Origin: Candidatus Eisenbacteria bacterium
GTDB lineage: Bacteria > Eisenbacteria > RBG-16-71-46
Direction of reading: 5' to 3'
Length of the DNA: 64,000 nucleotides
NCBI GenBank assembly: GCA_020847735.1
Contig: JADLBL010000015.1
Location: 248,001-312,000, forward strand
The position numbers and the translations under genes are program-made. The notes below the pieces were generated by a model that was given only the letters and a program-made list of their open reading frames with translations, ran no database searches and was not told where the DNA came from. Below are positions 1 to 64,000 of this stretch, piece by piece (position 1 is the first letter of the stretch; each line of letters starts with the position of its first letter).

Positions 1-476
1 ACGAGTCCATCGGCTCCGACGCGCTGGTCGAGGAGTACATCGAGGGACGCGAGCTGTACGTGGGCGTGATCGGCAACGAACGGTTGCGCGTGCTGCCGAC
101 CTGGGAGCTGGATTTCGGCAAGCTCGTCGAGTCGGGCGAGCCGATCGCGACCGCGCGCGTCAAGCACAGCCCCGAGTACCAGAAGAAGCACCGCATCGAC
201 ATCCGCCGCGCCGGCGAACTCGAGCCGGCCGTCGAACGGCTGATTCAGCGCACCACGCGGCGCGTGTACCGCATGCTCGAGCTCGACGGCTACGCGCGGG
301 TGGATTACCGCCTCACCTCGAAGGGCGAGCTCTACCTGCTCGAAGCGAACCCCAATCCCGAGATCGCCGAAAAGGAGGAGTTCTCCAGCGCCGCCGCCGC
401 GGCCGGACTCGGCTACCGGGCGCTGCTCGCGCGCATCCTGGGTCTCGCCGTGTCGCGCCCCGGCCGACTGGACTGA
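1..476 (+). CDS. ATP-grasp ligase, D-Ala-D-Ala ligase-like, 3' part
   Basis: This is the C-terminal part of an ATP-grasp carboxylate-amine ligase. The reading frame is open from base 3, so the gene begins upstream of the window; the GTG at 60 is internal. The visible part runs through the strand with EEYIEGRELYVGVIG, which belongs to the ATP-grasp fold, and reaches the metal-binding EANPNP motif near the end, where Glu and Asn normally hold the Mg ions that activate ATP. The spacing resembles the D-alanine--D-alanine ligase group, but with the N-terminal half missing the substrate cannot be assigned. It could equally be a ligase for another peptide or amino acid. The next gene is on the same strand after a 124-base gap. 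Confidence 0.8.
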   Translation, partial: ESIGSDALVEEYIEGRELYVGVIGNERLRVLPTWELDFGKLVESGEPIATARVKHSPEYQKKHRIDIRRAGELEPAVERLIQRTTRRVYRMLELDGYARVDYRLTSKGELYLLEANPNPEIAEKEEFSSAAAAAGLGYRALLARILGLAVSRPGRLD

Positions 477-600
477 GCGCCGCGACCGCGGCCGCGAGGC
501 GCTGCGTGCCACGCGTTGCCAGATCCCGAACCCGGTGCTAAGCCTCCCCGGCCTCACCGAACGACGCTCCGTCGTCCCACCCCGAAATCCCGAGGCGGCC

Positions 601-1218
601 GTGAAGCTCTCCCTGTTCCCGAAGGAAGAGGACTTCTTCCTGCTGTTCCGCAAGCAGGCCGAACTGGTCCGCAGCAGCTGCGACCAGCTGCACGAGATGA
701 TGGAGAAGTTCGACCGGCTCGAGGAGCGCGCGAAGGCGCTCCGGGAAACCGAGCACCGCGCCGACCTCGTCACGCACGAGCTGTTCGAGAAGCTCAACCG
801 CACGTTCATCACGCCGCTGGAACGCGACGACATTCACGACCTCGCCAGCGGGCTCGACGACGTCGTGGACGCGGCCGAGGCGATCGGCAGCCGGCTGCTG
901 CTGTTCGGCATCACCTCCTCGCGCCCCGAAGCCGTGCGCATGACCGCGATTCTCGCCGAGTGCGGACGCCAGATCGAGAAGGCCGTGGACGGCCTCAAGA
1001 ACATGCAGAACCTGATGTCGTTCACGATCGAGATCAACCGGCTCGAGAACGAGGCCGACATCATTTCGAGGCAGGTCGTCGGCGAGCTGTTCACCGGCCG
1101 CCACGAGGTGCTCGACATCCTGCGCTGGAAGGAGATCATCGGCCGGCTCGAGAACGCGGCGGACCAGTGCGAGGACGTCGCGAACACGATCGAGTCCATC
1201 GTGATCAAGAGCCGCTGA
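601..1218 (+). CDS. DUF47/PhoU-like phosphate transport regulator
   Basis: An all-helical cytoplasmic protein of the DUF47 family (PhoU-like, TIGR00153), about 205 residues. I take GTG at 601 as the start because DUF47 proteins typically begin with a short basic-hydrophobic stretch running into FPKEEDFF, as here; the frame is open further upstream but that extension has no family resemblance. PhoU-type acidic helix signatures occur as NRLENEAD and NAADQCEDVANTIE. Family members sit next to Pit-type phosphate carriers and are thought to control them. That is exactly the arrangement here: the pit gene starts 5 bases after this stop, so the two are almost certainly cotranscribed. The ribosome-binding site is weak. 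Confidence 0.88.
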   Translation: MKLSLFPKEEDFFLLFRKQAELVRSSCDQLHEMMEKFDRLEERAKALRETEHRADLVTHELFEKLNRTFITPLERDDIHDLASGLDDVVDAAEAIGSRLLLFGITSSRPEAVRMTAILAECGRQIEKAVDGLKNMQNLMSFTIEINRLENEADIISRQVVGELFTGRHEVLDILRWKEIIGRLENAADQCEDVANTIESIVIKSR

Positions 1219-1223
1219 CGCCC

Positions 1224-2237
1224 ATGGCGCTGCCTTTCCCGCCGGAAATCCTGTTCGTCATCGCGGTCGCGCTCGCGTTCGACTACAGCAACGGCTTCCA
1301 CGACGCGGCCAACTCGATCGCGACCATCGTCAGCACCCGGGTGCTGTCGCCCCGCCAGGCCGTCGCGTGGGCGGCGTTCTTCAACTTCGCGGCATTCGGC
1401 GTCTTCGGCGTGCACGTCGCGCAGACGATCGCCAAGGGAACCGTGCACCCGGACATCGTGACGCCCGCCATCGTGCTGGGCTCGCTGACCGGCGCGCTGG
1501 CCTGGAATATCCTCACCTGGTGGTGGGGACTGCCCACCTCGTCGTCCCACGCCCTGATCGGCGCCTTCGTGGGCTCGGCGCTGCTGGACGCCGGGCCGGG
1601 GGCGATCGTCGCCTCGGGGGTGCTGAAGACGGTGGCCTTCATCGTCATCTCGCCCGTCCTCGGCCTGGTGCTCGGCTTCGGGCTGATGCTGGCGACGGTG
1701 TGGATCTTCCGGCGGTCCACGCCGCGCCGGGTGGACGTACTTTTTCGGCGGCTCCAGCTCGTCTCGGCGGCGCTGTTCAGCCTCGGCCACGGCTCGAACG
1801 ACGCGCAGAAGACGGCGGGCATCATCACCGCGCTGCTCTACTCGACGGGCCACCTCAGCGGCGACTTTCACGTGCCGTTCTGGGTCATCCTTTCCAGCTA
1901 CGGCGCGATCGGGCTCGGCACGCTTTCGGGCGGCTGGCGGATCGTGAAGACCATGGGCATGAGCATCACCAAGCTGCAGCCGGTCGGCGGCTTCTGCGCC
2001 GAGACCGCCGGCGCCTGCGCCCTGTTCGGCGCCAGCGCGATGGGCGTTCCCGTCTCCACCACGCACACCATCACCGGCGCCATCGTCGGCGCCGGCGTGA
2101 GCGCCACCGGGAGGCTTTCCGCCGTCCGCTGGGGCGTCGCCAGCCGCATCGTCTGGGCATGGGTGCTCACCATGCCGGCGGCTGCTATCGTGGCGGCGAT
2201 CTGCCTGAAGCTCATTCACCTCAGCGGGCTGCTCTAG
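1224..2237 (+). CDS. pit: Inorganic phosphate transporter, Pit family
   Basis: A 337-residue polytopic inner-membrane protein of the PiT family (low-affinity phosphate uptake driven by cations). Both halves of the internally duplicated fold carry the family signature: DYSNGFHDAANSIAT in the N-terminal half and GHGSNDAQKTAGII in the C-terminal half, with about ten hydrophobic segments overall. ATG at 1224 follows the DUF47 stop by 5 bases and opens directly into the first membrane helix. The DUF47-pit pair is a common operon, in which the upstream protein modulates the carrier. Length and motifs are normal. Whether it prefers phosphate, sulfate or metal-phosphate complexes cannot be read from sequence. 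Confidence 0.93.
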   Translation: MALPFPPEILFVIAVALAFDYSNGFHDAANSIATIVSTRVLSPRQAVAWAAFFNFAAFGVFGVHVAQTIAKGTVHPDIVTPAIVLGSLTGALAWNILTWWWGLPTSSSHALIGAFVGSALLDAGPGAIVASGVLKTVAFIVISPVLGLVLGFGLMLATVWIFRRSTPRRVDVLFRRLQLVSAALFSLGHGSNDAQKTAGIITALLYSTGHLSGDFHVPFWVILSSYGAIGLGTLSGGWRIVKTMGMSITKLQPVGGFCAETAGACALFGASAMGVPVSTTHTITGAIVGAGVSATGRLSAVRWGVASRIVWAWVLTMPAAAIVAAICLKLIHLSGLL

Positions 2238-2261
2238 ACCCGCGCCCCGACCGGAGAAATC

Positions 2262-2831
2262 ATGCAGCGCATTGACGACCTCGTTGCCCGCGCCGCCGTT
2301 GACCGTTCGCAGCCCGACTGGCGTACGCGGTTGCCCCGTCCCGCGGCGGCCGCCTTCGCTCCCGGAGAGAGCTGGCGCGCCCGTATGGCCACGAACAAGG
2401 GCGAGCTCGTGATCCGCCTGCTGCCCGACACCGCGCCCATGCACGTCACGAGCTTCGCCTACCTCGCGCGACTCGGGTTCTTCGACGGGCTCACGTTCCA
2501 CCGCGTGATCCCCGAGTTCATGGCGCAGGGCGGCTGCCCGCTCGGCACCGGCACCGGCGGCCCCGGCTACAAGTTCGACGGCGAGTACTCGAAGGACGTG
2601 CGCCACGACCGCGGCGGGTTGCTGTCCATGGCGAACGCCGGCCCGGGCACCGACGGCAGCCAGTTCTTCCTCACGTTCGTGCCGACGCCGTGGCTCGACG
2701 GCAAGCACAGCATCTTCGGCGCCGTCGAAGGCGGCGAAGCCACGCTGCGCGCGCTCGAGGCGTGCGGCTCGGCCTCCGGCCGGACCAGCGAGAAGCTCAC
2801 GATGGACCGAGTCACGATCGAGATCGGCTGA
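2262..2831 (+). CDS. Cyclophilin-type peptidyl-prolyl isomerase
   Basis: A 189-residue cyclophilin. The domain starts near residue 45 (ARMATNKGELVIRLLPD) and shows the family core FHRVIPEFMAQGGCP, the catalytic Arg lying in FHRV. GTDGSQFFLTF and LDGKHSIFGAV complete the active-site face. The first 40 or so residues are a non-hydrophobic extension without a signal peptide, so the enzyme should be cytoplasmic and assist folding by proline isomerisation. A Shine-Dalgarno-like GGAG lies 5 bases before ATG 2262. It lies 24 bases after pit and 44 bases before the M32 carboxypeptidase, so it may be read on the same message, but there is no functional link. Confidence 0.93.
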   Translation: MQRIDDLVARAAVDRSQPDWRTRLPRPAAAAFAPGESWRARMATNKGELVIRLLPDTAPMHVTSFAYLARLGFFDGLTFHRVIPEFMAQGGCPLGTGTGGPGYKFDGEYSKDVRHDRGGLLSMANAGPGTDGSQFFLTFVPTPWLDGKHSIFGAVEGGEATLRALEACGSASGRTSEKLTMDRVTIEIG

Positions 2832-2875
2832 AGCCCCGGGTCGCGCCCGCGCCCACCCGCCACGGAGAACCCCGC

Positions 2876-4414
2876 ATGAAGGTGATCGAGGACCTCAAGC
2901 TCCGCCTGCTCGAAGTGTTCGACCTGAACCACGCGGCCGCGCTGCTGCGCTGGGACCAGACCACCTACATGCCGCCCGGCGGCGCGCCCGCGCGCGGTCG
3001 CCAGACCGCGCTGCTCAGCCGGCTCGCTCACGAGAGGTTCACCGACCCCGCCGTCGGCCGGCTCATCGAGCAGGCCGAGAAGGAGTCCGCGACGCTGCCC
3101 GCCGACTCCGACGAGGCCGCGCTCGTGCGCGTCGCGCGCCGCGAGTACGAGCAGGCCGTGCGGATCCCCACGGCGCTCGTCGCCGAGTTCAACGAGCACA
3201 CCGCGACCATCTACCAGGCATGGACCGCGGCGCGGCCCGCGAACGATTTCGCGGCCGTGCGGCCGCTGCTCGACAGGACGTTGGACCTGAGCCGCCGCAT
3301 GGCGAACTGTTTTTCGGGTTGGGAGAGCATCGCCGATCCGCTCATTGATTTCTCCGACCACGGCATGAAGGCGAGCACCATCCGGCCCCTGTTCCGCGAC
3401 CTGCGCGCGCGGCTCGTGCCGATCGTGCGCGCCATCACGTCGCGCCCGCCGGCCGACGACGCGTGCCTCAAGCAGTTCGCGCCCGCGGCCGACCAGCTCG
3501 CCTTCGGCGTCGAGGTACTCCGGGCCTACGGTTACGACTTCGAGCGCGGCCGGCAGGACCTGACGCATCACCCCTACATGACCAAGTTCTCGCTCGGCGA
3601 CGTGCGCATCACCACGCGCGTACGCGAGGACGACGTCACCGACGCGCTGTTCTCGACGCTGCACGAGTGCGGGCACGCCGTGTACGAACAGGGCATCCGC
3701 CGCGAGTTCGAGGGCACGCCGCTCGCGAACGGCGCCTCGTCGGGCGTGCACGAAAGCCAGTCGCGGCTGTGGGAGAACCTCGTCGGCCGCAGCCTCGGCT
3801 TCTGGCGCCATTTCTACCCGCGCCTGCAGGCGACGTTCCCCTCGCAGCTCGGCAGGGTTCCGCTCGAGACGTTCCACCGCGCGATCAACAAGGTCGAACG
3901 CTCGCTGATCCGCGTGGACGCCGACGAGGTCACCTACAACCTGCACGTCATGCTGCGCTTCGACCTCGAGCTGGACCTGCTCGAGGGTCGCGTCGCGGTC
4001 GCCGACCTGGCGCGCGTGTGGCGCGAGCGGTTCGAAGCCGATTTCGGCCTGCCCGTTCCGGACGACCGCAACGGCGTGCTGCAGGACGTGCACTGGTACT
4101 CGGGCGTGATCGGCGGGGCGTTCCAGGGCTACACGCTGGGCAACATCCTGAGCGCCCAGATCTTCGCGGCGGCCCGCGCCGCGAAGCCGGCCATCCCGGC
4201 CGAGATCGAGCAGGGCCGCTTCGGCTCGCTGCACGACTGGCTGCGCGAGAACGTCTACCAGCACGGGGCGAAGTTCCCGCCCGACGAGCTGGTGCGCCGC
4301 GCGACGGGCGCGCCGATGTCGCTCGAGCCCTACCTCGACTACCTGTGGGGCAAGTACCAGCCGCTCTACGGGCTCGCCGAGAGCGAACGGGTGGGAGCCG
4401 CCACGACCGCGTGA
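2876..4414 (+). CDS. Metallocarboxypeptidase, peptidase family M32
   Basis: A 512-residue cytoplasmic zinc carboxypeptidase of family M32 (Taq/Pfu type), close to the usual 500 residues. The zinc-binding HEXXH is seen as LHECGHAVYEQG around residue 263, followed by the family signatures GVHESQSRLWEN and, towards the C-terminus, FDLELDLLEGRV and WYSGVIGGAFQGYTLGN. These enzymes remove C-terminal residues from peptides and probably take part in peptide recycling. I place the start at ATG 2876, because translation from there (MKVIEDLKLRLLEV) matches family N-termini and a GGAG lies a few bases upstream; an open extension upstream has no similarity. Confidence 0.94.
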   Translation: MKVIEDLKLRLLEVFDLNHAAALLRWDQTTYMPPGGAPARGRQTALLSRLAHERFTDPAVGRLIEQAEKESATLPADSDEAALVRVARREYEQAVRIPTALVAEFNEHTATIYQAWTAARPANDFAAVRPLLDRTLDLSRRMANCFSGWESIADPLIDFSDHGMKASTIRPLFRDLRARLVPIVRAITSRPPADDACLKQFAPAADQLAFGVEVLRAYGYDFERGRQDLTHHPYMTKFSLGDVRITTRVREDDVTDALFSTLHECGHAVYEQGIRREFEGTPLANGASSGVHESQSRLWENLVGRSLGFWRHFYPRLQATFPSQLGRVPLETFHRAINKVERSLIRVDADEVTYNLHVMLRFDLELDLLEGRVAVADLARVWRERFEADFGLPVPDDRNGVLQDVHWYSGVIGGAFQGYTLGNILSAQIFAAARAAKPAIPAEIEQGRFGSLHDWLRENVYQHGAKFPPDELVRRATGAPMSLEPYLDYLWGKYQPLYGLAESERVGAATTA

Positions 4415-4491
4415 GCTTGCGGCGCGGGCGCCGCGAACGCGCGACGCTCCTGCCGCCGGCGGCGCCGGCCTTTCGCGCGTCGCCCGGCCGC

Positions 4492-4863
4492 TCAGTCCTC
4501 CCGGTGCACGAGACCCGGGGAGAAGGCCGGCAGGCAGACGGCGACGTATTCGGCGCCGTCCTCGCCCGGACTCGAGTAGCGCACGCGTTCGCCCGCGCGC
4601 GTCAGGACCGCCTCGCCCGCCCGCACGTCGAGCGCGCCGCCGTCATGCTCGACCCGCAGGCAGCCGCGCAGCACCACGGTGTACTCGTCGAACTCCGGCG
4701 CCTGCGCCGGCTCGCGCCAGCCCGCGGGACTTCGCATGTGCGCGATGCTCACGCGTGATTCGCCGTTGTTCGCCCGGCCGACGTACTCGTCAATCCATTT
4801 CGGCTTGCTGCCGGCGGCCGTGACACGGGTCGGGGCGGCGATGTGGACAGGCAAGCGCTTCAC
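4492..4863 (-). CDS. Small cupin-domain protein
   Basis: A 123-residue single-domain cupin. The beta-barrel pattern is visible as FDEYTVVLRGCLRVEHDG, then a turn with a conserved Gly-Glu (VRAGEAVLTRAGERVRYSSP), ending in VAVCLPAFSPG. One metal-ligand position of cupin motif 1 that is usually His appears as Glu/Asp (EFDEY), so metal binding is uncertain. No signal peptide. The gene is convergent with the M32 carboxypeptidase and lies 25 bases upstream of msrA on the same strand, so the two could be cotranscribed. The substrate is unknown; cupins of this size are often binding or sensing proteins rather than enzymes. Confidence 0.78.
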   Translation of the reverse strand: MKRLPVHIAAPTRVTAAGSKPKWIDEYVGRANNGESRVSIAHMRSPAGWREPAQAPEFDEYTVVLRGCLRVEHDGGALDVRAGEAVLTRAGERVRYSSPGEDGAEYVAVCLPAFSPGLVHRED

Positions 4864-4887
4864 CTCATCGAGCGGAGGCGTCCGGGA

Positions 4888-5547
4888 TCAGTGCGCGAGC
4901 GGCCGGACGGCCCTCGCGCCCCAGACACGGTCGAGACTGCGATCGCGTCCGCAGCCCGTGCGGTAGGCACGATAGCGCTCCGGGTTCCTGCGCGCGAAGT
5001 CCTGGTGATACTCCTCGGCCGGCCAGAAGGCCTGCGCGGGCCGGACCTGCGTCACGACGCGGCCCTTCAGGCCGCCCGCCCCGGTCAGCGCCGCGCGCGT
5101 CTGCAACGCGACGCGCTGCTGCGCCGCGTTCCGGTAGAAGACCGCGCTCGTGTAGGACTCGCCCCGATCGCAGAACTGGCCGTCGGACTGCGTCGGGTCA
5201 ATGCCGTGCCAGTAGCGATCGAGCAGTTCCGCATAGCCGATCCTCGCGGGATCGAAGGCGATGCGCACCGCTTCGAGGTGGCCGGTCGTTTCCGAACAGA
5301 CCTCCTCGTAGGTCGGGTTCGCCGTCCGGCCGCCGGTGTAGCCGGAGACCACCGAGAGAACCCCCGGCACGCCCTCGAACTGCGACTCCATGGACCAGAA
5401 GCAGCCGCCCGCGAAGATCGCGGTGTCGGCTCGTGCCGTGGAGGTCCCGGGCGCGGCGCCGGCGGGTGCGGCCGCCGAGGCGAAGTTGGCGAACCACACG
5501 CTGCCGAGGAGCCAGGCAGAGGCGATGAGCGGGCGAAAGTGGAACAT
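4888..5547 (-). CDS. msrA: Peptide methionine-S-sulfoxide reductase MsrA, exported
   Basis: A 219-residue MsrA that repairs the S-epimer of oxidised methionine in proteins. The catalytic-site motif GGCFWSMES follows a hydrophobic N-terminus (FRPLIASAWLLGSVWFANFA) with a signal-peptidase-like AAAP region, so the enzyme is probably exported to the periplasm. Other family blocks are GYTGGRTANPTYEEVC, GHLEAVRIAFDP and AEEYHQDF. A further Cys near the C-terminus (RTGCGRDR) may act as resolving residue. ATG 5547 is chosen because it begins the signal peptide; the frame is open much further upstream but without similarity. No MsrB is seen in the window. Confidence 0.93.
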   Translation of the reverse strand: MFHFRPLIASAWLLGSVWFANFASAAAPAGAAPGTSTARADTAIFAGGCFWSMESQFEGVPGVLSVVSGYTGGRTANPTYEEVCSETTGHLEAVRIAFDPARIGYAELLDRYWHGIDPTQSDGQFCDRGESYTSAVFYRNAAQQRVALQTRAALTGAGGLKGRVVTQVRPAQAFWPAEEYHQDFARRNPERYRAYRTGCGRDRSLDRVWGARAVRPLAH

Positions 5548-5809
5548 GGGCCGGCATCCGGAGGGTGGAAACCACGGTGCCGCGCCGGGTGCGCGGCAGG
5601 CGTGCAGATGGTCCCCGCGCTCTCGGGATTGCCCGGTGTTTGCAAGGGATTCGGCATACCCGAGGTCCCTGGCACGTATGGCCGCGAGCGGTGTCCGGCA
5701 CTGTCGCCGCGACGGCCGGCGAGGGCGCGGCACCGGCGGTAGGAAAACGAGCGGTCGTCGCGATGCGGCGCGTCCCGAACTCCGGAGCCCCGCGCCTGGC
5801 ACGCCGCGC

Positions 5810-8800
5810 TCAACTGCCCGCGGCGCGGTCCTTGAGCCACACGTGCGCCTCGGCGAATGCCGCCTCCAGCGGCAGCGCGCCACCGGCGGCGTGGGCGGTC
5901 GCGAACTCGGACGAACCCATCGCCTCCTCGGCGCGGCGCCGGAGCGGGTCGTGGAAGCGCGCGTCGGCCGGCTCGCGCTGCGCGCCGGTGCGCGCGTACG
6001 CCGTCTCGGACGCGCCGTAGAAGCGGGCCGTCGTCGCCGGCTCGCCGAGCAGCGCCGCGAGTCCCGCGGTGACGTCCAGCGCCGCGACGAAGATGCGCTT
6101 CGAGCCGGAATCGGCCGCGTGGCCGGCGGCTTCCGCGATCGCCGCCAGCGCGCCCCGCACGTCGCCGACGGTCGCGCGGAGCATGGCGAAGTTGCCGAGC
6201 GTGATCGCGAGGCCCGCCGGATGGTGGCGGTGCCGGGCCATCGGCAGCAGCTCATCGTAGATCCGCAATGCGGATTCCGCGTCGCCCTCCGAGCGCAGGA
6301 TCTCGCCGAGGTAGGTGAGCGCGCTGGTCAGCGGCTGCGCCTTCCGTGCGCTGCGCGCCTCCGCCACGTACTCCTCACACAGGGCGCGGGCCTGCTGGAC
6401 CTCGCCCGCGGCATAGGCAGCGCACGCGGCGGCATCGAGGGCCGACAGCAGCACCATCGGTTCCGCGAGCCCGCGCGCGATGCCGAGCGCCTCGCGCCCG
6501 GTCGCGAGCGCGTCGCCGTAGGTGCCGCGGAAATAGCACATGTCGGAAAGCATCGAAAGGGCGCGCGCCCGGCCCCCGGTCCGCGCCGACTGGTCGCCAC
6601 GGGCGAGTGCCTCGCGGATCACGCGCATGCCCAGTTCGAGCAGCCCGCGATCGGGGCAGTATCGGCGGAGCGGCACGAGCAGCGCCAGCCCGAGCTCAGC
6701 GCCGTTCTCGGCGTGGTCGCACCAGACATGCGCGGCCAGGATGTTCTCCAGCTCGCGGTCCACCATGCGGTGCAGTTCCGACGTGGGCTGCTCCTCGTAG
6801 CGACGGTCGTAGTCCTGGACGAACCGCACGAAGCGCCCGAGGTGACGGCCCCGAACCGCGTCGCGACCCGGCGAGGCGTTGAGCATCTCGAGCGCGTACT
6901 GGCGAACCGTCTCGAGCATCGAGTAGCGAGCCTCGCCGTCCTCGCGGCCCACCGTGACCAGCGACTTGTCCGCGAGGTGCGTCAGCCGGTCGAGCACGTC
7001 GAACTCGTCGGCGTCCTCGCCCGCGACCGCGACCGCATCGGGAAGCGTCCAACCGCCCGCGAACACGGCCAGATCGCGGAACAGGGCCTGTTCGGGCGGC
7101 TCGAGCTGGTCCACGCTCCACTGAATCGTTGCCCGCAGCGTCTGGTGGCGTGCGAGCGCCTTGCTGCCGCCGGTCAGCAGCTTGAAACGGTCGTCGAGCC
7201 TGGCGCGGATCTGCTCCGCGGTGAGCATCTTGATCCGCGCCGCCGCCAGCTCGATCGCGAGCGGCATCCCGTCGAGACGGCGACAGATCTCGGCGACGGC
7301 GGGCGCTGTGGCCGCGGTGAGCGCGAAATCGCTCGACGCGAGTCGGGCGCGGTCCACGAACAACTGCACCGCGTCGGACTCCTCGACCGCGTGCAGGTCG
7401 GTCTGCGCGGCGGCGCTCGGCACGCCGAGCGAGCGCAGCGCGAACACGTGCTCGCCCTCGATGCCGAGCCCCTCGCGGCTGGTGACGAGGATGCGCACGT
7501 GCTCGGTCGCGGACAACAGCGCGTCGGCCGCCTCAGCCGTCGCCGCGAGCAGGTGCTCGCAGTTATCGAGCACGAGCAGCACGCGCCGGCCCTCGAGGTG
7601 GCGTGCGATCGTCTCGAGCAGCGGACGGCCCGCCTCCTCCTGCACGCCCAGCGTGGTCGCCAGCGCGAGCGTCAGGCGCGAGTCCTCGGACACCGGCGCG
7701 AGATCCACCCACCAGGCGCCGTCGGGGTGGGTCTCGAGCAGGCTCTCGGCGAGCCGCAGGCCCAGCCGCGTCTTGCCGCAGCCTCCCACGCCCGTGAGCG
7801 TCAGCAGGCGCGTCTCGCCCATGCGGCGCGCACATTCGGCCAGCTCGCGCACGCGGCCGACGAAACTCGTGCGCTGTTTCGGCAGGTTGCCCGGCACGGC
7901 GCGCTCGCGCTGCGCGGGCGCCGGTGTCGGCGTGCGCGCGCCGGCGACGGCCATCGCCAGCGCCTCGGCGAAGCGTGCCATGCCGGCGTGCCGGTCCGCC
8001 GGCGCCTTGGCGAGCGCCTTCTCGATCACGCGTTCGACCGCGTCGGGTATTCCCGGCCGCACCGAGCGCAGGGGCGGCACCGGGTCGCGGGCGTGCCGGG
8101 CGAGCAGTGCCGGTACGGACCCCGCGGTGAACGGCGGCTGGCCCGCGAGCATCTCGTACAGCACGCAGGCCAGGCCGTACTGGTCCGCGCGCCCGTCGAG
8201 CCCCGCGTCGCCGGCGGCCTGCTCAGGCGCCATGTACAGCGGGGTTCCGAGCGTGAAGCCCGCTTCGGTCGCCGCGTGCGTCGCCGCGATCGTCGTCGTG
8301 GCGGCGTCGCGCGAGGTCGCGCGGGCGATGCCGAAGTCCGCCACCATCGCGATACCGTCCGAGAGCAGCACGTTCTCGGGCTTGACGTCGCGGTGCACGA
8401 GGCCCTGCGCGTGCGCGTGCCCGAGCGCGCCGGCGATCTCACGGGCGAGCCGCAGCGCCTCCTCGAGCGGCAACTGGCGCTCGCGATCCAGCCGCGCGCG
8501 TAGCGACTCGCCGGCGACGTACGGCATCACATAGTAGAGCTGCCCGGCGGCCGCGCCCGAGTCGAAGAGCGGCAGGACATGCGGGTGCGAGAGCCGCGCC
8601 GCCACTTCGATTTCGCGGAGAAAGCGGTCGGGGCCGATCGCGGCCGCAAGCTCCGGCCGCATCACCTTGAGCGCCACCTTGCGACGGTGCTTGAGGTCGT
8701 CGGCGAGGTACACCGTCGCCATGCCGCCGCGTCCGAGTTCGCGTTCGATGAGGTAGCGGTCGGCCAGCGCCGTCGCGAGGGAATCAGGGAGCGTGCTCAG

Positions 8801-8860
8801 AGTCGGGTCCGGGACGGAAGGCGGACGATTCGTGGCGAGAACGGGGAAACAAGTTATCAC
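5810..8860 (-). CDS. Ser/Thr kinase fused to STAND-type ATPase and helical repeats
   Basis: About 1016 residues in three parts. Residues ~20-300 are a Hanks-type kinase with the glycine loop GRGGMATVYLA, VALK lysine, HRDVKPEN around residue 155 and DFG. Residues ~330-640 form a STAND/AfsR-like ATPase with the P-loop GVGGCGKTRL (around 355), VLLVLDNCEHL as Walker B and the SREGLGIEGE sensor segment. The remaining ~370 residues are TPR-like helical repeats. Kinase plus NB-ARC-like ATPase proteins are signalling switches; here there is no DNA-binding helix-turn-helix, so the output is probably phosphorylation. The start is uncertain: GTG 8860 is the last canonical start before the kinase domain. 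No membrane segment is visible, so it should be cytoplasmic. Confidence 0.88.
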   Translation of the reverse strand: MITCFPVLATNRPPSVPDPTLSTLPDSLATALADRYLIERELGRGGMATVYLADDLKHRRKVALKVMRPELAAAIGPDRFLREIEVAARLSHPHVLPLFDSGAAAGQLYYVMPYVAGESLRARLDRERQLPLEEALRLAREIAGALGHAHAQGLVHRDVKPENVLLSDGIAMVADFGIARATSRDAATTTIAATHAATEAGFTLGTPLYMAPEQAAGDAGLDGRADQYGLACVLYEMLAGQPPFTAGSVPALLARHARDPVPPLRSVRPGIPDAVERVIEKALAKAPADRHAGMARFAEALAMAVAGARTPTPAPAQRERAVPGNLPKQRTSFVGRVRELAECARRMGETRLLTLTGVGGCGKTRLGLRLAESLLETHPDGAWWVDLAPVSEDSRLTLALATTLGVQEEAGRPLLETIARHLEGRRVLLVLDNCEHLLAATAEAADALLSATEHVRILVTSREGLGIEGEHVFALRSLGVPSAAAQTDLHAVEESDAVQLFVDRARLASSDFALTAATAPAVAEICRRLDGMPLAIELAAARIKMLTAEQIRARLDDRFKLLTGGSKALARHQTLRATIQWSVDQLEPPEQALFRDLAVFAGGWTLPDAVAVAGEDADEFDVLDRLTHLADKSLVTVGREDGEARYSMLETVRQYALEMLNASPGRDAVRGRHLGRFVRFVQDYDRRYEEQPTSELHRMVDRELENILAAHVWCDHAENGAELGLALLVPLRRYCPDRGLLELGMRVIREALARGDQSARTGGRARALSMLSDMCYFRGTYGDALATGREALGIARGLAEPMVLLSALDAAACAAYAAGEVQQARALCEEYVAEARSARKAQPLTSALTYLGEILRSEGDAESALRIYDELLPMARHRHHPAGLAITLGNFAMLRATVGDVRGALAAIAEAAGHAADSGSKRIFVAALDVTAGLAALLGEPATTARFYGASETAYARTGAQREPADARFHDPLRRRAEEAMGSSEFATAHAAGGALPLEAAFAEAHVWLKDRAAGS

Positions 8861-8928
8861 GCGAACGGCGCGACCCGCCGCAACATTCTCGCGATGCCTC
8901 CGCTTCGGAGTGCGCGATCCACGCGCGT

Positions 8929-9549
8929 TCAGGCCCGCGCGCGCTCCGGCGCGAACCAGCCGGCGACCCGGCGCACGAGGCGATGCAGGAAGCGCGCGAG
9001 CATCCACGTCACGGCGACCATCGCGATCACCACGACCGCGAGCACCGGAAAGAAGATCCACGGGTGCGCCCAGGCGAGCCACAGCGCGAATGGCGCCGCC
9101 ACGTCGTCGAGCAGCGACAGCCCGAAGTTCGAGAACGGCTCGGGCGAGGTGTTCGCGGCGGTGCGCGCCGTGGACCTGGCGGTGTGGCTCACGGCCGCCA
9201 GCGTGCCGCCGAGCAGCCCCGCGATCACCGCCATGCTGCCGTGGTCCACGCCGAACACCGCCGCCGCGAGCGCCGCGCCGCCCGGCACGCGCACGATCGT
9301 GTGGACGATGTCCCACAGAGAATCCAGCGCCGGAATCTTGTCCGCGAGGAACTCGACGAGCAGCATCAGGCCGCTCGCTCCGAGCACCAGCGGGCTCTGG
9401 AGCACCTCGAGGCCCGGCGGCAGGTGCACCCAGCCGAGTCGGCCGACGAGGCCGGTGACGAACACGACCGCGTAGAAGCGCAGGCCGCTGGCCCAGCCGA
9501 GCGCGGCGGCGATCGCCATCAGGTGCGTGGTGTCGGGCTGCAGGTTCAC
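8929..9549 (-). CDS. DUF4126 family membrane protein
   Basis: A 206-residue integral membrane protein of the DUF4126 family, function unknown. It begins with the typical family N-terminus (MAIAAALGWASGLRFYAVVF), has about five hydrophobic segments, and contains the conserved LADKIPALDSLWDIVHT loop and SHTARSTARTAANTSPEP block before the last helices. The C-terminus is basic (RFLHRLVRRVAGW). The start ATG 9549 is 200 bases from the divergent permease gene. It lies upstream of the kinase-STAND gene on the same strand with a 68-base gap, so cotranscription is possible but the context gives no functional clue. Confidence 0.85.
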   Translation of the reverse strand: MNLQPDTTHLMAIAAALGWASGLRFYAVVFVTGLVGRLGWVHLPPGLEVLQSPLVLGASGLMLLVEFLADKIPALDSLWDIVHTIVRVPGGAALAAAVFGVDHGSMAVIAGLLGGTLAAVSHTARSTARTAANTSPEPFSNFGLSLLDDVAAPFALWLAWAHPWIFFPVLAVVVIAMVAVTWMLARFLHRLVRRVAGWFAPERARA

Positions 9550-9749
9550 GGCGCGGAAGTTACCCCGGCGCGGCGACCGTGGCCATCGCGCGACGATCCA
9601 CCGCCGCCGGCGGGCGTCGGGCGTGTCGCGCCGCGGCGGGCCATGCCGGCGCGCGCCGGCCGGGAGGAGCGGCTAGACTGCGTCCGCCGGAGCCTGAGCG
9701 GCGCCGCTGCGCCGCCGACCCACGGCTTCCGGCGAGCCACGGACGGACC

Positions 9750-10967
9750 ATGAACCTGCGCGAGAGCGCGGGCGTCGCGCTGACGGCGCTGCGCGCGAAC
9801 AAGATGCGGTCGTTCCTGACCCTGCTCGGTGTGATCATCGGCGTCTCGTCGGTGATCGCCGTCATGTCGCTCGTGCAGGGCCTGAACCAGTATGTCGCGA
9901 AGCAGCTCATGTCCTCGGGGTCCAACGTCTTCACGATCGACCGGGTCGGGCTGGCGTTCGACAACCTCACGTTCCAGGACCGCCTGCGCCGCCCCCCGCT
10001 CACACGCGAAGACGCCGCGCTCATCGCCCGCAACGCGCCGCACGTCGCGGCCGCGGTCGCCGAGCGCCAGGCCAGCGCTCCGCTCCGTCGGGGCTCGCGC
10101 TCGCTGGGCAGCGTGCGCATCACCGGCGTGGAGCCCGACTACATGCTCGTGGACGACCTGCCCGTCGCGCGCGGGCGCGCGTTGTCGGAAGCCGACGAAC
10201 TGGCCCACGCGCCCGTGTGCGTGATCGGCGCCGACGTCGCCGACGAGCTGTTCGGCAACGCCGACCCGGTCGGACGCGACCTGCGGCTCGGCGCGAACCG
10301 CCTGACCGTGGTCGGCGTCGGCGAGCGCAAGGGCTCGGCGTTCGGCCAGAGCCGCGACCTGTACGTCGTCGTTCCGTTCGGCCTGTTCGAGCGGATCTGG
10401 GGGCGGGTCGCGAGCGTGGACATCAAGGTGCGCAGCCACTCGCCCGCGGACTTCGAACAGGCGCAGGACGAGAGCCGCGCGATCCTGCGCGTGGCCCGCC
10501 ACCTGCGACCGGGGCAGGCCGACAACTTCGAGATCGTGACCCCCGAGATGCTCATGAGCCTGTGGAAGAACCTCTCGGGCGCGCTGTTCGTGGTCATCGT
10601 CGGCGTGTCGCTCATCTCGCTCGTCGTGGGCGGCATCGTGATCATGAACATCATGCTGGTCTCCGTGACCGAGCGGACCCGGGAGATCGGAATCCGCAAG
10701 GCGCTCGGGGCGCGCCGCCGCGACATCCTGTTCCAGTTCCTGATCGAGTCCACGACCATCGCCATGGCCGGCGGCGTGGTCGGGCTGGCCCTGGGCGTGC
10801 TGATCGCGCTGCTCATCGGCGCGGTGTCGCCGCTGCCGATCTTCGTGAGCCCGCTCGCGGTCGTGCTCGGGCTCGTGACCTCGACCCTGGTCGGGGTGTT
10901 CTTCGGCTCCTACCCGGCGACGCGCGCGGCCCGCCAGGACCCGATCGAGGCGCTGAGGTACGAATGA
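9750..10967 (+). CDS. MacB/FtsX-type ABC transporter permease
   Basis: A 405-residue permease with the MacB architecture: one N-terminal helix (NKMRSFLTLLGVIIGVSSVIAVM), a large periplasmic MacB-PCD domain (residues ~45-280), then three C-terminal helices of the FtsX fold with the conserved VSVTERTREIGIRKALGARR cytoplasmic loop. Such permeases pair with an ATPase and act by mechanotransmission on lipoproteins, peptides or drugs in the periplasm rather than by moving solutes across the inner membrane. The stop overlaps the start of the next permease (ATGA), so translation is coupled and the two probably form a heterodimer. The ATPase and adaptor are not in the window. Confidence 0.92.
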   Translation: MNLRESAGVALTALRANKMRSFLTLLGVIIGVSSVIAVMSLVQGLNQYVAKQLMSSGSNVFTIDRVGLAFDNLTFQDRLRRPPLTREDAALIARNAPHVAAAVAERQASAPLRRGSRSLGSVRITGVEPDYMLVDDLPVARGRALSEADELAHAPVCVIGADVADELFGNADPVGRDLRLGANRLTVVGVGERKGSAFGQSRDLYVVVPFGLFERIWGRVASVDIKVRSHSPADFEQAQDESRAILRVARHLRPGQADNFEIVTPEMLMSLWKNLSGALFVVIVGVSLISLVVGGIVIMNIMLVSVTERTREIGIRKALGARRRDILFQFLIESTTIAMAGGVVGLALGVLIALLIGAVSPLPIFVSPLAVVLGLVTSTLVGVFFGSYPATRAARQDPIEALRYE

Positions 10968-12289
10968 CGGAAACGGGAACGGGGACCCCGGCGGGCCCGC
11001 CGGCGCCTTCCGCCGCGCGCGGCGCGACGACCGGCATGCTCGGCGAAGTCCTGCGCATGGCGTTCCATTCGCTGCGCGCGCACACCCTGCGCTCGCTGCT
11101 CACGACGCTCGGCGTCGTCATCGGCGTGATGACCGTGGTGGCGATGGCCAGCATCATCGAAGGCTTCAATCAGAGCGTCTCGCGTTCCATCAACCAGTTC
11201 GGCTCGCACGTCATCTACGTGCGCACCTTCCGCCCCGGGTTCTTCGTCGGGGGCTTTCCCGACAGCCTGCGCCACCGCAAGGCCTTCACGCCCGAGGACG
11301 CCCGGGCGATCCGCGAACAGTGTCCCGACGTCGCGTACGTCAACGTCATGAGCTTCGCCGAGGGCGCCACCGTCTCGTACCGCGGGCACACCTCACGCGG
11401 GCTCCAGGTGCTCGGCTCCGACACGCAGGTTCAGTACGTGCTCAAGTACGACCCGGCCGTCGGGCGGTTCTTCACCGACGAGGAGGTGCAGCGCCGCGCG
11501 CAGGTCATGGTCATCGGCAAGGACATCCGCGAAGGACTGTTCCCGAGGGGCGGCAGCGCCATCGGCAAGACCGTGCACCTGGGCGGGCAGCCGTTCGTGA
11601 TCGTCGGCGAACTGGAACCCAAGGGTCGCAGCCTGTTCGACAACCCCGACGAGCTGATCACGATTCCCTACACGACGCTCGAGAAGTATTTCCCGCCGCC
11701 TCCGAACGCGCCGTTCTACGTGCCCAAGCGCGGCTACTACTACTTGAACGCCGTCGCCGTGAGCCCGGAGCGGACGGCGGCCGCGGTGGACGAGATCCGC
11801 GAGCTGCTGCGCACCCGCCGCGGGCTGCGCTCGGATCAGCCGGACAACTTCGCGGTGCTCACGGAGCAGTCGCTGTCGGAACTCTACGACCAGCTCACCG
11901 GGGCGACCTTCGCCGTGATGCTGATCATCTCCTCCATCGCGCTCGTCGTCGGCGGCATCGGCGTGATGAACATCATGCTGGTCGCGGTCACCGAGCGGAC
12001 CCGCGAGATCGGACTGCGCAAGGCCGTCGGCGCCCGGCGGGTGACGATCCTCGTCCAGTTCCTGCTCGAGGCGACGATGCTGACCGGCCTCGGCGGCGTC
12101 ATCGGCATCACCCTCGGCGCCGGCCTCGGACAGATCGTGCGCGCCGTCAGCCCCCTGCCGGCGCACACGCCCCTGTGGGCCGTGCTGCTCGCGTTCGGGA
12201 CGTCGGTGGCCGTCGGCGTCTTCTTCGGCCTGCAGCCCGCGATGAAGGCGGCCCGGCTCGATCCCGTCGAGGCGATGCGCTTCGAGTAG
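10964..12289 (+). CDS. MacB/FtsX-type ABC transporter permease, partner subunit
   Basis: A 441-residue paralogue of the preceding permease, starting in the ATGA overlap. It has a longer N-terminal tail rich in Pro, Gly and Thr, then the first helix (LRSLLTTLGVVIGVMTVVAM), a periplasmic domain, and three terminal helices with the same VTERTREIGLRKAVGARR loop. The two proteins share the MacB layout but clearly differ in the periplasmic domain, as expected for a heterodimeric transporter. Downstream is an intergenic region with its own promoter and terminator-like hairpin, so this is probably the last gene of the unit. Confidence 0.92.
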   Translation: MTETGTGTPAGPPAPSAARGATTGMLGEVLRMAFHSLRAHTLRSLLTTLGVVIGVMTVVAMASIIEGFNQSVSRSINQFGSHVIYVRTFRPGFFVGGFPDSLRHRKAFTPEDARAIREQCPDVAYVNVMSFAEGATVSYRGHTSRGLQVLGSDTQVQYVLKYDPAVGRFFTDEEVQRRAQVMVIGKDIREGLFPRGGSAIGKTVHLGGQPFVIVGELEPKGRSLFDNPDELITIPYTTLEKYFPPPPNAPFYVPKRGYYYLNAVAVSPERTAAAVDEIRELLRTRRGLRSDQPDNFAVLTEQSLSELYDQLTGATFAVMLIISSIALVVGGIGVMNIMLVAVTERTREIGLRKAVGARRVTILVQFLLEATMLTGLGGVIGITLGAGLGQIVRAVSPLPAHTPLWAVLLAFGTSVAVGVFFGLQPAMKAARLDPVEAMRFE

Positions 12290-12310
12290 CGCCGGCGGCG
12301 GATTTTCCCG

Positions 12311-12339
12311 TTGCGCCCGCGGCCGGATCCGACTAGATT
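12311..12339 (+). promoter_or_regulatory. Sigma-70-like promoter upstream of an 18-codon ORF
   Basis: TTGCGC at 12311-12316 and TAGATT at 12334-12339 are separated by 17 bases, a good fit to a housekeeping promoter. It points toward the small ORF at 12398 and the hairpin at 12482, and possibly rsgA beyond. Confidence 0.5.
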
Positions 12340-12397
12340 GCCGCCCACGTCGCCGCGCGCGTGGTGCGCGCGGCCGTACGCCGGAAGGAGCGAGTCC

Positions 12398-12454
12398 ATG
12401 GAAGCCACCGTGTCGGTTTCCCGCGCGTCACGCCCTGTCCGGCCCAGCGCCTAG
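12398..12454 (+). CDS. Putative 18-residue leader peptide or small protein
   Basis: ATG-to-TAG frame of 18 codons, preceded by a strong Shine-Dalgarno (GGAAGGAG, 7 bases before ATG). The peptide is MEATVSVSRASRPVRPSA, rich in Ser, Arg and Val. It lies 59 bases after a plausible promoter and 27 bases before a hairpin with a T-rich tail, and ends 152 bases before rsgA. This layout (promoter, short translated ORF, hairpin, gene) is that of an attenuation leader, but there is no obvious run of one amino-acid codon. It may instead be a free-standing small protein, or the initiation signal may be fortuitous. Not a recognised family. Confidence 0.35.
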   Translation: MEATVSVSRASRPVRPSA

Positions 12455-12481
12455 CGCCGAGAGAGCACCCCTCGCCGCCCG

Positions 12482-12513
12482 CGCCGCTCCGCTCAGGAGC
12501 GGCGTTTCGTTTT
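12482..12513 (+). terminator. Rho-independent terminator or attenuator before rsgA
   Basis: Perfect 9-bp stem CGCCGCTCC / GGAGCGGCG with loop GCTCA, followed by TTTCGTTTT. It is the only hairpin I found on the plus strand with a good T tract. It ends 93 bases before the rsgA start codon. Confidence 0.7.
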
Positions 12514-12606
12514 CGCGCCCGATCGTGACGCCCGCGCCTCGTCCCGACCCATCGGTCGCGCCGCTCGGCGCGTCCGCGCGCAACCCTCTCGAAAGGCGCC
12601 ACCGCC

Positions 12607-13677
12607 ATGTCCCTGTCTTCGCTGGGCTGGAATGCCCGCTTCGAAACCGCCTTCGCTCCGCACCGTGCCGCCGGCCTGACGCCCGCGCGCGTGGCACGCG
12701 AGGACCGCGACCGCTACGTCGTGCTCGACGAAGGCGGTGCCCGTTCCGCCGAGCTGGCCGGCCGGTTGCGGCACGAGGCGCGCTCGCGCGCCGAGCTGCC
12801 TGCCGTCGGCGACTGGGTGGCCCTGCGGCCGGGCGCCGCGTCGTCGGCCGTCGTGCACGCGCTGCTGCCGCGGACCAGCGCGTTCGTGCGAAAGGTCGCC
12901 GGCGGGAACACCGAGGAGCAGGTCGTGGCCGCCAACGTGGACACCGTCTTCCTGGTCAGCGGGCTCGACGGCGACTTCAATCCGCGCCGCATCGAGCGCT
13001 ACCTGGCCTCGGCGTGGGATAGCGGCGCCGAGCCGGTCGTGGTCCTCAACAAGGCCGACCTCGCCTCCGACCCCGGGGCGCTGATCGCCGCCACCGAGGC
13101 GGTCGCGCCGGGCGTCGCCGTCGTGGCGCTCTCGGCGCTCGAAGGCCGCGGCGTCGGGACGCTCGCGCGCTGGCTCGCGCCGGGCCGGACGGTCGCTCTG
13201 CTGGGCTCGTCCGGCGTCGGCAAGAGCACCCTCGTCAACGCCCTGCTCGGCGAACCGCGGCAGGCGACGGGCGGCGTTCGCGAGGACGATTCGCGCGGGC
13301 GGCACACGACCACGCATCGCGAGCTCGTGCCGCTGCCCGGCGGCGCGCTGCTGCTCGATACGCCCGGCATGCGCGAGCTGCAGCTGTGGGGCGACGAATC
13401 GGGGCTCGGCGAAGCGTTCCCAGAGATCGCCGAGCTCGCCCGTCGCTGCCGGTTTCGCGATTGCCGGCACGAACGCGAGCCGGGCTGCGAGGTGCTCGCC
13501 GCGCTCGAACGCGGCGAGCTGGACGCGGAGCGGCACGCGTCGTGGGCGAAGCTTCAGCGCGAGCTGGCCTGGCTCGCCGCCCGGCAGGACGCCCGCGCGC
13601 GCTCCGAAGCCGCCTCGAAGTGGAAGGCGATCTCGAAGTCCATGAAGCGGCACCCCAAGGCGGATCGCTGGAGGTGA
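12607..13677 (+). CDS. rsgA: Ribosome small-subunit-dependent GTPase RsgA
   Basis: A 356-residue circularly permuted GTPase that acts in late maturation of the 30S subunit. The motifs appear in the permuted order: G4 NKAD near residue 149, then the P-loop GSSGVGKST near 200, the G3 DTPGMRE near 257, and after the GTPase the zinc site CRFRDCRHEREPGC. The N-terminal ~100 residues form the OB-fold (YVVLDEGG...VGDWVAL). Length and order match the family. ATG 12607 has GAAAGG 10 bases upstream. The basic C-terminus (KSMKRHPKADRWR) may contact rRNA. A possible attenuator lies just upstream. The gene converges on a thioredoxin-like gene. Confidence 0.95.
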   Translation: MSLSSLGWNARFETAFAPHRAAGLTPARVAREDRDRYVVLDEGGARSAELAGRLRHEARSRAELPAVGDWVALRPGAASSAVVHALLPRTSAFVRKVAGGNTEEQVVAANVDTVFLVSGLDGDFNPRRIERYLASAWDSGAEPVVVLNKADLASDPGALIAATEAVAPGVAVVALSALEGRGVGTLARWLAPGRTVALLGSSGVGKSTLVNALLGEPRQATGGVREDDSRGRHTTTHRELVPLPGGALLLDTPGMRELQLWGDESGLGEAFPEIAELARRCRFRDCRHEREPGCEVLAALERGELDAERHASWAKLQRELAWLAARQDARARSEAASKWKAISKSMKRHPKADRWR

Positions 13678-13698
13678 AGGGTCGTGCGCGCCAGCGCG

Positions 13699-13724
13699 CG
13701 GATCGGAACCGCAGGGCCGATCCG
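13699..13724. terminator. Hairpin between convergent rsgA and thioredoxin-like gene
   Basis: CGGATCGG and CCGATCCG form a perfect 8-bp stem around a 10-base loop, 22 bases after the rsgA stop and 7 bases before the end of the opposite gene. It may terminate both. There is no T tract on either side, so it would be a GC-rich, weak or factor-dependent terminator. Confidence 0.45.
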
Positions 13725-13730
13725 GGGAGG

Positions 13731-14408
13731 TCAGCGCAGCAGCTCCTCGATCTTCCGGTCCAGTTCGCGGTAGGACACGTCGCAGGAGCGGTGCAGAAGT
13801 TCCCCCGAGGGGTGGTATTCGCCACCCCCGTGCACCCAGCGTACGATCCCGTCGCGATCGAGCAGGAACGAGACCGAGACCCAGTTGCGGTCGGGATGGC
13901 CGTCCAGCCACCAGTGCCGGAGCGTCGCCCACTGGTCGTCCACCGCGATCGGACCCCCGAAACCGTACCTGGACGCCCACGCGAGGACGAGGCTGTCGCT
14001 CACGGCCCCGGGCTCGTTCGGATGGTAGGCGCCGAGCACGACCAGCCCGCGAGGCGCGAAGCGTTCGCGCAGCTTCTCGACCGCCGGCAGCGTGTTGCGG
14101 CAGAAGCGGCAATCGTCCGTCCAGAAGCGGATGAGCACGACCTTGCCGCGCAGCGAGTCGGGCGTGAGCGGAGCCGTGCGCAGCCAGCGCGAGAAGCGGA
14201 ACTCGCGCGCCGGCCGGCCGATCAGCTCGACGCCGGAGTCCGGGCCCAGCTCCGGGTGCGCCCGCAGCGAATCGAGCGGCACGCGAGGCTGCGAATGCTC
14301 GTGCGCGCCGGCCCGCGCGACGGGCCCGCCGGCCACGGCCAGCACGCCGAGGCACAGGGGCAGGAAGATGCGCGGTAAGACTCGCGGATCAGCACGGGTG
14401 TATTTCAT
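13731..14408 (-). CDS. Exported thioredoxin-like protein, TlpA/redoxin type
   Basis: A 225-residue protein with an N-terminal export signal (VLPRIFLPLCLGVLAVAGGPVARAGA) and a thioredoxin fold. The redox motif is CRFC inside FWTDDCRFCRN, around residue 107, preceded by the TlpA-type lead-in DSLRGKVVLIRFW. A Pro-containing strand (VSVSFLLDRDGIV) follows but the usual cis-Pro Thr/Ser-Pro pair is altered. A third Cys (HRSCDVSY) occurs near the C-terminus. Likely a periplasmic thiol-disulfide or AhpC/TSA-type redox protein; the partner is unknown. It is divergent from the OmpA gene. A promoter-like sequence leaves a leader of only a few bases. Confidence 0.83.
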   Translation of the reverse strand: MKYTRADPRVLPRIFLPLCLGVLAVAGGPVARAGAHEHSQPRVPLDSLRAHPELGPDSGVELIGRPAREFRFSRWLRTAPLTPDSLRGKVVLIRFWTDDCRFCRNTLPAVEKLRERFAPRGLVVLGAYHPNEPGAVSDSLVLAWASRYGFGGPIAVDDQWATLRHWWLDGHPDRNWVSVSFLLDRDGIVRWVHGGGEYHPSGELLHRSCDVSYRELDRKIEELLR

Positions 14409-14417
14409 GGCCGCGAA

Positions 14418-14446
14418 AGGCTAGTCTACCCGGGCAGTCCCAACAA
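14418..14446 (-). promoter_or_regulatory. Promoter of the thioredoxin-like gene
   Basis: On the minus strand TTGTTG (14446-14441) and TAGCCT (14423-14418) are 17 bases apart. The -10 ends only 9 bases before the ATG at 14408, so the transcript would have a 2-4 base leader. A second overlapping TAGACT makes the exact -10 uncertain. Confidence 0.4.
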
Positions 14447-14486
14447 CCATCCAGGGGAAGTTTCACTCGAACGTGAGGAGGCACGC

Positions 14487-15326
14487 ATGAACAGGAAGTT
14501 CAACCTCATTGCCGGCCTGCTGCTGGCGCTTGCCACGACGATGATGGCGGCTGGGCTGGCGTCGGCCAACCCGCTGCCCAAGTCGCTCGGCAAGGTGGAC
14601 CCGAACGCGCCGTGCTTCCGCTGGCCGGCGGTGGACCTGGACGGCGACGGTGTCTACGACCGCGTGGACTATTGTCCGGACACTCCCAAGGGTTGCGCCG
14701 TGGACCAGTGGGGCTGCTCCTCGGACGCGGACGGCGACGGCGTCTGCGACGAGCTGGACCGCTGCCCGAACACGCCCAAGGGGGAGAAGGCCGACAAGCA
14801 AGGCTGCTCGGCGAGCCAGTCGCCGATGGCCGCCGTCACGCCCCCGGTCGAACAGCCCAAGCCCGTGACGCCGCCGCCCGCGCCGGCTCCGCCGCCCCCG
14901 CCGCCGGCGCCCAAGACCGAGGTCGAGCGCCAGCTGGTCGAAGGCGGCACCGTGCGGCTGCAGAACATCCTTTTCGAGACCGGCAGCGCGAAGCTCCTGC
15001 CGGAGTCCGAAAAGTCGTTGAACGAGGCCGGTGAGGCGCTCGCCAAGTATCCCGACCTGCAGATCGAGATCGGCGGGCACTCCGACAGCCGCGGCGCGGC
15101 GGCCGCGAACCGCAGGCTTTCGCAGTCGCGCGCCGAGTCGGTGCGCGAGTACCTGCTCAGCCATTTCTCGGCGCTGCGTTCGGACAACCTCGTCGCGAAG
15201 GGCTACGGCGAGTCGCAGCCGCTCAACCAGGAGCGCACCGCCGCGGAACTGCAGGAGAACCGCCGCGTCGAGCTCAAGGTGCTGAACCCGCAGGTGCTGC
15301 CCGGCAACGTCAAGATCGAACGCTGA
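14487..15326 (+). CDS. OmpA-family protein with thrombospondin type 3 repeats
   Basis: A 279-residue envelope protein. Signal peptide (NLIAGLLLALATTMMAAGLASA), then two Asp-rich calcium-binding-type TSP3 repeats (DLDGDGVYDRVDYCPDTPKG and DADGDGVCDELDRCPNTPKG), a Pro-rich linker around residues 115-145, and a C-terminal OmpA domain. The latter carries the peptidoglycan-binding signature ending in SQSRAESVREYL, with the Asp of GHSDSRG. It should anchor the outer membrane to peptidoglycan; unlike classical OmpA it has no N-terminal eight-strand barrel. A strong GAGGAGG precedes ATG 14487, suggesting high expression. A long hairpin follows. Confidence 0.93.
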   Translation: MNRKFNLIAGLLLALATTMMAAGLASANPLPKSLGKVDPNAPCFRWPAVDLDGDGVYDRVDYCPDTPKGCAVDQWGCSSDADGDGVCDELDRCPNTPKGEKADKQGCSASQSPMAAVTPPVEQPKPVTPPPAPAPPPPPPAPKTEVERQLVEGGTVRLQNILFETGSAKLLPESEKSLNEAGEALAKYPDLQIEIGGHSDSRGAAAANRRLSQSRAESVREYLLSHFSALRSDNLVAKGYGESQPLNQERTAAELQENRRVELKVLNPQVLPGNVKIER

Positions 15327-15351
15327 AGCCCGCGGCTCCGCCGCGCGTCGA

Positions 15352-15383
15352 ACGGGCCGGGGACGCCGACGTCCCCGGCCCGT
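15352..15383 (+). terminator. GC-rich hairpin after the OmpA-family gene
   Basis: Perfect 14-bp inverted repeat, ACGGGCCGGGGACG with its complement, around the tetraloop CCGA. It lies 25 bases after the OmpA stop and 84 bases before the next start. The T tract is only weak (CTTC). Confidence 0.6.
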
Positions 15384-15467
15384 CTTCACGTCCGCCCGAG
15401 CCGGAGGTTCCGTTCGCCTTCCGGCTTTCGGCTCCGCGTCCCCCCGTCCTGCCCGGAGGCTTCCGAC

Positions 15468-16481
15468 ATGCGCCCACGTGCGCTCGCCGTCGTTCTCGCC
15501 CTGTTGCTCTCCAGCCCCGCGCTCGCCGACGAGGCGAAGTCCCTCGAGCCCGGCCCGTGGAAGTACACGACCGTCCTGAACCTCAACCTCTCGCAGAGTT
15601 CGTTCAGTTCGAACTGGGCGGGCGGTGACAAGGGCTCGATCGTCTGGGTGCTCGGGGCCAACGCCTCGGCCGAACGGCAGTTCAGCTCGCACTTCAACCT
15701 GCTCAACACCCTCCAGCTCGCCTACGGCCAGACGTCGAAGCAGGTGGAGGATGGCGCGGGCGGCCGGACCTGGGACACCCCGGACAAGACCACCGACCAG
15801 ATCGTGCTCGAAACGGTCGGCCGCTGGACCACGACGGGGCCGCTGGATCCTTATCTTTCGCTTCGCGGGGAGACGCAGTTCGAAGACCAGAGCAACCCGC
15901 TCGGCGTGCTCCGCTTCAATCCGGTGAAGCTCAAGGAGAGCGCCGGCATCGCGCGCGTGCTGCGCAAGTCCGCCGACTCGGAGGCGATCACGCGGCTCGG
16001 CTTCGGCCTGCGCCAGGCGATCGGGCGCACGCTGACCGCCGGCCCGCCGATCGGGAAGGAGCGCTACACGACCCTCGACGGCGGCCTCGAATGGCAGACG
16101 AGCGTCAAGCAGCCGATCCTGCAGAAGAAGGTGCTCTGGACCGGGTCGCTCCTCGTCTTCCAGCCGCTGTTCTTCTCGGACGCGAGCGACCTGAAAGCCT
16201 TCGACGCCGAGGCCCGCGCGGCGGTCCCCGCTCATGAGAATGTGGCCGGCTACTGGCGAACGGCCGACCTCGGCGCCCAAAGTCTCTTCTCGGCCCAGAT
16301 CACCAGGAGCCTCGGTGTCGAGCTGTTCGCCCAATGGGTCTACGACAAGTTCGACAACGCCACGAACGTGGATCCCTCCAGCCCGCTGGCAGTCCGGACC
16401 GCCGAAATCAGCAGGAGCGTCCGCAAGGCCGGCCAGTTCAAGGAGACCCTGGCTCTGGCGCTCAAGTACCAGATCTTCTGA
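15468..16481 (+). CDS. DUF3078 outer-membrane protein
   Basis: A 337-residue protein with a cleavable signal peptide (LAVVLALLLSSPALA) and the DUF3078 hallmark NLNLSQSSFSSNWAGG near residue 38. Alternating hydrophobic strands throughout and a final aromatic residue (KYQIF) indicate an outer-membrane beta-barrel. DUF3078 is known mainly from Bacteroidetes/Chlorobi-type bacteria; its function is not established. It follows the OmpA gene in the same direction but a strong hairpin separates them. Outer-membrane placement follows from the family and from the signal peptide and C-terminal Phe seen here. Confidence 0.85.
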   Translation: MRPRALAVVLALLLSSPALADEAKSLEPGPWKYTTVLNLNLSQSSFSSNWAGGDKGSIVWVLGANASAERQFSSHFNLLNTLQLAYGQTSKQVEDGAGGRTWDTPDKTTDQIVLETVGRWTTTGPLDPYLSLRGETQFEDQSNPLGVLRFNPVKLKESAGIARVLRKSADSEAITRLGFGLRQAIGRTLTAGPPIGKERYTTLDGGLEWQTSVKQPILQKKVLWTGSLLVFQPLFFSDASDLKAFDAEARAAVPAHENVAGYWRTADLGAQSLFSAQITRSLGVELFAQWVYDKFDNATNVDPSSPLAVRTAEISRSVRKAGQFKETLALALKYQIF

Positions 16482-16818
16482 ACTTCCGGGGGCCGGATTG
16501 GGGCTCACAGACAGCGCCGCGCAGGCTGGCCGGGATCGGCGGGCGACCCGGGCGGCAACCTGATGGCGGCCAACGCGCCCGGGCCGGTCGCCCCGGGGTG
16601 CGAGTGTCCACTCGCGTCGGGGCAGGGCTTCGGCCTGCCGGCGTCGAACATGGCGCCCGGGAGGCGCCGGGCCGCCCGGCCCGCCCCATTCCAAAAACAC
16701 CACTGGAATCGCGGGTCCGGCACTGGATAAACTTTCCGCACTGTAATCCCCCGCTGGCCGCCGGCGATCGCAGGAGCGCCCGGACGTCTTGCTCGACATC
16801 ACCTGCCGAGGATGCTTC
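16482..16818. promoter_or_regulatory. Gene-free upstream region with an inverted repeat
   Basis: 337 bases without a credible gene. The first 200 are GC-rich with several imperfect hairpins. Nearer the next gene a comparatively AT-rich patch carries ATTCCA (16688-16693) and TGGAAT (16704-16709), an inverted repeat with a 10-base spacer. It is followed by GATAAA (16726) and TGTAAT (16742), either of which could be a -10 element. No convincing -35 is visible. The repeat could be an operator. Confidence 0.3.
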
Positions 16819-17565
16819 GTGAATCGCTGGCTCCTTCTGGTCGCGTGCGTGCTGCTGCTCGCCGCCGCTCGTCCCGCCGCGGCCTTCCCGGTCGTGTGGG
16901 GCGCGAGCTGGGACGGCCCCAACAACGAGCTGCAGAAGATCGTGGACGCGAAGTACGGCGTCGGCGCGATCAACGTGCAGACCGACTATCTCGGCTACCA
17001 CGCGGGCGATCCGGATCCCTGGTACTGGGTGGACGGTGGCTTCGAGGCCCTCATCATCAAGGAGGTCGCGGGCAACGCGAACTCCAACTACGTCGGCTGG
17101 TACAAGGAAACCGGTTCGATGCCCGTCATTGACGGCATTGACGACGGCCTCGTGTTCACCGGCCCGGCGAACGCCTCGAATCCTCCGGTCTTCATCGCGC
17201 TCGGCGCGGCGCAGCATTTCGGCTTCTACATGAACCCGAACGGCACCTACGGCGCCGTCAACGCGCCGGAACCGGAGAAGTTCTTCACGAACCGCTTCTA
17301 CAACGACCGCGGTCCGTCGGGAGCCGGAGCGCTGCACGCGCCCTTCGACGGCGACGTCCAGGCGCTCGTCTTCGACATCTCGCGCCTGCGCGGCCCGAAC
17401 ACCTGGCTCGTATGCTTCGAGGATCTCGATACCGGCGCCAACATCGGCCCCTGCTGCGCCGCGACCGACAACGACTTCAATGATTTCCTCTTCGAGGTCA
17501 CCGCGGTCGGCGTGACGCCGGCGCTGCGCCTGTCCATGGGCGCGCTCAAGATCCGCTACCGCTGA
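16819..17565 (+). CDS. Secreted DUF4114-like protein with LKxxYR tail
   Basis: A 248-residue exported protein. GTG 16819 starts a clear signal peptide ([21 protein letters not shown]) and has GAGGA about 8 bases upstream; an ATG ten codons earlier gives a less natural N-terminus. The C-terminal half contains the DUF4114-type motif [16 protein letters not shown], seen in proteins with a calcium-binding beta fold, and two adjacent Cys (GPCCAA). The last residues, [11 protein letters not shown], resemble the end of the lamin-tail protein at 27830-28474. Function unknown; extracellular or surface location is inferred. A 21-bp hairpin follows the stop. Confidence 0.75.
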
Positions 17566-17575
17566 GTCCCGCGCC

Positions 17576-17621
17576 GAACGCGAACCGCCCGGCGAGTCCG
17601 CTCGCCGGGCGGTTCGCGTTC
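17576..17621 (+). terminator. Very long GC-rich hairpin
   Basis: A perfect 21-bp inverted repeat (arms 17576-17596 and 17601-17621) around the tetraloop TCCG, 10 bases after the stop. No T tract follows. It is the longest perfect hairpin I found in the window. Confidence 0.6.
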
Positions 17622-17745
17622 GCTCCGCCCTCCGCCGCGGGCCCGCCCGCTCCCCGGGGCCGCCGACCGGCCCCGCGCCGGGGCCACTTGCCGGAGTGCG
17701 CTCGGACGCCTTCCGCCGTTCGCCGCCCGGCGCCCCGCTCCACGC

Positions 17746-17774
17746 TTGCCCTCGCTTCGGGCCGCCCGCATATT
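17746..17774 (+). promoter_or_regulatory. Promoter of the nfeD-SPFH operon
   Basis: TTGCCC (17746-17751) and CATATT (17769-17774) are 17 bases apart, 45 bases before the NfeD start. The GC-rich surroundings make the AT-rich -10 stand out. Confidence 0.5.
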
Positions 17775-17819
17775 CCCGCGCGCGCGGCGCACGCCGCGCG
17801 ACATCGGGAGGTGGGTCGC

Positions 17820-18254
17820 ATGAACGTCTGGAACTGGGTGCTCATCGTCGCGGGCGCCGTGCTCATTCTCGTCGAGGCTTCGCTCGGCGGCTTCGCCGGC
17901 TTCGACCTCGTCCTCATCGGCTCGGCGTTCGTCCTCGGCGGCGGACTCGGGCTCGCCTTCGGCAGCCCCGTCGCGGGCTTCATCACCGCGAGCGTGCTCT
18001 GCATCCTGTACATCGCCATCGGGCGGCGAATGGTCCGCAGCCGCATCCATACGCCGAAGGTCAGGACCAACACCGATGCGCTGGTGGACCGCGAAGGCGT
18101 GGTCGTTCAGCGCATCGCCGATCACGAGGCCGGTCAGGTGAAGCTGGGCGACGAAGTCTGGCGCGCCGAGCCCGCACCCGGCGCGGGGCCCTTCGAGCCG
18201 GGAGCACGGGTCACCGTGGCCGGCATCCACGGCGTCACCCTTCAGGTGAGGTAA
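17820..18254 (+). CDS. NfeD-like short membrane protein
   Basis: A 144-residue protein of the short NfeD class: three or four hydrophobic segments ([51 protein letters not shown]) and a C-terminal OB-fold domain (residues ~80-144) starting [13 protein letters not shown] and ending GVTLQVR. It has no N-terminal protease domain, unlike long NfeD. A GGGAGG precedes ATG 17820. The stop is two bases before the SPFH gene start. NfeD and SPFH/stomatin proteins form a conserved membrane pair linked to membrane microdomains and quality control; here they clearly form an operon. Confidence 0.88.
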
Positions 18255-18256
18255 CC

Positions 18257-19132
<876 letters not shown>

Positions 19133-19156
19133 GCCCGGAGTCCGACGAACGGCGGC

Positions 19157-19183
19157 GGCCCGCGCCCGAATGGGGCGCGGGCC
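19157..19183 (+). terminator. Hairpin after the SPFH gene
   Basis: Stem GGCCCGCGCCC / GGGCGCGGGCC (11 bp) with a 5-base loop, followed by GTTCGCGTT. It lies between the SPFH gene and the convergent protease gene ending at 19205. Confidence 0.6.
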
Positions 19184-19204
19184 GTTCGCGTTGCGGGCGG
19201 TTCG

Positions 19205-22200
19205 TCAGCGCCCGGCGACCGTGAGCGGGACCTCGCGCTCGGCCCCGTCACGCCGGATCACGAGCCTGACCGCCTGGCCGGGCGCGAGCGCCTTGAGCAT
19301 CGCCGAGTAGCCGCGCAGGTCGGAAATCTCGCGGCCGTCGAGCCGGACCAGTATGTCGCCCTCCTTGAGCCCGGCTTTCTCGGCGGGCGAGCCCTGCGTC
19401 ACCGCGGCGACCTTCACGCCCGGGCCCGCGAACGCGAAGTCGGGCATCGTCCCGATCGTGACCCGGCGGCCCTGCGCTCCCGAGGCGGTGGCGTCCGCCG
19501 CCGGCGCGCCATTCGCGGGCGGCCCGGGACGGGCGGACTCGATCGTGTTCGTGAGCGGCTCGGCGCGGTCGCCGAGGTACTGGATGGCTTCGCGCACGAA
19601 GGTCGCGACCCGCACGAGCCCCGGGCCGTCCACCTTGTCCGCGGTGTCGCCCGGCCCGTGGTAGTCCTCGTGCGCGTCGGTGAAGACCTGGACGGCCGGC
19701 ACGCCGCGCTCGATGAAGCTCTGCTGGTCGGAGGATTCGAGCGCCTCGGGAATCAGCCGTGGTTCGACGCCGGTGACGAAGCCGGCGCCGCGGAAGATGT
19801 GCTGCCACTCCGACGCCGTTCCGGCCGCGATCACCGAGAGCTTCTTCCCGTCGAGCCGGCCGACGGTGTCGAGGTTGATGACGCCGAGCATCTTGTCGAG
19901 CGGGAACGCCGGGTGAGCGGCGTAGTACCGCGAACCCTGCAGGCCGGATTCCTCGCCCGTGAAGGCGACGAAGACGAGCGTGCGCCCGGGCCGCTCGCCC
20001 GCCGCGAGCGACTTCGCCAGCTCGAGCAGGACCGCGACCCCGCTCGCGTTGTCGTCCGCCCCCGGATGCAGCCGGCCCTCGTCGCCCCGGTGAACGTCGG
20101 GCCAGCCGAATCCGAGGTGGTCGTAATGGGCGGTGAGCAGCGCGGACTGTCCGGCCCACGCCGCCTCACTGCCGCGCAGCACGCCGATCACGTTGCGCAG
20201 GCGCACCGGCACGCCCGACGGCGAGCGCGTGGACGGGAACTCCTGGAAGTAGCCGCCGCCGTCGCCCCCGGGCTCGAGGCCGGCCTTGCGGAACTCGGTG
20301 GCGATGTACTCCGCGGCCGCGTCCAGTCCCTTCGTGCCGACTCCACGGCCTTCGCGCTCGGGCGAGGCGAGCCAGCGCACGTGCTCCATCAGCGCCTGCT
20401 GCGAGAAGACCGGGGGCAACTCGGCGAGCGCGCGCCGCGGGGGCAGGGTCTGCGTCGCGGTCGCGAACGCCGCGAGAGCGCCGGCCGGCCCGGTTTGCGG
20501 ACCCAGCTCGACCCGCAGCGGCGAATCGGCGGTCGCCCACTGGCCCTTGAGCACGTTGGCGGGCTCCGCGCCCTCGAACCCGAGGTAGGAATACTTGCCG
20601 TAGTGCGGCAGCTTGCGTCCCAGTCCGGGAAGAGCCGCGAGATCGTCGGCGAAAATCCAACCAATCGCCTTCGCCGGGTCCGCCGGATGCCTGCGCACGA
20701 GCACCGCGCAATGCCCGGCCAGCGGCATGGACTCGCGATCCACGGCGAGCCGGTCCGGACCGAGCGTGAAGTCGCGTCCCGAGGCGAAGAGCTTCGGTGC
20801 GAGCGCGTTGCCCCGGCCGAGCAGCCACACCGGCCGGTCGGCGGGCAGCATGCGGAGTTCGGCGTCCGTCGTGAACTCGGGCGCGTGAACGTCGCTGCGC
20901 CAGCTTTCGACCAGCGCGCGGTAGGCCTTGCGCTCGGACTCTCCGGCGCGCGCGGGCAGCACCGCCAGCACACGAGGCTCGCCGAGGATCTGCCCGATGG
21001 AAGCCGGCGTCTCACGCGGATCGAGCAGCCGGAAGAGGTCGAACGAGGGGTCCACCTCCACGGACAGCGGCCGCGCGACGGTGCGGACCGAGAACGGCGT
21101 TCGCGCACCCCCGGTCCGGACCGTGTCGAGCACCGGCCCCGCCACCGTCCGCACCACGACCGGCACGTCGAGCTGGAACGCTTCGCCCGCCTGGGCCTGT
21201 TCGACGCTTCCGCGCAGCTCGTATCCGCCGCCCGAGGGACCGCTGCCGGAAACGCTCAGGCGCAACTCCGGCGCGCCGGTGCGGTTCAACTGCTCGGCGA
21301 ACAGTCGTCCCAGGTCCTGGCCGGAAACCGCCTCGAGCGAGGCGCGCACGTCCGCGAACGACGCCTGCCGGCCACGGAAGTCGCGATAGAACGCCGCGGC
21401 CCAGCGGCGGAACGCGTCGTCCCCGATCCGGCGGCGGACCATGTGGAAGAGCATCAGCGCCCGGCCGTAGCCGACGGCTTCCGTGGCGGCGCTGTGGCGC
21501 GAGCGGAACCGCGAGAGCGGAAAGTCACGGCCCTCGCGCACGTAGTCACGATACTTCTGCAGCACGTCGCGCCGGTACGCCTCGCCCTGCCCGCGCTGCT
21601 CCTGGATCAGGTGGTCGGCCATGTAGGCGGTCAGCCCCTCGCACCAGTTGCCGCCGCCGTAGTCCACGAACACCGAGTTCCCCCACCAGTTGTGGAGGAT
21701 CTCGTGCGGGTAGGAGGACGTGAGGATGAACGGGAAGCGGATCACCTGCGAGCCCAGCAGCGTGAAGCTCGGCATGCCGTAGCCCGTCTCCCAGAAGTTC
21801 TCGACGAGCGCGAACTTTCCGTACGGGTAGGGCCCGATCAGCCCGCGGTACATCTCGAGGTATTGCGCCGTCGCCTCGAGGTACTTCGCCGCCAGCGCGT
21901 CGTCCTTCCGGCGCAGGTAGACGAGCGCTTCGGCCGCGCCCGCCGACGCGCGATAGACGAGCAATGGCCCGCCGCAGACCGTGATCTCGTCCACGGGTCC
22001 GTGCGAATCCCAGCGCGCCACGCCCGCGTCGTCGCGCGAGGTGCCGTTCCCCGGGCTGATGACGTGCCAGCCCCCGGGCTCGGCGGCCTCGAGCGTGAAC
22101 TCGATCAGCCCCGGCCCCAGGCGCGGGTACCAGAAGCCTTCGCCCGCGAGATAGAGGCCGTCCTTCGAGACGATTCCCGCGGTCTGGCGGAAGCCTCGCG

Positions 22201-22639
22201 TGTACTGCTCGCGCTCGTCCGAGAGTGCGAAATCGAAGCGGCCGTCGTAGCGCAGCACGACCTGCCCGCCGGAGGCCGGCAGCGCGACGCGCCAGCGGCG
22301 CAAACGAACGGTCGAGTCGCGGTCGGCCGCCGTGGCGTCGAGGCCGGGGAAACGCCCGGCATCCTGTCCGGCCCGCGCCCCGGGTGCGTGGAGCGGGACC
22401 TCGGTGACCGTCGGCTCGGATCCGCGCAGCTCGAGCGCGGCGTTGAGCAGGAACTGCGCCTCGCCGTCCTTCACCTGCGATGCCGGGACGGTGAGCGTGT
22501 CGGTGACCGAGAGCCAGCCTCGCGCGGGGTCGAGCGCGATCTTCAGGCCGTGCCGGACGCGTGCTTCTCCCGCACCCGCGGCCGAAGCGAAGGCCGCGAG
22601 CAGCGCGAGCGCCGAAACCCAGCGCGCGGGGGCCGTCAC
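19205..22639 (-). CDS. Exported fusion: M1 aminopeptidase, M28 aminopeptidase, PDZ
   Basis: A 1144-residue exported protein with two different zinc-peptidase domains. After a signal peptide (WVSALALLAAFASAAGAG), residues ~30-480 form an M1 gluzincin domain with HEILHNWWG at 312. A linker of beta structure follows, then residues ~770-1030 form an M28 domain. Its ligand motifs are TAHYDHLG, GADDNASG (around 861), TGEESGLQGS, INLDTVGR and EDYHGPGD, so both metal sites look complete. A PDZ domain ends the protein (residues ~1050-1140). Both catalytic sets appear intact; it may degrade extracellular or periplasmic peptides stepwise. It starts at GTG, overlapping the stop of the upstream ChaN-like gene by four bases, so translation is coupled. 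Confidence 0.9.
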   Translation of the reverse strand: MTAPARWVSALALLAAFASAAGAGEARVRHGLKIALDPARGWLSVTDTLTVPASQVKDGEAQFLLNAALELRGSEPTVTEVPLHAPGARAGQDAGRFPGLDATAADRDSTVRLRRWRVALPASGGQVVLRYDGRFDFALSDEREQYTRGFRQTAGIVSKDGLYLAGEGFWYPRLGPGLIEFTLEAAEPGGWHVISPGNGTSRDDAGVARWDSHGPVDEITVCGGPLLVYRASAGAAEALVYLRRKDDALAAKYLEATAQYLEMYRGLIGPYPYGKFALVENFWETGYGMPSFTLLGSQVIRFPFILTSSYPHEILHNWWGNSVFVDYGGGNWCEGLTAYMADHLIQEQRGQGEAYRRDVLQKYRDYVREGRDFPLSRFRSRHSAATEAVGYGRALMLFHMVRRRIGDDAFRRWAAAFYRDFRGRQASFADVRASLEAVSGQDLGRLFAEQLNRTGAPELRLSVSGSGPSGGGYELRGSVEQAQAGEAFQLDVPVVVRTVAGPVLDTVRTGGARTPFSVRTVARPLSVEVDPSFDLFRLLDPRETPASIGQILGEPRVLAVLPARAGESERKAYRALVESWRSDVHAPEFTTDAELRMLPADRPVWLLGRGNALAPKLFASGRDFTLGPDRLAVDRESMPLAGHCAVLVRRHPADPAKAIGWIFADDLAALPGLGRKLPHYGKYSYLGFEGAEPANVLKGQWATADSPLRVELGPQTGPAGALAAFATATQTLPPRRALAELPPVFSQQALMEHVRWLASPEREGRGVGTKGLDAAAEYIATEFRKAGLEPGGDGGGYFQEFPSTRSPSGVPVRLRNVIGVLRGSEAAWAGQSALLTAHYDHLGFGWPDVHRGDEGRLHPGADDNASGVAVLLELAKSLAAGERPGRTLVFVAFTGEESGLQGSRYYAAHPAFPLDKMLGVINLDTVGRLDGKKLSVIAAGTASEWQHIFRGAGFVTGVEPRLIPEALESSDQQSFIERGVPAVQVFTDAHEDYHGPGDTADKVDGPGLVRVATFVREAIQYLGDRAEPLTNTIESARPGPPANGAPAADATASGAQGRRVTIGTMPDFAFAGPGVKVAAVTQGSPAEKAGLKEGDILVRLDGREISDLRGYSAMLKALAPGQAVRLVIRRDGAEREVPLTVAGR

Positions 22640-23904
22640 TTGGCGCTTCCGGCCGCGTCCGGGCTCGCCGCGGGCCGCCCCGGAGCCCGCCGCCGCAGGT
22701 GCACCCGCAAGTCGAGCTCGCGGCCCTCACGCCTCACGCGGTAGAGCACGTCGTCGCCCCAGCGCTTGTCCGCCATCAGCCGGTTGCTCGTTTCCTTGTC
22801 CGGGATCGGCTGGCCATCCATCGAGACCAGCTCGTCGCCTGCCCGGACGCCCGCAGCCTCGGCCGGTGAATCCTCGGCGACGTTGATCACCCGGTAGTAC
22901 TCGCCGCGCCGCGACTCGAGCGTCGAGATTCCCGAGGACGGATAGAGCGGGTCGCTCGTGGGCGGCAGACCCCAGACGAAATCGGCGTAGGAGGCGCGCA
23001 CCGTTCCGACCGGCGTTCCGCCCCATTCGTCGGCCACCGGCACCGGGATGACGCACGCCGTGCGTCCTTCGAACCACGGCTTCGCCTGGCGCTCGGCCCC
23101 GAGCCCGTAGGCCACGTGTCCCGAGCCGATCAGCACGACCATGATGGACTTCGCGTCGCCATGCCGCTTCAGCGCCTCGAGAGCGTTCCAGCCCATGGCC
23201 GCGTCCCAGGCGCACTGCGCGCGGTACATCCCCTCGAACATCGCTTCGGACATGCCGCCGTGCAGCGCGTCGGCGTCGCCGAAGTAGGCGCGAAAGAGCC
23301 GCCGGTGCTCGGCGCTCCCCAGGTCCACCCTGGGCGGCAGCATCGCCCTCGTCTCCACCGACAGCGAGTCGAAGCCCTTCGTTCGGACCGTGGTGACCGC
23401 GGCGCGCGGCAGGTTGACGGCGTACATCGGCAGATCCTTCTCGCGCGCGAATCGGAAGATGTCCCGGTAATAGTTCCAGTTGTATCCCCAGTTCCCGTAC
23501 CAGTGCGAGTCGGAGAGGAACGCCTCCTCGGTCCACTTGCGGTCGGTGTGCCAGCGGTCGAGCCACGGCTGCTCCGGCACCGGGTACATCTCGAGCCCGA
23601 TCATGACGTGGCGGCCGCGCCGTTCCAGCTCGCGAAGGACGGCCAGCTGCACGCGGTGGAATTCCATGTCCACGTGGCTCTCGCCGACGAACAGCAGCCT
23701 CACGTCGTCGAGTCGGGCGGCCAGCTCCGCCGGTCCGATCGTGTCGCCGCGCGCTGCGTCGGTGATGCCGTCGAGCACCACGGCGAGCTCACGGTCCCGG
23801 CGCGCCGGATCGCCGATCGGGAGGTTCGCGACGCGGTCTTCGGCGCGCGCCGCGGGAACGAGCAGTACGGAAAGCAGCAGCGCGGCGCGGGCGAATCGCT
23901 TCAT
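22636..23904 (-). CDS. Exported ChaN-like (haem-binding uptake family) protein with PDZ
   Basis: A 422-residue exported protein. Signal peptide (FARAALLLSVLLVPAARA), then a ChaN-like domain (DUF399/haem-binding uptake, residues ~50-300) with LLFVGESHVDMEFHRVQ and LIGSGHVAYGLG, in which a Glu and several His may bind iron or haem as in ChaN. Residues ~335-405 are a PDZ domain (SPAEAAGVRAGDELVSMDGQ). The stop overlaps the next gene's GTG start; that gene also ends in a PDZ domain. Family members are often lipoproteins taking part in iron acquisition; this one has no lipobox Cys. The PDZ suggests docking to protein C-termini. Substrate not known. Confidence 0.85.
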   Translation of the reverse strand: MKRFARAALLLSVLLVPAARAEDRVANLPIGDPARRDRELAVVLDGITDAARGDTIGPAELAARLDDVRLLFVGESHVDMEFHRVQLAVLRELERRGRHVMIGLEMYPVPEQPWLDRWHTDRKWTEEAFLSDSHWYGNWGYNWNYYRDIFRFAREKDLPMYAVNLPRAAVTTVRTKGFDSLSVETRAMLPPRVDLGSAEHRRLFRAYFGDADALHGGMSEAMFEGMYRAQCAWDAAMGWNALEALKRHGDAKSIMVVLIGSGHVAYGLGAERQAKPWFEGRTACVIPVPVADEWGGTPVGTVRASYADFVWGLPPTSDPLYPSSGISTLESRRGEYYRVINVAEDSPAEAAGVRAGDELVSMDGQPIPDKETSNRLMADKRWGDDVLYRVRREGRELDLRVHLRRRAPGRPAASPDAAGSAK

Positions 23905-24002
23905 CGGGGCACCTCGAAGGGGCGGGAACCGGAACGCCGCAGTCGAGCACACGCGCGCGGCGCGGGCAAGGCGCGGCGCGAGGGTCGAGGAGTCCCCGCT
24001 TC

Positions 24003-25010
24003 TCAGGCCGCCTTGCTCGCCGGGGTCGCGACGCGGTTGCGCCCGCCCTGCTTGGCGACCTTGAGGGCGCGCGTCACGGCCCTGACCAGGTCCTGCAGCG
24101 CGCTCGCATCGGTGGGAAACGCGGCGACGCCGACGCTCACCGTCACCGGGACCGGCGTTCCGGTCGAGAACGCGTGCTGCTCGACCGTGGCGCGCATGCG
24201 CTCGGCCACCTCGGTCGCGCCGTCGCGCCCGGTCTGCGGCAGGATCACCATGAAGGCGTCGTCGCCGCAGCGGGCCAGCACGTCGAACGAGCGCACCTGT
24301 CCGGCCAGAGCCGTCGCCAGCTCCTTGAGCAGCAGGCTGCCCTTCATCGCGCCCAGAGCTTCGCCGTGAACCTTGAGGCGGTCCACGTCCACGAGCACCA
24401 GCGAGAGTTCCTGGTTGTAGCGCCGCGCCCTGCGAACCTCGCGGCGCAGCGCGGTCCGCAGGTAATGAACGCCGTAGACGCCCGTGAGCGAGTCGGTGAC
24501 CGACGTGCGCTCGAGGCCGCTCGCCAGCCGCAGGCTGTCGAGCACCGAGCCGAGCCACGCGGCGAGCAGCAGCATCATGCGGATCTCGACCATCGTGTAG
24601 CGCGCCCGCGCGCGCCGCCGGTAGGCGGCGAGGTACGCCGGCGCCGCGTCACGGCCACGAACCGGAATGAACAGCGTCGGCCCGGGTTCGACACCCGGAC
24701 AACCGTCCGCCTCCGCCACGCGCGCGTCGTCGGTGACGACCGCGAGCGCCAGCGGCTCGGGCGCCTCGGCGAACCGGCGCAGCACCTCGCTGCCGCCCTC
24801 CGGCATGGACATCGCCGCCGCCGATGCGCTGCCCGAATGCAGGACCATGCGCTCGGCGCGTTTGCCGTTCGTCGTGAGCGCGACCGCGTCGGCATCGAGC
24901 AGCGTGAGCGCCGTTCGCAGCGCGAGATCGAACACCTCGGAACGGGTCCTGCGCTCGGCGGGGTCCCCGAGCTGCATGAGCACTTGAAGCGCGCGATCCG
25001 GCGCCGCCAT
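24003..25010 (-). CDS. GAF-like plus degenerate GGDEF protein
   Basis: About 335 residues. The N-terminal ~140 residues resemble a GAF sensor domain (DLALRTALTLLDADAVALT...PTLFIPVRGRD); the C-terminal half is a GGDEF domain (VTDSLTGVYGVHYLRTALRREV, LVLVDVDRLK). The signature loop reads RCGDDAFMVILP, i.e. GDDAF instead of GGDEF, and the usual IND..GH segment is also replaced, so diguanylate cyclase activity is doubtful. It may act as a GTP- or c-di-GMP-responsive sensor. I choose ATG 25010, because GGAGGAG lies 6 bases upstream; ATG 25016 would abut the Shine-Dalgarno, and an upstream GTG (25046) is possible. No membrane segment. Confidence 0.8.
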   Translation of the reverse strand: MAAPDRALQVLMQLGDPAERRTRSEVFDLALRTALTLLDADAVALTTNGKRAERMVLHSGSASAAAMSMPEGGSEVLRRFAEAPEPLALAVVTDDARVAEADGCPGVEPGPTLFIPVRGRDAAPAYLAAYRRRARARYTMVEIRMMLLLAAWLGSVLDSLRLASGLERTSVTDSLTGVYGVHYLRTALRREVRRARRYNQELSLVLVDVDRLKVHGEALGAMKGSLLLKELATALAGQVRSFDVLARCGDDAFMVILPQTGRDGATEVAERMRATVEQHAFSTGTPVPVTVSVGVAAFPTDASALQDLVRAVTRALKVAKQGGRNRVATPASKAA

Positions 25011-25088
25011 GGCCATCTCCTCCGACGGGGTGGGTTTCGTCACCACCGTTCATCGGCAGGCCACGGCCGGTTCCCCAGCCCGGAATCG

Positions 25089-25132
25089 GGGCCGTCCGGC
25101 CCGGGGAGCCGGGGCGATGGGCCGTCCGGCCC
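25089..25132. repeat. Two copies of a 14-bp GC palindrome
   Basis: GGGCCGTCCGGCCC (two 6-base arms around TC) occurs at 25089-25102 and again at 25119-25132, a 30-base period. It sits in the gap between the end of the decarboxylase gene and the GGDEF gene, both on the minus strand. It could act as a REP-like element or a terminator. Confidence 0.55.
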
Positions 25133-25143
25133 CCGCCCGCCGC

Positions 25144-26661
25144 TCAGGTCGCCTCGCCTCGCAGCTCCCGCGGGCGCAGTTCCGCGTCGATCCGGGCCGC
25201 CGCCCGCACGAGGATGCCCGGCAGCGCCTGCACGTCGGCCGACGCGGTGTGGAAGTTGACGATGCAGGCACGCAGCACGTACCGCCCGCGGACCACCGCG
25301 TTCGACACGAACGCCTCGCCCTCGCGCTGGCTGCGGTCGAGAACCGTCCGGTTGAGCGTGTCGAGGTACGCCTCGGCCCGTTCCTCGCCGACGCGCGCAC
25401 GCAGGTCGCGCGGAACGCAGCGGAAGGTCGTGATGCTCAGGGCCTGCGTGAAGAGCTCCAGCTCCGGGTGCGAGCGAACCGCCTCCGCCAGCTCGCGCGA
25501 GAGGCGCATGTCCTCCCCGATCATGGCGCGATAGCCGGCCGCGCCCGCGTGCTGGAGCATCAGCCAGACCTTGAGCGCGCGAAAGCCGCGCGAGTTCTGC
25601 ATTCCGAAGTCCACCAGGTTCATCGCGCGTTCGTCGAAGTGGTAATAGGGCGGGTGATAGGAAAACGCCGCGCGCAGCGCATCGGCGTCCCGAACGAGCG
25701 CGCAGCCGGCCTCGAGCGGCGCGTAAAGCCACTTGTGCGGGTCCACCGCGACCGAGTCGGCATCGGCGAGCGCGCGCAGGTCGGCGGGCGCTCCCGGCGC
25801 GGCGGCGGCGAAGCCGCCGTAGGCGCCGTCCACGTGGAACCACAGGTCGTGGCGGCGGCAGACGTCGCGAATCGCCGGCAGCGCGTCCACGGCGCCGGTG
25901 CTCACGGAACCGGCCGTGCCCACCACCAGGAACGGCCGCTCGCCCGCGGCCAGATCCGCCTCGATGCGCCGATCGAGCGCCGTGACGTCCATGCGCTGCG
26001 CCCCGTCCACCGGAATCCAGCGGATCGAGTCCGTTCCGAGACCGGCGAGGTCCGTCGCCTTCTGGATCCAGGTGTGTGTTTCGGAGGAGCAGTAGGCGCG
26101 CAGGGGCGGGCCCGCGGACGCGCCTTTCGCACGCACGTCCCAGCCGGCCTTCGCGGCACGCGCGGCGATGAAGCACACGAAGTTCGCCATGTTCCCGCCG
26201 CTCACGAGCAGCCCGCCGGCGTCGGTCGGGTAGCCGATCAGTCCGGCGATCCAGCGCACCGTCTCGAGCTCGATTTCGGTCGCCGCCGGCGCCAGCGCCC
26301 ACGAGCCGCAGTTCGGGTTCACCGCCGAGGCCAGCAGGTCGCCGAGGATGCCGATCGGCGCGGGTGGCGCGGTGATGTATCCGAAGAAGCGCGGGTGCTG
26401 GTTGAAGAGCGAGCGTTCGAACAGCGCGCGCGTCGCGCCGGCGAGCAGTTCGCCCGCCTCCGTGCCGCGCTCGGGCAGCGGCCGGCCCAGGCCGATCGCC
26501 TCGCGCAGGGCCGAAGGTGAAACGTCACGCGTCACCGGTCCGTCGGCGATCGCGGCCAGGCGCCCGGCCAGTTCGTCCACCAGACGGTGGCCGGCGGCGC
26601 GAAACGCCTCCGGGTTCATCGAAAGGGGCGTGGGTCGCGGGATTCGTCCGGCGTCGCTCAT
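25144..26661 (-). CDS. PLP-dependent group II amino-acid decarboxylase
   Basis: A 505-residue pyridoxal-phosphate decarboxylase of the group II (aromatic L-amino acid/glutamate) family. The PLP lysine is in VDPHKWLYAPLEAG around residue 310; FHVDGAYGGFAAAAPG supplies the Asp that contacts the ring nitrogen, and FGYITAPPAPIG and GNMANFVCFIAARAAKAG are the expected early blocks. The length is typical. The product would be an amine such as tyramine, tryptamine or GABA-like compounds; substrate cannot be deduced. It lies 49 bases downstream of the PIG-L deacetylase gene on the same strand, so the two may form a transcription unit. Confidence 0.9.
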   Translation of the reverse strand: MSDAGRIPRPTPLSMNPEAFRAAGHRLVDELAGRLAAIADGPVTRDVSPSALREAIGLGRPLPERGTEAGELLAGATRALFERSLFNQHPRFFGYITAPPAPIGILGDLLASAVNPNCGSWALAPAATEIELETVRWIAGLIGYPTDAGGLLVSGGNMANFVCFIAARAAKAGWDVRAKGASAGPPLRAYCSSETHTWIQKATDLAGLGTDSIRWIPVDGAQRMDVTALDRRIEADLAAGERPFLVVGTAGSVSTGAVDALPAIRDVCRRHDLWFHVDGAYGGFAAAAPGAPADLRALADADSVAVDPHKWLYAPLEAGCALVRDADALRAAFSYHPPYYHFDERAMNLVDFGMQNSRGFRALKVWLMLQHAGAAGYRAMIGEDMRLSRELAEAVRSHPELELFTQALSITTFRCVPRDLRARVGEERAEAYLDTLNRTVLDRSQREGEAFVSNAVVRGRYVLRACIVNFHTASADVQALPGILVRAAARIDAELRPRELRGEAT

Positions 26662-26709
26662 GCGGTTCCCCCCGGGGCTTGTCCGGTGTTGGCGGCCTGC
26701 GTGGCGGGC

Positions 26710-27546
26710 TCAGGCCCGTGTCGCGCGTAATCCTTCGAACAGATCGGTTTCGCGGGCCCGGCCGCCGTTCACCGTGCTCATGGCGCGGTAGTACGACTGC
26801 CAGCCCCACAGCGCCTCGTGCAGCTCCGGCGTGAGCGTGGCGAGCTTCTCGTAGGCGGTGACCTGCGACTCGTGGCAGGAGACCGCCCGCCACACGGTAT
26901 CCCAGCAGACCCGCGTATCAATGACGGTCGTGATCGCCCACGCCGGCCAGCCGCGGGCCTCGCGATCCACGCCATCCACGCGCGAGATCAACTTCCGGAA
27001 CGCGGCCTCGTACGCGGCCATCGCGGTGGGCGGCCAGGCGGCGAAGTAGAGCTTGGCCGCCGCATGCGGCGGGAGCCCGGCGCCCTCTCCCGAATACGCC
27101 CCGTCGGCCGCGGCGACCAGCGCGGCGGTCGTGAACTGCGAGATCGCGATGTGGTCCGGGTGGCCGTAGGAGCCCTCGGAGTCAAAGGTGAGCACGACCT
27201 GCGGACGAACCCGCCGCACCTGCGCGACGATCCGCCCGACGGCCTCGCGCGGATCGGCCTGGTCGAGGCGGCCGTCCACGTAGCCGAGCAGCGAGACGCT
27301 CCGCAGCCCCAGGACCTCCGCCGCGGCGCGCAGCTCGCGCTCGCGCAGCGCTCCCAGGGCGTCGGGGCCCGGGTGTTCGGGCGAGCCCTGCGGGTGGCCG
27401 CGAAAGCGGCCGCTCTGGCCGAGCGTCGCGGTGACCACGTGGGTTTCGACGCCCTCGGCGGCGTAATGCACGAGGGTGCCACCGAAGCCGAGCGACTCGT
27501 CGTCCGGGTGGGCCAGAACGGCGAGCAGTCGCAGGTTCTCGTCCAG
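26710..27546 (-). CDS. PIG-L family deacetylase, apparent CTG start
   Basis: A 278-residue LmbE/PIG-L zinc deacetylase (acts on N-acetylglucosamine-type sugars or related amides). Zinc ligands are in AHPDDES (residues 12-18) and YGHPDHIAIS. The frame is closed upstream by TAA at 27600-27598, and between that stop and the HPDD motif there is no ATG, GTG or TTG. The only well-placed start is CTG at 27546, with GGAGG 7 bases upstream. The first ATG/GTG start in frame (GTG 27471) would delete the essential HPDD motif. Family proteins act on small-molecule, mycothiol/bacillithiol-like or glycan substrates; which one is unknown. Cytoplasmic, no signal peptide. Confidence 0.88.
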   Translation of the reverse strand: MDENLRLLAVLAHPDDESLGFGGTLVHYAAEGVETHVVTATLGQSGRFRGHPQGSPEHPGPDALGALRERELRAAAEVLGLRSVSLLGYVDGRLDQADPREAVGRIVAQVRRVRPQVVLTFDSEGSYGHPDHIAISQFTTAALVAAADGAYSGEGAGLPPHAAAKLYFAAWPPTAMAAYEAAFRKLISRVDGVDREARGWPAWAITTVIDTRVCWDTVWRAVSCHESQVTAYEKLATLTPELHEALWGWQSYYRAMSTVNGGRARETDLFEGLRATRA

Positions 27547-27589
27547 GTGAATTCCTCCGAAGTCAGGGCTGGAGAATGACAGGTCCGGC

Positions 27590-27617
27590 CCGCGAGGTTA
27601 GCGAGGCCGCCTCGCGG
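27590..27617 (-). promoter_or_regulatory. Mutually exclusive hairpins in the PIG-L leader
   Basis: Read on the minus strand: CCGCGAGG (27617-27610), CCTCGC (27606-27601) and CCTCGCGG (27597-27590). The first can pair with the second (6 bp) or with the third (8 bp), not both. The element is 44 bases from the PIG-L start codon. It may be a switchable leader or simply a GC-rich repeat. Confidence 0.3.
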
Positions 27618-27697
27618 TCGGCAATACTAAACACGCGACGGAAACCTCCTCCTCACCGCATGAAGGCATGGCGGAGCCTGCCCCGCCGCGGGTAGGA

Positions 27698-27725
27698 TTG
27701 ACGCGGGCCCGTCTGCCCATACGGT
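27698..27725 (+). promoter_or_regulatory. Possible promoter of the lamin-tail protein gene
   Basis: TTGACG (27698-27703), a near-consensus -35, is followed after 16 bases by TACGGT (27720-27725). The start codon is 105 bases downstream. Confidence 0.35.
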
Positions 27726-27829
27726 TCCCGACATGCGACACGCGGCGCCGTTCGACCATCTCGCGCCCGCTTCGCGCACCCGCGCAGGACCCCCCGCTCC
27801 CCTGCACAGCCGCTCTGGAGGCCTCCGCC

Positions 27830-28474
27830 ATGCGTTCCTTGCTTCGCATCCTCGCCCTCGCCGCTCTCGCGGCGGCCGCCATCGTCCCGGCCGCGCTCGC
27901 GCAGAGCGACATCATCATTTCCGAGTACGTCGAAGGCAGCAGCAACAACAAGGCGATCGAGCTCTACAACCCGACGGGAGCCGCGATCGATCTCGCCGCG
28001 GGCGACTACAAGCTGCTCCTCTACTTCAACGGCTCGGTCACGATCGGCAACACGATCGGCCTGACCAGCGTGCTACCCAGCGGCGGCAAGTGGGTCGTCG
28101 CTCACGCAAGCGCGTCGGCCGGGATCCTCGCGGTCGCGAACCAGACGAGCACCGTGCTCCAGTTCAACGGCGACGACGCCGTCGTGCTCGCCAAGGGCGC
28201 GGTCAACACGGTCGTGGACGCCTTCGGTCAGGTCGGCTTCGATCCCGGCACCGAGTGGGGCACGGGCCTCGTGAGCACCGCCGACAACACGCTTCGCCGC
28301 AAGCCGCTGGTCTGCGACGGCGACACGAACGCGACCGACACGTTCGATCCGTCCATCCAGTGGGACGGTTTCGCGACCGACACGATCAACGGGCTCGGCC
28401 AGCACACGATCGCGTGCGGTCCGACGCCGGCCGCCGGCAGCACCTGGGGCGGCCTCAAACTGCTCTATCGGTAG
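27830..28474 (+). CDS. Secreted lamin-tail-domain protein with LKxxYR tail
   Basis: A 214-residue exported protein. ATG 27830 has TGGAGG about 8 bases upstream and begins a signal peptide (LLRILALAALAAAAIVPAALA). Almost all the mature part is a lamin-tail (LTD) immunoglobulin-like domain with the hallmark IIISEYVEGSSNNKAIELYN and VVAHASASAGIL...FNGDDAVVL. LTD modules are common on extracellular nucleases and surface proteins; no catalytic domain follows here. Two Cys near the end (VCDGD, IACGP) may form a disulfide. The protein ends STWGGLKLLYR, like the DUF4114-like protein at 16819-17565. A GC hairpin follows the stop. Confidence 0.85.
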   Translation: MRSLLRILALAALAAAAIVPAALAQSDIIISEYVEGSSNNKAIELYNPTGAAIDLAAGDYKLLLYFNGSVTIGNTIGLTSVLPSGGKWVVAHASASAGILAVANQTSTVLQFNGDDAVVLAKGAVNTVVDAFGQVGFDPGTEWGTGLVSTADNTLRRKPLVCDGDTNATDTFDPSIQWDGFATDTINGLGQHTIACGPTPAAGSTWGGLKLLYR

Positions 28475-28567
28475 GCTGAACCACGTTCGCCCGACGGCTC
28501 CGGGCTTTCGCGTCCCGGACCGAGAGCGCTGGAAGCAGGGTCGGCGCGTGAACGCACCAGAGTCGAA

Positions 28568-28597
28568 GCCGCCCGGCGGGGACTCCCGCCGGGCGGC
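28568..28597. terminator. GC-rich hairpin between convergent genes
   Basis: GCCGCCCGGCGGG and CCCGCCGGGCGGC form a perfect 13-bp stem around GACT. It sits between the lamin-tail gene and the convergent FG-GAP gene and could serve both. Confidence 0.55.
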
Positions 28598-28617
28598 TCG
28601 CGTTTCACGCCGGAGCC

Positions 28618-31600
28618 TCACTCCATGCGCACCACGTGCCGTGTCGCTTGGAAGCGGCCGGCGCGCATCCGCGCGTAGTACACGCCCGCCGCGGCGCGCG
28701 CTCCGACGTCGTCGCGTCCGTCCCATGCGATCGCGTGGCTGCCGCCGCCCAGCTCGGCGTTCACGAGCGAGCGCACGTGCCGGCCCTGCATGTCGAAGAC
28801 GTCCACGCTGACGCGCTGCGACTGCGGCAGCGAGACGATGAACGCCGTGTTTCCGCGCGCTGGATTTGGCCGGGGCGACGAGAACGCGACGACCGACGGC
28901 AGCGACGGCGGCGGAGTTCCGGTCACGGAGGTGTAGATGAGGAAGTTCGCGGCGCTGGCGTCGTTCACGTTGGGCCGCGCCGAGTCGCGCACCCGGACAC
29001 GAGCCTGTTGCGTGAACGGCCCCGAGACGTTCCAGACGAAGCTGCTCCCGGTCTGGCTGCGCGCCAGCGTTTCCCAGTTCTGCCCGCCATCGCGTGAAAG
29101 CTCGACGTCCACGGCCATCACCGACGGGCTGTGGCTCCAGCTGATCACCTGCTGCGCCTGGACGAGCCATTCCTCGCCACCGTCGGGCGCCGCCAGCGAA
29201 ACCAGCGCGGTGTCGGGGATGCAACCGCCGAGCAGTCTCATGTACTGGCTGGACGCGGGCGCCCCGAGCAGCGCGTCCACCTCACCGTCCTCGTCGAAGT
29301 CCGAGAGCACGACCGGGCCGAGTGCGACACCTGTCGAGTAACGCTCCGGCACGGTGAAGGTGGCGTCACCGACGGTCCCCGCTCCCTTGCCGAACAGCAG
29401 CTGTGCGGCGCCCACGGGCGAGATGCCGCTGAAGCTGACCAGCAGGTCCGCTCGACCGTCGCGATTGAAGTCGGCCACGCCGAGGCGCCGCGGCCCGAGC
29501 TCGTTCGTGACGTAGGACACCGGGAGGAACGAGCCGTTGCCGATGCCGCCGGCGCCAAGGCCGATCGAGACCGCGGTGCGCAAGGCGCCCGCGAACGCCA
29601 GGTCCGTGATGCCGTCCTCGTTGAAATCGGCGGCGACGACGTCGGTCACCGCATCGCTCACGCCGCCGCTGGCGGCGATGCGGCCCGCCGCGGAGAACGC
29701 GCCGTTGCCGAGGCCGGCGGCGCCAGCGCCGAGCATGATCTGCACTCCAGGGACACTCGCCGAAGGGCTGGCGATGGCGAGGTCGAGAACGCCATCCTCG
29801 TTGAAGTCGCCGGTCGTGATCCTTCCCGGTGAATCGCCGGCGTAGTAGCGGTTGCGGATCGGGAACGTGCCGTCTCCGACACCGTTCGCGCCGCCCCCCT
29901 GCAGGACGAAGATCGAGTCGGTCGCGAGGCTCGAGACCACGAGATCCTGGATGCCGTCCTCGTTGAAGTCGCCGGTCGCGATGCCGGACGGATCCGCGCC
30001 CGCCGGCACCAGCGACGCCGGCCCGAACGTGCCGTTGCCGACGCCGCCGGAGCCGCCGCCGGGCAGCACGGCGACGCCCCCCGCACGCGTCGTCGCCACG
30101 TCGAGGATGCCGTCCTCGTTGAAGTCGGCGGTCGTCAGGTTCCGGCCGGCGCCGCCGGCGGAGTAGGTGACGTCCGTCGCGAACGTGCCGTTGCCGACCC
30201 CCGCCGTGCCGAGACCGCGCTTGAAGGCGATCCCGACGCCCACGTCGTGGACGAGGTCGGGGATGCCGTCCTCGTTGAAGTCGGCCGTAATCGCGTCCTG
30301 CGGGCCGCCCGCGGCCGTCGTGATCGCCGGGCCGGTGTTCGTCAGGGTCGGGCAGATCGTGAAGTTCGCGTTGCTGATGTCCGCCAGGTGGGGCTGACCG
30401 TGCGCGAGGACGCGCAGGCGCGCGGTGTTCGACGCGGGCAGCGCGACCTTCCAGGACAGGCTCGTACCCGGCGCATCCGTGGCGATCCGCTCCCAGTTGG
30501 CACCACCGTCGCGGGACAGCTCGACGTCCACCGAGGTCGTCGTAACGCCCTTCGTCCACGAGAGCGTCGCGAAGGTGACCGGCTGCAGCACCTCGCCGCC
30601 GTTGGGGAACGAGACGACCGGTGGAGTGCTCACGGCCGAAGCGCAGCCGCCCGTGAAAACCGTCAGGTTGTTCGTCGAGAGATTCGCGACCACGAAGTCC
30701 ATTCGGCCGTCTTCGTTGAAGTCGCCCGCCGCGAGCGCGTCGGGCGCCGTACCCGTCGTGGAGGCGCCGCCTCCGATCGTGAACGTTCCCGTCCCGATCG
30801 CCGAGGAGCCGTTGCCGAAGAACACCTCCATCGCCCCGATCACGCTCGCGCCGACCAGGTCTTCGATGCCGTTGCGCGAAGGGTCGGCGACCACCAGGTC
30901 GGCCATGGGCAGTCCGCTCAAGTAGTTCTGGGCGGCGCCCAGAATCGAGACGCCGTTGGCGAGCGAGTTCAGGTGGACGCTGATCCCGCCCGCGTTCGCC
31001 ACGGCCACGTCGGGGTCGCCGTCGTCGTCGAAATCGTGCAGCACGACCGCGTGCGGCCCGCCGAAGGTGGTGTAGCTGGAAACCGAGAACACGCCGGTGC
31101 CGAAGCCGTTCGTGCCCGTGTTGCGCAGGCGCGAGATCGAGTTCGAACCGAAGTTGGCCGTCACCAGATCGAGATCGCCGTCGAGATCGAGGTCACCCGC
31201 CGCGATGCCCTCGGGGTTGCCTCCGGTGCCGTAGAAGACCGGGCTGCCGAACGTGCCATTGCCGTCGCCGGTCGGGAAGGCGCCTCCCGGGAGGATGCCG
31301 ACGCGGTTGTTCAGGCTGTCGGTCACCGCGAGGTCGAGCACGCCGTCGTTGTCGAGGTCGGCGGCCACGATACCGACGCACTGTCCGATGCCCGCCTCAG
31401 CGACGCCGGCCGCGAAGGTGCCGTCACCAACCCCGCCCGCGCCGTTGCCGCGGAAGATCATGAGCCCGCTCGCGTGCGTCACGGCGAGATCGAGGATGCC
31501 GTCCTCGTCGAAGTCGCCGACCGCGACCCGATTCGCCACCGAGGGCGTTCCGTACACCGTGGCGCCCGTGAAACTCGCGTTGCCCACGCCCCCGACGCCG

Positions 31601-33522
31601 TTGCCGCGCAGGATCGCCACGCCGCTCGAAACCGTGACCGCGAGATCGAGAATGCCGTCCTCGTCGAAGTCCCCCACCTCGACGTCGCGCGGGGTCGCGA
31701 CCGGACCACCGACGGTCACCGGGGTGTTCACGGTGGGACAGATGCTGAAGAACGAACCGCTCAGGTCGGAGACTCCGGGCTCGTCCACGCTGCTGATCCG
31801 GATGCGCACCTGGTTCGAGTTGAGAATGGGCGCGAACACGGTCTGTGATCCGTCGGCCGTGGTCGAGCTCACGAGCGTGACCGGCGCGCCGTTGTTCACG
31901 GTGTATTCGATCTTCACGTTGCCGCCGACGTCGCCCGACCAGGTGACGACGATCGGCTGCAGGGCGCCGAAGAACTCGCCGCCATCGGGGCTCGTGACCG
32001 TGAGCGAGGGAACGTAGAGCGAACCGCCCGACTCGCGGTGGTTCGCCGTGATGCCCGCCGGATTCGCCCAGGCGAACATCACTCCCCCTCCGCCGTCCTC
32101 GGCGAGCATGACGTCGTCCTGCTGGCCATCGTTGCCGGCGGGCTGGGTGCTGCCCGAATGGAAGGTGTTCCACAGGACGGCGCCCGACGAACTGATGTGC
32201 GTCACCTCGACGTCGGCTGTGAAGTCGATCTGGTCATCGTTCCGGGGAATGGTCTCGTAGGCGAGATAGGCCCCTCCCGAGATGTCGGGAATCATGGTGA
32301 GGCGCAACTGGTCGTTCTCGCCCGTGTTGACCGCGACACCGCCCGAAGTCCATTGCGGCGTGCTGAAGGCGTTGAAGCGCTGCGCGCGAATGTCCCGCCG
32401 GTACGGCACGCCGCCGGGTCCGACCACGGCGTTGTCTCTCATGTCCACCCAGCCGACGATGCACCCGCTCGCGCCGTCGTCCACGAGCCGGAGCGAACGC
32501 TGCACGGAGGCGTCCATGCCGGAGCTGACGACGACCTGGGCGTTGCCGGTCGAGCCCCACGAGGAGTTCACCGCGCCCGACGGAGTGACACGGGTCACGA
32601 ACAGATCCGTGCCGCCGTTCGCGAAGTCCGTGGCCGAGAAGGCGATCGTCAGGCCGAGGGTGGCGTCCCAGATCGCGTCGGCGCACAGCACTTCGAAGTC
32701 CGCGTCCTCAAAGACCGTGTTTCCGAGCGCCCCCCAGGTGATCGCTCCGGTGACGTCCACGCGGCTGGCGCGCAGCCGCTCCGGCCCGGTCGAGTTGGTT
32801 TCCTCGGTCCAGACCGCCACCAGGCCGCCGCCGTCGGCAACGATTGTCTGCGCGCGCAGGTCGTCACCCGCCCCCGTCGAGCGGCTCAGGACGAGCCCGG
32901 CGGCGCCGAACTCGAGCGCTCCGGTCTTGGAGACGCGTTGCACGCGCACCGTGTCGGTTCCGCCGACCCCGCCCTGCCCGATCCACAGCGCGAGCAGCTC
33001 GCCACCCTTCGCCAGCGCCACCCGCGGCTGGCCGGTCATGCCGCTCGAGAGTCCACCCACCCGGATGCCGGGAAAGGCGATGGTCGCGTCGCCGTCGCCA
33101 TCGAAGTGCTGCGCGTAGAGCCCGTTGACGAATCCGCTGCCCGAGAAGCCGTTGAAGTAGGCGACCCACACCCCGCCGCCGCCGTCGGCGAGCACGGACG
33201 GCGTGTTTCCGAGGCCCTCTCCGGGTCCGACGGGCAGCCCACGCTCACCGACCCAGACCGTCGCTCCGTCGCGATCGAGCCGCTGCACCTTGACCGAATC
33301 GGGCGACGTGCTGGCGTTCTGTCGGAACGCGACGAACATGCCCCCGTGTCCATCGGAGCACATGCTCGAGAAGCCGCCACCCGGCACGGGGAAGTCGAAC
33401 GTGAAGGCGCTGTTCGTGACGACCGGGTTTCCGGCGGCGGCCCAGGCGGCGAAGACGGGTCGAGGCGCGAGCAGGACGAACAGGGCGAACAGCGGCGCGA
33501 GGATCGCGGCAAGGGCACGCAT
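28618..33522 (-). CDS. 1634-residue exported FG-GAP repeat protein with FlgD-like C-terminal domain
   Basis: A very large exported protein. After a signal peptide (LAAILAPLFALFVLLAPRPVFA) the first ~500 residues are beta-rich and read like a propeller. Two blocks of VCBS/FG-GAP calcium-binding repeats follow (residues ~600-955 and ~1065-1430), each unit with a core such as GDFDEDGILDLAV or ADFNEDGI. Three small 'PDGGE' beta-sandwich domains separate and flank them (around 511, 971 and 1442; e.g. VDVELSRDGGQNWETLA). The last ~85 residues are an FlgD/Ig-like sorting domain (PRPNPARGNTAF ... WDGRDDVGARAAAGVYYARM). Likely a surface or released adhesin-like protein. ATG 33522 has GGAGG 6 bases upstream. 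The repeats leave near-identical DNA (CGTCCTCGTTGAAGTC variants). Confidence 0.92.
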   Translation of the reverse strand: MRALAAILAPLFALFVLLAPRPVFAAWAAAGNPVVTNSAFTFDFPVPGGGFSSMCSDGHGGMFVAFRQNASTSPDSVKVQRLDRDGATVWVGERGLPVGPGEGLGNTPSVLADGGGGVWVAYFNGFSGSGFVNGLYAQHFDGDGDATIAFPGIRVGGLSSGMTGQPRVALAKGGELLALWIGQGGVGGTDTVRVQRVSKTGALEFGAAGLVLSRSTGAGDDLRAQTIVADGGGLVAVWTEETNSTGPERLRASRVDVTGAITWGALGNTVFEDADFEVLCADAIWDATLGLTIAFSATDFANGGTDLFVTRVTPSGAVNSSWGSTGNAQVVVSSGMDASVQRSLRLVDDGASGCIVGWVDMRDNAVVGPGGVPYRRDIRAQRFNAFSTPQWTSGGVAVNTGENDQLRLTMIPDISGGAYLAYETIPRNDDQIDFTADVEVTHISSSGAVLWNTFHSGSTQPAGNDGQQDDVMLAEDGGGGVMFAWANPAGITANHRESGGSLYVPSLTVTSPDGGEFFGALQPIVVTWSGDVGGNVKIEYTVNNGAPVTLVSSTTADGSQTVFAPILNSNQVRIRISSVDEPGVSDLSGSFFSICPTVNTPVTVGGPVATPRDVEVGDFDEDGILDLAVTVSSGVAILRGNGVGGVGNASFTGATVYGTPSVANRVAVGDFDEDGILDLAVTHASGLMIFRGNGAGGVGDGTFAAGVAEAGIGQCVGIVAADLDNDGVLDLAVTDSLNNRVGILPGGAFPTGDGNGTFGSPVFYGTGGNPEGIAAGDLDLDGDLDLVTANFGSNSISRLRNTGTNGFGTGVFSVSSYTTFGGPHAVVLHDFDDDGDPDVAVANAGGISVHLNSLANGVSILGAAQNYLSGLPMADLVVADPSRNGIEDLVGASVIGAMEVFFGNGSSAIGTGTFTIGGGASTTGTAPDALAAGDFNEDGRMDFVVANLSTNNLTVFTGGCASAVSTPPVVSFPNGGEVLQPVTFATLSWTKGVTTTSVDVELSRDGGANWERIATDAPGTSLSWKVALPASNTARLRVLAHGQPHLADISNANFTICPTLTNTGPAITTAAGGPQDAITADFNEDGIPDLVHDVGVGIAFKRGLGTAGVGNGTFATDVTYSAGGAGRNLTTADFNEDGILDVATTRAGGVAVLPGGGSGGVGNGTFGPASLVPAGADPSGIATGDFNEDGIQDLVVSSLATDSIFVLQGGGANGVGDGTFPIRNRYYAGDSPGRITTGDFNEDGVLDLAIASPSASVPGVQIMLGAGAAGLGNGAFSAAGRIAASGGVSDAVTDVVAADFNEDGITDLAFAGALRTAVSIGLGAGGIGNGSFLPVSYVTNELGPRRLGVADFNRDGRADLLVSFSGISPVGAAQLLFGKGAGTVGDATFTVPERYSTGVALGPVVLSDFDEDGEVDALLGAPASSQYMRLLGGCIPDTALVSLAAPDGGEEWLVQAQQVISWSHSPSVMAVDVELSRDGGQNWETLARSQTGSSFVWNVSGPFTQQARVRVRDSARPNVNDASAANFLIYTSVTGTPPPSLPSVVAFSSPRPNPARGNTAFIVSLPQSQRVSVDVFDMQGRHVRSLVNAELGGGSHAIAWDGRDDVGARAAAGVYYARMRAGRFQATRHVVRME

Positions 33523-33652
33523 GGGACCTCCGGCTGGAGAGAGGTGGGTTCCAGGGGGTAGTGGCCCGGAAACCGCCGGAAGTCACACGATATTGTTCGA
33601 ACGATCGGTCGGAGCAGGCCGCCCGTTCATTGTTTGGCCTGACCGAACGAAA

Positions 33653-33678
33653 GGGGGCGCGCCTCACGGCACGCCCCC
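33653..33678 (-). terminator. Terminator of the CsgG-like gene
   Basis: Minus-strand hairpin, 11 bp with one mismatch (GGGGGCG-GCC arms), followed on the minus strand by TTTCGTT. It begins 23 bases after the CsgG-like stop. This is one of the few hairpins here with a T-rich tail. Confidence 0.65.
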
Positions 33679-33700
33679 AGAGCCAGCACGGGCTGGGCTC

Positions 33701-34645
33701 CTACTTGGAAAGCTGGCACATCGTGCTGATCACCCAGCCCTCGTTGCCCAGCTCGTCGTTGACCTTCCAGAACACGCCCTGCTTGTCGCCGGTCGGATAG
33801 AGCATCAAGCCGGGATCGAGGTCGCGCACGACGCTCGAGGTGTTCTTGGGCTCGGAGAAGAGCTTCGTGGCCTTGGCGACGGTGATCGCCTGCTGCACGT
33901 TGTTCGCCTTGGCGTCGGGCTGCACCTTCTGTACTTCCTCCATCAGCTTGATATAGGCGTCGAGGTACGCCATCGCCACCACCTGGCCGATCTCGGTGTT
34001 CGAGTAGCTGCTCGCGCCGGCCGCGGCGAACATTCCGAAGTAGCCGCCGCCGCCGGCGCCCCAGCCGAGGTTGGTCTTCTTGGCGTGGCCCTGAACCGTC
34101 GCGATGATCTCGGTCGAGCGCACGTCGGTCAGCGTCAGCACCACGTCGGCGGTCTTGCTCTTGAGGCTCACCCCGCCGAGCACCGCGCCCACGCCGCCGC
34201 CGAGCAGCCCGCCGACCACGCCGCCGATCTTGGTGCCCTTGGCGTTGTTGTTCCTGTTGGCGATGTCCGGCACGAGCGTGTAGTCGGCCGCCTTCATCTG
34301 GCCTTTGCCGATGTTCGATCCGCCGCGCATCTCGCCGCCCGAGGCGAGCGCGCGCTCCTGCTGCGCCGCCTGCAGGCCCTTGCCGCGGTCCACCAGCGTC
34401 CAGCACTTGCTCTGCTGCGCGTACACCTTGATGAGCGCCTCCGGCGATTCGAGGCCGAAGCGCGTCCACCACTTGTCTTCGGGTTCGTTCACCGCGAGCG
34501 TGCCGATCTTCTTGTCGCAGATCGGAATCTCGGTCTTCATCGCGGCTTCTTCCTTGTCCTTCGCGAACGCCTGCGTGACGCTCGCGAAGCCGATGGCGAG
34601 CGCGAGCAGCGCGAGGCCGCGAAGCGTCGGGACCGTGCGGTTCAT
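33701..34645 (-). CDS. Exported CsgG-like protein with C-terminal SH3-like domain
   Basis: A 314-residue exported protein. Signal peptide (LRGLALLALAIGFASVTQAFA), then a CsgG/curli-assembly-like domain (residues ~55-235) with the family pattern WTLVDRGKGLQAAQQERAL and a glycine-rich stretch VGGLLGGGVGAVLGG. The last ~60 residues look like a bacterial SH3 domain (KLFSEPKNTSSVVRDLDPG ... NEGWVISTMCQ). CsgG itself is an outer-membrane lipoprotein pore; this protein has no lipobox Cys, so a soluble or peripheral relative is more likely. AGGAGG lies 7 bases before ATG 34645. It is divergent from two lipoprotein genes. Confidence 0.78.
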   Translation of the reverse strand: MNRTVPTLRGLALLALAIGFASVTQAFAKDKEEAAMKTEIPICDKKIGTLAVNEPEDKWWTRFGLESPEALIKVYAQQSKCWTLVDRGKGLQAAQQERALASGGEMRGGSNIGKGQMKAADYTLVPDIANRNNNAKGTKIGGVVGGLLGGGVGAVLGGVSLKSKTADVVLTLTDVRSTEIIATVQGHAKKTNLGWGAGGGGYFGMFAAAGASSYSNTEIGQVVAMAYLDAYIKLMEEVQKVQPDAKANNVQQAITVAKATKLFSEPKNTSSVVRDLDPGLMLYPTGDKQGVFWKVNDELGNEGWVISTMCQLSK

Positions 34646-34845
34646 GCCTACCTCCTGCGTGGGTCGCGGAATATGCTTCGGGAAACGATCGTGCCGGACG
34701 TGGGACCGTCTCAAAGGGGGAGCCCGGAAACTACCACGGCGGAGCGCGCGGAAAGCGCCAAATGTCGCCGCCCCGTGGGCTTGCATCAGCCCCGCCCGGC
34801 CAGGGACAGGGGCGGGATCCGGACCCGCCGCCACCCAGTTCGCGG

Positions 34846-34875
34846 TTGAACCCGCGTCTCTCGGCCGGGGATACT
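34846..34875 (+). promoter_or_regulatory. Promoter implying a leaderless lipoprotein mRNA
   Basis: TTGAAC (34846-34851) and GATACT (34870-34875), 18 bases apart. The ATG at 34882 is only 6 bases beyond the -10 box, where transcription itself should start, and no Shine-Dalgarno precedes it. Confidence 0.5.
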
Positions 34876-34881
34876 GACCCC

Positions 34882-36450
34882 ATGCGTTCGCAAACGACCG
34901 CACGTTTGCTTCTCGCCCTGCTCGCGCTCTCGGGTGCCCTCCTGCCGGCTCTCACGGGCGGTTGCACCTTCAAGGATGTCCGCGGCCTGCATCGAGTCGA
35001 GGTGCCGGCGGGCGACCTGAAGCGCGCGCAACGGAGATCGGACGTGCTGGCGGCGCACCTGCGCGACGGTGGCGTCGTGCTCTTCAGCTCGTGGTCGGTG
35101 GACGATTCGATCCGGACCGTGGCCGGCACCGGTCGCCGCCTCGACCCCGATCGCCGTCCCGTCGCCGGGGAGTCGCACGTCGTGTCGCTCGATTCCGTCG
35201 CGCTCTTCGAGAGCCGACGGACGGATGTTCCCGCGGCGCTCGCGCCGATCACGCTCGTGACCGCGGCCAGCATCTCTCTCAGCGTCTACTGCCTGTGGAA
35301 TCCGAAAGCCTGCTTCGGCTCGTGCCCCACCTTCTACGCCCATGTTGGGGATCGGCAGACGCTGGTGGCCGAAGGATTCTCGGCGAGCGTCGCGCCGGCG
35401 CTCGAGTACGACGACCTCGACGCGCTCGACCTCGTCCACGTGAATGGACCCCGGTTCACCCTGACGATGACGAACGAGGCGCTCGAGACGCACGTCGTCC
35501 GCCGCGCCGACCTGCTGCTCGTTCCGCGTGCGGGCGACGAGCGCGTCGTCGCGGACGAGAGCGGCACTCTGTGGGCCACCCGCGACTGGCTCGCTCCCGA
35601 CGCGGCGCGGGATGAAGCGGGCGATTGCCGCGATGCGCTCGCAGCGCGGGATGCCGGGGAGCGAACGAGCCTCGCGGATTCCACGGACCTCGCCTCGTCC
35701 GAGTTCGTCACACTCTCCTTCGCCCGCGCGCCTCCGGGCGATCGCGCCCTGGTGATCGTCGCCCGGCAGTCGCTGCTCTCGACCTACGTCTTCTACCAGA
35801 CGCTCGCCTGGATGGGCCGTTCCGCCGGGCGCTGGCTGGCTTCACTCGCGAGCGCGGACACCAGCCTCACCCGCCGCATCGAAGGCCCCGCGCGCGCGCT
35901 GGGGCCGATCGAAGTGCAGGTGCTGCAGGACGGCCGATGGGTTGCGGCGGGCCGCTTCCATGAAACCGGTCCGCTCGCCTGGGACTCGCGGCTCGTGCCG
36001 CTGCCCGCAGGTCCCGCGGGGCCGCTCGACGTGCGACTGCGGCTCACCCGCGGCATGTGGCGCATGGATCAGGTCGCGCTCGTCACCGTGGCGGGCCGGC
36101 GCGAGGTCCAGCGGATCCGTCCCGCGGCCGTCCTGCGGCGCGGCCATCCCGACCCGGCGGCGCTCGCTTCGCTGCTCACCGGCACGCCGCCACTCGTCAC
36201 CTCGCCAGGAGACACGCTGGCGATCGAGTACGAGTTTCCGCCGGGCCTGCTTTCCGCCGAGGCGTTCCTCGAGACGCGCGGCTACTACCTCGAATGGATG
36301 CGCGAGGCCTGGATCGCCGAGGAGAATCCCGAAAGGCTCGCGCAGCTCCTGCTCGACCCCGCGGGCGCGCTGCGCCGCATGGCGCCGGAGTACAAGCGCC
36401 TCGAGCCGGAAATGGAGCGAAGCTTCTGGGGCAGCCGCTATGCGCGCTGA
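34882..36450 (+). CDS. Lipoprotein with CFGSCPTFY motif
   Basis: A 522-residue predicted lipoprotein. The N-terminus has a lipobox LTGGC after a hydrophobic stretch (LLLALLALSGALLPA), so it should be lipidated at that Cys. The best marker is KACFGSCPTFYA near residue 145, a Cys-containing motif I have seen in uncharacterised FCB-group proteins; the spacing C-x3-C would allow metal or disulfide formation. The C-terminal half contains beta strands and a final helical segment (AEAFLETRGYYLEWMREAW). No known domain can be named. It overlaps the next gene by 11 bases and is divergent from the CsgG-like gene, suggesting an outer-membrane assembly role, but that is only inference. Confidence 0.75.
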   Translation: MRSQTTARLLLALLALSGALLPALTGGCTFKDVRGLHRVEVPAGDLKRAQRRSDVLAAHLRDGGVVLFSSWSVDDSIRTVAGTGRRLDPDRRPVAGESHVVSLDSVALFESRRTDVPAALAPITLVTAASISLSVYCLWNPKACFGSCPTFYAHVGDRQTLVAEGFSASVAPALEYDDLDALDLVHVNGPRFTLTMTNEALETHVVRRADLLLVPRAGDERVVADESGTLWATRDWLAPDAARDEAGDCRDALAARDAGERTSLADSTDLASSEFVTLSFARAPPGDRALVIVARQSLLSTYVFYQTLAWMGRSAGRWLASLASADTSLTRRIEGPARALGPIEVQVLQDGRWVAAGRFHETGPLAWDSRLVPLPAGPAGPLDVRLRLTRGMWRMDQVALVTVAGRREVQRIRPAAVLRRGHPDPAALASLLTGTPPLVTSPGDTLAIEYEFPPGLLSAEAFLETRGYYLEWMREAWIAEENPERLAQLLLDPAGALRRMAPEYKRLEPEMERSFWGSRYAR

Positions 36451-37081
36451 CCGCGCCGCCTGGTGCGTGCTCGCCGTTGCCGGGATCGCGTCCCTGCCCG
36501 GCTGCACGGCGTCGACCGCGCCGCCCCGTTGGCTGCCGAACGCGGTGCAGGCCCGCGACGAGGCCTGGGGAGGCTGGGTGGAACTCACGACCGGCAAAGG
36601 GGCGGCCGCCGACACCGTCTCGGGCGAGTTGCTCGCCGTTTCGCAAGACAGCGTGTACACGTTGCGTGACACGCTCGTCCTGGCCACCGCACTGACGGAG
36701 GTCACCCGCGGGCGGCTCGAGTATTACGACCCACGGAGCGGCCAGCTCGCCAGGGCAACGCTCGCCGGCACGATCTCGACGATCTCGCACGGCATTGGCC
36801 TGATCGTTTCGGCGCCCCTCTGGATACTCGTGGGCTCGACCTCGACAGCGCTCGTGTCCGGCGACGGTAAGTACAGGCTCGATCCTGCGCGGCCACGCGA
36901 TCGGGTCGTGGCGAAGCCCGGCGCCAAACGCGAGCGGCACGCTTCCTGGCGGGACCTGAGCCTGTACGCGCGCTATCCGAGTGGCTGGCCGGTGGGGCTG
37001 GATCGCGCCTCGCTGCACGAACGGCCCCTGCGAGAGATTCCGCGCAGGGTGCCACGGCAGCGCGGCCTCACGTCCTACTGA
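36440..37081 (+). CDS. Small predicted lipoprotein
   Basis: A 213-residue protein with a lipobox (LAVAGIASLPGCTAS), so probably lipidated. The mature part starts with a beta-rich segment of about 80 residues (GWVELTTGKGAAADTVSG, SVYTLRDTLVLATALTEV), then a hydrophobic stretch (ISTISHGIGLIVSAPLWILVG) that could cross or dip into a membrane, and ends in a basic region (RPLREIPRRVPRQRG). No recognised family. The start lies 11 bases inside the preceding lipoprotein gene, so the two are translationally coupled and probably work together. Confidence 0.7.
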   Translation: MRADRAAWCVLAVAGIASLPGCTASTAPPRWLPNAVQARDEAWGGWVELTTGKGAAADTVSGELLAVSQDSVYTLRDTLVLATALTEVTRGRLEYYDPRSGQLARATLAGTISTISHGIGLIVSAPLWILVGSTSTALVSGDGKYRLDPARPRDRVVAKPGAKRERHASWRDLSLYARYPSGWPVGLDRASLHERPLREIPRRVPRQRGLTSY

Positions 37082-37324
37082 GAGCAGGCCGGAGCGCCGA
37101 ACGCCAGCGACCACTGCCGCCACACGTTCCGCAGGCCTGGATCCCACGAACTGGTCGCCTCACCGCCGCCGCCGGAACCGTCCGCGGGGGCCACTGTCCG
37201 CTGGATCCCGCGGCGCCATCCGCCGTACTGACGCGCGAAATTTCTCATGAAACGCCGGCGCTGGTCCTGGGACAAACGGGCATCGAAGTCCGTCCACGTC
37301 CTTATCGGGAAGGAGATCGTCGTC

Positions 37325-38197
37325 ATGCACCGCAGCCCACGGATCACCTCCGCGGCCCACGCCTCCTTCCTGGCCGGACGCCGGGGGAGTTTCGTCCCCG
37401 GCGCCGCGCTCTCGCTGGCCACCTGTCTGGTCTTCGCACTTGCCTCGGCTGCGGCGGGACACGACTCCGACCGGCACGACGGGCATGCCTCGCCCATGAG
37501 CGAGGCCACAATGCGGGCGCAGTCGGATGCCTACTGGTCGTCGCACGCCCGCGTCGGCTCGCCGGCGCCGGACGCGAAGCCGACGCGCGCGACCGCGGCG
37601 GCAACCTTCACCGTCTCGAACTTCAAGTTCGACGCCGGCGTCGCGGGCGCCGTGGACACGGCGAAGATCACCGCCGGCCAAACCGTGGACTGGGTGTGGA
37701 GCGGCGGCATTCACACGATCACCAATGGCGAGGGCAGCGGCGACCCCAACATGGGAACGATCTTCAATCAGCCGAGCGACTCCGGAAACCCGACCTTCTC
37801 GTTCACGTTCCCGAACCCCGGCACGTACCCGTTCTTCTGCGTGTTTCACGAGGACTTCAACATGCGCGGCGTGATCGTGGTTTCCGCCGTGACCGGCGTC
37901 GGGAACCCGAACGGTGGGGCACGGCTCGGCTTCACGCGCGACCCCGCGCCGAACCCCAGTTCGTCGGGCGTCCGATTCGAGTACGCCCTCGCCACTCCGG
38001 GGCACGTGCTCGCCGAGGTGTTCGACCCGGCGGGCCGGCGCGTGGCGGTGCTGGTGGACGCCGTCCGGCCCGCGGGCCCCGCCAGCGCGGCGTGGGACGG
38101 GCGGACGAGCGACGGGGCGGCGGCGACGGGAGTCTTCTACGTCCGATTGAGGCTGCCGGGCTTCGATCAGAGCCGGCGGGTCGTGCTTCGGCGCTAG
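37325..38197 (+). CDS. Secreted cupredoxin with FlgD-like C-terminal domain
   Basis: A 290-residue exported protein. ATG 37325 has AAGGAG 9 bases upstream; an ATG 26 codons earlier gives a longer basic N-terminus. The signal peptide is long (PGAALSLATCLVFALASAAA). Residues ~92-190 form a plastocyanin-type cupredoxin (FTVSNFKFDAGVAGAV) with type-1 copper ligands His in GGIHTITNG and Cys, His, Met in FFCVFHEDFNM. Residues ~200-290 are an FlgD/Ig-like sorting domain (DPAPNPSSSG ... AAWDGRTSDGAAATGVFYVRL). It may carry or sense copper at the cell surface. His-rich residues (HDSDRHDGHA) follow the signal peptide. Confidence 0.88.
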   Translation: MHRSPRITSAAHASFLAGRRGSFVPGAALSLATCLVFALASAAAGHDSDRHDGHASPMSEATMRAQSDAYWSSHARVGSPAPDAKPTRATAAATFTVSNFKFDAGVAGAVDTAKITAGQTVDWVWSGGIHTITNGEGSGDPNMGTIFNQPSDSGNPTFSFTFPNPGTYPFFCVFHEDFNMRGVIVVSAVTGVGNPNGGARLGFTRDPAPNPSSSGVRFEYALATPGHVLAEVFDPAGRRVAVLVDAVRPAGPASAAWDGRTSDGAAATGVFYVRLRLPGFDQSRRVVLRR

Positions 38198-38387
38198 GTG
38201 CCCGCTCGCGGGGGCGCACGCTCGCCGCGTCGTACCAGCTCACGTCCACGATCGCAGCGCCGCCGGGCCGTGGACAGGCGCCTGCCGCGACCGCCGTCCC
38301 GAATCCGCGCCGGGTTCGGGTCCAGGGCGCGCCCGGCCGTCCCACCTCCGGCTTGGACTCTTCCATCGAATCGCACACACTGCGTGC

Positions 38388-39539
38388 ATGTCCCGCATCA
38401 CCAGCGCCACGACCCGGCCCCTCAGCCGGATCCGCCCCTCGGGAGATCCCGGAAGGCTGCTGCTCCTGCCCGGGCAGGTCGTAAAGAGCCCCGAGACCGG
38501 CGTGAGCTACCACGTCGAATACCTGCTCGGCTCGGGCGGGTTCGGGCAGGCGTTTCGCGCCCGCCGCGACGACGACCCGCGCCAGCTCGTGTGCGTCAAG
38601 GCGAGCACGCACATGGACGGCTGGCTGCGCGAGGCCTACTTCGGACAGCTGCTCGAGGGTCAGCCGCGCGCGATCCGCGTGCACGACACGTTCCCGCTGG
38701 TGCTCGAGAACGGCTCGATCCTCTACTGCCTCGCGCTCGAGTACGCGCGCTACGGCGACCTGCGGCTGTTCCTGCGGCGCGCCGAACGGGCCTGGCCCGA
38801 GCGGCGGATCCGCACCGAGATCGCCGGCGTTCTCGAAGTGCTCGTCAAGCTCCACCGCGGCCAGCTCCTGCACCGCGATCTCACGCCGCTCAACGTGTTC
38901 GTCTGCGACGCGCAGGCGCTCAAGCTCGGCGACTTCGGCATCGCCCGCCAGCAAAGCGACCGTCGTGGCGTCACGGCGCGCACTATGAACTGGCTGACCG
39001 CGCCGACCGACATTCTCGAGGGCTCGGTGCCCAAGTGGCAGGCGCGCGACGACGTGTACCAGGTCGGCCAGTTGATCGGCATGCTGGTCCGCAAGGATGC
39101 CGACCGGCGCATCGGCACGGCGGACGTGCGCCGGCTCGATTGCAGCGACGAGCTCAAGGAGGTCGTCCACCGCTGCATCGGCGAGCGGCGCAAGCGCTAC
39201 GAAAGCGCCGACGAGCTGATCGAGGCGCTGCGGAAACGGCCGGCGGCGCTGCGCTCCGGGGGTCTGCGCTCGCTCAAGGGAGTGCACCTCGCGTTCACGG
39301 GCGTGCTGCGGCGGCCACGCGCCGACGCGGCCCGCGCGGCGCGCCGCGCGGGCGCGGTCGTGCACGGCGGACCTTCGGCGCAAACGACGGTGCTCGTGCG
39401 TGGACGGCCGAACGCGCTGCAGGCGGCCGGGCGCGACGCGGGGCTCAAGCTGATGGAGGTGAAGCGCCTGCGCGACAGGGGCCACCGCATCACGATCCTC
39501 GATGAAGCACGGTTCTGGCGGCTCGCCGCGAAGCGCTGA
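38388..39539 (+). CDS. Ser/Thr protein kinase fused to a C-terminal BRCT domain
   Basis: A 383-residue cytoplasmic protein. Residues ~40-285 are a Hanks-type kinase: glycine loop LGSGGFGQAF, VCVKAS lysine, catalytic loop LHRDLTPLNVF (around 163; the usual Lys-Pro-Glu is Thr-Pro-Leu), and DFG in LGDFGIARQ (around 183). The kinase is followed by ~85 residues that match BRCT domains of NAD-dependent DNA ligases: LKGVHLAFTGVL, AARRAGAVVHGG, TTVLVRG, and EARFWRLA at the end. BRCT modules bind phosphopeptides or DNA ends in repair proteins. A kinase joined to a BRCT module is unusual. No signal or membrane segment. Function and substrate are unknown. Confidence 0.88.
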   Translation: MSRITSATTRPLSRIRPSGDPGRLLLLPGQVVKSPETGVSYHVEYLLGSGGFGQAFRARRDDDPRQLVCVKASTHMDGWLREAYFGQLLEGQPRAIRVHDTFPLVLENGSILYCLALEYARYGDLRLFLRRAERAWPERRIRTEIAGVLEVLVKLHRGQLLHRDLTPLNVFVCDAQALKLGDFGIARQQSDRRGVTARTMNWLTAPTDILEGSVPKWQARDDVYQVGQLIGMLVRKDADRRIGTADVRRLDCSDELKEVVHRCIGERRKRYESADELIEALRKRPAALRSGGLRSLKGVHLAFTGVLRRPRADAARAARRAGAVVHGGPSAQTTVLVRGRPNALQAAGRDAGLKLMEVKRLRDRGHRITILDEARFWRLAAKR

Positions 39540-39662
39540 GACGCGTCCGCTGGGTGCCCGGGCCCGCCGGGCGCCCCGACGGCGTCGTGGAATGCGCCCG
39601 GCACGTCGGGCGCCCGCGCGGGCGCGCCACGGGCGCCTCGCCCCGGCAGGGGCCTGCGCTGA

Positions 39663-40229
39663 TCAGCGCAGGAGCATGGCCTTCTGCTTCGCCGCCTGAA
39701 CTCCGTTGACGACGAGCCGCGGGAGGTACTCACCGGGTCCGAGCATTCGAGCCCCCTGGCCGCGGCCGTCCCAGCCGAGCTGATGCCGCCCCGCGACCGC
39801 TGCGGCGTCGGCGGCAGTGACGATAGGGACCACCTTCACGACTCTCGCTCCGACACCGGACAGGAAGTGGTGACCGATCCGCGCGGCACGACCGTCCGCG
39901 GCGGTGTGCACCGTCATCGTGGCGCGCATCACCACGATGCCGTTGTGTCGCTGCTGGAGGTACGCGTGGGTCGCACCGTTGTGGTCGCTCGAGTAGATGT
40001 CGGTGACGATGACGTCCGTGAGGTCGGCTTCCTCCGGCCCCCATCTCGGCCCGATTGGCTCGAATGTGCTCGAATGCCCGTCCTATCGCCTCGACGCGCG
40101 AAATCGCGGTGACCGCGCCGGCTCCCGGTCCGGCCAGGGTCGGGCGCTTCGGCCACGAGTCCGGACGGTGCCGGCGACGGGTGCCGACGCGCATCCGCCT
40201 AGCAGTCGTAGGCCGGGAATGAAGCGCAT
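39663..40229 (-). pseudogene. Broken secreted protease: M36 FTP propeptide joined to FlgD-like domain
   Basis: On the minus strand the segments of a secreted M36 (fungalysin-type) protein lie in three reading frames. Export signal MRFIPGLRLLGGCASAPVAG begins at 40229. GRAFEHIRANRAEMG and, after a frame change at a C5/G5 tract (40038-40042), LTDVIVTDIYSSDHNG, THAYLQQRHNGI and MTVHTAADGRAARIGHHFL match the FTP propeptide of M36 peptidases. Instead of the 350-residue catalytic domain with HEXXH, the sequence passes straight into an FlgD/Ig-like C-terminal domain (GRHQLGWDGRGQGARMLG ... KQKAMLLR) that ends at 39663. So the catalytic domain is deleted and the reading frame disrupted. A homopolymer sequencing error could explain one shift, not the deletion. 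Confidence 0.75.
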
Positions 40230-40406
40230 GCACCCGAAGTCCGAAGGCCGAGGCGCGCTCAGCCGCCCCGGCCTTCGACTTCACGGAGGAGCGTCACCGG
40301 GCCGCTTGACCCGGCCCGCCGGCAACGCTGCAACTTCCCCCCGATCGGCGAAGCCGTCGGGCGTCTCCGCGGCGCCACTCGTTGCTGGTGGCCCGCTCCG
40401 CCCGCC

Positions 40407-41642
40407 TCAACGGACGACGACGAACCTTCCGAAGTCAACGCGTTCGCCGTGCTCGAGGCGCACGAGGTAGACACCCGCCGGCAGCTTGGAGCCTCCGGCC
40501 TCGCGCGCGTTCCACGCAACGTGATGCAGCCCTGCCGGCATCGGCCCTTCCGACAGCGTTCCGACGCGCCTTCCCCCGATGTCGAACACGTCGAGCCGAA
40601 TGTGCTCCTCGACGGGCAGTCTGAAGCTCAGCGTGATCGCCGAGCGGCAGGGATTGGGAGCGATCGAACGCAGCGCGGACTCCAACGGAATGGCCGGAGA
40701 GACGGCTGCCGGGCTGTCGTGGAACCGTTGCAGGCGGGAGTTCTGCTCGTCGGTGGCGTAGATGGAGCCGTCCAGGCCGATCGCGAGACCGCTCAGGCCC
40801 TGGAACTCCCCGGAACCGGTGCCGACGGCGCCCGTCGAGTCGAGCGGGGTGCCGTCCGGCGCGAACACGCGGATCAGCCCGTTCTCGTAGTCCGCGAGGA
40901 ACAGCTGCCCGCTTCCGTTCACCTCGATGTCGGTCGCGTTCTGCGCCCCCGTTTCGAAGGAGCCGAGATAGGTTCCGTCCGCCTGGTACTGCTCCACGAT
41001 CGGCGCGAGCCACTGGACGACGTGGATCACTCCGCCCCATTCGACCACTCCCGAGGGGTAGGTCGGGCCCTGGCTTGTCCAGTTGAGAATCGGCACTCCG
41101 GCGGCGGTGTACTTGTGCACGGACTGGTCGGAAAAGCCGCTCACGTACACGTCCCCCGCGGCGTCGAGGGCGACATGATCGGTGCGCTGTCCCGGCGTCG
41201 GCCAGGAGAACAGGAAGTTTCCGGAAGCGTCGAACTTCTCGATCCGCACCCCGACGTAGTCGCAGACGTACACGTCGCCGGCCGCGTCGAACGCCATGCC
41301 ATAGGGCGTCTGAAACTGCCCGTCGCCCGTGCCACTGCCGCCGAAGGCGAACAGCAGCTCGCCGCCCGTCGCCGCATACACGCGAATCGAGTCGTCGTTG
41401 CACGCGACCCAGACGCGGCCCGTCGGGTCCACCTCCACTTCGATAGGGTGCCCGGGCACGAACCACTCCTCGGCGAACGGCGGGAACGCGGCGGAAGGGG
41501 CGGCGAGCAGCGCACAAGCGGCGGCCGTCGCCCCCGCGGCGGAGAACCACCTGAGCGCGGCACGGCGGCGACGAAGCGGACGCTCCTGCGCGAGCCCGTC
41601 GCCACGAAGCAGGTTGGAAAGGAACGGAACGCGAAACGGCAT
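40407..41642 (-). CDS. Secreted NHL-repeat beta-propeller protein with FlgD-like C-terminal domain
   Basis: A 411-residue exported protein. The N-terminus is long and basic (RRRRAALRWF) before the hydrophobic core AAGATAAACALLAAPSAAF. Residues ~60-320 form NHL/6-bladed-propeller repeats, e.g. TPYGMAFDAAGDVYVCDY and LSGLAIGLDGSIYATDEQN. The last ~85 residues are an FlgD/Ig-like sorting domain (IAPNPCRSAITL ... AWNAREAGGSKLPAGVYLVRL) with a Cys not seen in the others. Such proteins are usually surface-bound or released and bind protein or sugar ligands; no enzyme is recognisable. GAGGAGG precedes ATG 41642. Confidence 0.88.
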   Translation of the reverse strand: MPFRVPFLSNLLRGDGLAQERPLRRRRAALRWFSAAGATAAACALLAAPSAAFPPFAEEWFVPGHPIEVEVDPTGRVWVACNDDSIRVYAATGGELLFAFGGSGTGDGQFQTPYGMAFDAAGDVYVCDYVGVRIEKFDASGNFLFSWPTPGQRTDHVALDAAGDVYVSGFSDQSVHKYTAAGVPILNWTSQGPTYPSGVVEWGGVIHVVQWLAPIVEQYQADGTYLGSFETGAQNATDIEVNGSGQLFLADYENGLIRVFAPDGTPLDSTGAVGTGSGEFQGLSGLAIGLDGSIYATDEQNSRLQRFHDSPAAVSPAIPLESALRSIAPNPCRSAITLSFRLPVEEHIRLDVFDIGGRRVGTLSEGPMPAGLHHVAWNAREAGGSKLPAGVYLVRLEHGERVDFGRFVVVR

Positions 41643-41996
41643 GGAAGGTCCTCCTCGATCGTTGATCGTCCCGCGCGGCCCCGCCCCTGTAGGCGGGCTT
41701 CGTCGGCGATCGCCCTCGGACGACCGGGAGCGAGCCGGGGGCGGGACCCCCGGCGCGGGGTCGTCCGTGAATCCATCAACCGGACGACGGGCGGAGACCG
41801 CACGCGAGATCCGTCCGACGCGGTTTGGCAGCCGCCGCGGGCCAGCGGCCGGCGCGGGGCGGCGGCCGCCGCAGGTCAGCGTCCGGCGCGGGGCAGCGGC
41901 CGCCGCGGGTCAGCGTCCGGCGCGGGCCGGTGGCCGACGCACGGGCGGCCTGGCCGAGGCCGGGGCGCGGAGGACCAGGGAATCGGGGCCGCGGCC
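41643..41996. other. Gene-free stretch between NHL protein and mmsA
   Basis: 354 bases without a credible gene on either strand. The middle is GC-rich with a direct repeat (described separately). No T-rich terminator is visible for either neighbour. Confidence 0.5.
41831..41932. repeat. 34-bp minisatellite, three copies
   Basis: Three tandem copies of a 34-bp GC-rich unit starting GCCGCCGCGGG at 41831, 41865 and 41899, with a few substitutions and a degenerate fourth copy after. It is intergenic, 65 bases downstream of the mmsA stop codon. There are no spacers, so it is not CRISPR. Confidence 0.8.
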
Positions 41997-43517
41997 CTAC
42001 TTCGCCGTCGGGAACGCGAACTCGGCGCCCTTGGCGAGGGTCTCGGGCCAGCGCTGCATCACGCTCTTCTGCCGCGTGTAGAAGCGCACGCCCTCCTCGC
42101 CATAGGCATGCATGTCGCCGAACAGGCTCTTCTTCCAGCCGCCGAAGCCGTGCCAGGCCATCGGCACCGGAATGGGCACGTTGATGCCGACCATGCCGAC
42201 CTGCACGCGGCGCGCGAACTCGCGCGCGACGTGGCCGTCGCTCGTGTAGCAGGCCACGCCGTTGCCGAACTCGTTTCCGTTGATCAACTGCACCGCCTCG
42301 GCCAGGTCCTTCACGCGCACGCAGCTCAGCACCGGGCCGAAGATCTCCTCCTTATAGATGCGCATCGAGGTCGTCACGCGGTCGAACAGCGTGCCGCCGG
42401 TGAAGAAGCCGCCTTCCAGCCCGGCGAACTTCCGCTGGCGACCGTCCACGACCAGCTCGGCGCCTTCCTTCGCGCCGATCTCGATGTAGCCCTCGATCCG
42501 CTCGAGCGCCTGCTTCGTGACGATGGGTCCCATCTCGGCGTCGGCTTCCATCGGGTGCTTGATCTTCAGGTTCTTCGCGCGCTCCGCGAGTCTGGGGATG
42601 ATCCGGTCGCCGACATCGCCCACCAGCACCGCGACGCTGATGGCCATGCAGCGCTCGCCCGCCGAGCCGTAGCCGGCGCCGATCAGGCCGTCCACCGCCA
42701 GGCCGAGGTCGGCGTCGGGCATGACGACCATGTGGTTCTTCGCGCCGCCCAGGGCTTGCACGCGCTTGCCGTGGCGCGCGCCGGTCTCGTAGATGTACTG
42801 GGCGATCGGCGTCGAGCCGACGAAGCTCACGGCCTGCACGTCCGGGTGCGTCAGCAGCGCGTCCACCGCCACCTTGTCGCCCTGCACGACGTTGAAGACC
42901 CCGTCGGGCAGGCCGGCCTGCTTGAGCAGGTCGGCCATGAACAGCGAGGACGACGGATCGCGTTCGCTCGGCTTGAGGACGAAGGCGTTGCCGCACGCCA
43001 GCGCCAGCGGATACATCCACAGCGGCACCATGCACGGGAAGTTGAACGGCGTGATGCCGGCCACCACCCCCAGCGGCTGGCGGAGCGTCCAGTTGTCGAT
43101 GTCCGTCGAGACCTGGTCGGTGAAACCGCCCTTGAGCAGCTGCGGGATGCCGCAGGCGAACTCGACGACATCAATGCCGCGCGCGACCTCGCCCTGCGCG
43201 TCGGTGAAGACCTTGCCGTGCTCGGCGGTGATCATCGCCGCGAGCGTGTCGCGGTGCTGCGTCAGCAGCCGGATGAACGCGTGCAGCACGCGCGCGCGCC
43301 GGATGGGCGGCGTGTCGCCCCAGGCCGGCTGCGCGGCACGGGCCGCGGCCACCGCCGCCCCGACCTCGTCGGCCGAAGCGAGCGCGAGCTGGCGCGCGAC
43401 CTTGCCGGTGGTGGGGTTGTAGACCGGCTGCTGCCGGCCGCTGTTGCCGGAAACGATTCGTCCGCCGATGTAGTGGCCGACGTCGGTGGTGGCGGTGAAA
43501 GCTTCAGTGGTGGCCAT
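41997..43517 (-). CDS. mmsA: Methylmalonate-semialdehyde dehydrogenase, CoA-acylating
   Basis: A 506-residue aldehyde dehydrogenase of the MmsA type, which converts methylmalonate semialdehyde (valine breakdown) or malonate semialdehyde to propionyl- or acetyl-CoA with NAD. The active-site Cys is in [11 protein letters not shown] around residue 290, and [16 protein letters not shown] replaces the Glu-containing motif of ordinary ALDHs, as expected for the CoA-dependent subfamily. [19 protein letters not shown] and [11 protein letters not shown]-like blocks are typical. ATG 43517 begins MATTEAFT with GGAGA about 8 bases upstream; an upstream open extension has no similarity. Other valine degradation genes are not in the window. 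Confidence 0.94.
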
Positions 43518-43737
43518 GGCGGATCTCCGTGCAGGCAGGGGTGGCGTGATGACGATGAGCGCGCAGCGTAGGCGACTTCGCCCGATTCTGCATCCAACCG
43601 CGGCTGGCGCACGGTGCCCGGCGCCCGCTCTCGCGCTCATCTCCGGTTGCCGAAGGGCTTGCCGGACCGGGGAGCGAAGGTCGCATGGTGACGGTCGTGT
43701 TGAAGGCGCGTGGCTTACACGGTCGCGACCGGCCGCG

Positions 43738-44280
43738 TCACTCCCCCGGGTAGGTCACCCGCGTCCCCTGAACGCGCGCAAAAGGCGTCAGATGATGGGG
43801 CCGAAGGCTCCCCGGACCCAGGATGTGCACGACCGTCGCGCCCCGGACCGTCAGGGCGTCCGCAATGAGCGAGCGGTGGCAGCGCCACGGAACGGCTTCG
43901 GCGCACATCAGGGCGACGCCCTCCGCGACAAGCGGCCGCAGGCCGACGAGGCCGTTCTCGAAGTCCGGCGTCAGCATGTAGTCGGCGAAACCCCGGAAGC
44001 TCGCGTTACGCCAACCCGCGTTCGGCGAGTCCGGACGCGCATGGCGCAATCCACCGAGCGCAGGGAGATGAACGTAGCGCACCCCGTGCGACGGCAGCGT
44101 CACCCGCAAGGCGTCCTGGCCGAACTGCGGATTGTGGCGGGAGCGCGGGATCGTCCGGATGTCGGCGAGCACCGCAACCTTCGCACCGCGCAGAAGCAGG
44201 ATCAGTTCGTCCAGCGCACGCGTGGAGTGACCGATCGTCCAGATCCGTGCACCCTCGAAGTCGCGGACCGCCTCGGTCAC
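43738..44280 (-). CDS. DUF488 family protein
   Basis: A 180-residue protein of family DUF488, with the N-terminal IWTIGHST motif, the [10 protein letters not shown] block, and Cys-rich [17 protein letters not shown], which are typical of the family. Start GTG 44280 is the first in frame. DUF488 proteins are cytoplasmic and of unknown function, often found near DNA-related or stress genes. There is no clear operon here: mmsA lies 220 bases downstream, and a gene-free region upstream. Confidence 0.85.
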
Positions 44281-45112
44281 GTCAGCCGTCCAGCTTCATG
44301 CCCGTCGGCCCGCATGCAGGATCCTCCATGGACCGGACAATCCTGCCATACCCGATGGTCCTCGGATCAGGGGGCATCCCGACGGGATCAGGGCCTGCCG
44401 CAACGCCCCCGAGAAGGGTGGATCGTCGTGCCCGGTACGGACGAAGCAGCCGACCCGGCCGAGTTCCTGAACCTCCCTCCTTCGTTGGCTCCCTGCTCCA
44501 GGCCGGCGACAGCAAAGGGAATGGTGCGCAATCGCCGACACCGAAAACGAATGCAGAGCGGTCGCCGGCTGGCGTAGCATCCATGAGTTCCCGCCCGCAG
44601 GCCCGGGCTGCTGACGGCGGCGCTTCACGGACGCGTCCCGGGCGAGAACGTCGCGCCGACGGGCCGGAACGCCACTGATCCATCCCGGGGCGATGCCGAG
44701 ATCGCCAACGTTCATGCGTGGAAGGAGTGCCATGCACCATGCCCGCTCCAGGCTCACCGGGATTCCGAACCACCGGGGTGTCCGCAAGCCCTGTTCCCCG
44801 AACGGCCGTAACCCCGGGGCCCGTGGGGGCCTGGCGGCGATGGCAAGATGCGAAGCGACCACGCCGGTGATCTTGGAGGCCCGTGGATGGCGACTGAAGC
44901 GAGGTCGCCAGTGAGGGTGGTGCGGCGGCCGGGAGCGGGCGCGTGATCGCAGGGCGCCGGGCGCGGCCCGAACGCGCCACGCAGTCGCTTCGCGAGCCAT
45001 GCGGCCCGAACGATTCCTGTCGGATCTCGGCGGGCCCGCGGTCGTCTCGAAACATCGGAACGCGCGATCCCTCCCGCCTCTCGGAGATGCGCAGAACCCG
45101 GAAGCCCTCCTC
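44281..45112. other. Gene-free region of about 830 bases
   Basis: No coding region could be supported. Open frames exist on both strands, but none has family motifs or a ribosome-binding site. The composition by eye is less regular than in coding parts. A short inverted repeat TGGCGAC / GTCGCCA with a 9-base loop lies near 44888-44911. It contains the promoter region of the kinase gene at 45113, though no clear -35/-10 pair was found. Possibly decayed sequence or an unrecognised RNA. Confidence 0.45.
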
Positions 45113-47080
45113 ATGATCGGAACCACCGTTTCCCATTACACGATCATCGAGAAACTGGGGCAGGGCGGCATGGGCATTGTCTACAAAGCCCGTGACCTCG
45201 AGCTCGAACGCTTTGTCGCTCTGAAATTCCTGCCCGCGTACATGACGGATGAGGAAGACCAGCGGCAGCGTTTCATTCGCGAGGCGAAGGCCGTTTCGTC
45301 ACTCGACCATCCCAACGTCTGCACCATCTACGAGATCAGTCGAACGCCGGAAGGACAGTTGTTCATCGTCATGGCCTACTACGAAGGGATGACACTCAAG
45401 GCGCTGCTGCTGCGAGGGCGATTGTCCCTGGATAGGGTCCTCGGCTACTCGGTTCAGATGGCCCGCGGCCTGGCGCGCACACATGACGCGGAAGTCACGC
45501 ACCGCGATCTGAAGCCCGCCAACGTGATCATCACCCGGCACGACGAGGTCAAGATTCTCGACTTCGGACTCGCCAAGCTGGCGAACTCGACGGGACTGAC
45601 GCGGACCGGCTCCACCATGGGCACCATCTCGTACATGTCGCCCGAGCAGGCCCGGGGAGACAGCGTGGATCTCCGGACGGATATCTGGTCGCTCGGGGTG
45701 GTCATGTACGAAATGCTCACCGGTGGGCGCCCGTTCCATGCTGACGTGGATCAAGCCGTGATCTACGCGATTCTGAACACCAGGGAACGCAGCCTAACCG
45801 AGATCGTTCCCGGGGTGCCGGAGTCGCTGGCGCGTATCGTTCATCGTGCCCTGGCGAAGGACCCGAACAAGCGCTTCGCGTCCATGCACGACCTGCTGGC
45901 CGGGCTCGATCCGCTTCAGTCCGGGACGTCGAGCGAATCTTCGATCACCAGGACGTCGGCAAGGATACCGGCGAGGAAATCGAATCGGCGATGGATCGCC
46001 ACCGCCCTGGTGGGAGGCATCGTCTCCCTTCTCGGACTCTTCCTGATTCTGGAACGGCCTTTCAGCCGTGGCGTTCACGACACGGCGGTGGCCGTTCGGG
46101 ATGTTCCGCGTGAAACGGTCGGTGATGGCCGGAAGCCGGCCGAAGCTGAAGCCGTTGCGCCCGAGGAGGCGAGGCGGGACGGGGACTCGAAGAACCCGGC
46201 ACGGGCCCCTGCCGGGCCGCTGGATGCCGGACCAATGGCGAACCAGCAGTTGGCGCCCGAGGCGGCCACACCAGGTCCGCATCCGGAGGCGTCCGCGACG
46301 CCAGGCCCCGCCGGCGATGCGGAGCGCGCCCGCATCGGCATGCAGCAGGCGAAGACCGCGCTGGAGCGCGCGGCCGCAGGAGAACAGGTGGCGGAGATCG
46401 TGGACATCAGCGCCGCCGTCCAGGCGGAAAGCGTGGCCGGGCTGGCGCTGGCGGCCGGTGATTTCGGCAAGGCGAACGCGCGGTTCAGCGAAGCGGCGAA
46501 GCTCTACCAGGCTGCGGAGGGCGCGGTGAAGCGCAGGCTCGAGCAGGCGCAGGGCGGGGCGCTCGCCCAGCGACAAAGCGTGCAGGGCATGCGCTCGGGG
46601 ATGCCTTCGGACATGACGGCCTTCCCGTCGTACCGCGAAGGATGGGCCGCGGAGCAGGCTGGAGACAGCGCCCTCGCGGCCGGCCTCTTCGTCGCGGCGC
46701 TGCGGAGCTACCAGTCCGCCCGCCAGAGGTACGGTGCCGCACAGGACGCCCGGCAGAAGGAGGTCGGGGGCATCGAGGAGCTCGTCGGACGATATCGCGC
46801 GGCGATTGAGGCGGAGGACCTTCGAGCCCTGGGCGCGCTCCACATGAATTTCACGGATGAGATTCGAGACGGCTGGTCGAGCTTCTTTCATGACGTGGGA
46901 AGCGTGCGAGTGCAGCTCGCCATTGATTCCGTCAGGTTCGAGCCGGCTCGTGCCGTCACCCATGTCACCGCCCATATTTCGTACTCTGGCGCCGGGGGCA
47001 GGAATACGCATCCATGGGACATGATCATGTCGGAGCGCAATGGCCACTGGCTCATCGCGGAAGTAAAGACGAAACCCTAG
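45113..47080 (+). CDS. Membrane Ser/Thr kinase with NTF2-like extracytoplasmic domain
   Basis: A 655-residue receptor-like kinase. Residues ~1-270 form the kinase (LGQGGMGIVYKARD, VALKF lysine, THRDLKPANVII around 130, LDFGLAK near 147, SPEQARG). A single membrane helix follows near residue 292 (WIATALVGGIVSLLGLFLIL). The extracytoplasmic part is a Pro/Ala-rich linker, then an Ala-rich helical segment (~400-545), and a SnoaL/NTF2-like domain at the C-terminus (ELVGRYRAAIEAEDLRALG ... NGHWLIAEVK). The start is taken at ATG 45113, which begins just before the kinase; it has no good Shine-Dalgarno and an earlier in-frame ATG (44999) is possible. Kinase sequence is typical, with complete catalytic residues. 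Confidence 0.9.
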   Translation: MIGTTVSHYTIIEKLGQGGMGIVYKARDLELERFVALKFLPAYMTDEEDQRQRFIREAKAVSSLDHPNVCTIYEISRTPEGQLFIVMAYYEGMTLKALLLRGRLSLDRVLGYSVQMARGLARTHDAEVTHRDLKPANVIITRHDEVKILDFGLAKLANSTGLTRTGSTMGTISYMSPEQARGDSVDLRTDIWSLGVVMYEMLTGGRPFHADVDQAVIYAILNTRERSLTEIVPGVPESLARIVHRALAKDPNKRFASMHDLLAGLDPLQSGTSSESSITRTSARIPARKSNRRWIATALVGGIVSLLGLFLILERPFSRGVHDTAVAVRDVPRETVGDGRKPAEAEAVAPEEARRDGDSKNPARAPAGPLDAGPMANQQLAPEAATPGPHPEASATPGPAGDAERARIGMQQAKTALERAAAGEQVAEIVDISAAVQAESVAGLALAAGDFGKANARFSEAAKLYQAAEGAVKRRLEQAQGGALAQRQSVQGMRSGMPSDMTAFPSYREGWAAEQAGDSALAAGLFVAALRSYQSARQRYGAAQDARQKEVGGIEELVGRYRAAIEAEDLRALGALHMNFTDEIRDGWSSFFHDVGSVRVQLAIDSVRFEPARAVTHVTAHISYSGAGGRNTHPWDMIMSERNGHWLIAEVKTKP

Positions 47081-47090
47081 GAGGTCGCAC

Positions 47091-48395
47091 ATGAAGCGGT
47101 CGTGGGGTCTCGGAATGCTGCTGGTCCTGCTGCTCGCCGGCCCTGCACACGCGCAGAGCCTGCGCTACGAGATCGGCAACATCTTCGATGAGGTCCTCCG
47201 GCTCCATCTTGCCGGAAGTCCGGGAGCGCACGGGAAGCACTTCAGCCCTGAGAACGTCGAGTCGAGCAAGGAGGTCATCAACGCGCTCACGAGCTTCCTG
47301 GGCGCCAACATCGCTTCATTTCCGTTGAGTTCGACGGGCGCCACGGCCGCCTTCGACCTGAGCTCGGGAGCCCCCGTGCGTGAGACGGAGAACCTGGGAC
47401 CGATCTTTTCGGAGGCGGGGACGACGCTCGGAAGAAATCACGTCATCCTCGGCTACAACTTCACCTACATGGGCTTCAAGCGAATCAGGGGTCTGCCGCT
47501 CGAGGACATGCAGTTCACCTTCACGCATCAGGACGTCGGTAGTCCGGGCCTCGGGGACTCTGACAATGAGCTGGACACGATCGATCTCTTCATGAACATG
47601 CAGATCGACGCCTCGGTCATCGCGTTCTACATGACCGCGGGGCTCACGGATCATCTCGATGTCGGACTGGCCCTGCCGATGGTGGACGTGCACATGGTGG
47701 CGGACCCGTCCGCCGTGATCAACAGCTTCACGCTGGCTGCGAACGATTCCGCCAACCACTTCTATGGGGGCACCGCCACATCGCCGATCCTGTCGACCAG
47801 CCCCACACCGATGAACGACGAGGCGTTTGGGATTGGTGACATCGCGGCGCGGGCGAAGTTGAACGTTTACCGCGGCAAGGGGAACGTGGCCCTGTTGCTC
47901 GAAGCACGTCTTCCGACGGGGGACGAGCAGAACTTCCTGGGGACCGGTTACACGACCATTCGAAGCGCGCTGATCGGGTCCCGCGCCTGGGGCAGTACGA
48001 GCGCGCATGCGAACATCGCGTATGTCTTCAAGAACACCGATCTGGTCGGTGATGACCTCGATCTCTTTCTCGGCTACGAGCAGGGTTTCGGAAGGCAATT
48101 TACGGCGGTGTTCGACTGTCTGGGCAGGTTGCAGGTCGGAAAACCCGTCGAAGCGCTGCGCTTCGGAGAGAACGCGATCATCAACCGGCCGATCGGCAGC
48201 ACGACGCTGGTTCGCAAGGTCAATCTGTCGAATGTGCCCAGCGCGGACCGGGACCACATTCTGGATCTCTCCGTGGGCGGAAAGTACGCGCCGCGCGACT
48301 TCCTGATTCTCATGGGCAATGTCATCGTGCCGCTGAACAACGGCGGGCTGCGGCCGGATGTGTCAACGACGCTCGGTTTCGAGTTCAGCTTCTAG
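47091..48395 (+). CDS. Outer-membrane beta-barrel protein
   Basis: A 434-residue exported protein. Signal peptide (WGLGMLLVLLLAGPAHAQS) and alternating beta strands to a final FEFSF, typical for an outer-membrane barrel. Segments such as YMTAGLTDHLDVGLALPMV and RLPTGDEQNFLGTG resemble transporter/porin-like barrels. No precise family. The start is 10 bases after the kinase stop and has a strong AGGAGG, so it is cotranscribed with the receptor kinase. The kinase could therefore sense or control an outer-membrane process. The two genes look slightly less GC-extreme at third positions than their neighbours, by eye. Confidence 0.8.
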   Translation: MKRSWGLGMLLVLLLAGPAHAQSLRYEIGNIFDEVLRLHLAGSPGAHGKHFSPENVESSKEVINALTSFLGANIASFPLSSTGATAAFDLSSGAPVRETENLGPIFSEAGTTLGRNHVILGYNFTYMGFKRIRGLPLEDMQFTFTHQDVGSPGLGDSDNELDTIDLFMNMQIDASVIAFYMTAGLTDHLDVGLALPMVDVHMVADPSAVINSFTLAANDSANHFYGGTATSPILSTSPTPMNDEAFGIGDIAARAKLNVYRGKGNVALLLEARLPTGDEQNFLGTGYTTIRSALIGSRAWGSTSAHANIAYVFKNTDLVGDDLDLFLGYEQGFGRQFTAVFDCLGRLQVGKPVEALRFGENAIINRPIGSTTLVRKVNLSNVPSADRDHILDLSVGGKYAPRDFLILMGNVIVPLNNGGLRPDVSTTLGFEFSF

Positions 48396-48683
48396 CCCGA
48401 CCTCAGCCCCGGGACTTTCGTTCCACCGGTTCGCCGGCTCCTTCCGGCGTTCAGGGCGGCGCACCACGCCGGAGTTTCTGGAGCGGGCGCGAGCGGCGGT
48501 GTTCTCCCCGGGAGTCCGGCGAATTCCCCGGCCGGCCGGGCGAGCCGTCCGTGCCTCGTTCGTGGGTCTCGTCCGGCCTGTGTTCGAGAGGTTTCCGGCC
48601 ACGGCCGCGCGCACCGGCGTCTCGAGCGCGACCGTGACGAGCGCGTCGCCCTCGTTCTCGTCGCGGCCCGCGGCCGCGCCGCA

Positions 48684-48941
48684 CTACGCGATCGAATCCG
48701 CCAGCACCGTCGCACGGTTCTTCGAGACCTCGAAGAACCCGCCGCTCACCCGCCAGCTCCGCTGCGCGCCGGTGGCCGTGCGCACGGTGAGCGTGCCCTC
48801 GGCCAGACCCGTGACCAGCGCGGCGTGGTTTGCCAGCACCCCGAAGCTGCCCTCGGTGCCCGGCGCCTCGACGTACTCGACCGCGCCCTCGAACACCGTT
48901 CGCTCGGGCGTCAGGACGCTCAGCTGGAACGTGCCCGCCAT
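48684..48941 (-). CDS. atpC: F1 ATP synthase epsilon subunit, short form
   Basis: An 85-residue epsilon subunit. It has the N-terminal beta-sandwich that binds gamma and the c ring (FQLSVLTPERTVFEG, EGSFGVLANHAALVTGL, WRVSGGFFEVSKN) and ends just after it. The C-terminal two-helix inhibitory hairpin of the usual ~135-residue subunit is absent; short forms are known in Chlorobi. So this enzyme probably lacks epsilon-type ATPase inhibition. The stop is a clean TAG and the region downstream carries no helix-coding continuation in any frame. It is the last gene of the ATP synthase operon, 4 bases after atpD. Confidence 0.9.
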   Translation of the reverse strand: MAGTFQLSVLTPERTVFEGAVEYVEAPGTEGSFGVLANHAALVTGLAEGTLTVRTATGAQRSWRVSGGFFEVSKNRATVLADSIA

Positions 48942-48945
48942 CGGC

Positions 48946-50373
<1,428 letters not shown>

Positions 50374-50408
50374 TCAGCCGGCGCGCGTCCGCCCGCCAGT
50401 GCCTGGGG

Positions 50409-51272
50409 TTACTTGAGCGCTTCCGCGCCGCCGACCAGTTCCGAGATCTCGCGGGTGATGGCCGCCTGGCGCAGGCGGTTCCGCAGCAGGGTGAGCGTGT
50501 CCACGAGTTCGCCCGCGTTCTTGCGCGCCGAACCCATCGCGACCATGCGCGCCGAGTGTTCGCTGGCGAGCGAGTCGGCGAGCGCGGCGTAGAGCTTCGC
50601 GGTCGCGTAGCGTGGCAGCAGGGCGGCGAAGATGGTCTCGGCGTCCGGCTCGAAGATCATGCCGGAGTCGGCGCCGCCCGACTGCTTCGCGTCCGCCGAG
50701 CCCACGGGCAGGAACGTCTCGTGTCGGACGCGCCGCACGATCGCGTTGACGAAGTGCGTGTACAGCAGCTCGACGCGGTCCACCTCGCCGCTCAGGAATC
50801 GCGCGGTCAGGTCGTCCGTGAGCAGGCGCGCGAACTCGAGGCTCGCCTCGCCCGGCAGGTCCGCGTGCGCGGCGAGGATCGGGTAGCGGCGGCGGCGCAG
50901 GTAGTCGCGGCCCTTGCGCCCGACGACCACGAGCTGGACCTCGCCCGGGGCCGCCTCGTGCAGCCGCGCCTCGGCCTGGCGCAGGATGGTCGAGTTGTAC
51001 GTGCCCGCGAAACCGCGGTCCGCGGTGATCACGACCAGCGCGGTCCGCCGGACCTCGCGCACCTTGAACAGCGGGTGCTCGAGCTCGGCCGCGGCGCCCG
51101 AGAGGTTCGCGAGCATCTCGCTGATCTTCGCCGAGTACGGGCTGGCCGCCTGCGCGCGCTGCTGCGCCCGGCGCAGCTTCGCGGCCGAAACCATCTCCAT
51201 GGCCTTGAAGATCTGCTGCATGCTCCGCGTCGAGCGGATGCGGCGGCGGATGTCCTTGAGGTTCAGCGCCAT
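50409..51272 (-). CDS. atpG: F1 ATP synthase gamma subunit
   Basis: A 287-residue central-stalk subunit, with the conserved N-terminal helix ([28 protein letters not shown]) and C-terminal helix ([34 protein letters not shown]). The two helices form the rotating coiled coil inside the alpha-beta ring. An insertion near residue 200 ([13 protein letters not shown]) is slightly longer than in E. coli. ATG 51272 is 11 bases downstream of the atpA stop (51284). Confidence 0.97.
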
Positions 51273-51283
51273 CGTTCTTCCGG

Positions 51284-52792
<1,509 letters not shown>

Positions 52793-52834
52793 CGGTGCGA
52801 ACCCCGAATCTTTGTGGGTGTCGTGCGGCGCCGG

Positions 52835-53407
52835 CTACACGCTGGCGTCGTAAAGCTGATGGGAAATGGTCTCGAGCAGGGTCTTGACGCTGCGATCGAT
52901 GATCCGGTCGCCGAGGCGCACGTAGGCGCCGCCGACGAGCGACGCGTCCACGGACTCCGTCAGCACGATCTTGCGTCCGGTCGTGCGCTCGAGCTCGGCG
53001 TGCAGCCGCGCGACCTCGTCGCGCGTCAGCGGCACCGCGCTCACGAGCTGCGCCCGCTGCAGGCCCTGCGCCTGCTCGACGAGCGTCTGGAAGTCGTGCG
53101 CGATCGCGTCCACGTACGCGAGGCGCTTCTTGCGCAGGAGCAGGTCCACGAAGATCGTGACGCTGCGCAGCGCGCGGCCCTCGAAGCCCGTCCTGAGCAC
53201 TCGGCGCTTGTCGGCCGGGCTCACCTGCGGGTTCGAAAGGAATCCGCCGAGCCGCGATCCCGGCCGCACCAGCCCGGCCACGCCGCGCAGGTCCGCGAGC
53301 GTGCGCTCGAGCAGCGCGACCAGCGGCTGACCGTCCTTCGCCGCCAGCTTCTCGGTGAGGAGGTAGAGCGCCTTCGCGTAGCGGGCCGCGACGTGTTCCT
53401 GCTTCAT
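52835..53407 (-). CDS. atpH: F1 ATP synthase delta subunit
   Basis: A 190-residue delta (OSCP) subunit that joins F1 to the peripheral stalk. It has the N-terminal helical bundle opening (EHVAARYAKALYLLTEKL) and the C-terminal motif VDASLVGGAYVRLGDRIIDRS, which is the best-conserved delta signature. Its start overlaps the atpF stop (ATGA), so the two stalk subunits are translationally coupled. Confidence 0.95.
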   Translation of the reverse strand: MKQEHVAARYAKALYLLTEKLAAKDGQPLVALLERTLADLRGVAGLVRPGSRLGGFLSNPQVSPADKRRVLRTGFEGRALRSVTIFVDLLLRKKRLAYVDAIAHDFQTLVEQAQGLQRAQLVSAVPLTRDEVARLHAELERTTGRKIVLTESVDASLVGGAYVRLGDRIIDRSVKTLLETISHQLYDASV

Positions 53408-53895
53408 CGCACCCCGCCGACCTCGTCGATGAACGCGGCCGCCAGCCGGCGCTGCGCCGGATCGTCGAGCTTGCTCTGCAGGATCTTCTCGGCGGTGCGC
53501 ATCGAGAGCGCGACGACCTGCTCCTTGAGCAGTTCCTTCGCCTTCTCCCGCTCGCGCGCCATCTCGTCGTCGGCCCTCTGCAGCCGGGCCTGCGCCTCGG
53601 CGTTGGCGTGCTCCCTGATCTCGGACGCCACGCGCTGCCCTTCGGCGATGCCCTCCTGGATGCTCGCGCGCCGCAGCGAATCGATGCCGCGCAGTTCGGC
53701 CTCGAACTTCGCCTTTTGCGCGTCGGCGTCCTTCTGGCGGCGCTCCGCCTCGGCGAACTCGTCGGCGATCTTCTGCCGGCGCGCCTCGAGGCCGGACATG
53801 ATCGGGCCCCAGGCGAAACGCCCGAGGATCCAGACCAGGATCACGAAGCCGAGGATCTGGGTGAGGACGAGTTTGATGTCGATCAGGTTATCCAT
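53404..53895 (-). CDS. atpF: Fo ATP synthase b subunit
   Basis: A 163-residue b subunit of the peripheral stalk. One N-terminal membrane helix (VLTQILGFVILVWILGRFAW) is followed by a long charged coiled coil (QKIADEFAEAERRQKDADAQ ...) ending in a delta-binding region (LAAAFIDEVGGVR). Single copy; no b' subunit in the operon. GAGGAG lies before ATG 53895. The stop overlaps the atpH start. Confidence 0.95.
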   Translation of the reverse strand: MDNLIDIKLVLTQILGFVILVWILGRFAWGPIMSGLEARRQKIADEFAEAERRQKDADAQKAKFEAELRGIDSLRRASIQEGIAEGQRVASEIREHANAEAQARLQRADDEMAREREKAKELLKEQVVALSMRTAEKILQSKLDDPAQRRLAAAFIDEVGGVR

Positions 53896-53956
53896 GCGTG
53901 CTCCTCGCGGTGCGCGCGCCCGCGGGCGGCGCGACCGGACGGTCGGGACACGAACG

Positions 53957-54187
53957 TCAGATCTTGCCCATGAGGAGGAACACGGTCACGAACGCGTAGA
54001 TCGTGAGCGCTTCGGCGAACGCGCCGATGATGATCATCGCGGTCTGCAGCTTGGCGATCGCTTCGGGCTGGCGGCCCATCGCCTGCAGCGCGCCGTTGCC
54101 GATCATGCCGAGGCCGATGCCCGAGCCGATGGCGGCGATGCCGACGCCGAGGGGAAGGGCCAGGCCGAGTGCGCTGTGGGAATCCAT
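53957..54187 (-). CDS. atpE: Fo ATP synthase c subunit
   Basis: A 76-residue proteolipid with two membrane helices joined by the polar loop GRQPEA. The ion-binding carboxylate is Glu59 in GAFAEALTIYAF. The Na-type Gln/Ser/Thr ligand set is not seen, so protons are the likely coupling ion, though this is inference. Helix 1 has the Gly pattern GIAAIGSGIGLGMIGNG that packs the rotor ring. A strong AGGAGG precedes ATG 54187, fitting the high copy number of c in the complex. Confidence 0.96.
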   Translation of the reverse strand: MDSHSALGLALPLGVGIAAIGSGIGLGMIGNGALQAMGRQPEAIAKLQTAMIIIGAFAEALTIYAFVTVFLLMGKI

Positions 54188-54210
54188 CTTCGAAACCTCC
54201 TGGATACGGG

Positions 54211-55563
54211 TCAGTGGGCGGGGTGGTGCGCTTCCACCGCAGGCTCGTGATCGTGACCGTGGTCGTGATCGTGCGGCAGCATGAGGAGGAAGTAGATGGT
54301 GCTGAGCATCGCGAACACGAGCGCCTGCACGACGCTCGTGAGCAACGCCAGGAACAGGAACACGAAGTGGAACGGCACGCCGAACGGCACCGCGCCCAGG
54401 CCGAGCGTCGTCATGAGCGTGATGCCGAGGCCGGCGAAGCCGACGAGCAGCATGTCCTCGCCGAAGATGTTGCCGAACAGTCGGCACGACAGCGACACCG
54501 GCTTGGCGAGCTCGCCGATCAGGTGGATCGGGAACGCCAGCGGCACGAGGCCCCACTCGATCGCGGAGCGCGGGCTGCCGGCGAGGTGGTCGAGCCAGCC
54601 GAGGAAGCCCAGCTCGGTGATCGCCGTGTACTGCACGTACACGAACACCGTCACCGCCAGAGCGAAGGTGACGTTGAGGTTCGAGGTCGGGGCCTTCATC
54701 AGCGGCACCACCCCGAACAGGTTCATCACCAGGATGTAGATGAACAGACTGCCCAGGAACGGCACGTAGCGCGGTCCGTACTTCGGGCCGAGGATGTCCA
54801 CGACGCCGTTGTAGACCGGCTCGAAGAGCGCTTCGACCGCGTTGCGGAACGGCCCGGGCACGAGCTTCTTGTCGCGCGCCGCGACGGCCGCGACCACGCA
54901 CAACAGCAGCGCGACGATGACGGCGAAGACGACGCTGTCGAGGTTGCCGAGCCGCTTGTGGTCCTGCGCGACCGGCAGGTGCAGGGCCTTGGCGATCACC
55001 GCGACGAGGTTGTCGAACTCCTTCGGGCCCACTTCGTGCGCGGCCGCGGCGTGCCCGCCCGCCGGCGCGGAGTGCACCTCGGCGGGAACGGGCTCCCCGC
55101 CATGGCCGGTCTGCGCGCGGCCGAGCGGCGCGAGCGCGAACCAGGCGATGGCGGCCAGCGCCGCGACCAGGGCGGTCGCGCGCCATGGGCTGCGCGTGAT
55201 CGCCGCCCACGCGCGCGAGTCGAGCAGCGCGCGCGACGCCGCCTTGAGGAAGATGATCGCGAACGGCAGCGTGAAGCCGGCGGCCAGGGCGGGCACCGGC
55301 AGCTTCACGAGCAGGAAGCCGCCGAGCACCAGCAGCGCGACGTTGGCGGCGCCGGCCAGCGCCGCGCGGCGTCCGGCGCGCGCTCCGCCGGTCAGGCTCG
55401 TGACCAGGGTCTCGAGCAACCGGAGGTTCGCGAGCGACCACAGCGCGCCGGCGGCGAAGGCGATGCCGATCGCGAAACCGGCGTACACGGCCGCGAACAG
55501 CGAGCCCGCGACGGCGGCCAGCAGCGACGTGCGGTGGATTCTGCGAAGCAGGTCGAGACCCAT
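54211..55563 (-). CDS. atpB: Fo ATP synthase a subunit fused to an N-terminal AtpI-like domain
   Basis: A 450-residue protein, much longer than the usual ~250. The first ~115 residues form four membrane segments of the ATP synthase I (AtpI/AtpR) type (AAVYAGFAIGIAFAAGALWS, LLVLGGFLLVKL, FTLPFAIIFLKAASRAL). A further N-terminal segment and a Pro/His-rich loop (GGHAAAAHEVG) follow. The a subunit proper starts near residue 165, and the essential Arg is in VSLSCRLFGN around 360. Helices ending SVVQALVFAMLSTIYFLLML precede a His/Asp-rich C-terminal tail (HDHDHGHDHEP) that may bind metal. The fusion seems genuine: one continuous frame, with atpZ ending 29 bases upstream. Confidence 0.93.
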   Translation of the reverse strand: MGLDLLRRIHRTSLLAAVAGSLFAAVYAGFAIGIAFAAGALWSLANLRLLETLVTSLTGGARAGRRAALAGAANVALLVLGGFLLVKLPVPALAAGFTLPFAIIFLKAASRALLDSRAWAAITRSPWRATALVAALAAIAWFALAPLGRAQTGHGGEPVPAEVHSAPAGGHAAAAHEVGPKEFDNLVAVIAKALHLPVAQDHKRLGNLDSVVFAVIVALLLCVVAAVAARDKKLVPGPFRNAVEALFEPVYNGVVDILGPKYGPRYVPFLGSLFIYILVMNLFGVVPLMKAPTSNLNVTFALAVTVFVYVQYTAITELGFLGWLDHLAGSPRSAIEWGLVPLAFPIHLIGELAKPVSLSCRLFGNIFGEDMLLVGFAGLGITLMTTLGLGAVPFGVPFHFVFLFLALLTSVVQALVFAMLSTIYFLLMLPHDHDHGHDHEPAVEAHHPAH

Positions 55564-55591
55564 GTTGGCGGCGGCGCCTGACCCCTCGGGG

Positions 55592-55843
55592 TCAGCGTTT
55601 GTCGCGCTCCTCTTCCGCCTGCACGCGGCGGATGATGACGTAGATTTCCCGGCCTCCGGCGATGAACCCCAGCACGACGCCGACGATGGACCACGCCGGT
55701 TCGGTCTTGAGCCACCGATCCACGAGCTTGCCCAGGAAGAAACCGACGAGGGGCGAAACCAGCAGCAGGCTCGGGATGGCGAGCAGCATTCCCGCGCTCC
55801 GCGCGCCGGCGGAATTCCGCTTGGGAGTGCGAGGTGAACTCAT
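55592..55843 (-). CDS. atpZ: AtpZ/AtpI-family small membrane protein of the ATP synthase operon
   Basis: An 83-residue protein with two membrane segments (MLLAIPSLLLVSPLVGFFLG and IVGVVLGFIAGGREIYVII), typical of AtpZ/AtpI (PF09527). AtpZ-type proteins support assembly of the c ring and may move Mg or Ca. The LGKLVDRWLKTEP loop between the helices is characteristic. It starts the ATP synthase operon, 29 bases before atpB. ATG 55843 has a weak GGGGCGAG upstream. A palindrome sits 14 bases upstream of the start. Confidence 0.85.
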   Translation of the reverse strand: MSSPRTPKRNSAGARSAGMLLAIPSLLLVSPLVGFFLGKLVDRWLKTEPAWSIVGVVLGFIAGGREIYVIIRRVQAEEERDKR

Positions 55844-56177
55844 GCGACTCGCCCCGGTGAAAGTTTTCACAAGCCATCGCCCGCCCGTCACCGTGCATGG
55901 GGTTGGCAATGGCGCGCGGGAAGGTAGGCGATGCCCCTGCAAGCGGTCAAGCGCCTGGGGCGGGATTCTGCCGAAATCGTCGGGGCCCTCGCCCGCCGGC
56001 AGGTGCGGACGCCCCGAAACGTCGCTTTCGCAGGCGGTTTCGACCTGCTTCTGGATCAGGCACCAGGCGCGAAAGGCCGCCCTGCTCTCGCGCCGCCGCG
56101 AGGGTCGGACGGACCGGCCCGGAGTTCCCCGGGCGGCGCTGGCGCCCCGGCTCGGCGCGACCTTATCCTGCCGCGCC
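55844..56177. promoter_or_regulatory. Divergent region between atp operon and Nudix gene
   Basis: 334 bases with no credible gene. GTGAAAGTTTTCAC at 55857-55870 is an inverted repeat with arms GTGAAA and TTTCAC around two bases, 14 bases before the atpZ start. It is the most AT-rich spot of the region and looks like an operator. No convincing -35/-10 pair toward atpZ was found. Toward the Nudix gene, TATCCT at 56164-56169 is 8 bases before its ATG. Confidence 0.4.
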
Positions 56178-56702
56178 ATGATTCCCCTGCGCTGCCGGCA
56201 GATCGAGGTGCACCTGTTCCGCCGCCGCGCCCGCCGGGCGGAGTTCCTGCTGCTGCGGCGCAGCGCCGAGCGGACCCTGCCGGGCGTCTGGCAGCCGGTC
56301 ACCGGCGGCGTCGAGCGCGGCGAAACCGCCTGGCAGGCGGCCGCCCGGGAGGTCCTGGAGGAAACCGGGCTCACGCCCGTCCGCTGGTGGGCGCTCGAAC
56401 ACCTGACGGTCTTCTACTCCCCCGCCCGGGATGCGGTGCTCGCGCTGCCGGTCTTCGCCGCCGAAATCGCCTGGACCGACCCCGTCCATCTTTCCCGCGA
56501 GCACGACCGCTACGCGTTCGTCCCGCCGGCCGTCGCCGCCCGCCGCGTGCTCTGGGGCACCCAGCGCGCCGCACTGCGCGCGGTGCGCGACGAGGTGTTC
56601 GCGGGGGGGCCCTCGGCGGCGGCACGCGACATCACCGATCGCATCGCCGCGCGCCCGGCGCGCCGCCGGCCGGCGCGAACCTCGCGGAAACCCGCGCGCT
56701 GA
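56178..56702 (+). CDS. Nudix hydrolase
   Basis: A 174-residue Nudix-family pyrophosphohydrolase. The Nudix box is complete: GGVERGETAWQAAAREVLEETGL, cut here as GGVERGE(x7)REVLEETGL, with all metal-binding Glu residues. The start IPLRCRQIEVHLFRR is typical of dNTP- or dihydroneopterin-type Nudix enzymes. The C-terminus is Arg/Ala/Pro-rich ([17 protein letters not shown]) and could bind nucleic acid. ATG 56178 lies 8 bases after TATCCT with no Shine-Dalgarno, so the transcript is probably nearly leaderless. The substrate cannot be assigned. Confidence 0.9.
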   Translation: MIPLRCRQIEVHLFRRRARRAEFLLLRRSAERTLPGVWQPVTGGVERGETAWQAAAREVLEETGLTPVRWWALEHLTVFYSPARDAVLALPVFAAEIAWTDPVHLSREHDRYAFVPPAVAARRVLWGTQRAALRAVRDEVFAGGPSAAARDITDRIAARPARRRPARTSRKPAR

Positions 56703-56733
56703 AGCGCGCCGACCGAACCGACAGGAGACCAAA

Positions 56734-57240
56734 GTGGCCAGCAACAGCTCGTTCGACGTCACGACCGGCGTGGACATGATGGAAGTGGGCAACGCCGTGG
56801 ATCAGGCGACCAAGGAGATCACCCAGCGTTACGACTTCAAGGGCGTCAAGGCGGGGATCGAGTTGGACGCGAAGGCCGGCACCCTCACGCTGACCGCGCC
56901 CGACGACTACAAGCTCGGCGCCGTCTGGGAAGTGCTGCAGGGCAAGATGGTCAAGCGCAAGGTGCCCGTGCAGAACCTGACGCGCGGCACGGCCGAGTCC
57001 GCCGCCGGCTCGTCGCTGCGCCAGACCGTGACGCTCACGACCGGGCTGTCGAGCGAGTTGTGCCGCGAGATCGTCAAGTTCCTCAAGGACGCCAAGCTCC
57101 GCAAGGTGCAGGCCGCGATCCAGGGCGACACCGTACGGATCTCCTCCCCCAGCAAGGACGACCTGCAGGGGGCGATGGCGCTGCTTCGCGGGCACGACTT
57201 CGGCGTCGAGCTCAAGTTCGGCAACTACCGGACGAACTGA
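56734..57240 (+). CDS. YajQ family cyclic-di-GMP/nucleotide-binding protein
   Basis: A 168-residue YajQ protein, full length for the family. N-terminal NSSFDVTTGVDMMEVGNAVD and ITQRYDFKGVKAGIELD are characteristic, as is the C-terminal GHDFGVELKFGNYR. Two ferredoxin-like domains bind nucleotides; some YajQ members bind c-di-GMP and act on transcription. Starts at GTG 56734 with AGGAGA 7 bases upstream. It follows the Nudix gene by 31 bases, so the two are probably cotranscribed. It and the degenerate GGDEF gene are the only candidate c-di-GMP-related genes in the window. Confidence 0.93.
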   Translation: MASNSSFDVTTGVDMMEVGNAVDQATKEITQRYDFKGVKAGIELDAKAGTLTLTAPDDYKLGAVWEVLQGKMVKRKVPVQNLTRGTAESAAGSSLRQTVTLTTGLSSELCREIVKFLKDAKLRKVQAAIQGDTVRISSPSKDDLQGAMALLRGHDFGVELKFGNYRTN

Positions 57241-57264
57241 GCGTGGAAGACGCCCCGCTCCGCT

Positions 57265-57281
57265 GAAGCCGCGACGGCTTC
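57265..57281 (+). terminator. Short hairpin after yajQ
   Basis: GAAGCCG / CGGCTTC, a perfect 7-bp stem with a 3-base loop, 24 bases after the YajQ stop. No T tract. Confidence 0.35.
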
Positions 57282-57405
57282 GTGGTGGACACCGGCCGCG
57301 CGCGCGTGAACCCCGACGTCGTGCACGGCTTCCTCACCACCAACTACCGGGCGCGGGGCATCCCGCTCGCGGCGGTTCGAGCCCGCCTCGTCGTGCTCCC
57401 TTCCT

Positions 57406-59478
57406 TCATCGCACGCGAATCAGGAGCCGATGGAAGCTCTGGTCGCCGGCGAGCAGCCGGACGAAGTAGGCCCCGGCCGGCACCGCGGCGCGCGCGTCGT
57501 CGCGGCCATCCCAGTCCACACGGTGGGCGCCGGCCTCGCGCAGGCCCCGATCGAGCACCCGGACGCGGCGGCCGCCGACGTCGAAGACCGAGAGTTCGAT
57601 CGCGCCCGGTCTCGCCAGCGTGTAGCCGAGCGCCGCGCTAGTGCGGAACGGTGACGGCCGCGCCGCGGCGAGGCCGGTGACCGCCGGTGGCGCATCGCCG
57701 GCCGCGAGGGTCCCCTCGGGCTCGCCCACCGCGAACTCGCCGAACGAGCCGAGCGCCGTGGCCTGCGTGCTGATCGCGGTGCGCGTTCCGACCGCCGGCA
57801 GGGACCACGCGCCCTCACGCCGGGCGACGCGGAAGAGGCTCGAATCCGCACCCGGATCCAGGTCGTCGGGATGGAAACCGAAGGTCACGTCGCAGGTGGT
57901 GAACGGCAGGCCGAGGTTCGTCACCGTCCACGTGCGGTTGACGCCCTGGTCGGGATCCAGGGCGGAGGCGGCGAGATCGGCATGGTCGCCGGGGTCGGTT
58001 CGCACGACCACCGTTCCCGAGTCGCCGACACTGGCGAACGCGAGCGTGACGGGGGCCGCGCGGGCCGCGTCTCCCACGCGGTAGTCCCGCGTGAGCGTTC
58101 CACCCGGGCCCGGGATGAGCTGGCCGAGATTGCCATCCACCCAGTAGCTGCCGGTGATGCCGCCGGCGGGGCCCAGGTGCAGCACGTGCGCGCCGGTCAG
58201 GAGGCGCCCGCCGCTCAGCTTCACGGAGCCGTCCGAGACGAGATCGCTCGCGAGCAGGACGGCCACGGGGTTGACGACCTCGATCTCGCTGCGGACCCCG
58301 AGCACGACGTTGCCCGACGCGTTGATGTTCTGCGCGGCCGATCCGGCGAGGCGCATCCTCGCGACTTCGGGACCCGCGGGATCGAGCTCGAGTGTTCCAT
58401 TCCCGAGAACGACGAGGTCGCCGCGCAGGTCGAGGGCCGAGTCCGGCGAAGTTGCGAGCAGCTGCAGGCGCCCCGAGAGGATCGAGAGGTTGTCCATCGT
58501 GCAGCCGAGCGTGAGGGCGACGGAATAGGTGGCCAGGGAATCGGGCAGGTTGATCTCGCAGTCCCCGTACCTGCGGCCGTCGAACGCCCCGCCGCCCGCG
58601 AGCTCGAGGTGGCGGTAGAGGCTGCCCGCCTGCAGCACGACGCGGCTGGCGGGCGCCGGCAGTCCGAACGCCACGTCCCCACCCTGCTGGTGGTAGCTGG
58701 AACCGGACTCGAAGACCACCACGTCCTCCGCGCCGGCATCGCCGAACGGGCTGCCGACGAGCTCGTCCATCGCCCGGAAGCTGGCACCGCTGGCGAAGAC
58801 CAGCGCCCCCGCGTCCATGGGCAGCACCCGATGCGAACCCTGGGAGGCCCACAACTCTCCCGCGATGCGGCCCGTCGCTCCAGGGGCCAGCGCGATCCTG
58901 ACCGAGCTCCCCGAACCCGGCGTCGCGAACAGCCACAATCGGGACCCGGCTTCGACGATGAAGTCGTCGCCGGCGGCCCCGGCGATACGTAACGTGTCGC
59001 TCGCGCCGTCGTTCTGGATCGTGACGGCGGCATTGCCTCTGACGTGCAGCCGGCCCAGCGTCTGGAGCGGAACGTCGGTGACGGTGGCGGCCGGAGTCAT
59101 CGCCCCGTCGAAGATCAGCGCGTCGTCGGAGGCGGGCGTGTTGCGTGCCGGCGTCCAACTGGAGGGCGTGCTCCACGAGCCACTCGGCGCGTTCCAGGTG
59201 TAGGTGTGCGGCGACGGAGCGCGCGCCGCCAGGCGCTGCCAGAAGCCTCCTCGGAGCACGAAGGTCCCGCCGGCATGCGCTCCGGCATCCGGCTGGCCGA
59301 TGGACCCCGAAAGGCGGTGGCCGCCGCCGGCCGCCGCGGTGCGGCCGCCACCATCGATCGTGTACCAGGTGACCGTGTCCGCGGCCCGACAGGGCACGGT
59401 GACGAGGGCGAGAGCCGCGACCACCCAGCCGACCGCGAGCGCCGGCGGCCCGACGAGTCCCTCCCGGGGCGAGCTCAT
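57406..59478 (-). CDS. Large secreted beta-rich protein with FlgD-like C-terminal domain
   Basis: A 690-residue exported protein. ATG 59478 overlaps the upstream stop (ATGA), so translation is coupled. After a signal-like stretch (ALAVGWVVAALALVTVPCRA) comes TVTWYTIDGGGRTAAAGGG, a pattern typical of extracellular proteins that carry a 'DGGG' glycine turn. The body (residues ~120-560) is beta-rich with no named enzyme domain, and includes repeats of the kind seen in right-handed helices (LHVRGNAAVTIQND, LDLRGDLVVLGNGTLELD). The last ~85 residues are an FlgD/Ig-like sorting domain (AARPSPFRTSAALG ... DWDGRDDARAAVPAGAYFVRL). Probably surface-located. Confidence 0.85.
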   Translation of the reverse strand: MSSPREGLVGPPALAVGWVVAALALVTVPCRAADTVTWYTIDGGGRTAAAGGGHRLSGSIGQPDAGAHAGGTFVLRGGFWQRLAARAPSPHTYTWNAPSGSWSTPSSWTPARNTPASDDALIFDGAMTPAATVTDVPLQTLGRLHVRGNAAVTIQNDGASDTLRIAGAAGDDFIVEAGSRLWLFATPGSGSSVRIALAPGATGRIAGELWASQGSHRVLPMDAGALVFASGASFRAMDELVGSPFGDAGAEDVVVFESGSSYHQQGGDVAFGLPAPASRVVLQAGSLYRHLELAGGGAFDGRRYGDCEINLPDSLATYSVALTLGCTMDNLSILSGRLQLLATSPDSALDLRGDLVVLGNGTLELDPAGPEVARMRLAGSAAQNINASGNVVLGVRSEIEVVNPVAVLLASDLVSDGSVKLSGGRLLTGAHVLHLGPAGGITGSYWVDGNLGQLIPGPGGTLTRDYRVGDAARAAPVTLAFASVGDSGTVVVRTDPGDHADLAASALDPDQGVNRTWTVTNLGLPFTTCDVTFGFHPDDLDPGADSSLFRVARREGAWSLPAVGTRTAISTQATALGSFGEFAVGEPEGTLAAGDAPPAVTGLAAARPSPFRTSAALGYTLARPGAIELSVFDVGGRRVRVLDRGLREAGAHRVDWDGRDDARAAVPAGAYFVRLLAGDQSFHRLLIRVR

Positions 59479-60569
59479 CGCCGGCCGATCGCGATGAGGT
59501 CGAACGTGCAGTCCACCGGCGTTCCCGACCCGCTGACGACCCGGATCGTGCACGAGCCGGCAAAATGCGAACTGATGATGGCGATGCGGTCCAGGCTGGG
59601 GTGCTGGCAGGTCGCCGTGATGGACGGCTGATCCACGAACGGCGTGTCGAACGTGATGGAGTAGACGCCGGTCCCGGTGCGAGTGGACGCGAATCCGAGT
59701 CCGAAGAGCCGGAAGCCCGAGCTCGACACGACTCCGCGCACGATCTTCAGGTCAATCTCGGCGCCGGGCACGAAGTACTCGCCCGCGGATCCCACCTTGA
59801 TGCTGCCGCGGACGTCGAGCCTCGCGGCGGGGGTCGAGGTGCCGATACCCACGTTTCCAATCGGGCTGATTCTGAGCCTTTCAGTCCCGAGCGTGTAGAC
59901 GAGCACCGCGCCGTTCGAGCGTGAGTTGAAGATCGAGAGGTTCGGGCTGCCCGTATTGCCGAAGCCCATCCATCCGGTTTGGGCCGAAAGGCTGTTCGAG
60001 AAACCGACGAATCCCGTCTGGTTCGCCTCACTGGCGTCGTCCTGCAGGATCATCGCCGGCCCCGTGCTTCGGGCGTGGATGAGGGCGGCGGGCGCCGCGG
60101 TTCCGACGCCGACATTGCCGCCGGTGTAGCTGAGATTCGTGCCATTGAGCTGCCACGGTCCGAGCGAGTACGGGGTGGCGGTCATCGCCTGCCGCGGGCC
60201 GAGCGGGGTGGCGGAAGTACAGGTTCCGTCGGCGCACAACTCGATCTGGAGCCAGCGGGCTTCGCCGTTGAACGCCGTCGCGCCGAACTCGTCTCCCGCG
60301 TTCACCTGGGCGGAGAAGAGCCCGCCGTTCACCGTGATGTTCGAGACGACCTGGCTGGTCCCGATCTGGGTTCCCCCGGTGGGCGGATCGCCCGCGCCCG
60401 CGGCATCCCACAGGCTGAAGCGCAGGTGAACCGTCCCCGTGACGAGGGAGTCGGCCTCGCTCAGCTGCCCCTGGTAGGTGAAGGAGCGGCCGAGCGGCGC
60501 GCCGACCGCAACAGCCGGAAGGAGCGCCACAAGCAGGAACGCGCCGAGAATCCCGGGTCGGACTGACAT
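59475..60569 (-). CDS. Secreted tail-fibre-like protein
   Basis: A 364-residue exported protein. Signal peptide (GILGAFLLVALLPAVAVG), then SFTYQGQLSEADSLVTGTVHL, a common start of surface/fibre proteins in FCB bacteria. The central part has the phage-tail-fibre-like motif NVGVGTAAPAALIHA and NVGIGTSTPAARLDVRG. No FlgD-like domain: the protein ends in a compact beta region (PVDCTFDLIAIGRR) with several Cys. It overlaps the next gene by four bases, which does carry the sorting domain, so the two may form a complex, one supplying the anchor. GGAGG lies 7 bases before ATG 60569. Confidence 0.82.
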   Translation of the reverse strand: MSVRPGILGAFLLVALLPAVAVGAPLGRSFTYQGQLSEADSLVTGTVHLRFSLWDAAGAGDPPTGGTQIGTSQVVSNITVNGGLFSAQVNAGDEFGATAFNGEARWLQIELCADGTCTSATPLGPRQAMTATPYSLGPWQLNGTNLSYTGGNVGVGTAAPAALIHARSTGPAMILQDDASEANQTGFVGFSNSLSAQTGWMGFGNTGSPNLSIFNSRSNGAVLVYTLGTERLRISPIGNVGIGTSTPAARLDVRGSIKVGSAGEYFVPGAEIDLKIVRGVVSSSGFRLFGLGFASTRTGTGVYSITFDTPFVDQPSITATCQHPSLDRIAIISSHFAGSCTIRVVSGSGTPVDCTFDLIAIGRR

Positions 60570-60726
60570 GGTGGCCTCCGCAGGGACCGAGAGCGGGCCG
60601 TGAGCCGGGCCCTGTGACGCAGCAAGGGAACGGGCGATGAGGGTGGACACCCCTACATGCGCCGAACCGGGCGCCGTGGTGTCACGCGGCCGGCGACACG
60701 CGGTTCCTTCCCGCCCGGGCCGAGCG

Positions 60727-62739
60727 TCAGTACTGAACGAGGCGCGGCCAGACCTCGCTCGCCAGCTCGGGGGCCGCGGCGCCGCGCCGGATCGCGGCCC
60801 GCAGCCGCGCGGCCAGCGTATCGCCGGGCGCGAGGAGCTCGGCCTGCTCGAGCGCGGCCGCGGCGCTGTCGCTCCGCCCGAGGCCGAGCCACACGACCGC
60901 CGACGCGGCGCGGTAGCCGGCGACGCCGGGCGCGAGCGCGAGCAGCGTGTCGAGCTCGGTGCGCGCCGGGCCCAGCTGGTGCGAGCGGACCAGCGCGTCC
61001 ACGAGCTGGAAGCGGTAGAGCGCCATGGTCGGCCGCGAACGCAGCGCCTCGCGAAACGCCCGCTCGGCGATGTCGTAGCGCCCGCGGTGGAGCGCGATAC
61101 GCCCGAGCTGGCTGTGGGCGTGGTTCTGCAGCGGGTTCTCGTCGAGCGCGCGCCGGTACCATTCGAGCGCCTCGTCCTCGCGGCCCTTCGACCAGTACCA
61201 GTCGGCGACCATCACCTGCGCGCGGCCGCGCCCGAGCGGCAGCACCTTGTAGCGTTCGATCGTGCGCTCGGCCGAGGCGTTGAGCGCGATCCACGGAACG
61301 GTGTGAAAGAGCGAGGCGAGCGCCAGCACGAACAGCCAGCGGCGCAGCCCTTCGCCGGTCCACGCCGCGCGCGTCGCCAGGCCGAGCGCGACCAGCGTGA
61401 AGACGAAGCCCGCGGGCGCGAGCAAGTCCCAGTTGCGCGCCACGCCGAGGTTCGAATCGCCGGCGATGAGCGAGGCGGCGAGGTAGCCGGGAGCGAGCGC
61501 GGCGAGGAACAGCGATCGCCCGTGGCGCCACAGGCGCAGCCGCAGCGCGGCCACGCCGGATACGCCGAGCAGGAAGATTCCCAGCGGGCCGATCAGCAGT
61601 TGCTGCTGCAGGAACTGCGCGGGCGTGGGTGGATGAAAGCCGTAGCTGGTCGTGGAATCGGTCGTCCTGCGGCCGAGCGCGAGCAGCATCGCGGTCCAGT
61701 CGTAGCCGTGGCCGAGGCGCGAAAGCAGCAGGTGCATCGCCGCGAACAGTCCCGCTCCGATCGCCAGGTCGCGCAGCGCCGCGACCCGCGCGCGGGGGTC
61801 GAGCAGCCGGTGCGCGACCAGCACGGCGAACGACGGCGCGACGACCGCGGCCGAAAGGTGGAGCGCCATGGCCAGCACGAGCCACGTCGCCGGCAGCAGA
61901 AGCGGCGCGCGCCCCCGCAGCGCGCGCAGCGCGGCGAGCGCGTACGCCGCGAGCGCGAGCGCGAGGAACGTGTAGTTCTCGACGTAGCCGAAGAAGAGCT
62001 GCAGGTAGCCCTGCGCGACCAGCACGACGAACGCCAGCGCGTGGACCGCGCGCACGGCCCGATCCCCGGTCGCGGCGGGCCGTCCGGCGGCCGTGCCGCC
62101 ACCCGCCAGTTCGCCCGCGAGCGCCCAGGCGATCGGCACGAACAGCGCGCCGCACAGCGCGCTCGAGAGCCCGACCGTCGCGTGCGCGACTTCGGCCGCG
62201 CCCGCTCCGCCGCGCGCGAACCACGGCCCGAAGAGCAGGTAGAAGCCGCGGTGGAGCGCGAGCGAGAGCGGCTCGTCCGGGTGGAACGCCTGCCCCTCCG
62301 GCACGAAGCGCACGATGGCGTTGCCGTCGCCGAGCAGGGTGTGCCCTTCACGGAACGCCCAGAAGAACGCCCCCGCGAGGGCGGCCGCCACCGCCCGGCC
62401 GGTCCAGCCCGGCAGCGCCGGCGCCCACCCGAGCGCGCGCACCAGCGTGCGGTCGAGCGCCGCCGCCCCGCGCCAGGCCGCGAGCAGCCCGAAAGCCACC
62501 AGCGCGAGCGCGGGCACGAACGCCGCGCGCGGCAGGAACGCCCACGAGTGAACGCCCCACCAGCGATCGCGCAACACGGTCGCGCCGGCGACCTCGGCCG
62601 CGATCGCGGCCAGCGCGAGCGCCACGCCGCCGGCCGCCAGCCAGCCGGTCGCGGGACCGGCCGGGGGCGGAGCGATCACCGCGGGTCTGGGAGTTCGGTT
62701 CCTGATCGGGTCCTCCGCAATCGCTCGCCGCCGCGACAT
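60727..62739 (-). CDS. Polytopic membrane protein with C-terminal TPR repeats
   Basis: A 670-residue membrane protein with about ten or more hydrophobic segments in residues ~30-490, then ~180 residues of TPR repeats (ADWYWSKGREDEALEWYRRA, LGRIALHRGRYDIAERAFRE). FFWAFREGHTLLGDGNAIVR and FFGYVENYTFLALALAAYA are in loops where glycosyltransferase-like (GT39/ArnT or PMT) proteins hold acidic catalytic residues. The match is weak. It could glycosylate or assemble surface molecules. The C-terminal TPRs probably lie in the cytoplasm or periplasm, depending on the helix count. It lies downstream of the last gene on the same strand, separated by 50 bases. Confidence 0.75.
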   Translation of the reverse strand: MSRRRAIAEDPIRNRTPRPAVIAPPPAGPATGWLAAGGVALALAAIAAEVAGATVLRDRWWGVHSWAFLPRAAFVPALALVAFGLLAAWRGAAALDRTLVRALGWAPALPGWTGRAVAAALAGAFFWAFREGHTLLGDGNAIVRFVPEGQAFHPDEPLSLALHRGFYLLFGPWFARGGAGAAEVAHATVGLSSALCGALFVPIAWALAGELAGGGTAAGRPAATGDRAVRAVHALAFVVLVAQGYLQLFFGYVENYTFLALALAAYALAALRALRGRAPLLLPATWLVLAMALHLSAAVVAPSFAVLVAHRLLDPRARVAALRDLAIGAGLFAAMHLLLSRLGHGYDWTAMLLALGRRTTDSTTSYGFHPPTPAQFLQQQLLIGPLGIFLLGVSGVAALRLRLWRHGRSLFLAALAPGYLAASLIAGDSNLGVARNWDLLAPAGFVFTLVALGLATRAAWTGEGLRRWLFVLALASLFHTVPWIALNASAERTIERYKVLPLGRGRAQVMVADWYWSKGREDEALEWYRRALDENPLQNHAHSQLGRIALHRGRYDIAERAFREALRSRPTMALYRFQLVDALVRSHQLGPARTELDTLLALAPGVAGYRAASAVVWLGLGRSDSAAAALEQAELLAPGDTLAARLRAAIRRGAAAPELASEVWPRLVQY

Positions 62740-62789
62740 TCACGGCGCGCCGCGCGCATCCTCCCACAGCCCGCGCGCCGGACCGCGGG

Positions 62790-64000
62790 TCAGCGCCGAA
62801 GGGGCAGCAGCACGATGCGTGTTTCCGTGGCGCCCGTGCATGGGACGACGCGCGTGGAATCGCCGCGGGCGTCCGCATAGCGAAGCCTGCCGCCCGCCTT
62901 GTAGCCCAGTCGCCATTCGCCGCACGGCAGCGGGCCGAAGCGGAACTCGCGCGGCGCGCCCATGAAGAGCGAGACCTCGACGGGCCTGGCGCCGGGAGCG
63001 TCGAGCACCAGGGTCACGGGCGTGTGCTCTTCGAGCGGACGGTCCCAGCCGATCTCCACCGTTCCGCGCACGCTGCAGCGGCACGTGTCGGCCCGCGGCA
63101 CGCTGTCGCGCCGCACGTACGGGTCCATCGCGCGCACGGCCGAGGGCCGGGGCGGCGGCGCGGCCACCTCGCGCGAGCTGGCGACGACCCGGGGCGGCGG
63201 CGGCGCGCTGCGCGCGCTGTTGCGGGGCACGGCGCGCGGGGCGGCCGGCGGCGGTGCGGTCGCGAGCGCGACGCTGTCGCGGGTCGCGGCCGGCGGCGCT
63301 GGAGCGAGCACGACGCTGTCGCGGGTCGCGGCCGGCGGCGCTGGAGCGGGCACGACGCTGTCGCGGGCCGGGGCCGGCGGCGGCACCGTGGCAACCGCGG
63401 CGCTGTCGCGTGGCGCGGCCGGCGGCGGCGCCGTGGCAACCGCGACGCTGTCGCGCGGCGCGAGCGGCGGCGGCGCGTCGGCGAGCGCGACGCTGTCGCG
63501 CGCGATGGCCGCCGGCGCAGGGTTGGGGTCCGCGGTCCCGGCCGGGGGCGCGACCGCGCGCGGCATCGGCGGCGTCTCGGCCGGCGGCGGCGGCGCTTCG
63601 CCCGGGAGAATCGCGTCGTGGCTGAACGAGCCCTCGGTCCCGCCGGTCGCGGCGCCGCCGAAGTCCGCCTCGATCCACGCGACCGGAACGCTCTCGAGCT
63701 CGAGCGCGGTCACGACCGCGTTCGCCGCGGCCGCGCGGTTCGAATGGACGCGCACGCGCCCGCCGCCGGCCTGCCAGGCGGCGTCCACGACGAGCGACGT
63801 GCCGCCGCCCGAAAGGCCGAGCCGGCGCCCCTGCGCTTCGGCGCGCACCTCGATCCGGAACGGCAGGCGTTTCAGGGCCGCGGGCATCCCGAGCGGCAGC
63901 GACAGCGCGTAGCGCCCTTCGTCGTCCGTGAGCGCGCTGACGCTGACGCTGCCGCGCGCCATGACACGCGCGCCGGCGAGCGGCTTGCCGTCGGGCGCGA
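62790..64000 (-). CDS. Protein with Pro/Ala RDSV repeat and carboxypeptidase-regulatory-like domain, 5' part outside window
   Basis: The frame is open to the end of the window, so the N-terminus is missing. The first visible part, APDGKPLAGARV and TDDEGRYALSLPLGM, is a carboxypeptidase-regulatory-like beta-sandwich domain. Residues following a linker consist of a low-complexity tandem repeat of 13-15 residues (RDSVVLAPAPPAAT type; at least seven copies). The C-terminus is another beta-sandwich (VRGTVEIGWDRPLEEHTPVTL ... LPLRR) with Cys pairs (TCRCSV, LPCGEW, VVPCTG). Probably envelope-associated; the Pro-rich repeat may span the periplasm or the cell wall. Function unknown. An ATG at 63962 lies inside the first domain and is not the start. 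Confidence 0.72.
   Translation of the reverse strand, partial: APDGKPLAGARVMARGSVSVSALTDDEGRYALSLPLGMPAALKRLPFRIEVRAEAQGRRLGLSGGGTSLVVDAAWQAGGGRVRVHSNRAAAANAVVTALELESVPVAWIEADFGGAATGGTEGSFSHDAILPGEAPPPPAETPPMPRAVAPPAGTADPNPAPAAIARDSVALADAPPPLAPRDSVAVATAPPPAAPRDSAAVATVPPPAPARDSVVPAPAPPAATRDSVVLAPAPPAATRDSVALATAPPPAAPRAVPRNSARSAPPPPRVVASSREVAAPPPRPSAVRAMDPYVRRDSVPRADTCRCSVRGTVEIGWDRPLEEHTPVTLVLDAPGARPVEVSLFMGAPREFRFGPLPCGEWRLGYKAGGRLRYADARGDSTRVVPCTGATETRIVLLPLRR
63271..63530 (-). repeat. 42-45-bp tandem repeat inside the RDSV protein gene
   Basis: The element ACGCTGTCGC (or GCGCTGTCGC) recurs at 63271, 63313, 63355, 63400, 63445 and 63490, that is, first at 42-base and then at 45-base intervals. 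Every period is a multiple of three, so the reading frame is kept. The repeat is likely to vary in copy number between strains. Confidence 0.85.

Follow-up and report, generated by a model that had tools for sequence, protein, structure and literature searches.

Closest described systems

The closest described counterparts of the locus are the M36 (fungalysin-type) metalloproteases, which combine an FTP propeptide domain (PF07504) with a catalytic domain (PF02128) and are also represented by the NCBIfam model for T9SS-dependent M36 proteases (NF038113). The remnant analyzed here shares with them the FTP domain, the propeptide linker that follows it, and a C-terminal sorting-type domain. However, it lacks the catalytic domain, the second half of the propeptide, and a supported signal peptide, retains half of the sorting domain, and carries one frame break. 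M4 thermolysin-like proteases, such as one encoded in a relative (L057), also share the FTP domain, with weaker similarity. The match to M36 propeptides is far stronger, with phmmer scores of about 65 bits against Chloroflexi M36 loci versus 23 bits against L057.

The remnant occupies positions 39,663-40,101 on the minus strand of the window, a stretch of 64,000 nucleotides (G000:C15:248001-312000) from an assembly of 3.66 Mb in 27 contigs. Here an FTP propeptide domain precedes the second half of a FlgD-like C-terminal domain, and the M36 catalytic domain is missing. In our assessment, it is very probably a lineage-specific pseudogene of a secreted M36 metalloprotease.

A search for an intact M36 paralogue, as suggested with the initial annotation, retrieved a single gene on contig 18 that encodes 1294 aa (L001). 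This gene (L001:373-4257) matches NF038112, the model for myxosortase-dependent M36 proteases, with 1411 bits, just under the cut-off of 1500, and ends in a T9SS-type tail (TIGR04183). Family M36 and a C-terminal sorting tail are common to this paralogue and the remnant; the two differ in that the paralogue has NF038112 as its best model and a weak, divergent FTP domain (14.5 bits). It thus belongs to another subfamily, and the remnant is neither its descendant nor a recent copy of it.

FTP domain and assignment to the M36 family

The FTP propeptide reported in the initial annotation is readily recognizable, with a Pfam match to PF07504 (E 1.2e-9) above the curated cut-off. The domain core was placed at positions 39,873-40,010 on the minus strand by Pfam and by the genome-wide search, and the remnant also matches NF038113 (E 7e-7). 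Scanning GTDB species genomes with a DNA pattern for HNGxTHxYLQQ yielded 32 loci, the best of which are Chloroflexi M36 proteases (phmmer E 2e-19 to 9e-19, in the small set searched). The closest full-length relative tested is one of these intact Chloroflexi proteases (L144), a protein of 1062 residues with an FTP domain and a full M36 domain (PF02128, E 1.6e-154); it is identical to the remnant at 37 of 95 residues (39%), with zero gaps.

Similarly, the remnant scores 87 bits against a profile built from 31 M36 propeptides, compared with 59-138 bits for left-out intact members, a comparison that is somewhat biased because the search pattern preselects propeptides carrying that motif. These profile and alignment matches identify an M36-type, FTP-containing propeptide, and sequence comparison confirms M36 (fungalysin-type) as the parent family.

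No M36 catalytic domain with its HExxH zinc site was detected at the locus, in agreement with the initial annotation; within this genome, PF02128 matches contig 18 only. Judged by its domain content, the remnant is a relic of an M36 gene rather than a working member of the family.

Reading frames, deletion join, and FlgD-like tail

The main open frame on the minus strand spans 139 codons (40,082-39,666, with the stop at 39,663) and contains EEADLTDVIVTDIYSSDHNGATHAYLQQRHNGIVVMRATMTVHTAADGRAARIGHHFLSGVGARVVKVVPIVTAADAAAVAGRHQLGWDGRGQGARMLGPGEYLPRLVVNGVQAAKQKAMLLR, as read from a three-frame translation of positions 39,640-40,420. The FTP core, the linker, and the FlgD-like half all lie in this single frame, and the initial ~21 propeptide residues, SRVEAIGRAFEHIRANRAEMG (40,036-40,101, minus strand; G000:C15:288036-288101), which align with intact M36 propeptides, lie in another. 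The recognizable pieces are therefore distributed over two frames, not the three originally described.

The post-FTP linker (39,797-39,872, minus strand) includes the segments GARVVKVV (39,828-39,851) and PIVTAADAAAV and aligns without gaps to M36 propeptides, which identifies it as propeptide and not as FlgD-like sequence. M36 propeptides run ungapped through PIVTAADAAAVA, and the same ungapped alignment was obtained with a broader FTP profile and with single relatives; one Pro and one Ala of the stretch are invariant in a small alignment. GARVVKVV, earlier taken to be the deletion join, is a normal part of the linker, and a likeness between this linker and the opening part of the FlgD-like domain produces the apparent join there. 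The propeptide profile aligns gap-free as far as residue 105, through GARVVKVVPIVTAADAAAVAGR, and its end overlaps the start of the FlgD-like profile. Since the propeptide profile runs past GARVVKVV and the FlgD-like profile starts late, the join is placed about 20 residues further on, at 39,785-39,818 (minus strand), with the best position near AVAGRH. The join is in frame, and no deletion footprint is evident among the repeats near it. The parts lost comprise ~120 residues of the second half of the propeptide, the ~370-residue catalytic domain, whatever followed that domain before the tail, and the opening half of the FlgD-like domain.

The FlgD-like Ig/sorting segment (39,663-39,796, minus strand) ends at the stop codon. 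A FlgD-tail profile built from related genomes matches from position 43 (52 if trimmed) to position 93 of 93, and the Pfam model FlgD_ig (PF13860) matches only at positions 46-69 of 79, below its cut-off. The tail noted in the initial annotation is thus present, but only about half of it, the last ~42-50 of 93 profile positions, instead of a complete Ig-like sorting domain. Such a half domain is not expected of a designed fusion.

This half might have come from a second, neighbouring gene, in which case two decayed genes would be fused in the remnant. A separate source is favoured by the commonness of FlgD-like tails in this genome and by the other domains (P-domain, PPC, PxKF) found at the C termini of several among the closest M36 relatives from outside the phylum. 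The same-phylum M36 proteins L001 and L102, however, end in FlgD-like or sorting-type tails, so that one parent gene is enough, and we regard this variant of the pseudogene interpretation as unlikely, if still worth weighing.

Frame break, start codons, and the putative leader

The frame change lies in a run of five G (C5 on the plus strand) at positions 40,038-40,042. The break first noted at this run is present in the assembly as deposited, which is a single assembly. Downstream of it, the main frame has its first start codon, GTG, at 39,935, within the FTP domain.

The region initially annotated as a signal peptide (40,098-40,229, minus strand) begins with an ATG at 40,229. Its hydropathy, the simple measure by which signal peptides were judged here, is reached by 14% of the start codons in the window and is near the lowest found among intact relatives, and the stretch has no codon periodicity (0.72/0.77/0.72). 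By this measure, the candidate is not distinguishable from chance, and the data lend no support to a signal peptide. The other upstream frame contains no hydrophobic leader either, its best 11-residue hydropathy being 1.21, below that of all relatives.

Third-position GC in the remnant frame is 0.83, compared with 0.86-0.93 in intact neighbours. A value this near to that of the neighbours suggests that the decay is probably not old. It would reflect either recent decay or a remnant stretch that is still translated, and in this respect it counts against the pseudogene interpretation.

The frame change could itself be a sequencing or assembly error, in which case a short protein with an FTP domain and half a FlgD-like domain would still be produced, as a side effect of the deletion and with no clear function. 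That there is a single frame change, that it falls in a homopolymer run, and that the remainder of the frame runs through 139 codons without a stop and has a near-normal codon bias are all consistent with an error. Even if the break is ignored, however, the upstream frame provides no hydrophobic leader, and the FlgD-like domain is still present only as a half. Moreover, the completeness reported for the assembly, 99.56%, does not suggest pervasive frame errors. We consider it improbable that such a protein is made, and the verdict of a pseudogene does not depend on the G5 break, since the enzyme is lost through the deletion in any case.

Relatives and conservation

Queried with the FTP piece, neither the 19 further genomes of the family nor the 46 further genomes of the phylum yielded a relative at E 1e-3, and no match across 384 genomes of the domain went below E 8e-4. 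A peptide-pattern search of genome contigs with the same piece returned nothing, and plasmid searches gave no significant match. FTP relatives within the phylum are distant; all other FTP matches there sit in open frames of at least 299 residues, and at the 32 pattern-found loci HExxH is present in each FTP frame that stays within its locus, so that the complete relatives found outside the phylum have the zinc-protease motif after the FTP domain. Given these long frames and zinc motifs, no short stand-alone FTP-FlgD protein was seen in the phylum genomes or the 32 loci. A conserved FTP-Ig protein, which was named at the outset as the observation that would overturn decay, is thus absent from this set.

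These searches also bear on a possible role in trans, in which a secreted fragment of the FTP propeptide would hold back the M36 paralogue or some other protease. For fungal metalloproteases, inhibition of the mature enzymes by their propeptides has been reported (Markaryan 1996, as cited in PMC6117016), the FTP sequence of the remnant is largely intact, and the genome does contain an intact M36 gene. That paralogue, however, is of the myxosortase-dependent subfamily and has a weak and divergent FTP domain of its own, and the remnant has lost the second half of the propeptide and half of the export domain, has no signal peptide, and is interrupted by the frame break. With these parts missing and nothing conserved in the phylum genomes searched, an inhibitor is very improbable, and the original preference for decay over this role was right.

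A phase-variable tract would ordinarily be longer than five bases. Phase switching at the G5 run, for which the position of the break in a short homopolymer could be cited, is scarcely credible, given this length and because in neither state would a protease be encoded when the catalytic domain is absent. It is just as hard to credit that the enzyme-less gene has been re-used as a secreted, propeptide-type metalloprotease inhibitor whose expression is switched at that run.

Genomic surroundings

On one side, the remnant is flanked by a protein kinase gene (PF00069; window positions 38,388-39,539, plus strand), whose product has a C-terminal extension without a Pfam match. The kinase is 66-78% identical over its length in several family relatives and is therefore apparently under constraint. 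One orthologue (G010:C106:8807-9948; L131, L133) is split into two frames, which represents either a break or an assembly error. On the other side, an NHL-repeat protein adjoins the remnant on the same strand (40,407-41,642, minus strand); it has a FlgD-like tail that scores above the PF13860 cut-off.

Seven other genomes of the family retain the flanking kinase, and no M36 gene was found beside it; several of these kinase-bearing contigs end soon after the kinase. Comparison of synteny at the kinase in these seven genomes, with several contigs ending early, revealed no orthologous site, either empty or intact. In one relative (L134), the gene convergent with the kinase encodes an intact serine protease rather than an M36 protein, namely a subtilisin-like protein of 1609 aa with a FlgD tail (L134:1139-5968). 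This suggests that the kinase-adjacent spot gains and loses genes for secreted proteins.

A probable lineage-specific M36 pseudogene

Taken together, the domain matches, the join, the frame break, and the lack of a conserved short protein provide good support for decay with loss of the catalytic domain, as originally proposed. An essential domain is lost, the frame is disrupted (with a sequencing error at the G5 run possible), and no conservation was found. A large deletion would have taken the sequence from the middle of the propeptide through the middle of the FlgD-like sorting domain of an M36 gene. The frame change at the G5 run, together with the loss of a recognizable signal peptide, would part the remnant from any usable start. 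As far as the sequence allows a prediction, most likely no functional protein is made. We infer that a single deletion was involved, that one gene supplied all the pieces, and that the break did not arise as a sequencing error, and the order of events is reconstructed in the same way. The in-frame join could count against the pseudogene interpretation, as could the G5 break, which is possibly an error in the one assembly.

The locus, an ordinary pseudogene of little consequence, would record that one lineage has lost a secreted protease. It also carries a caution: in such remnants, the borders of domains should be set by aligning them with intact relatives.
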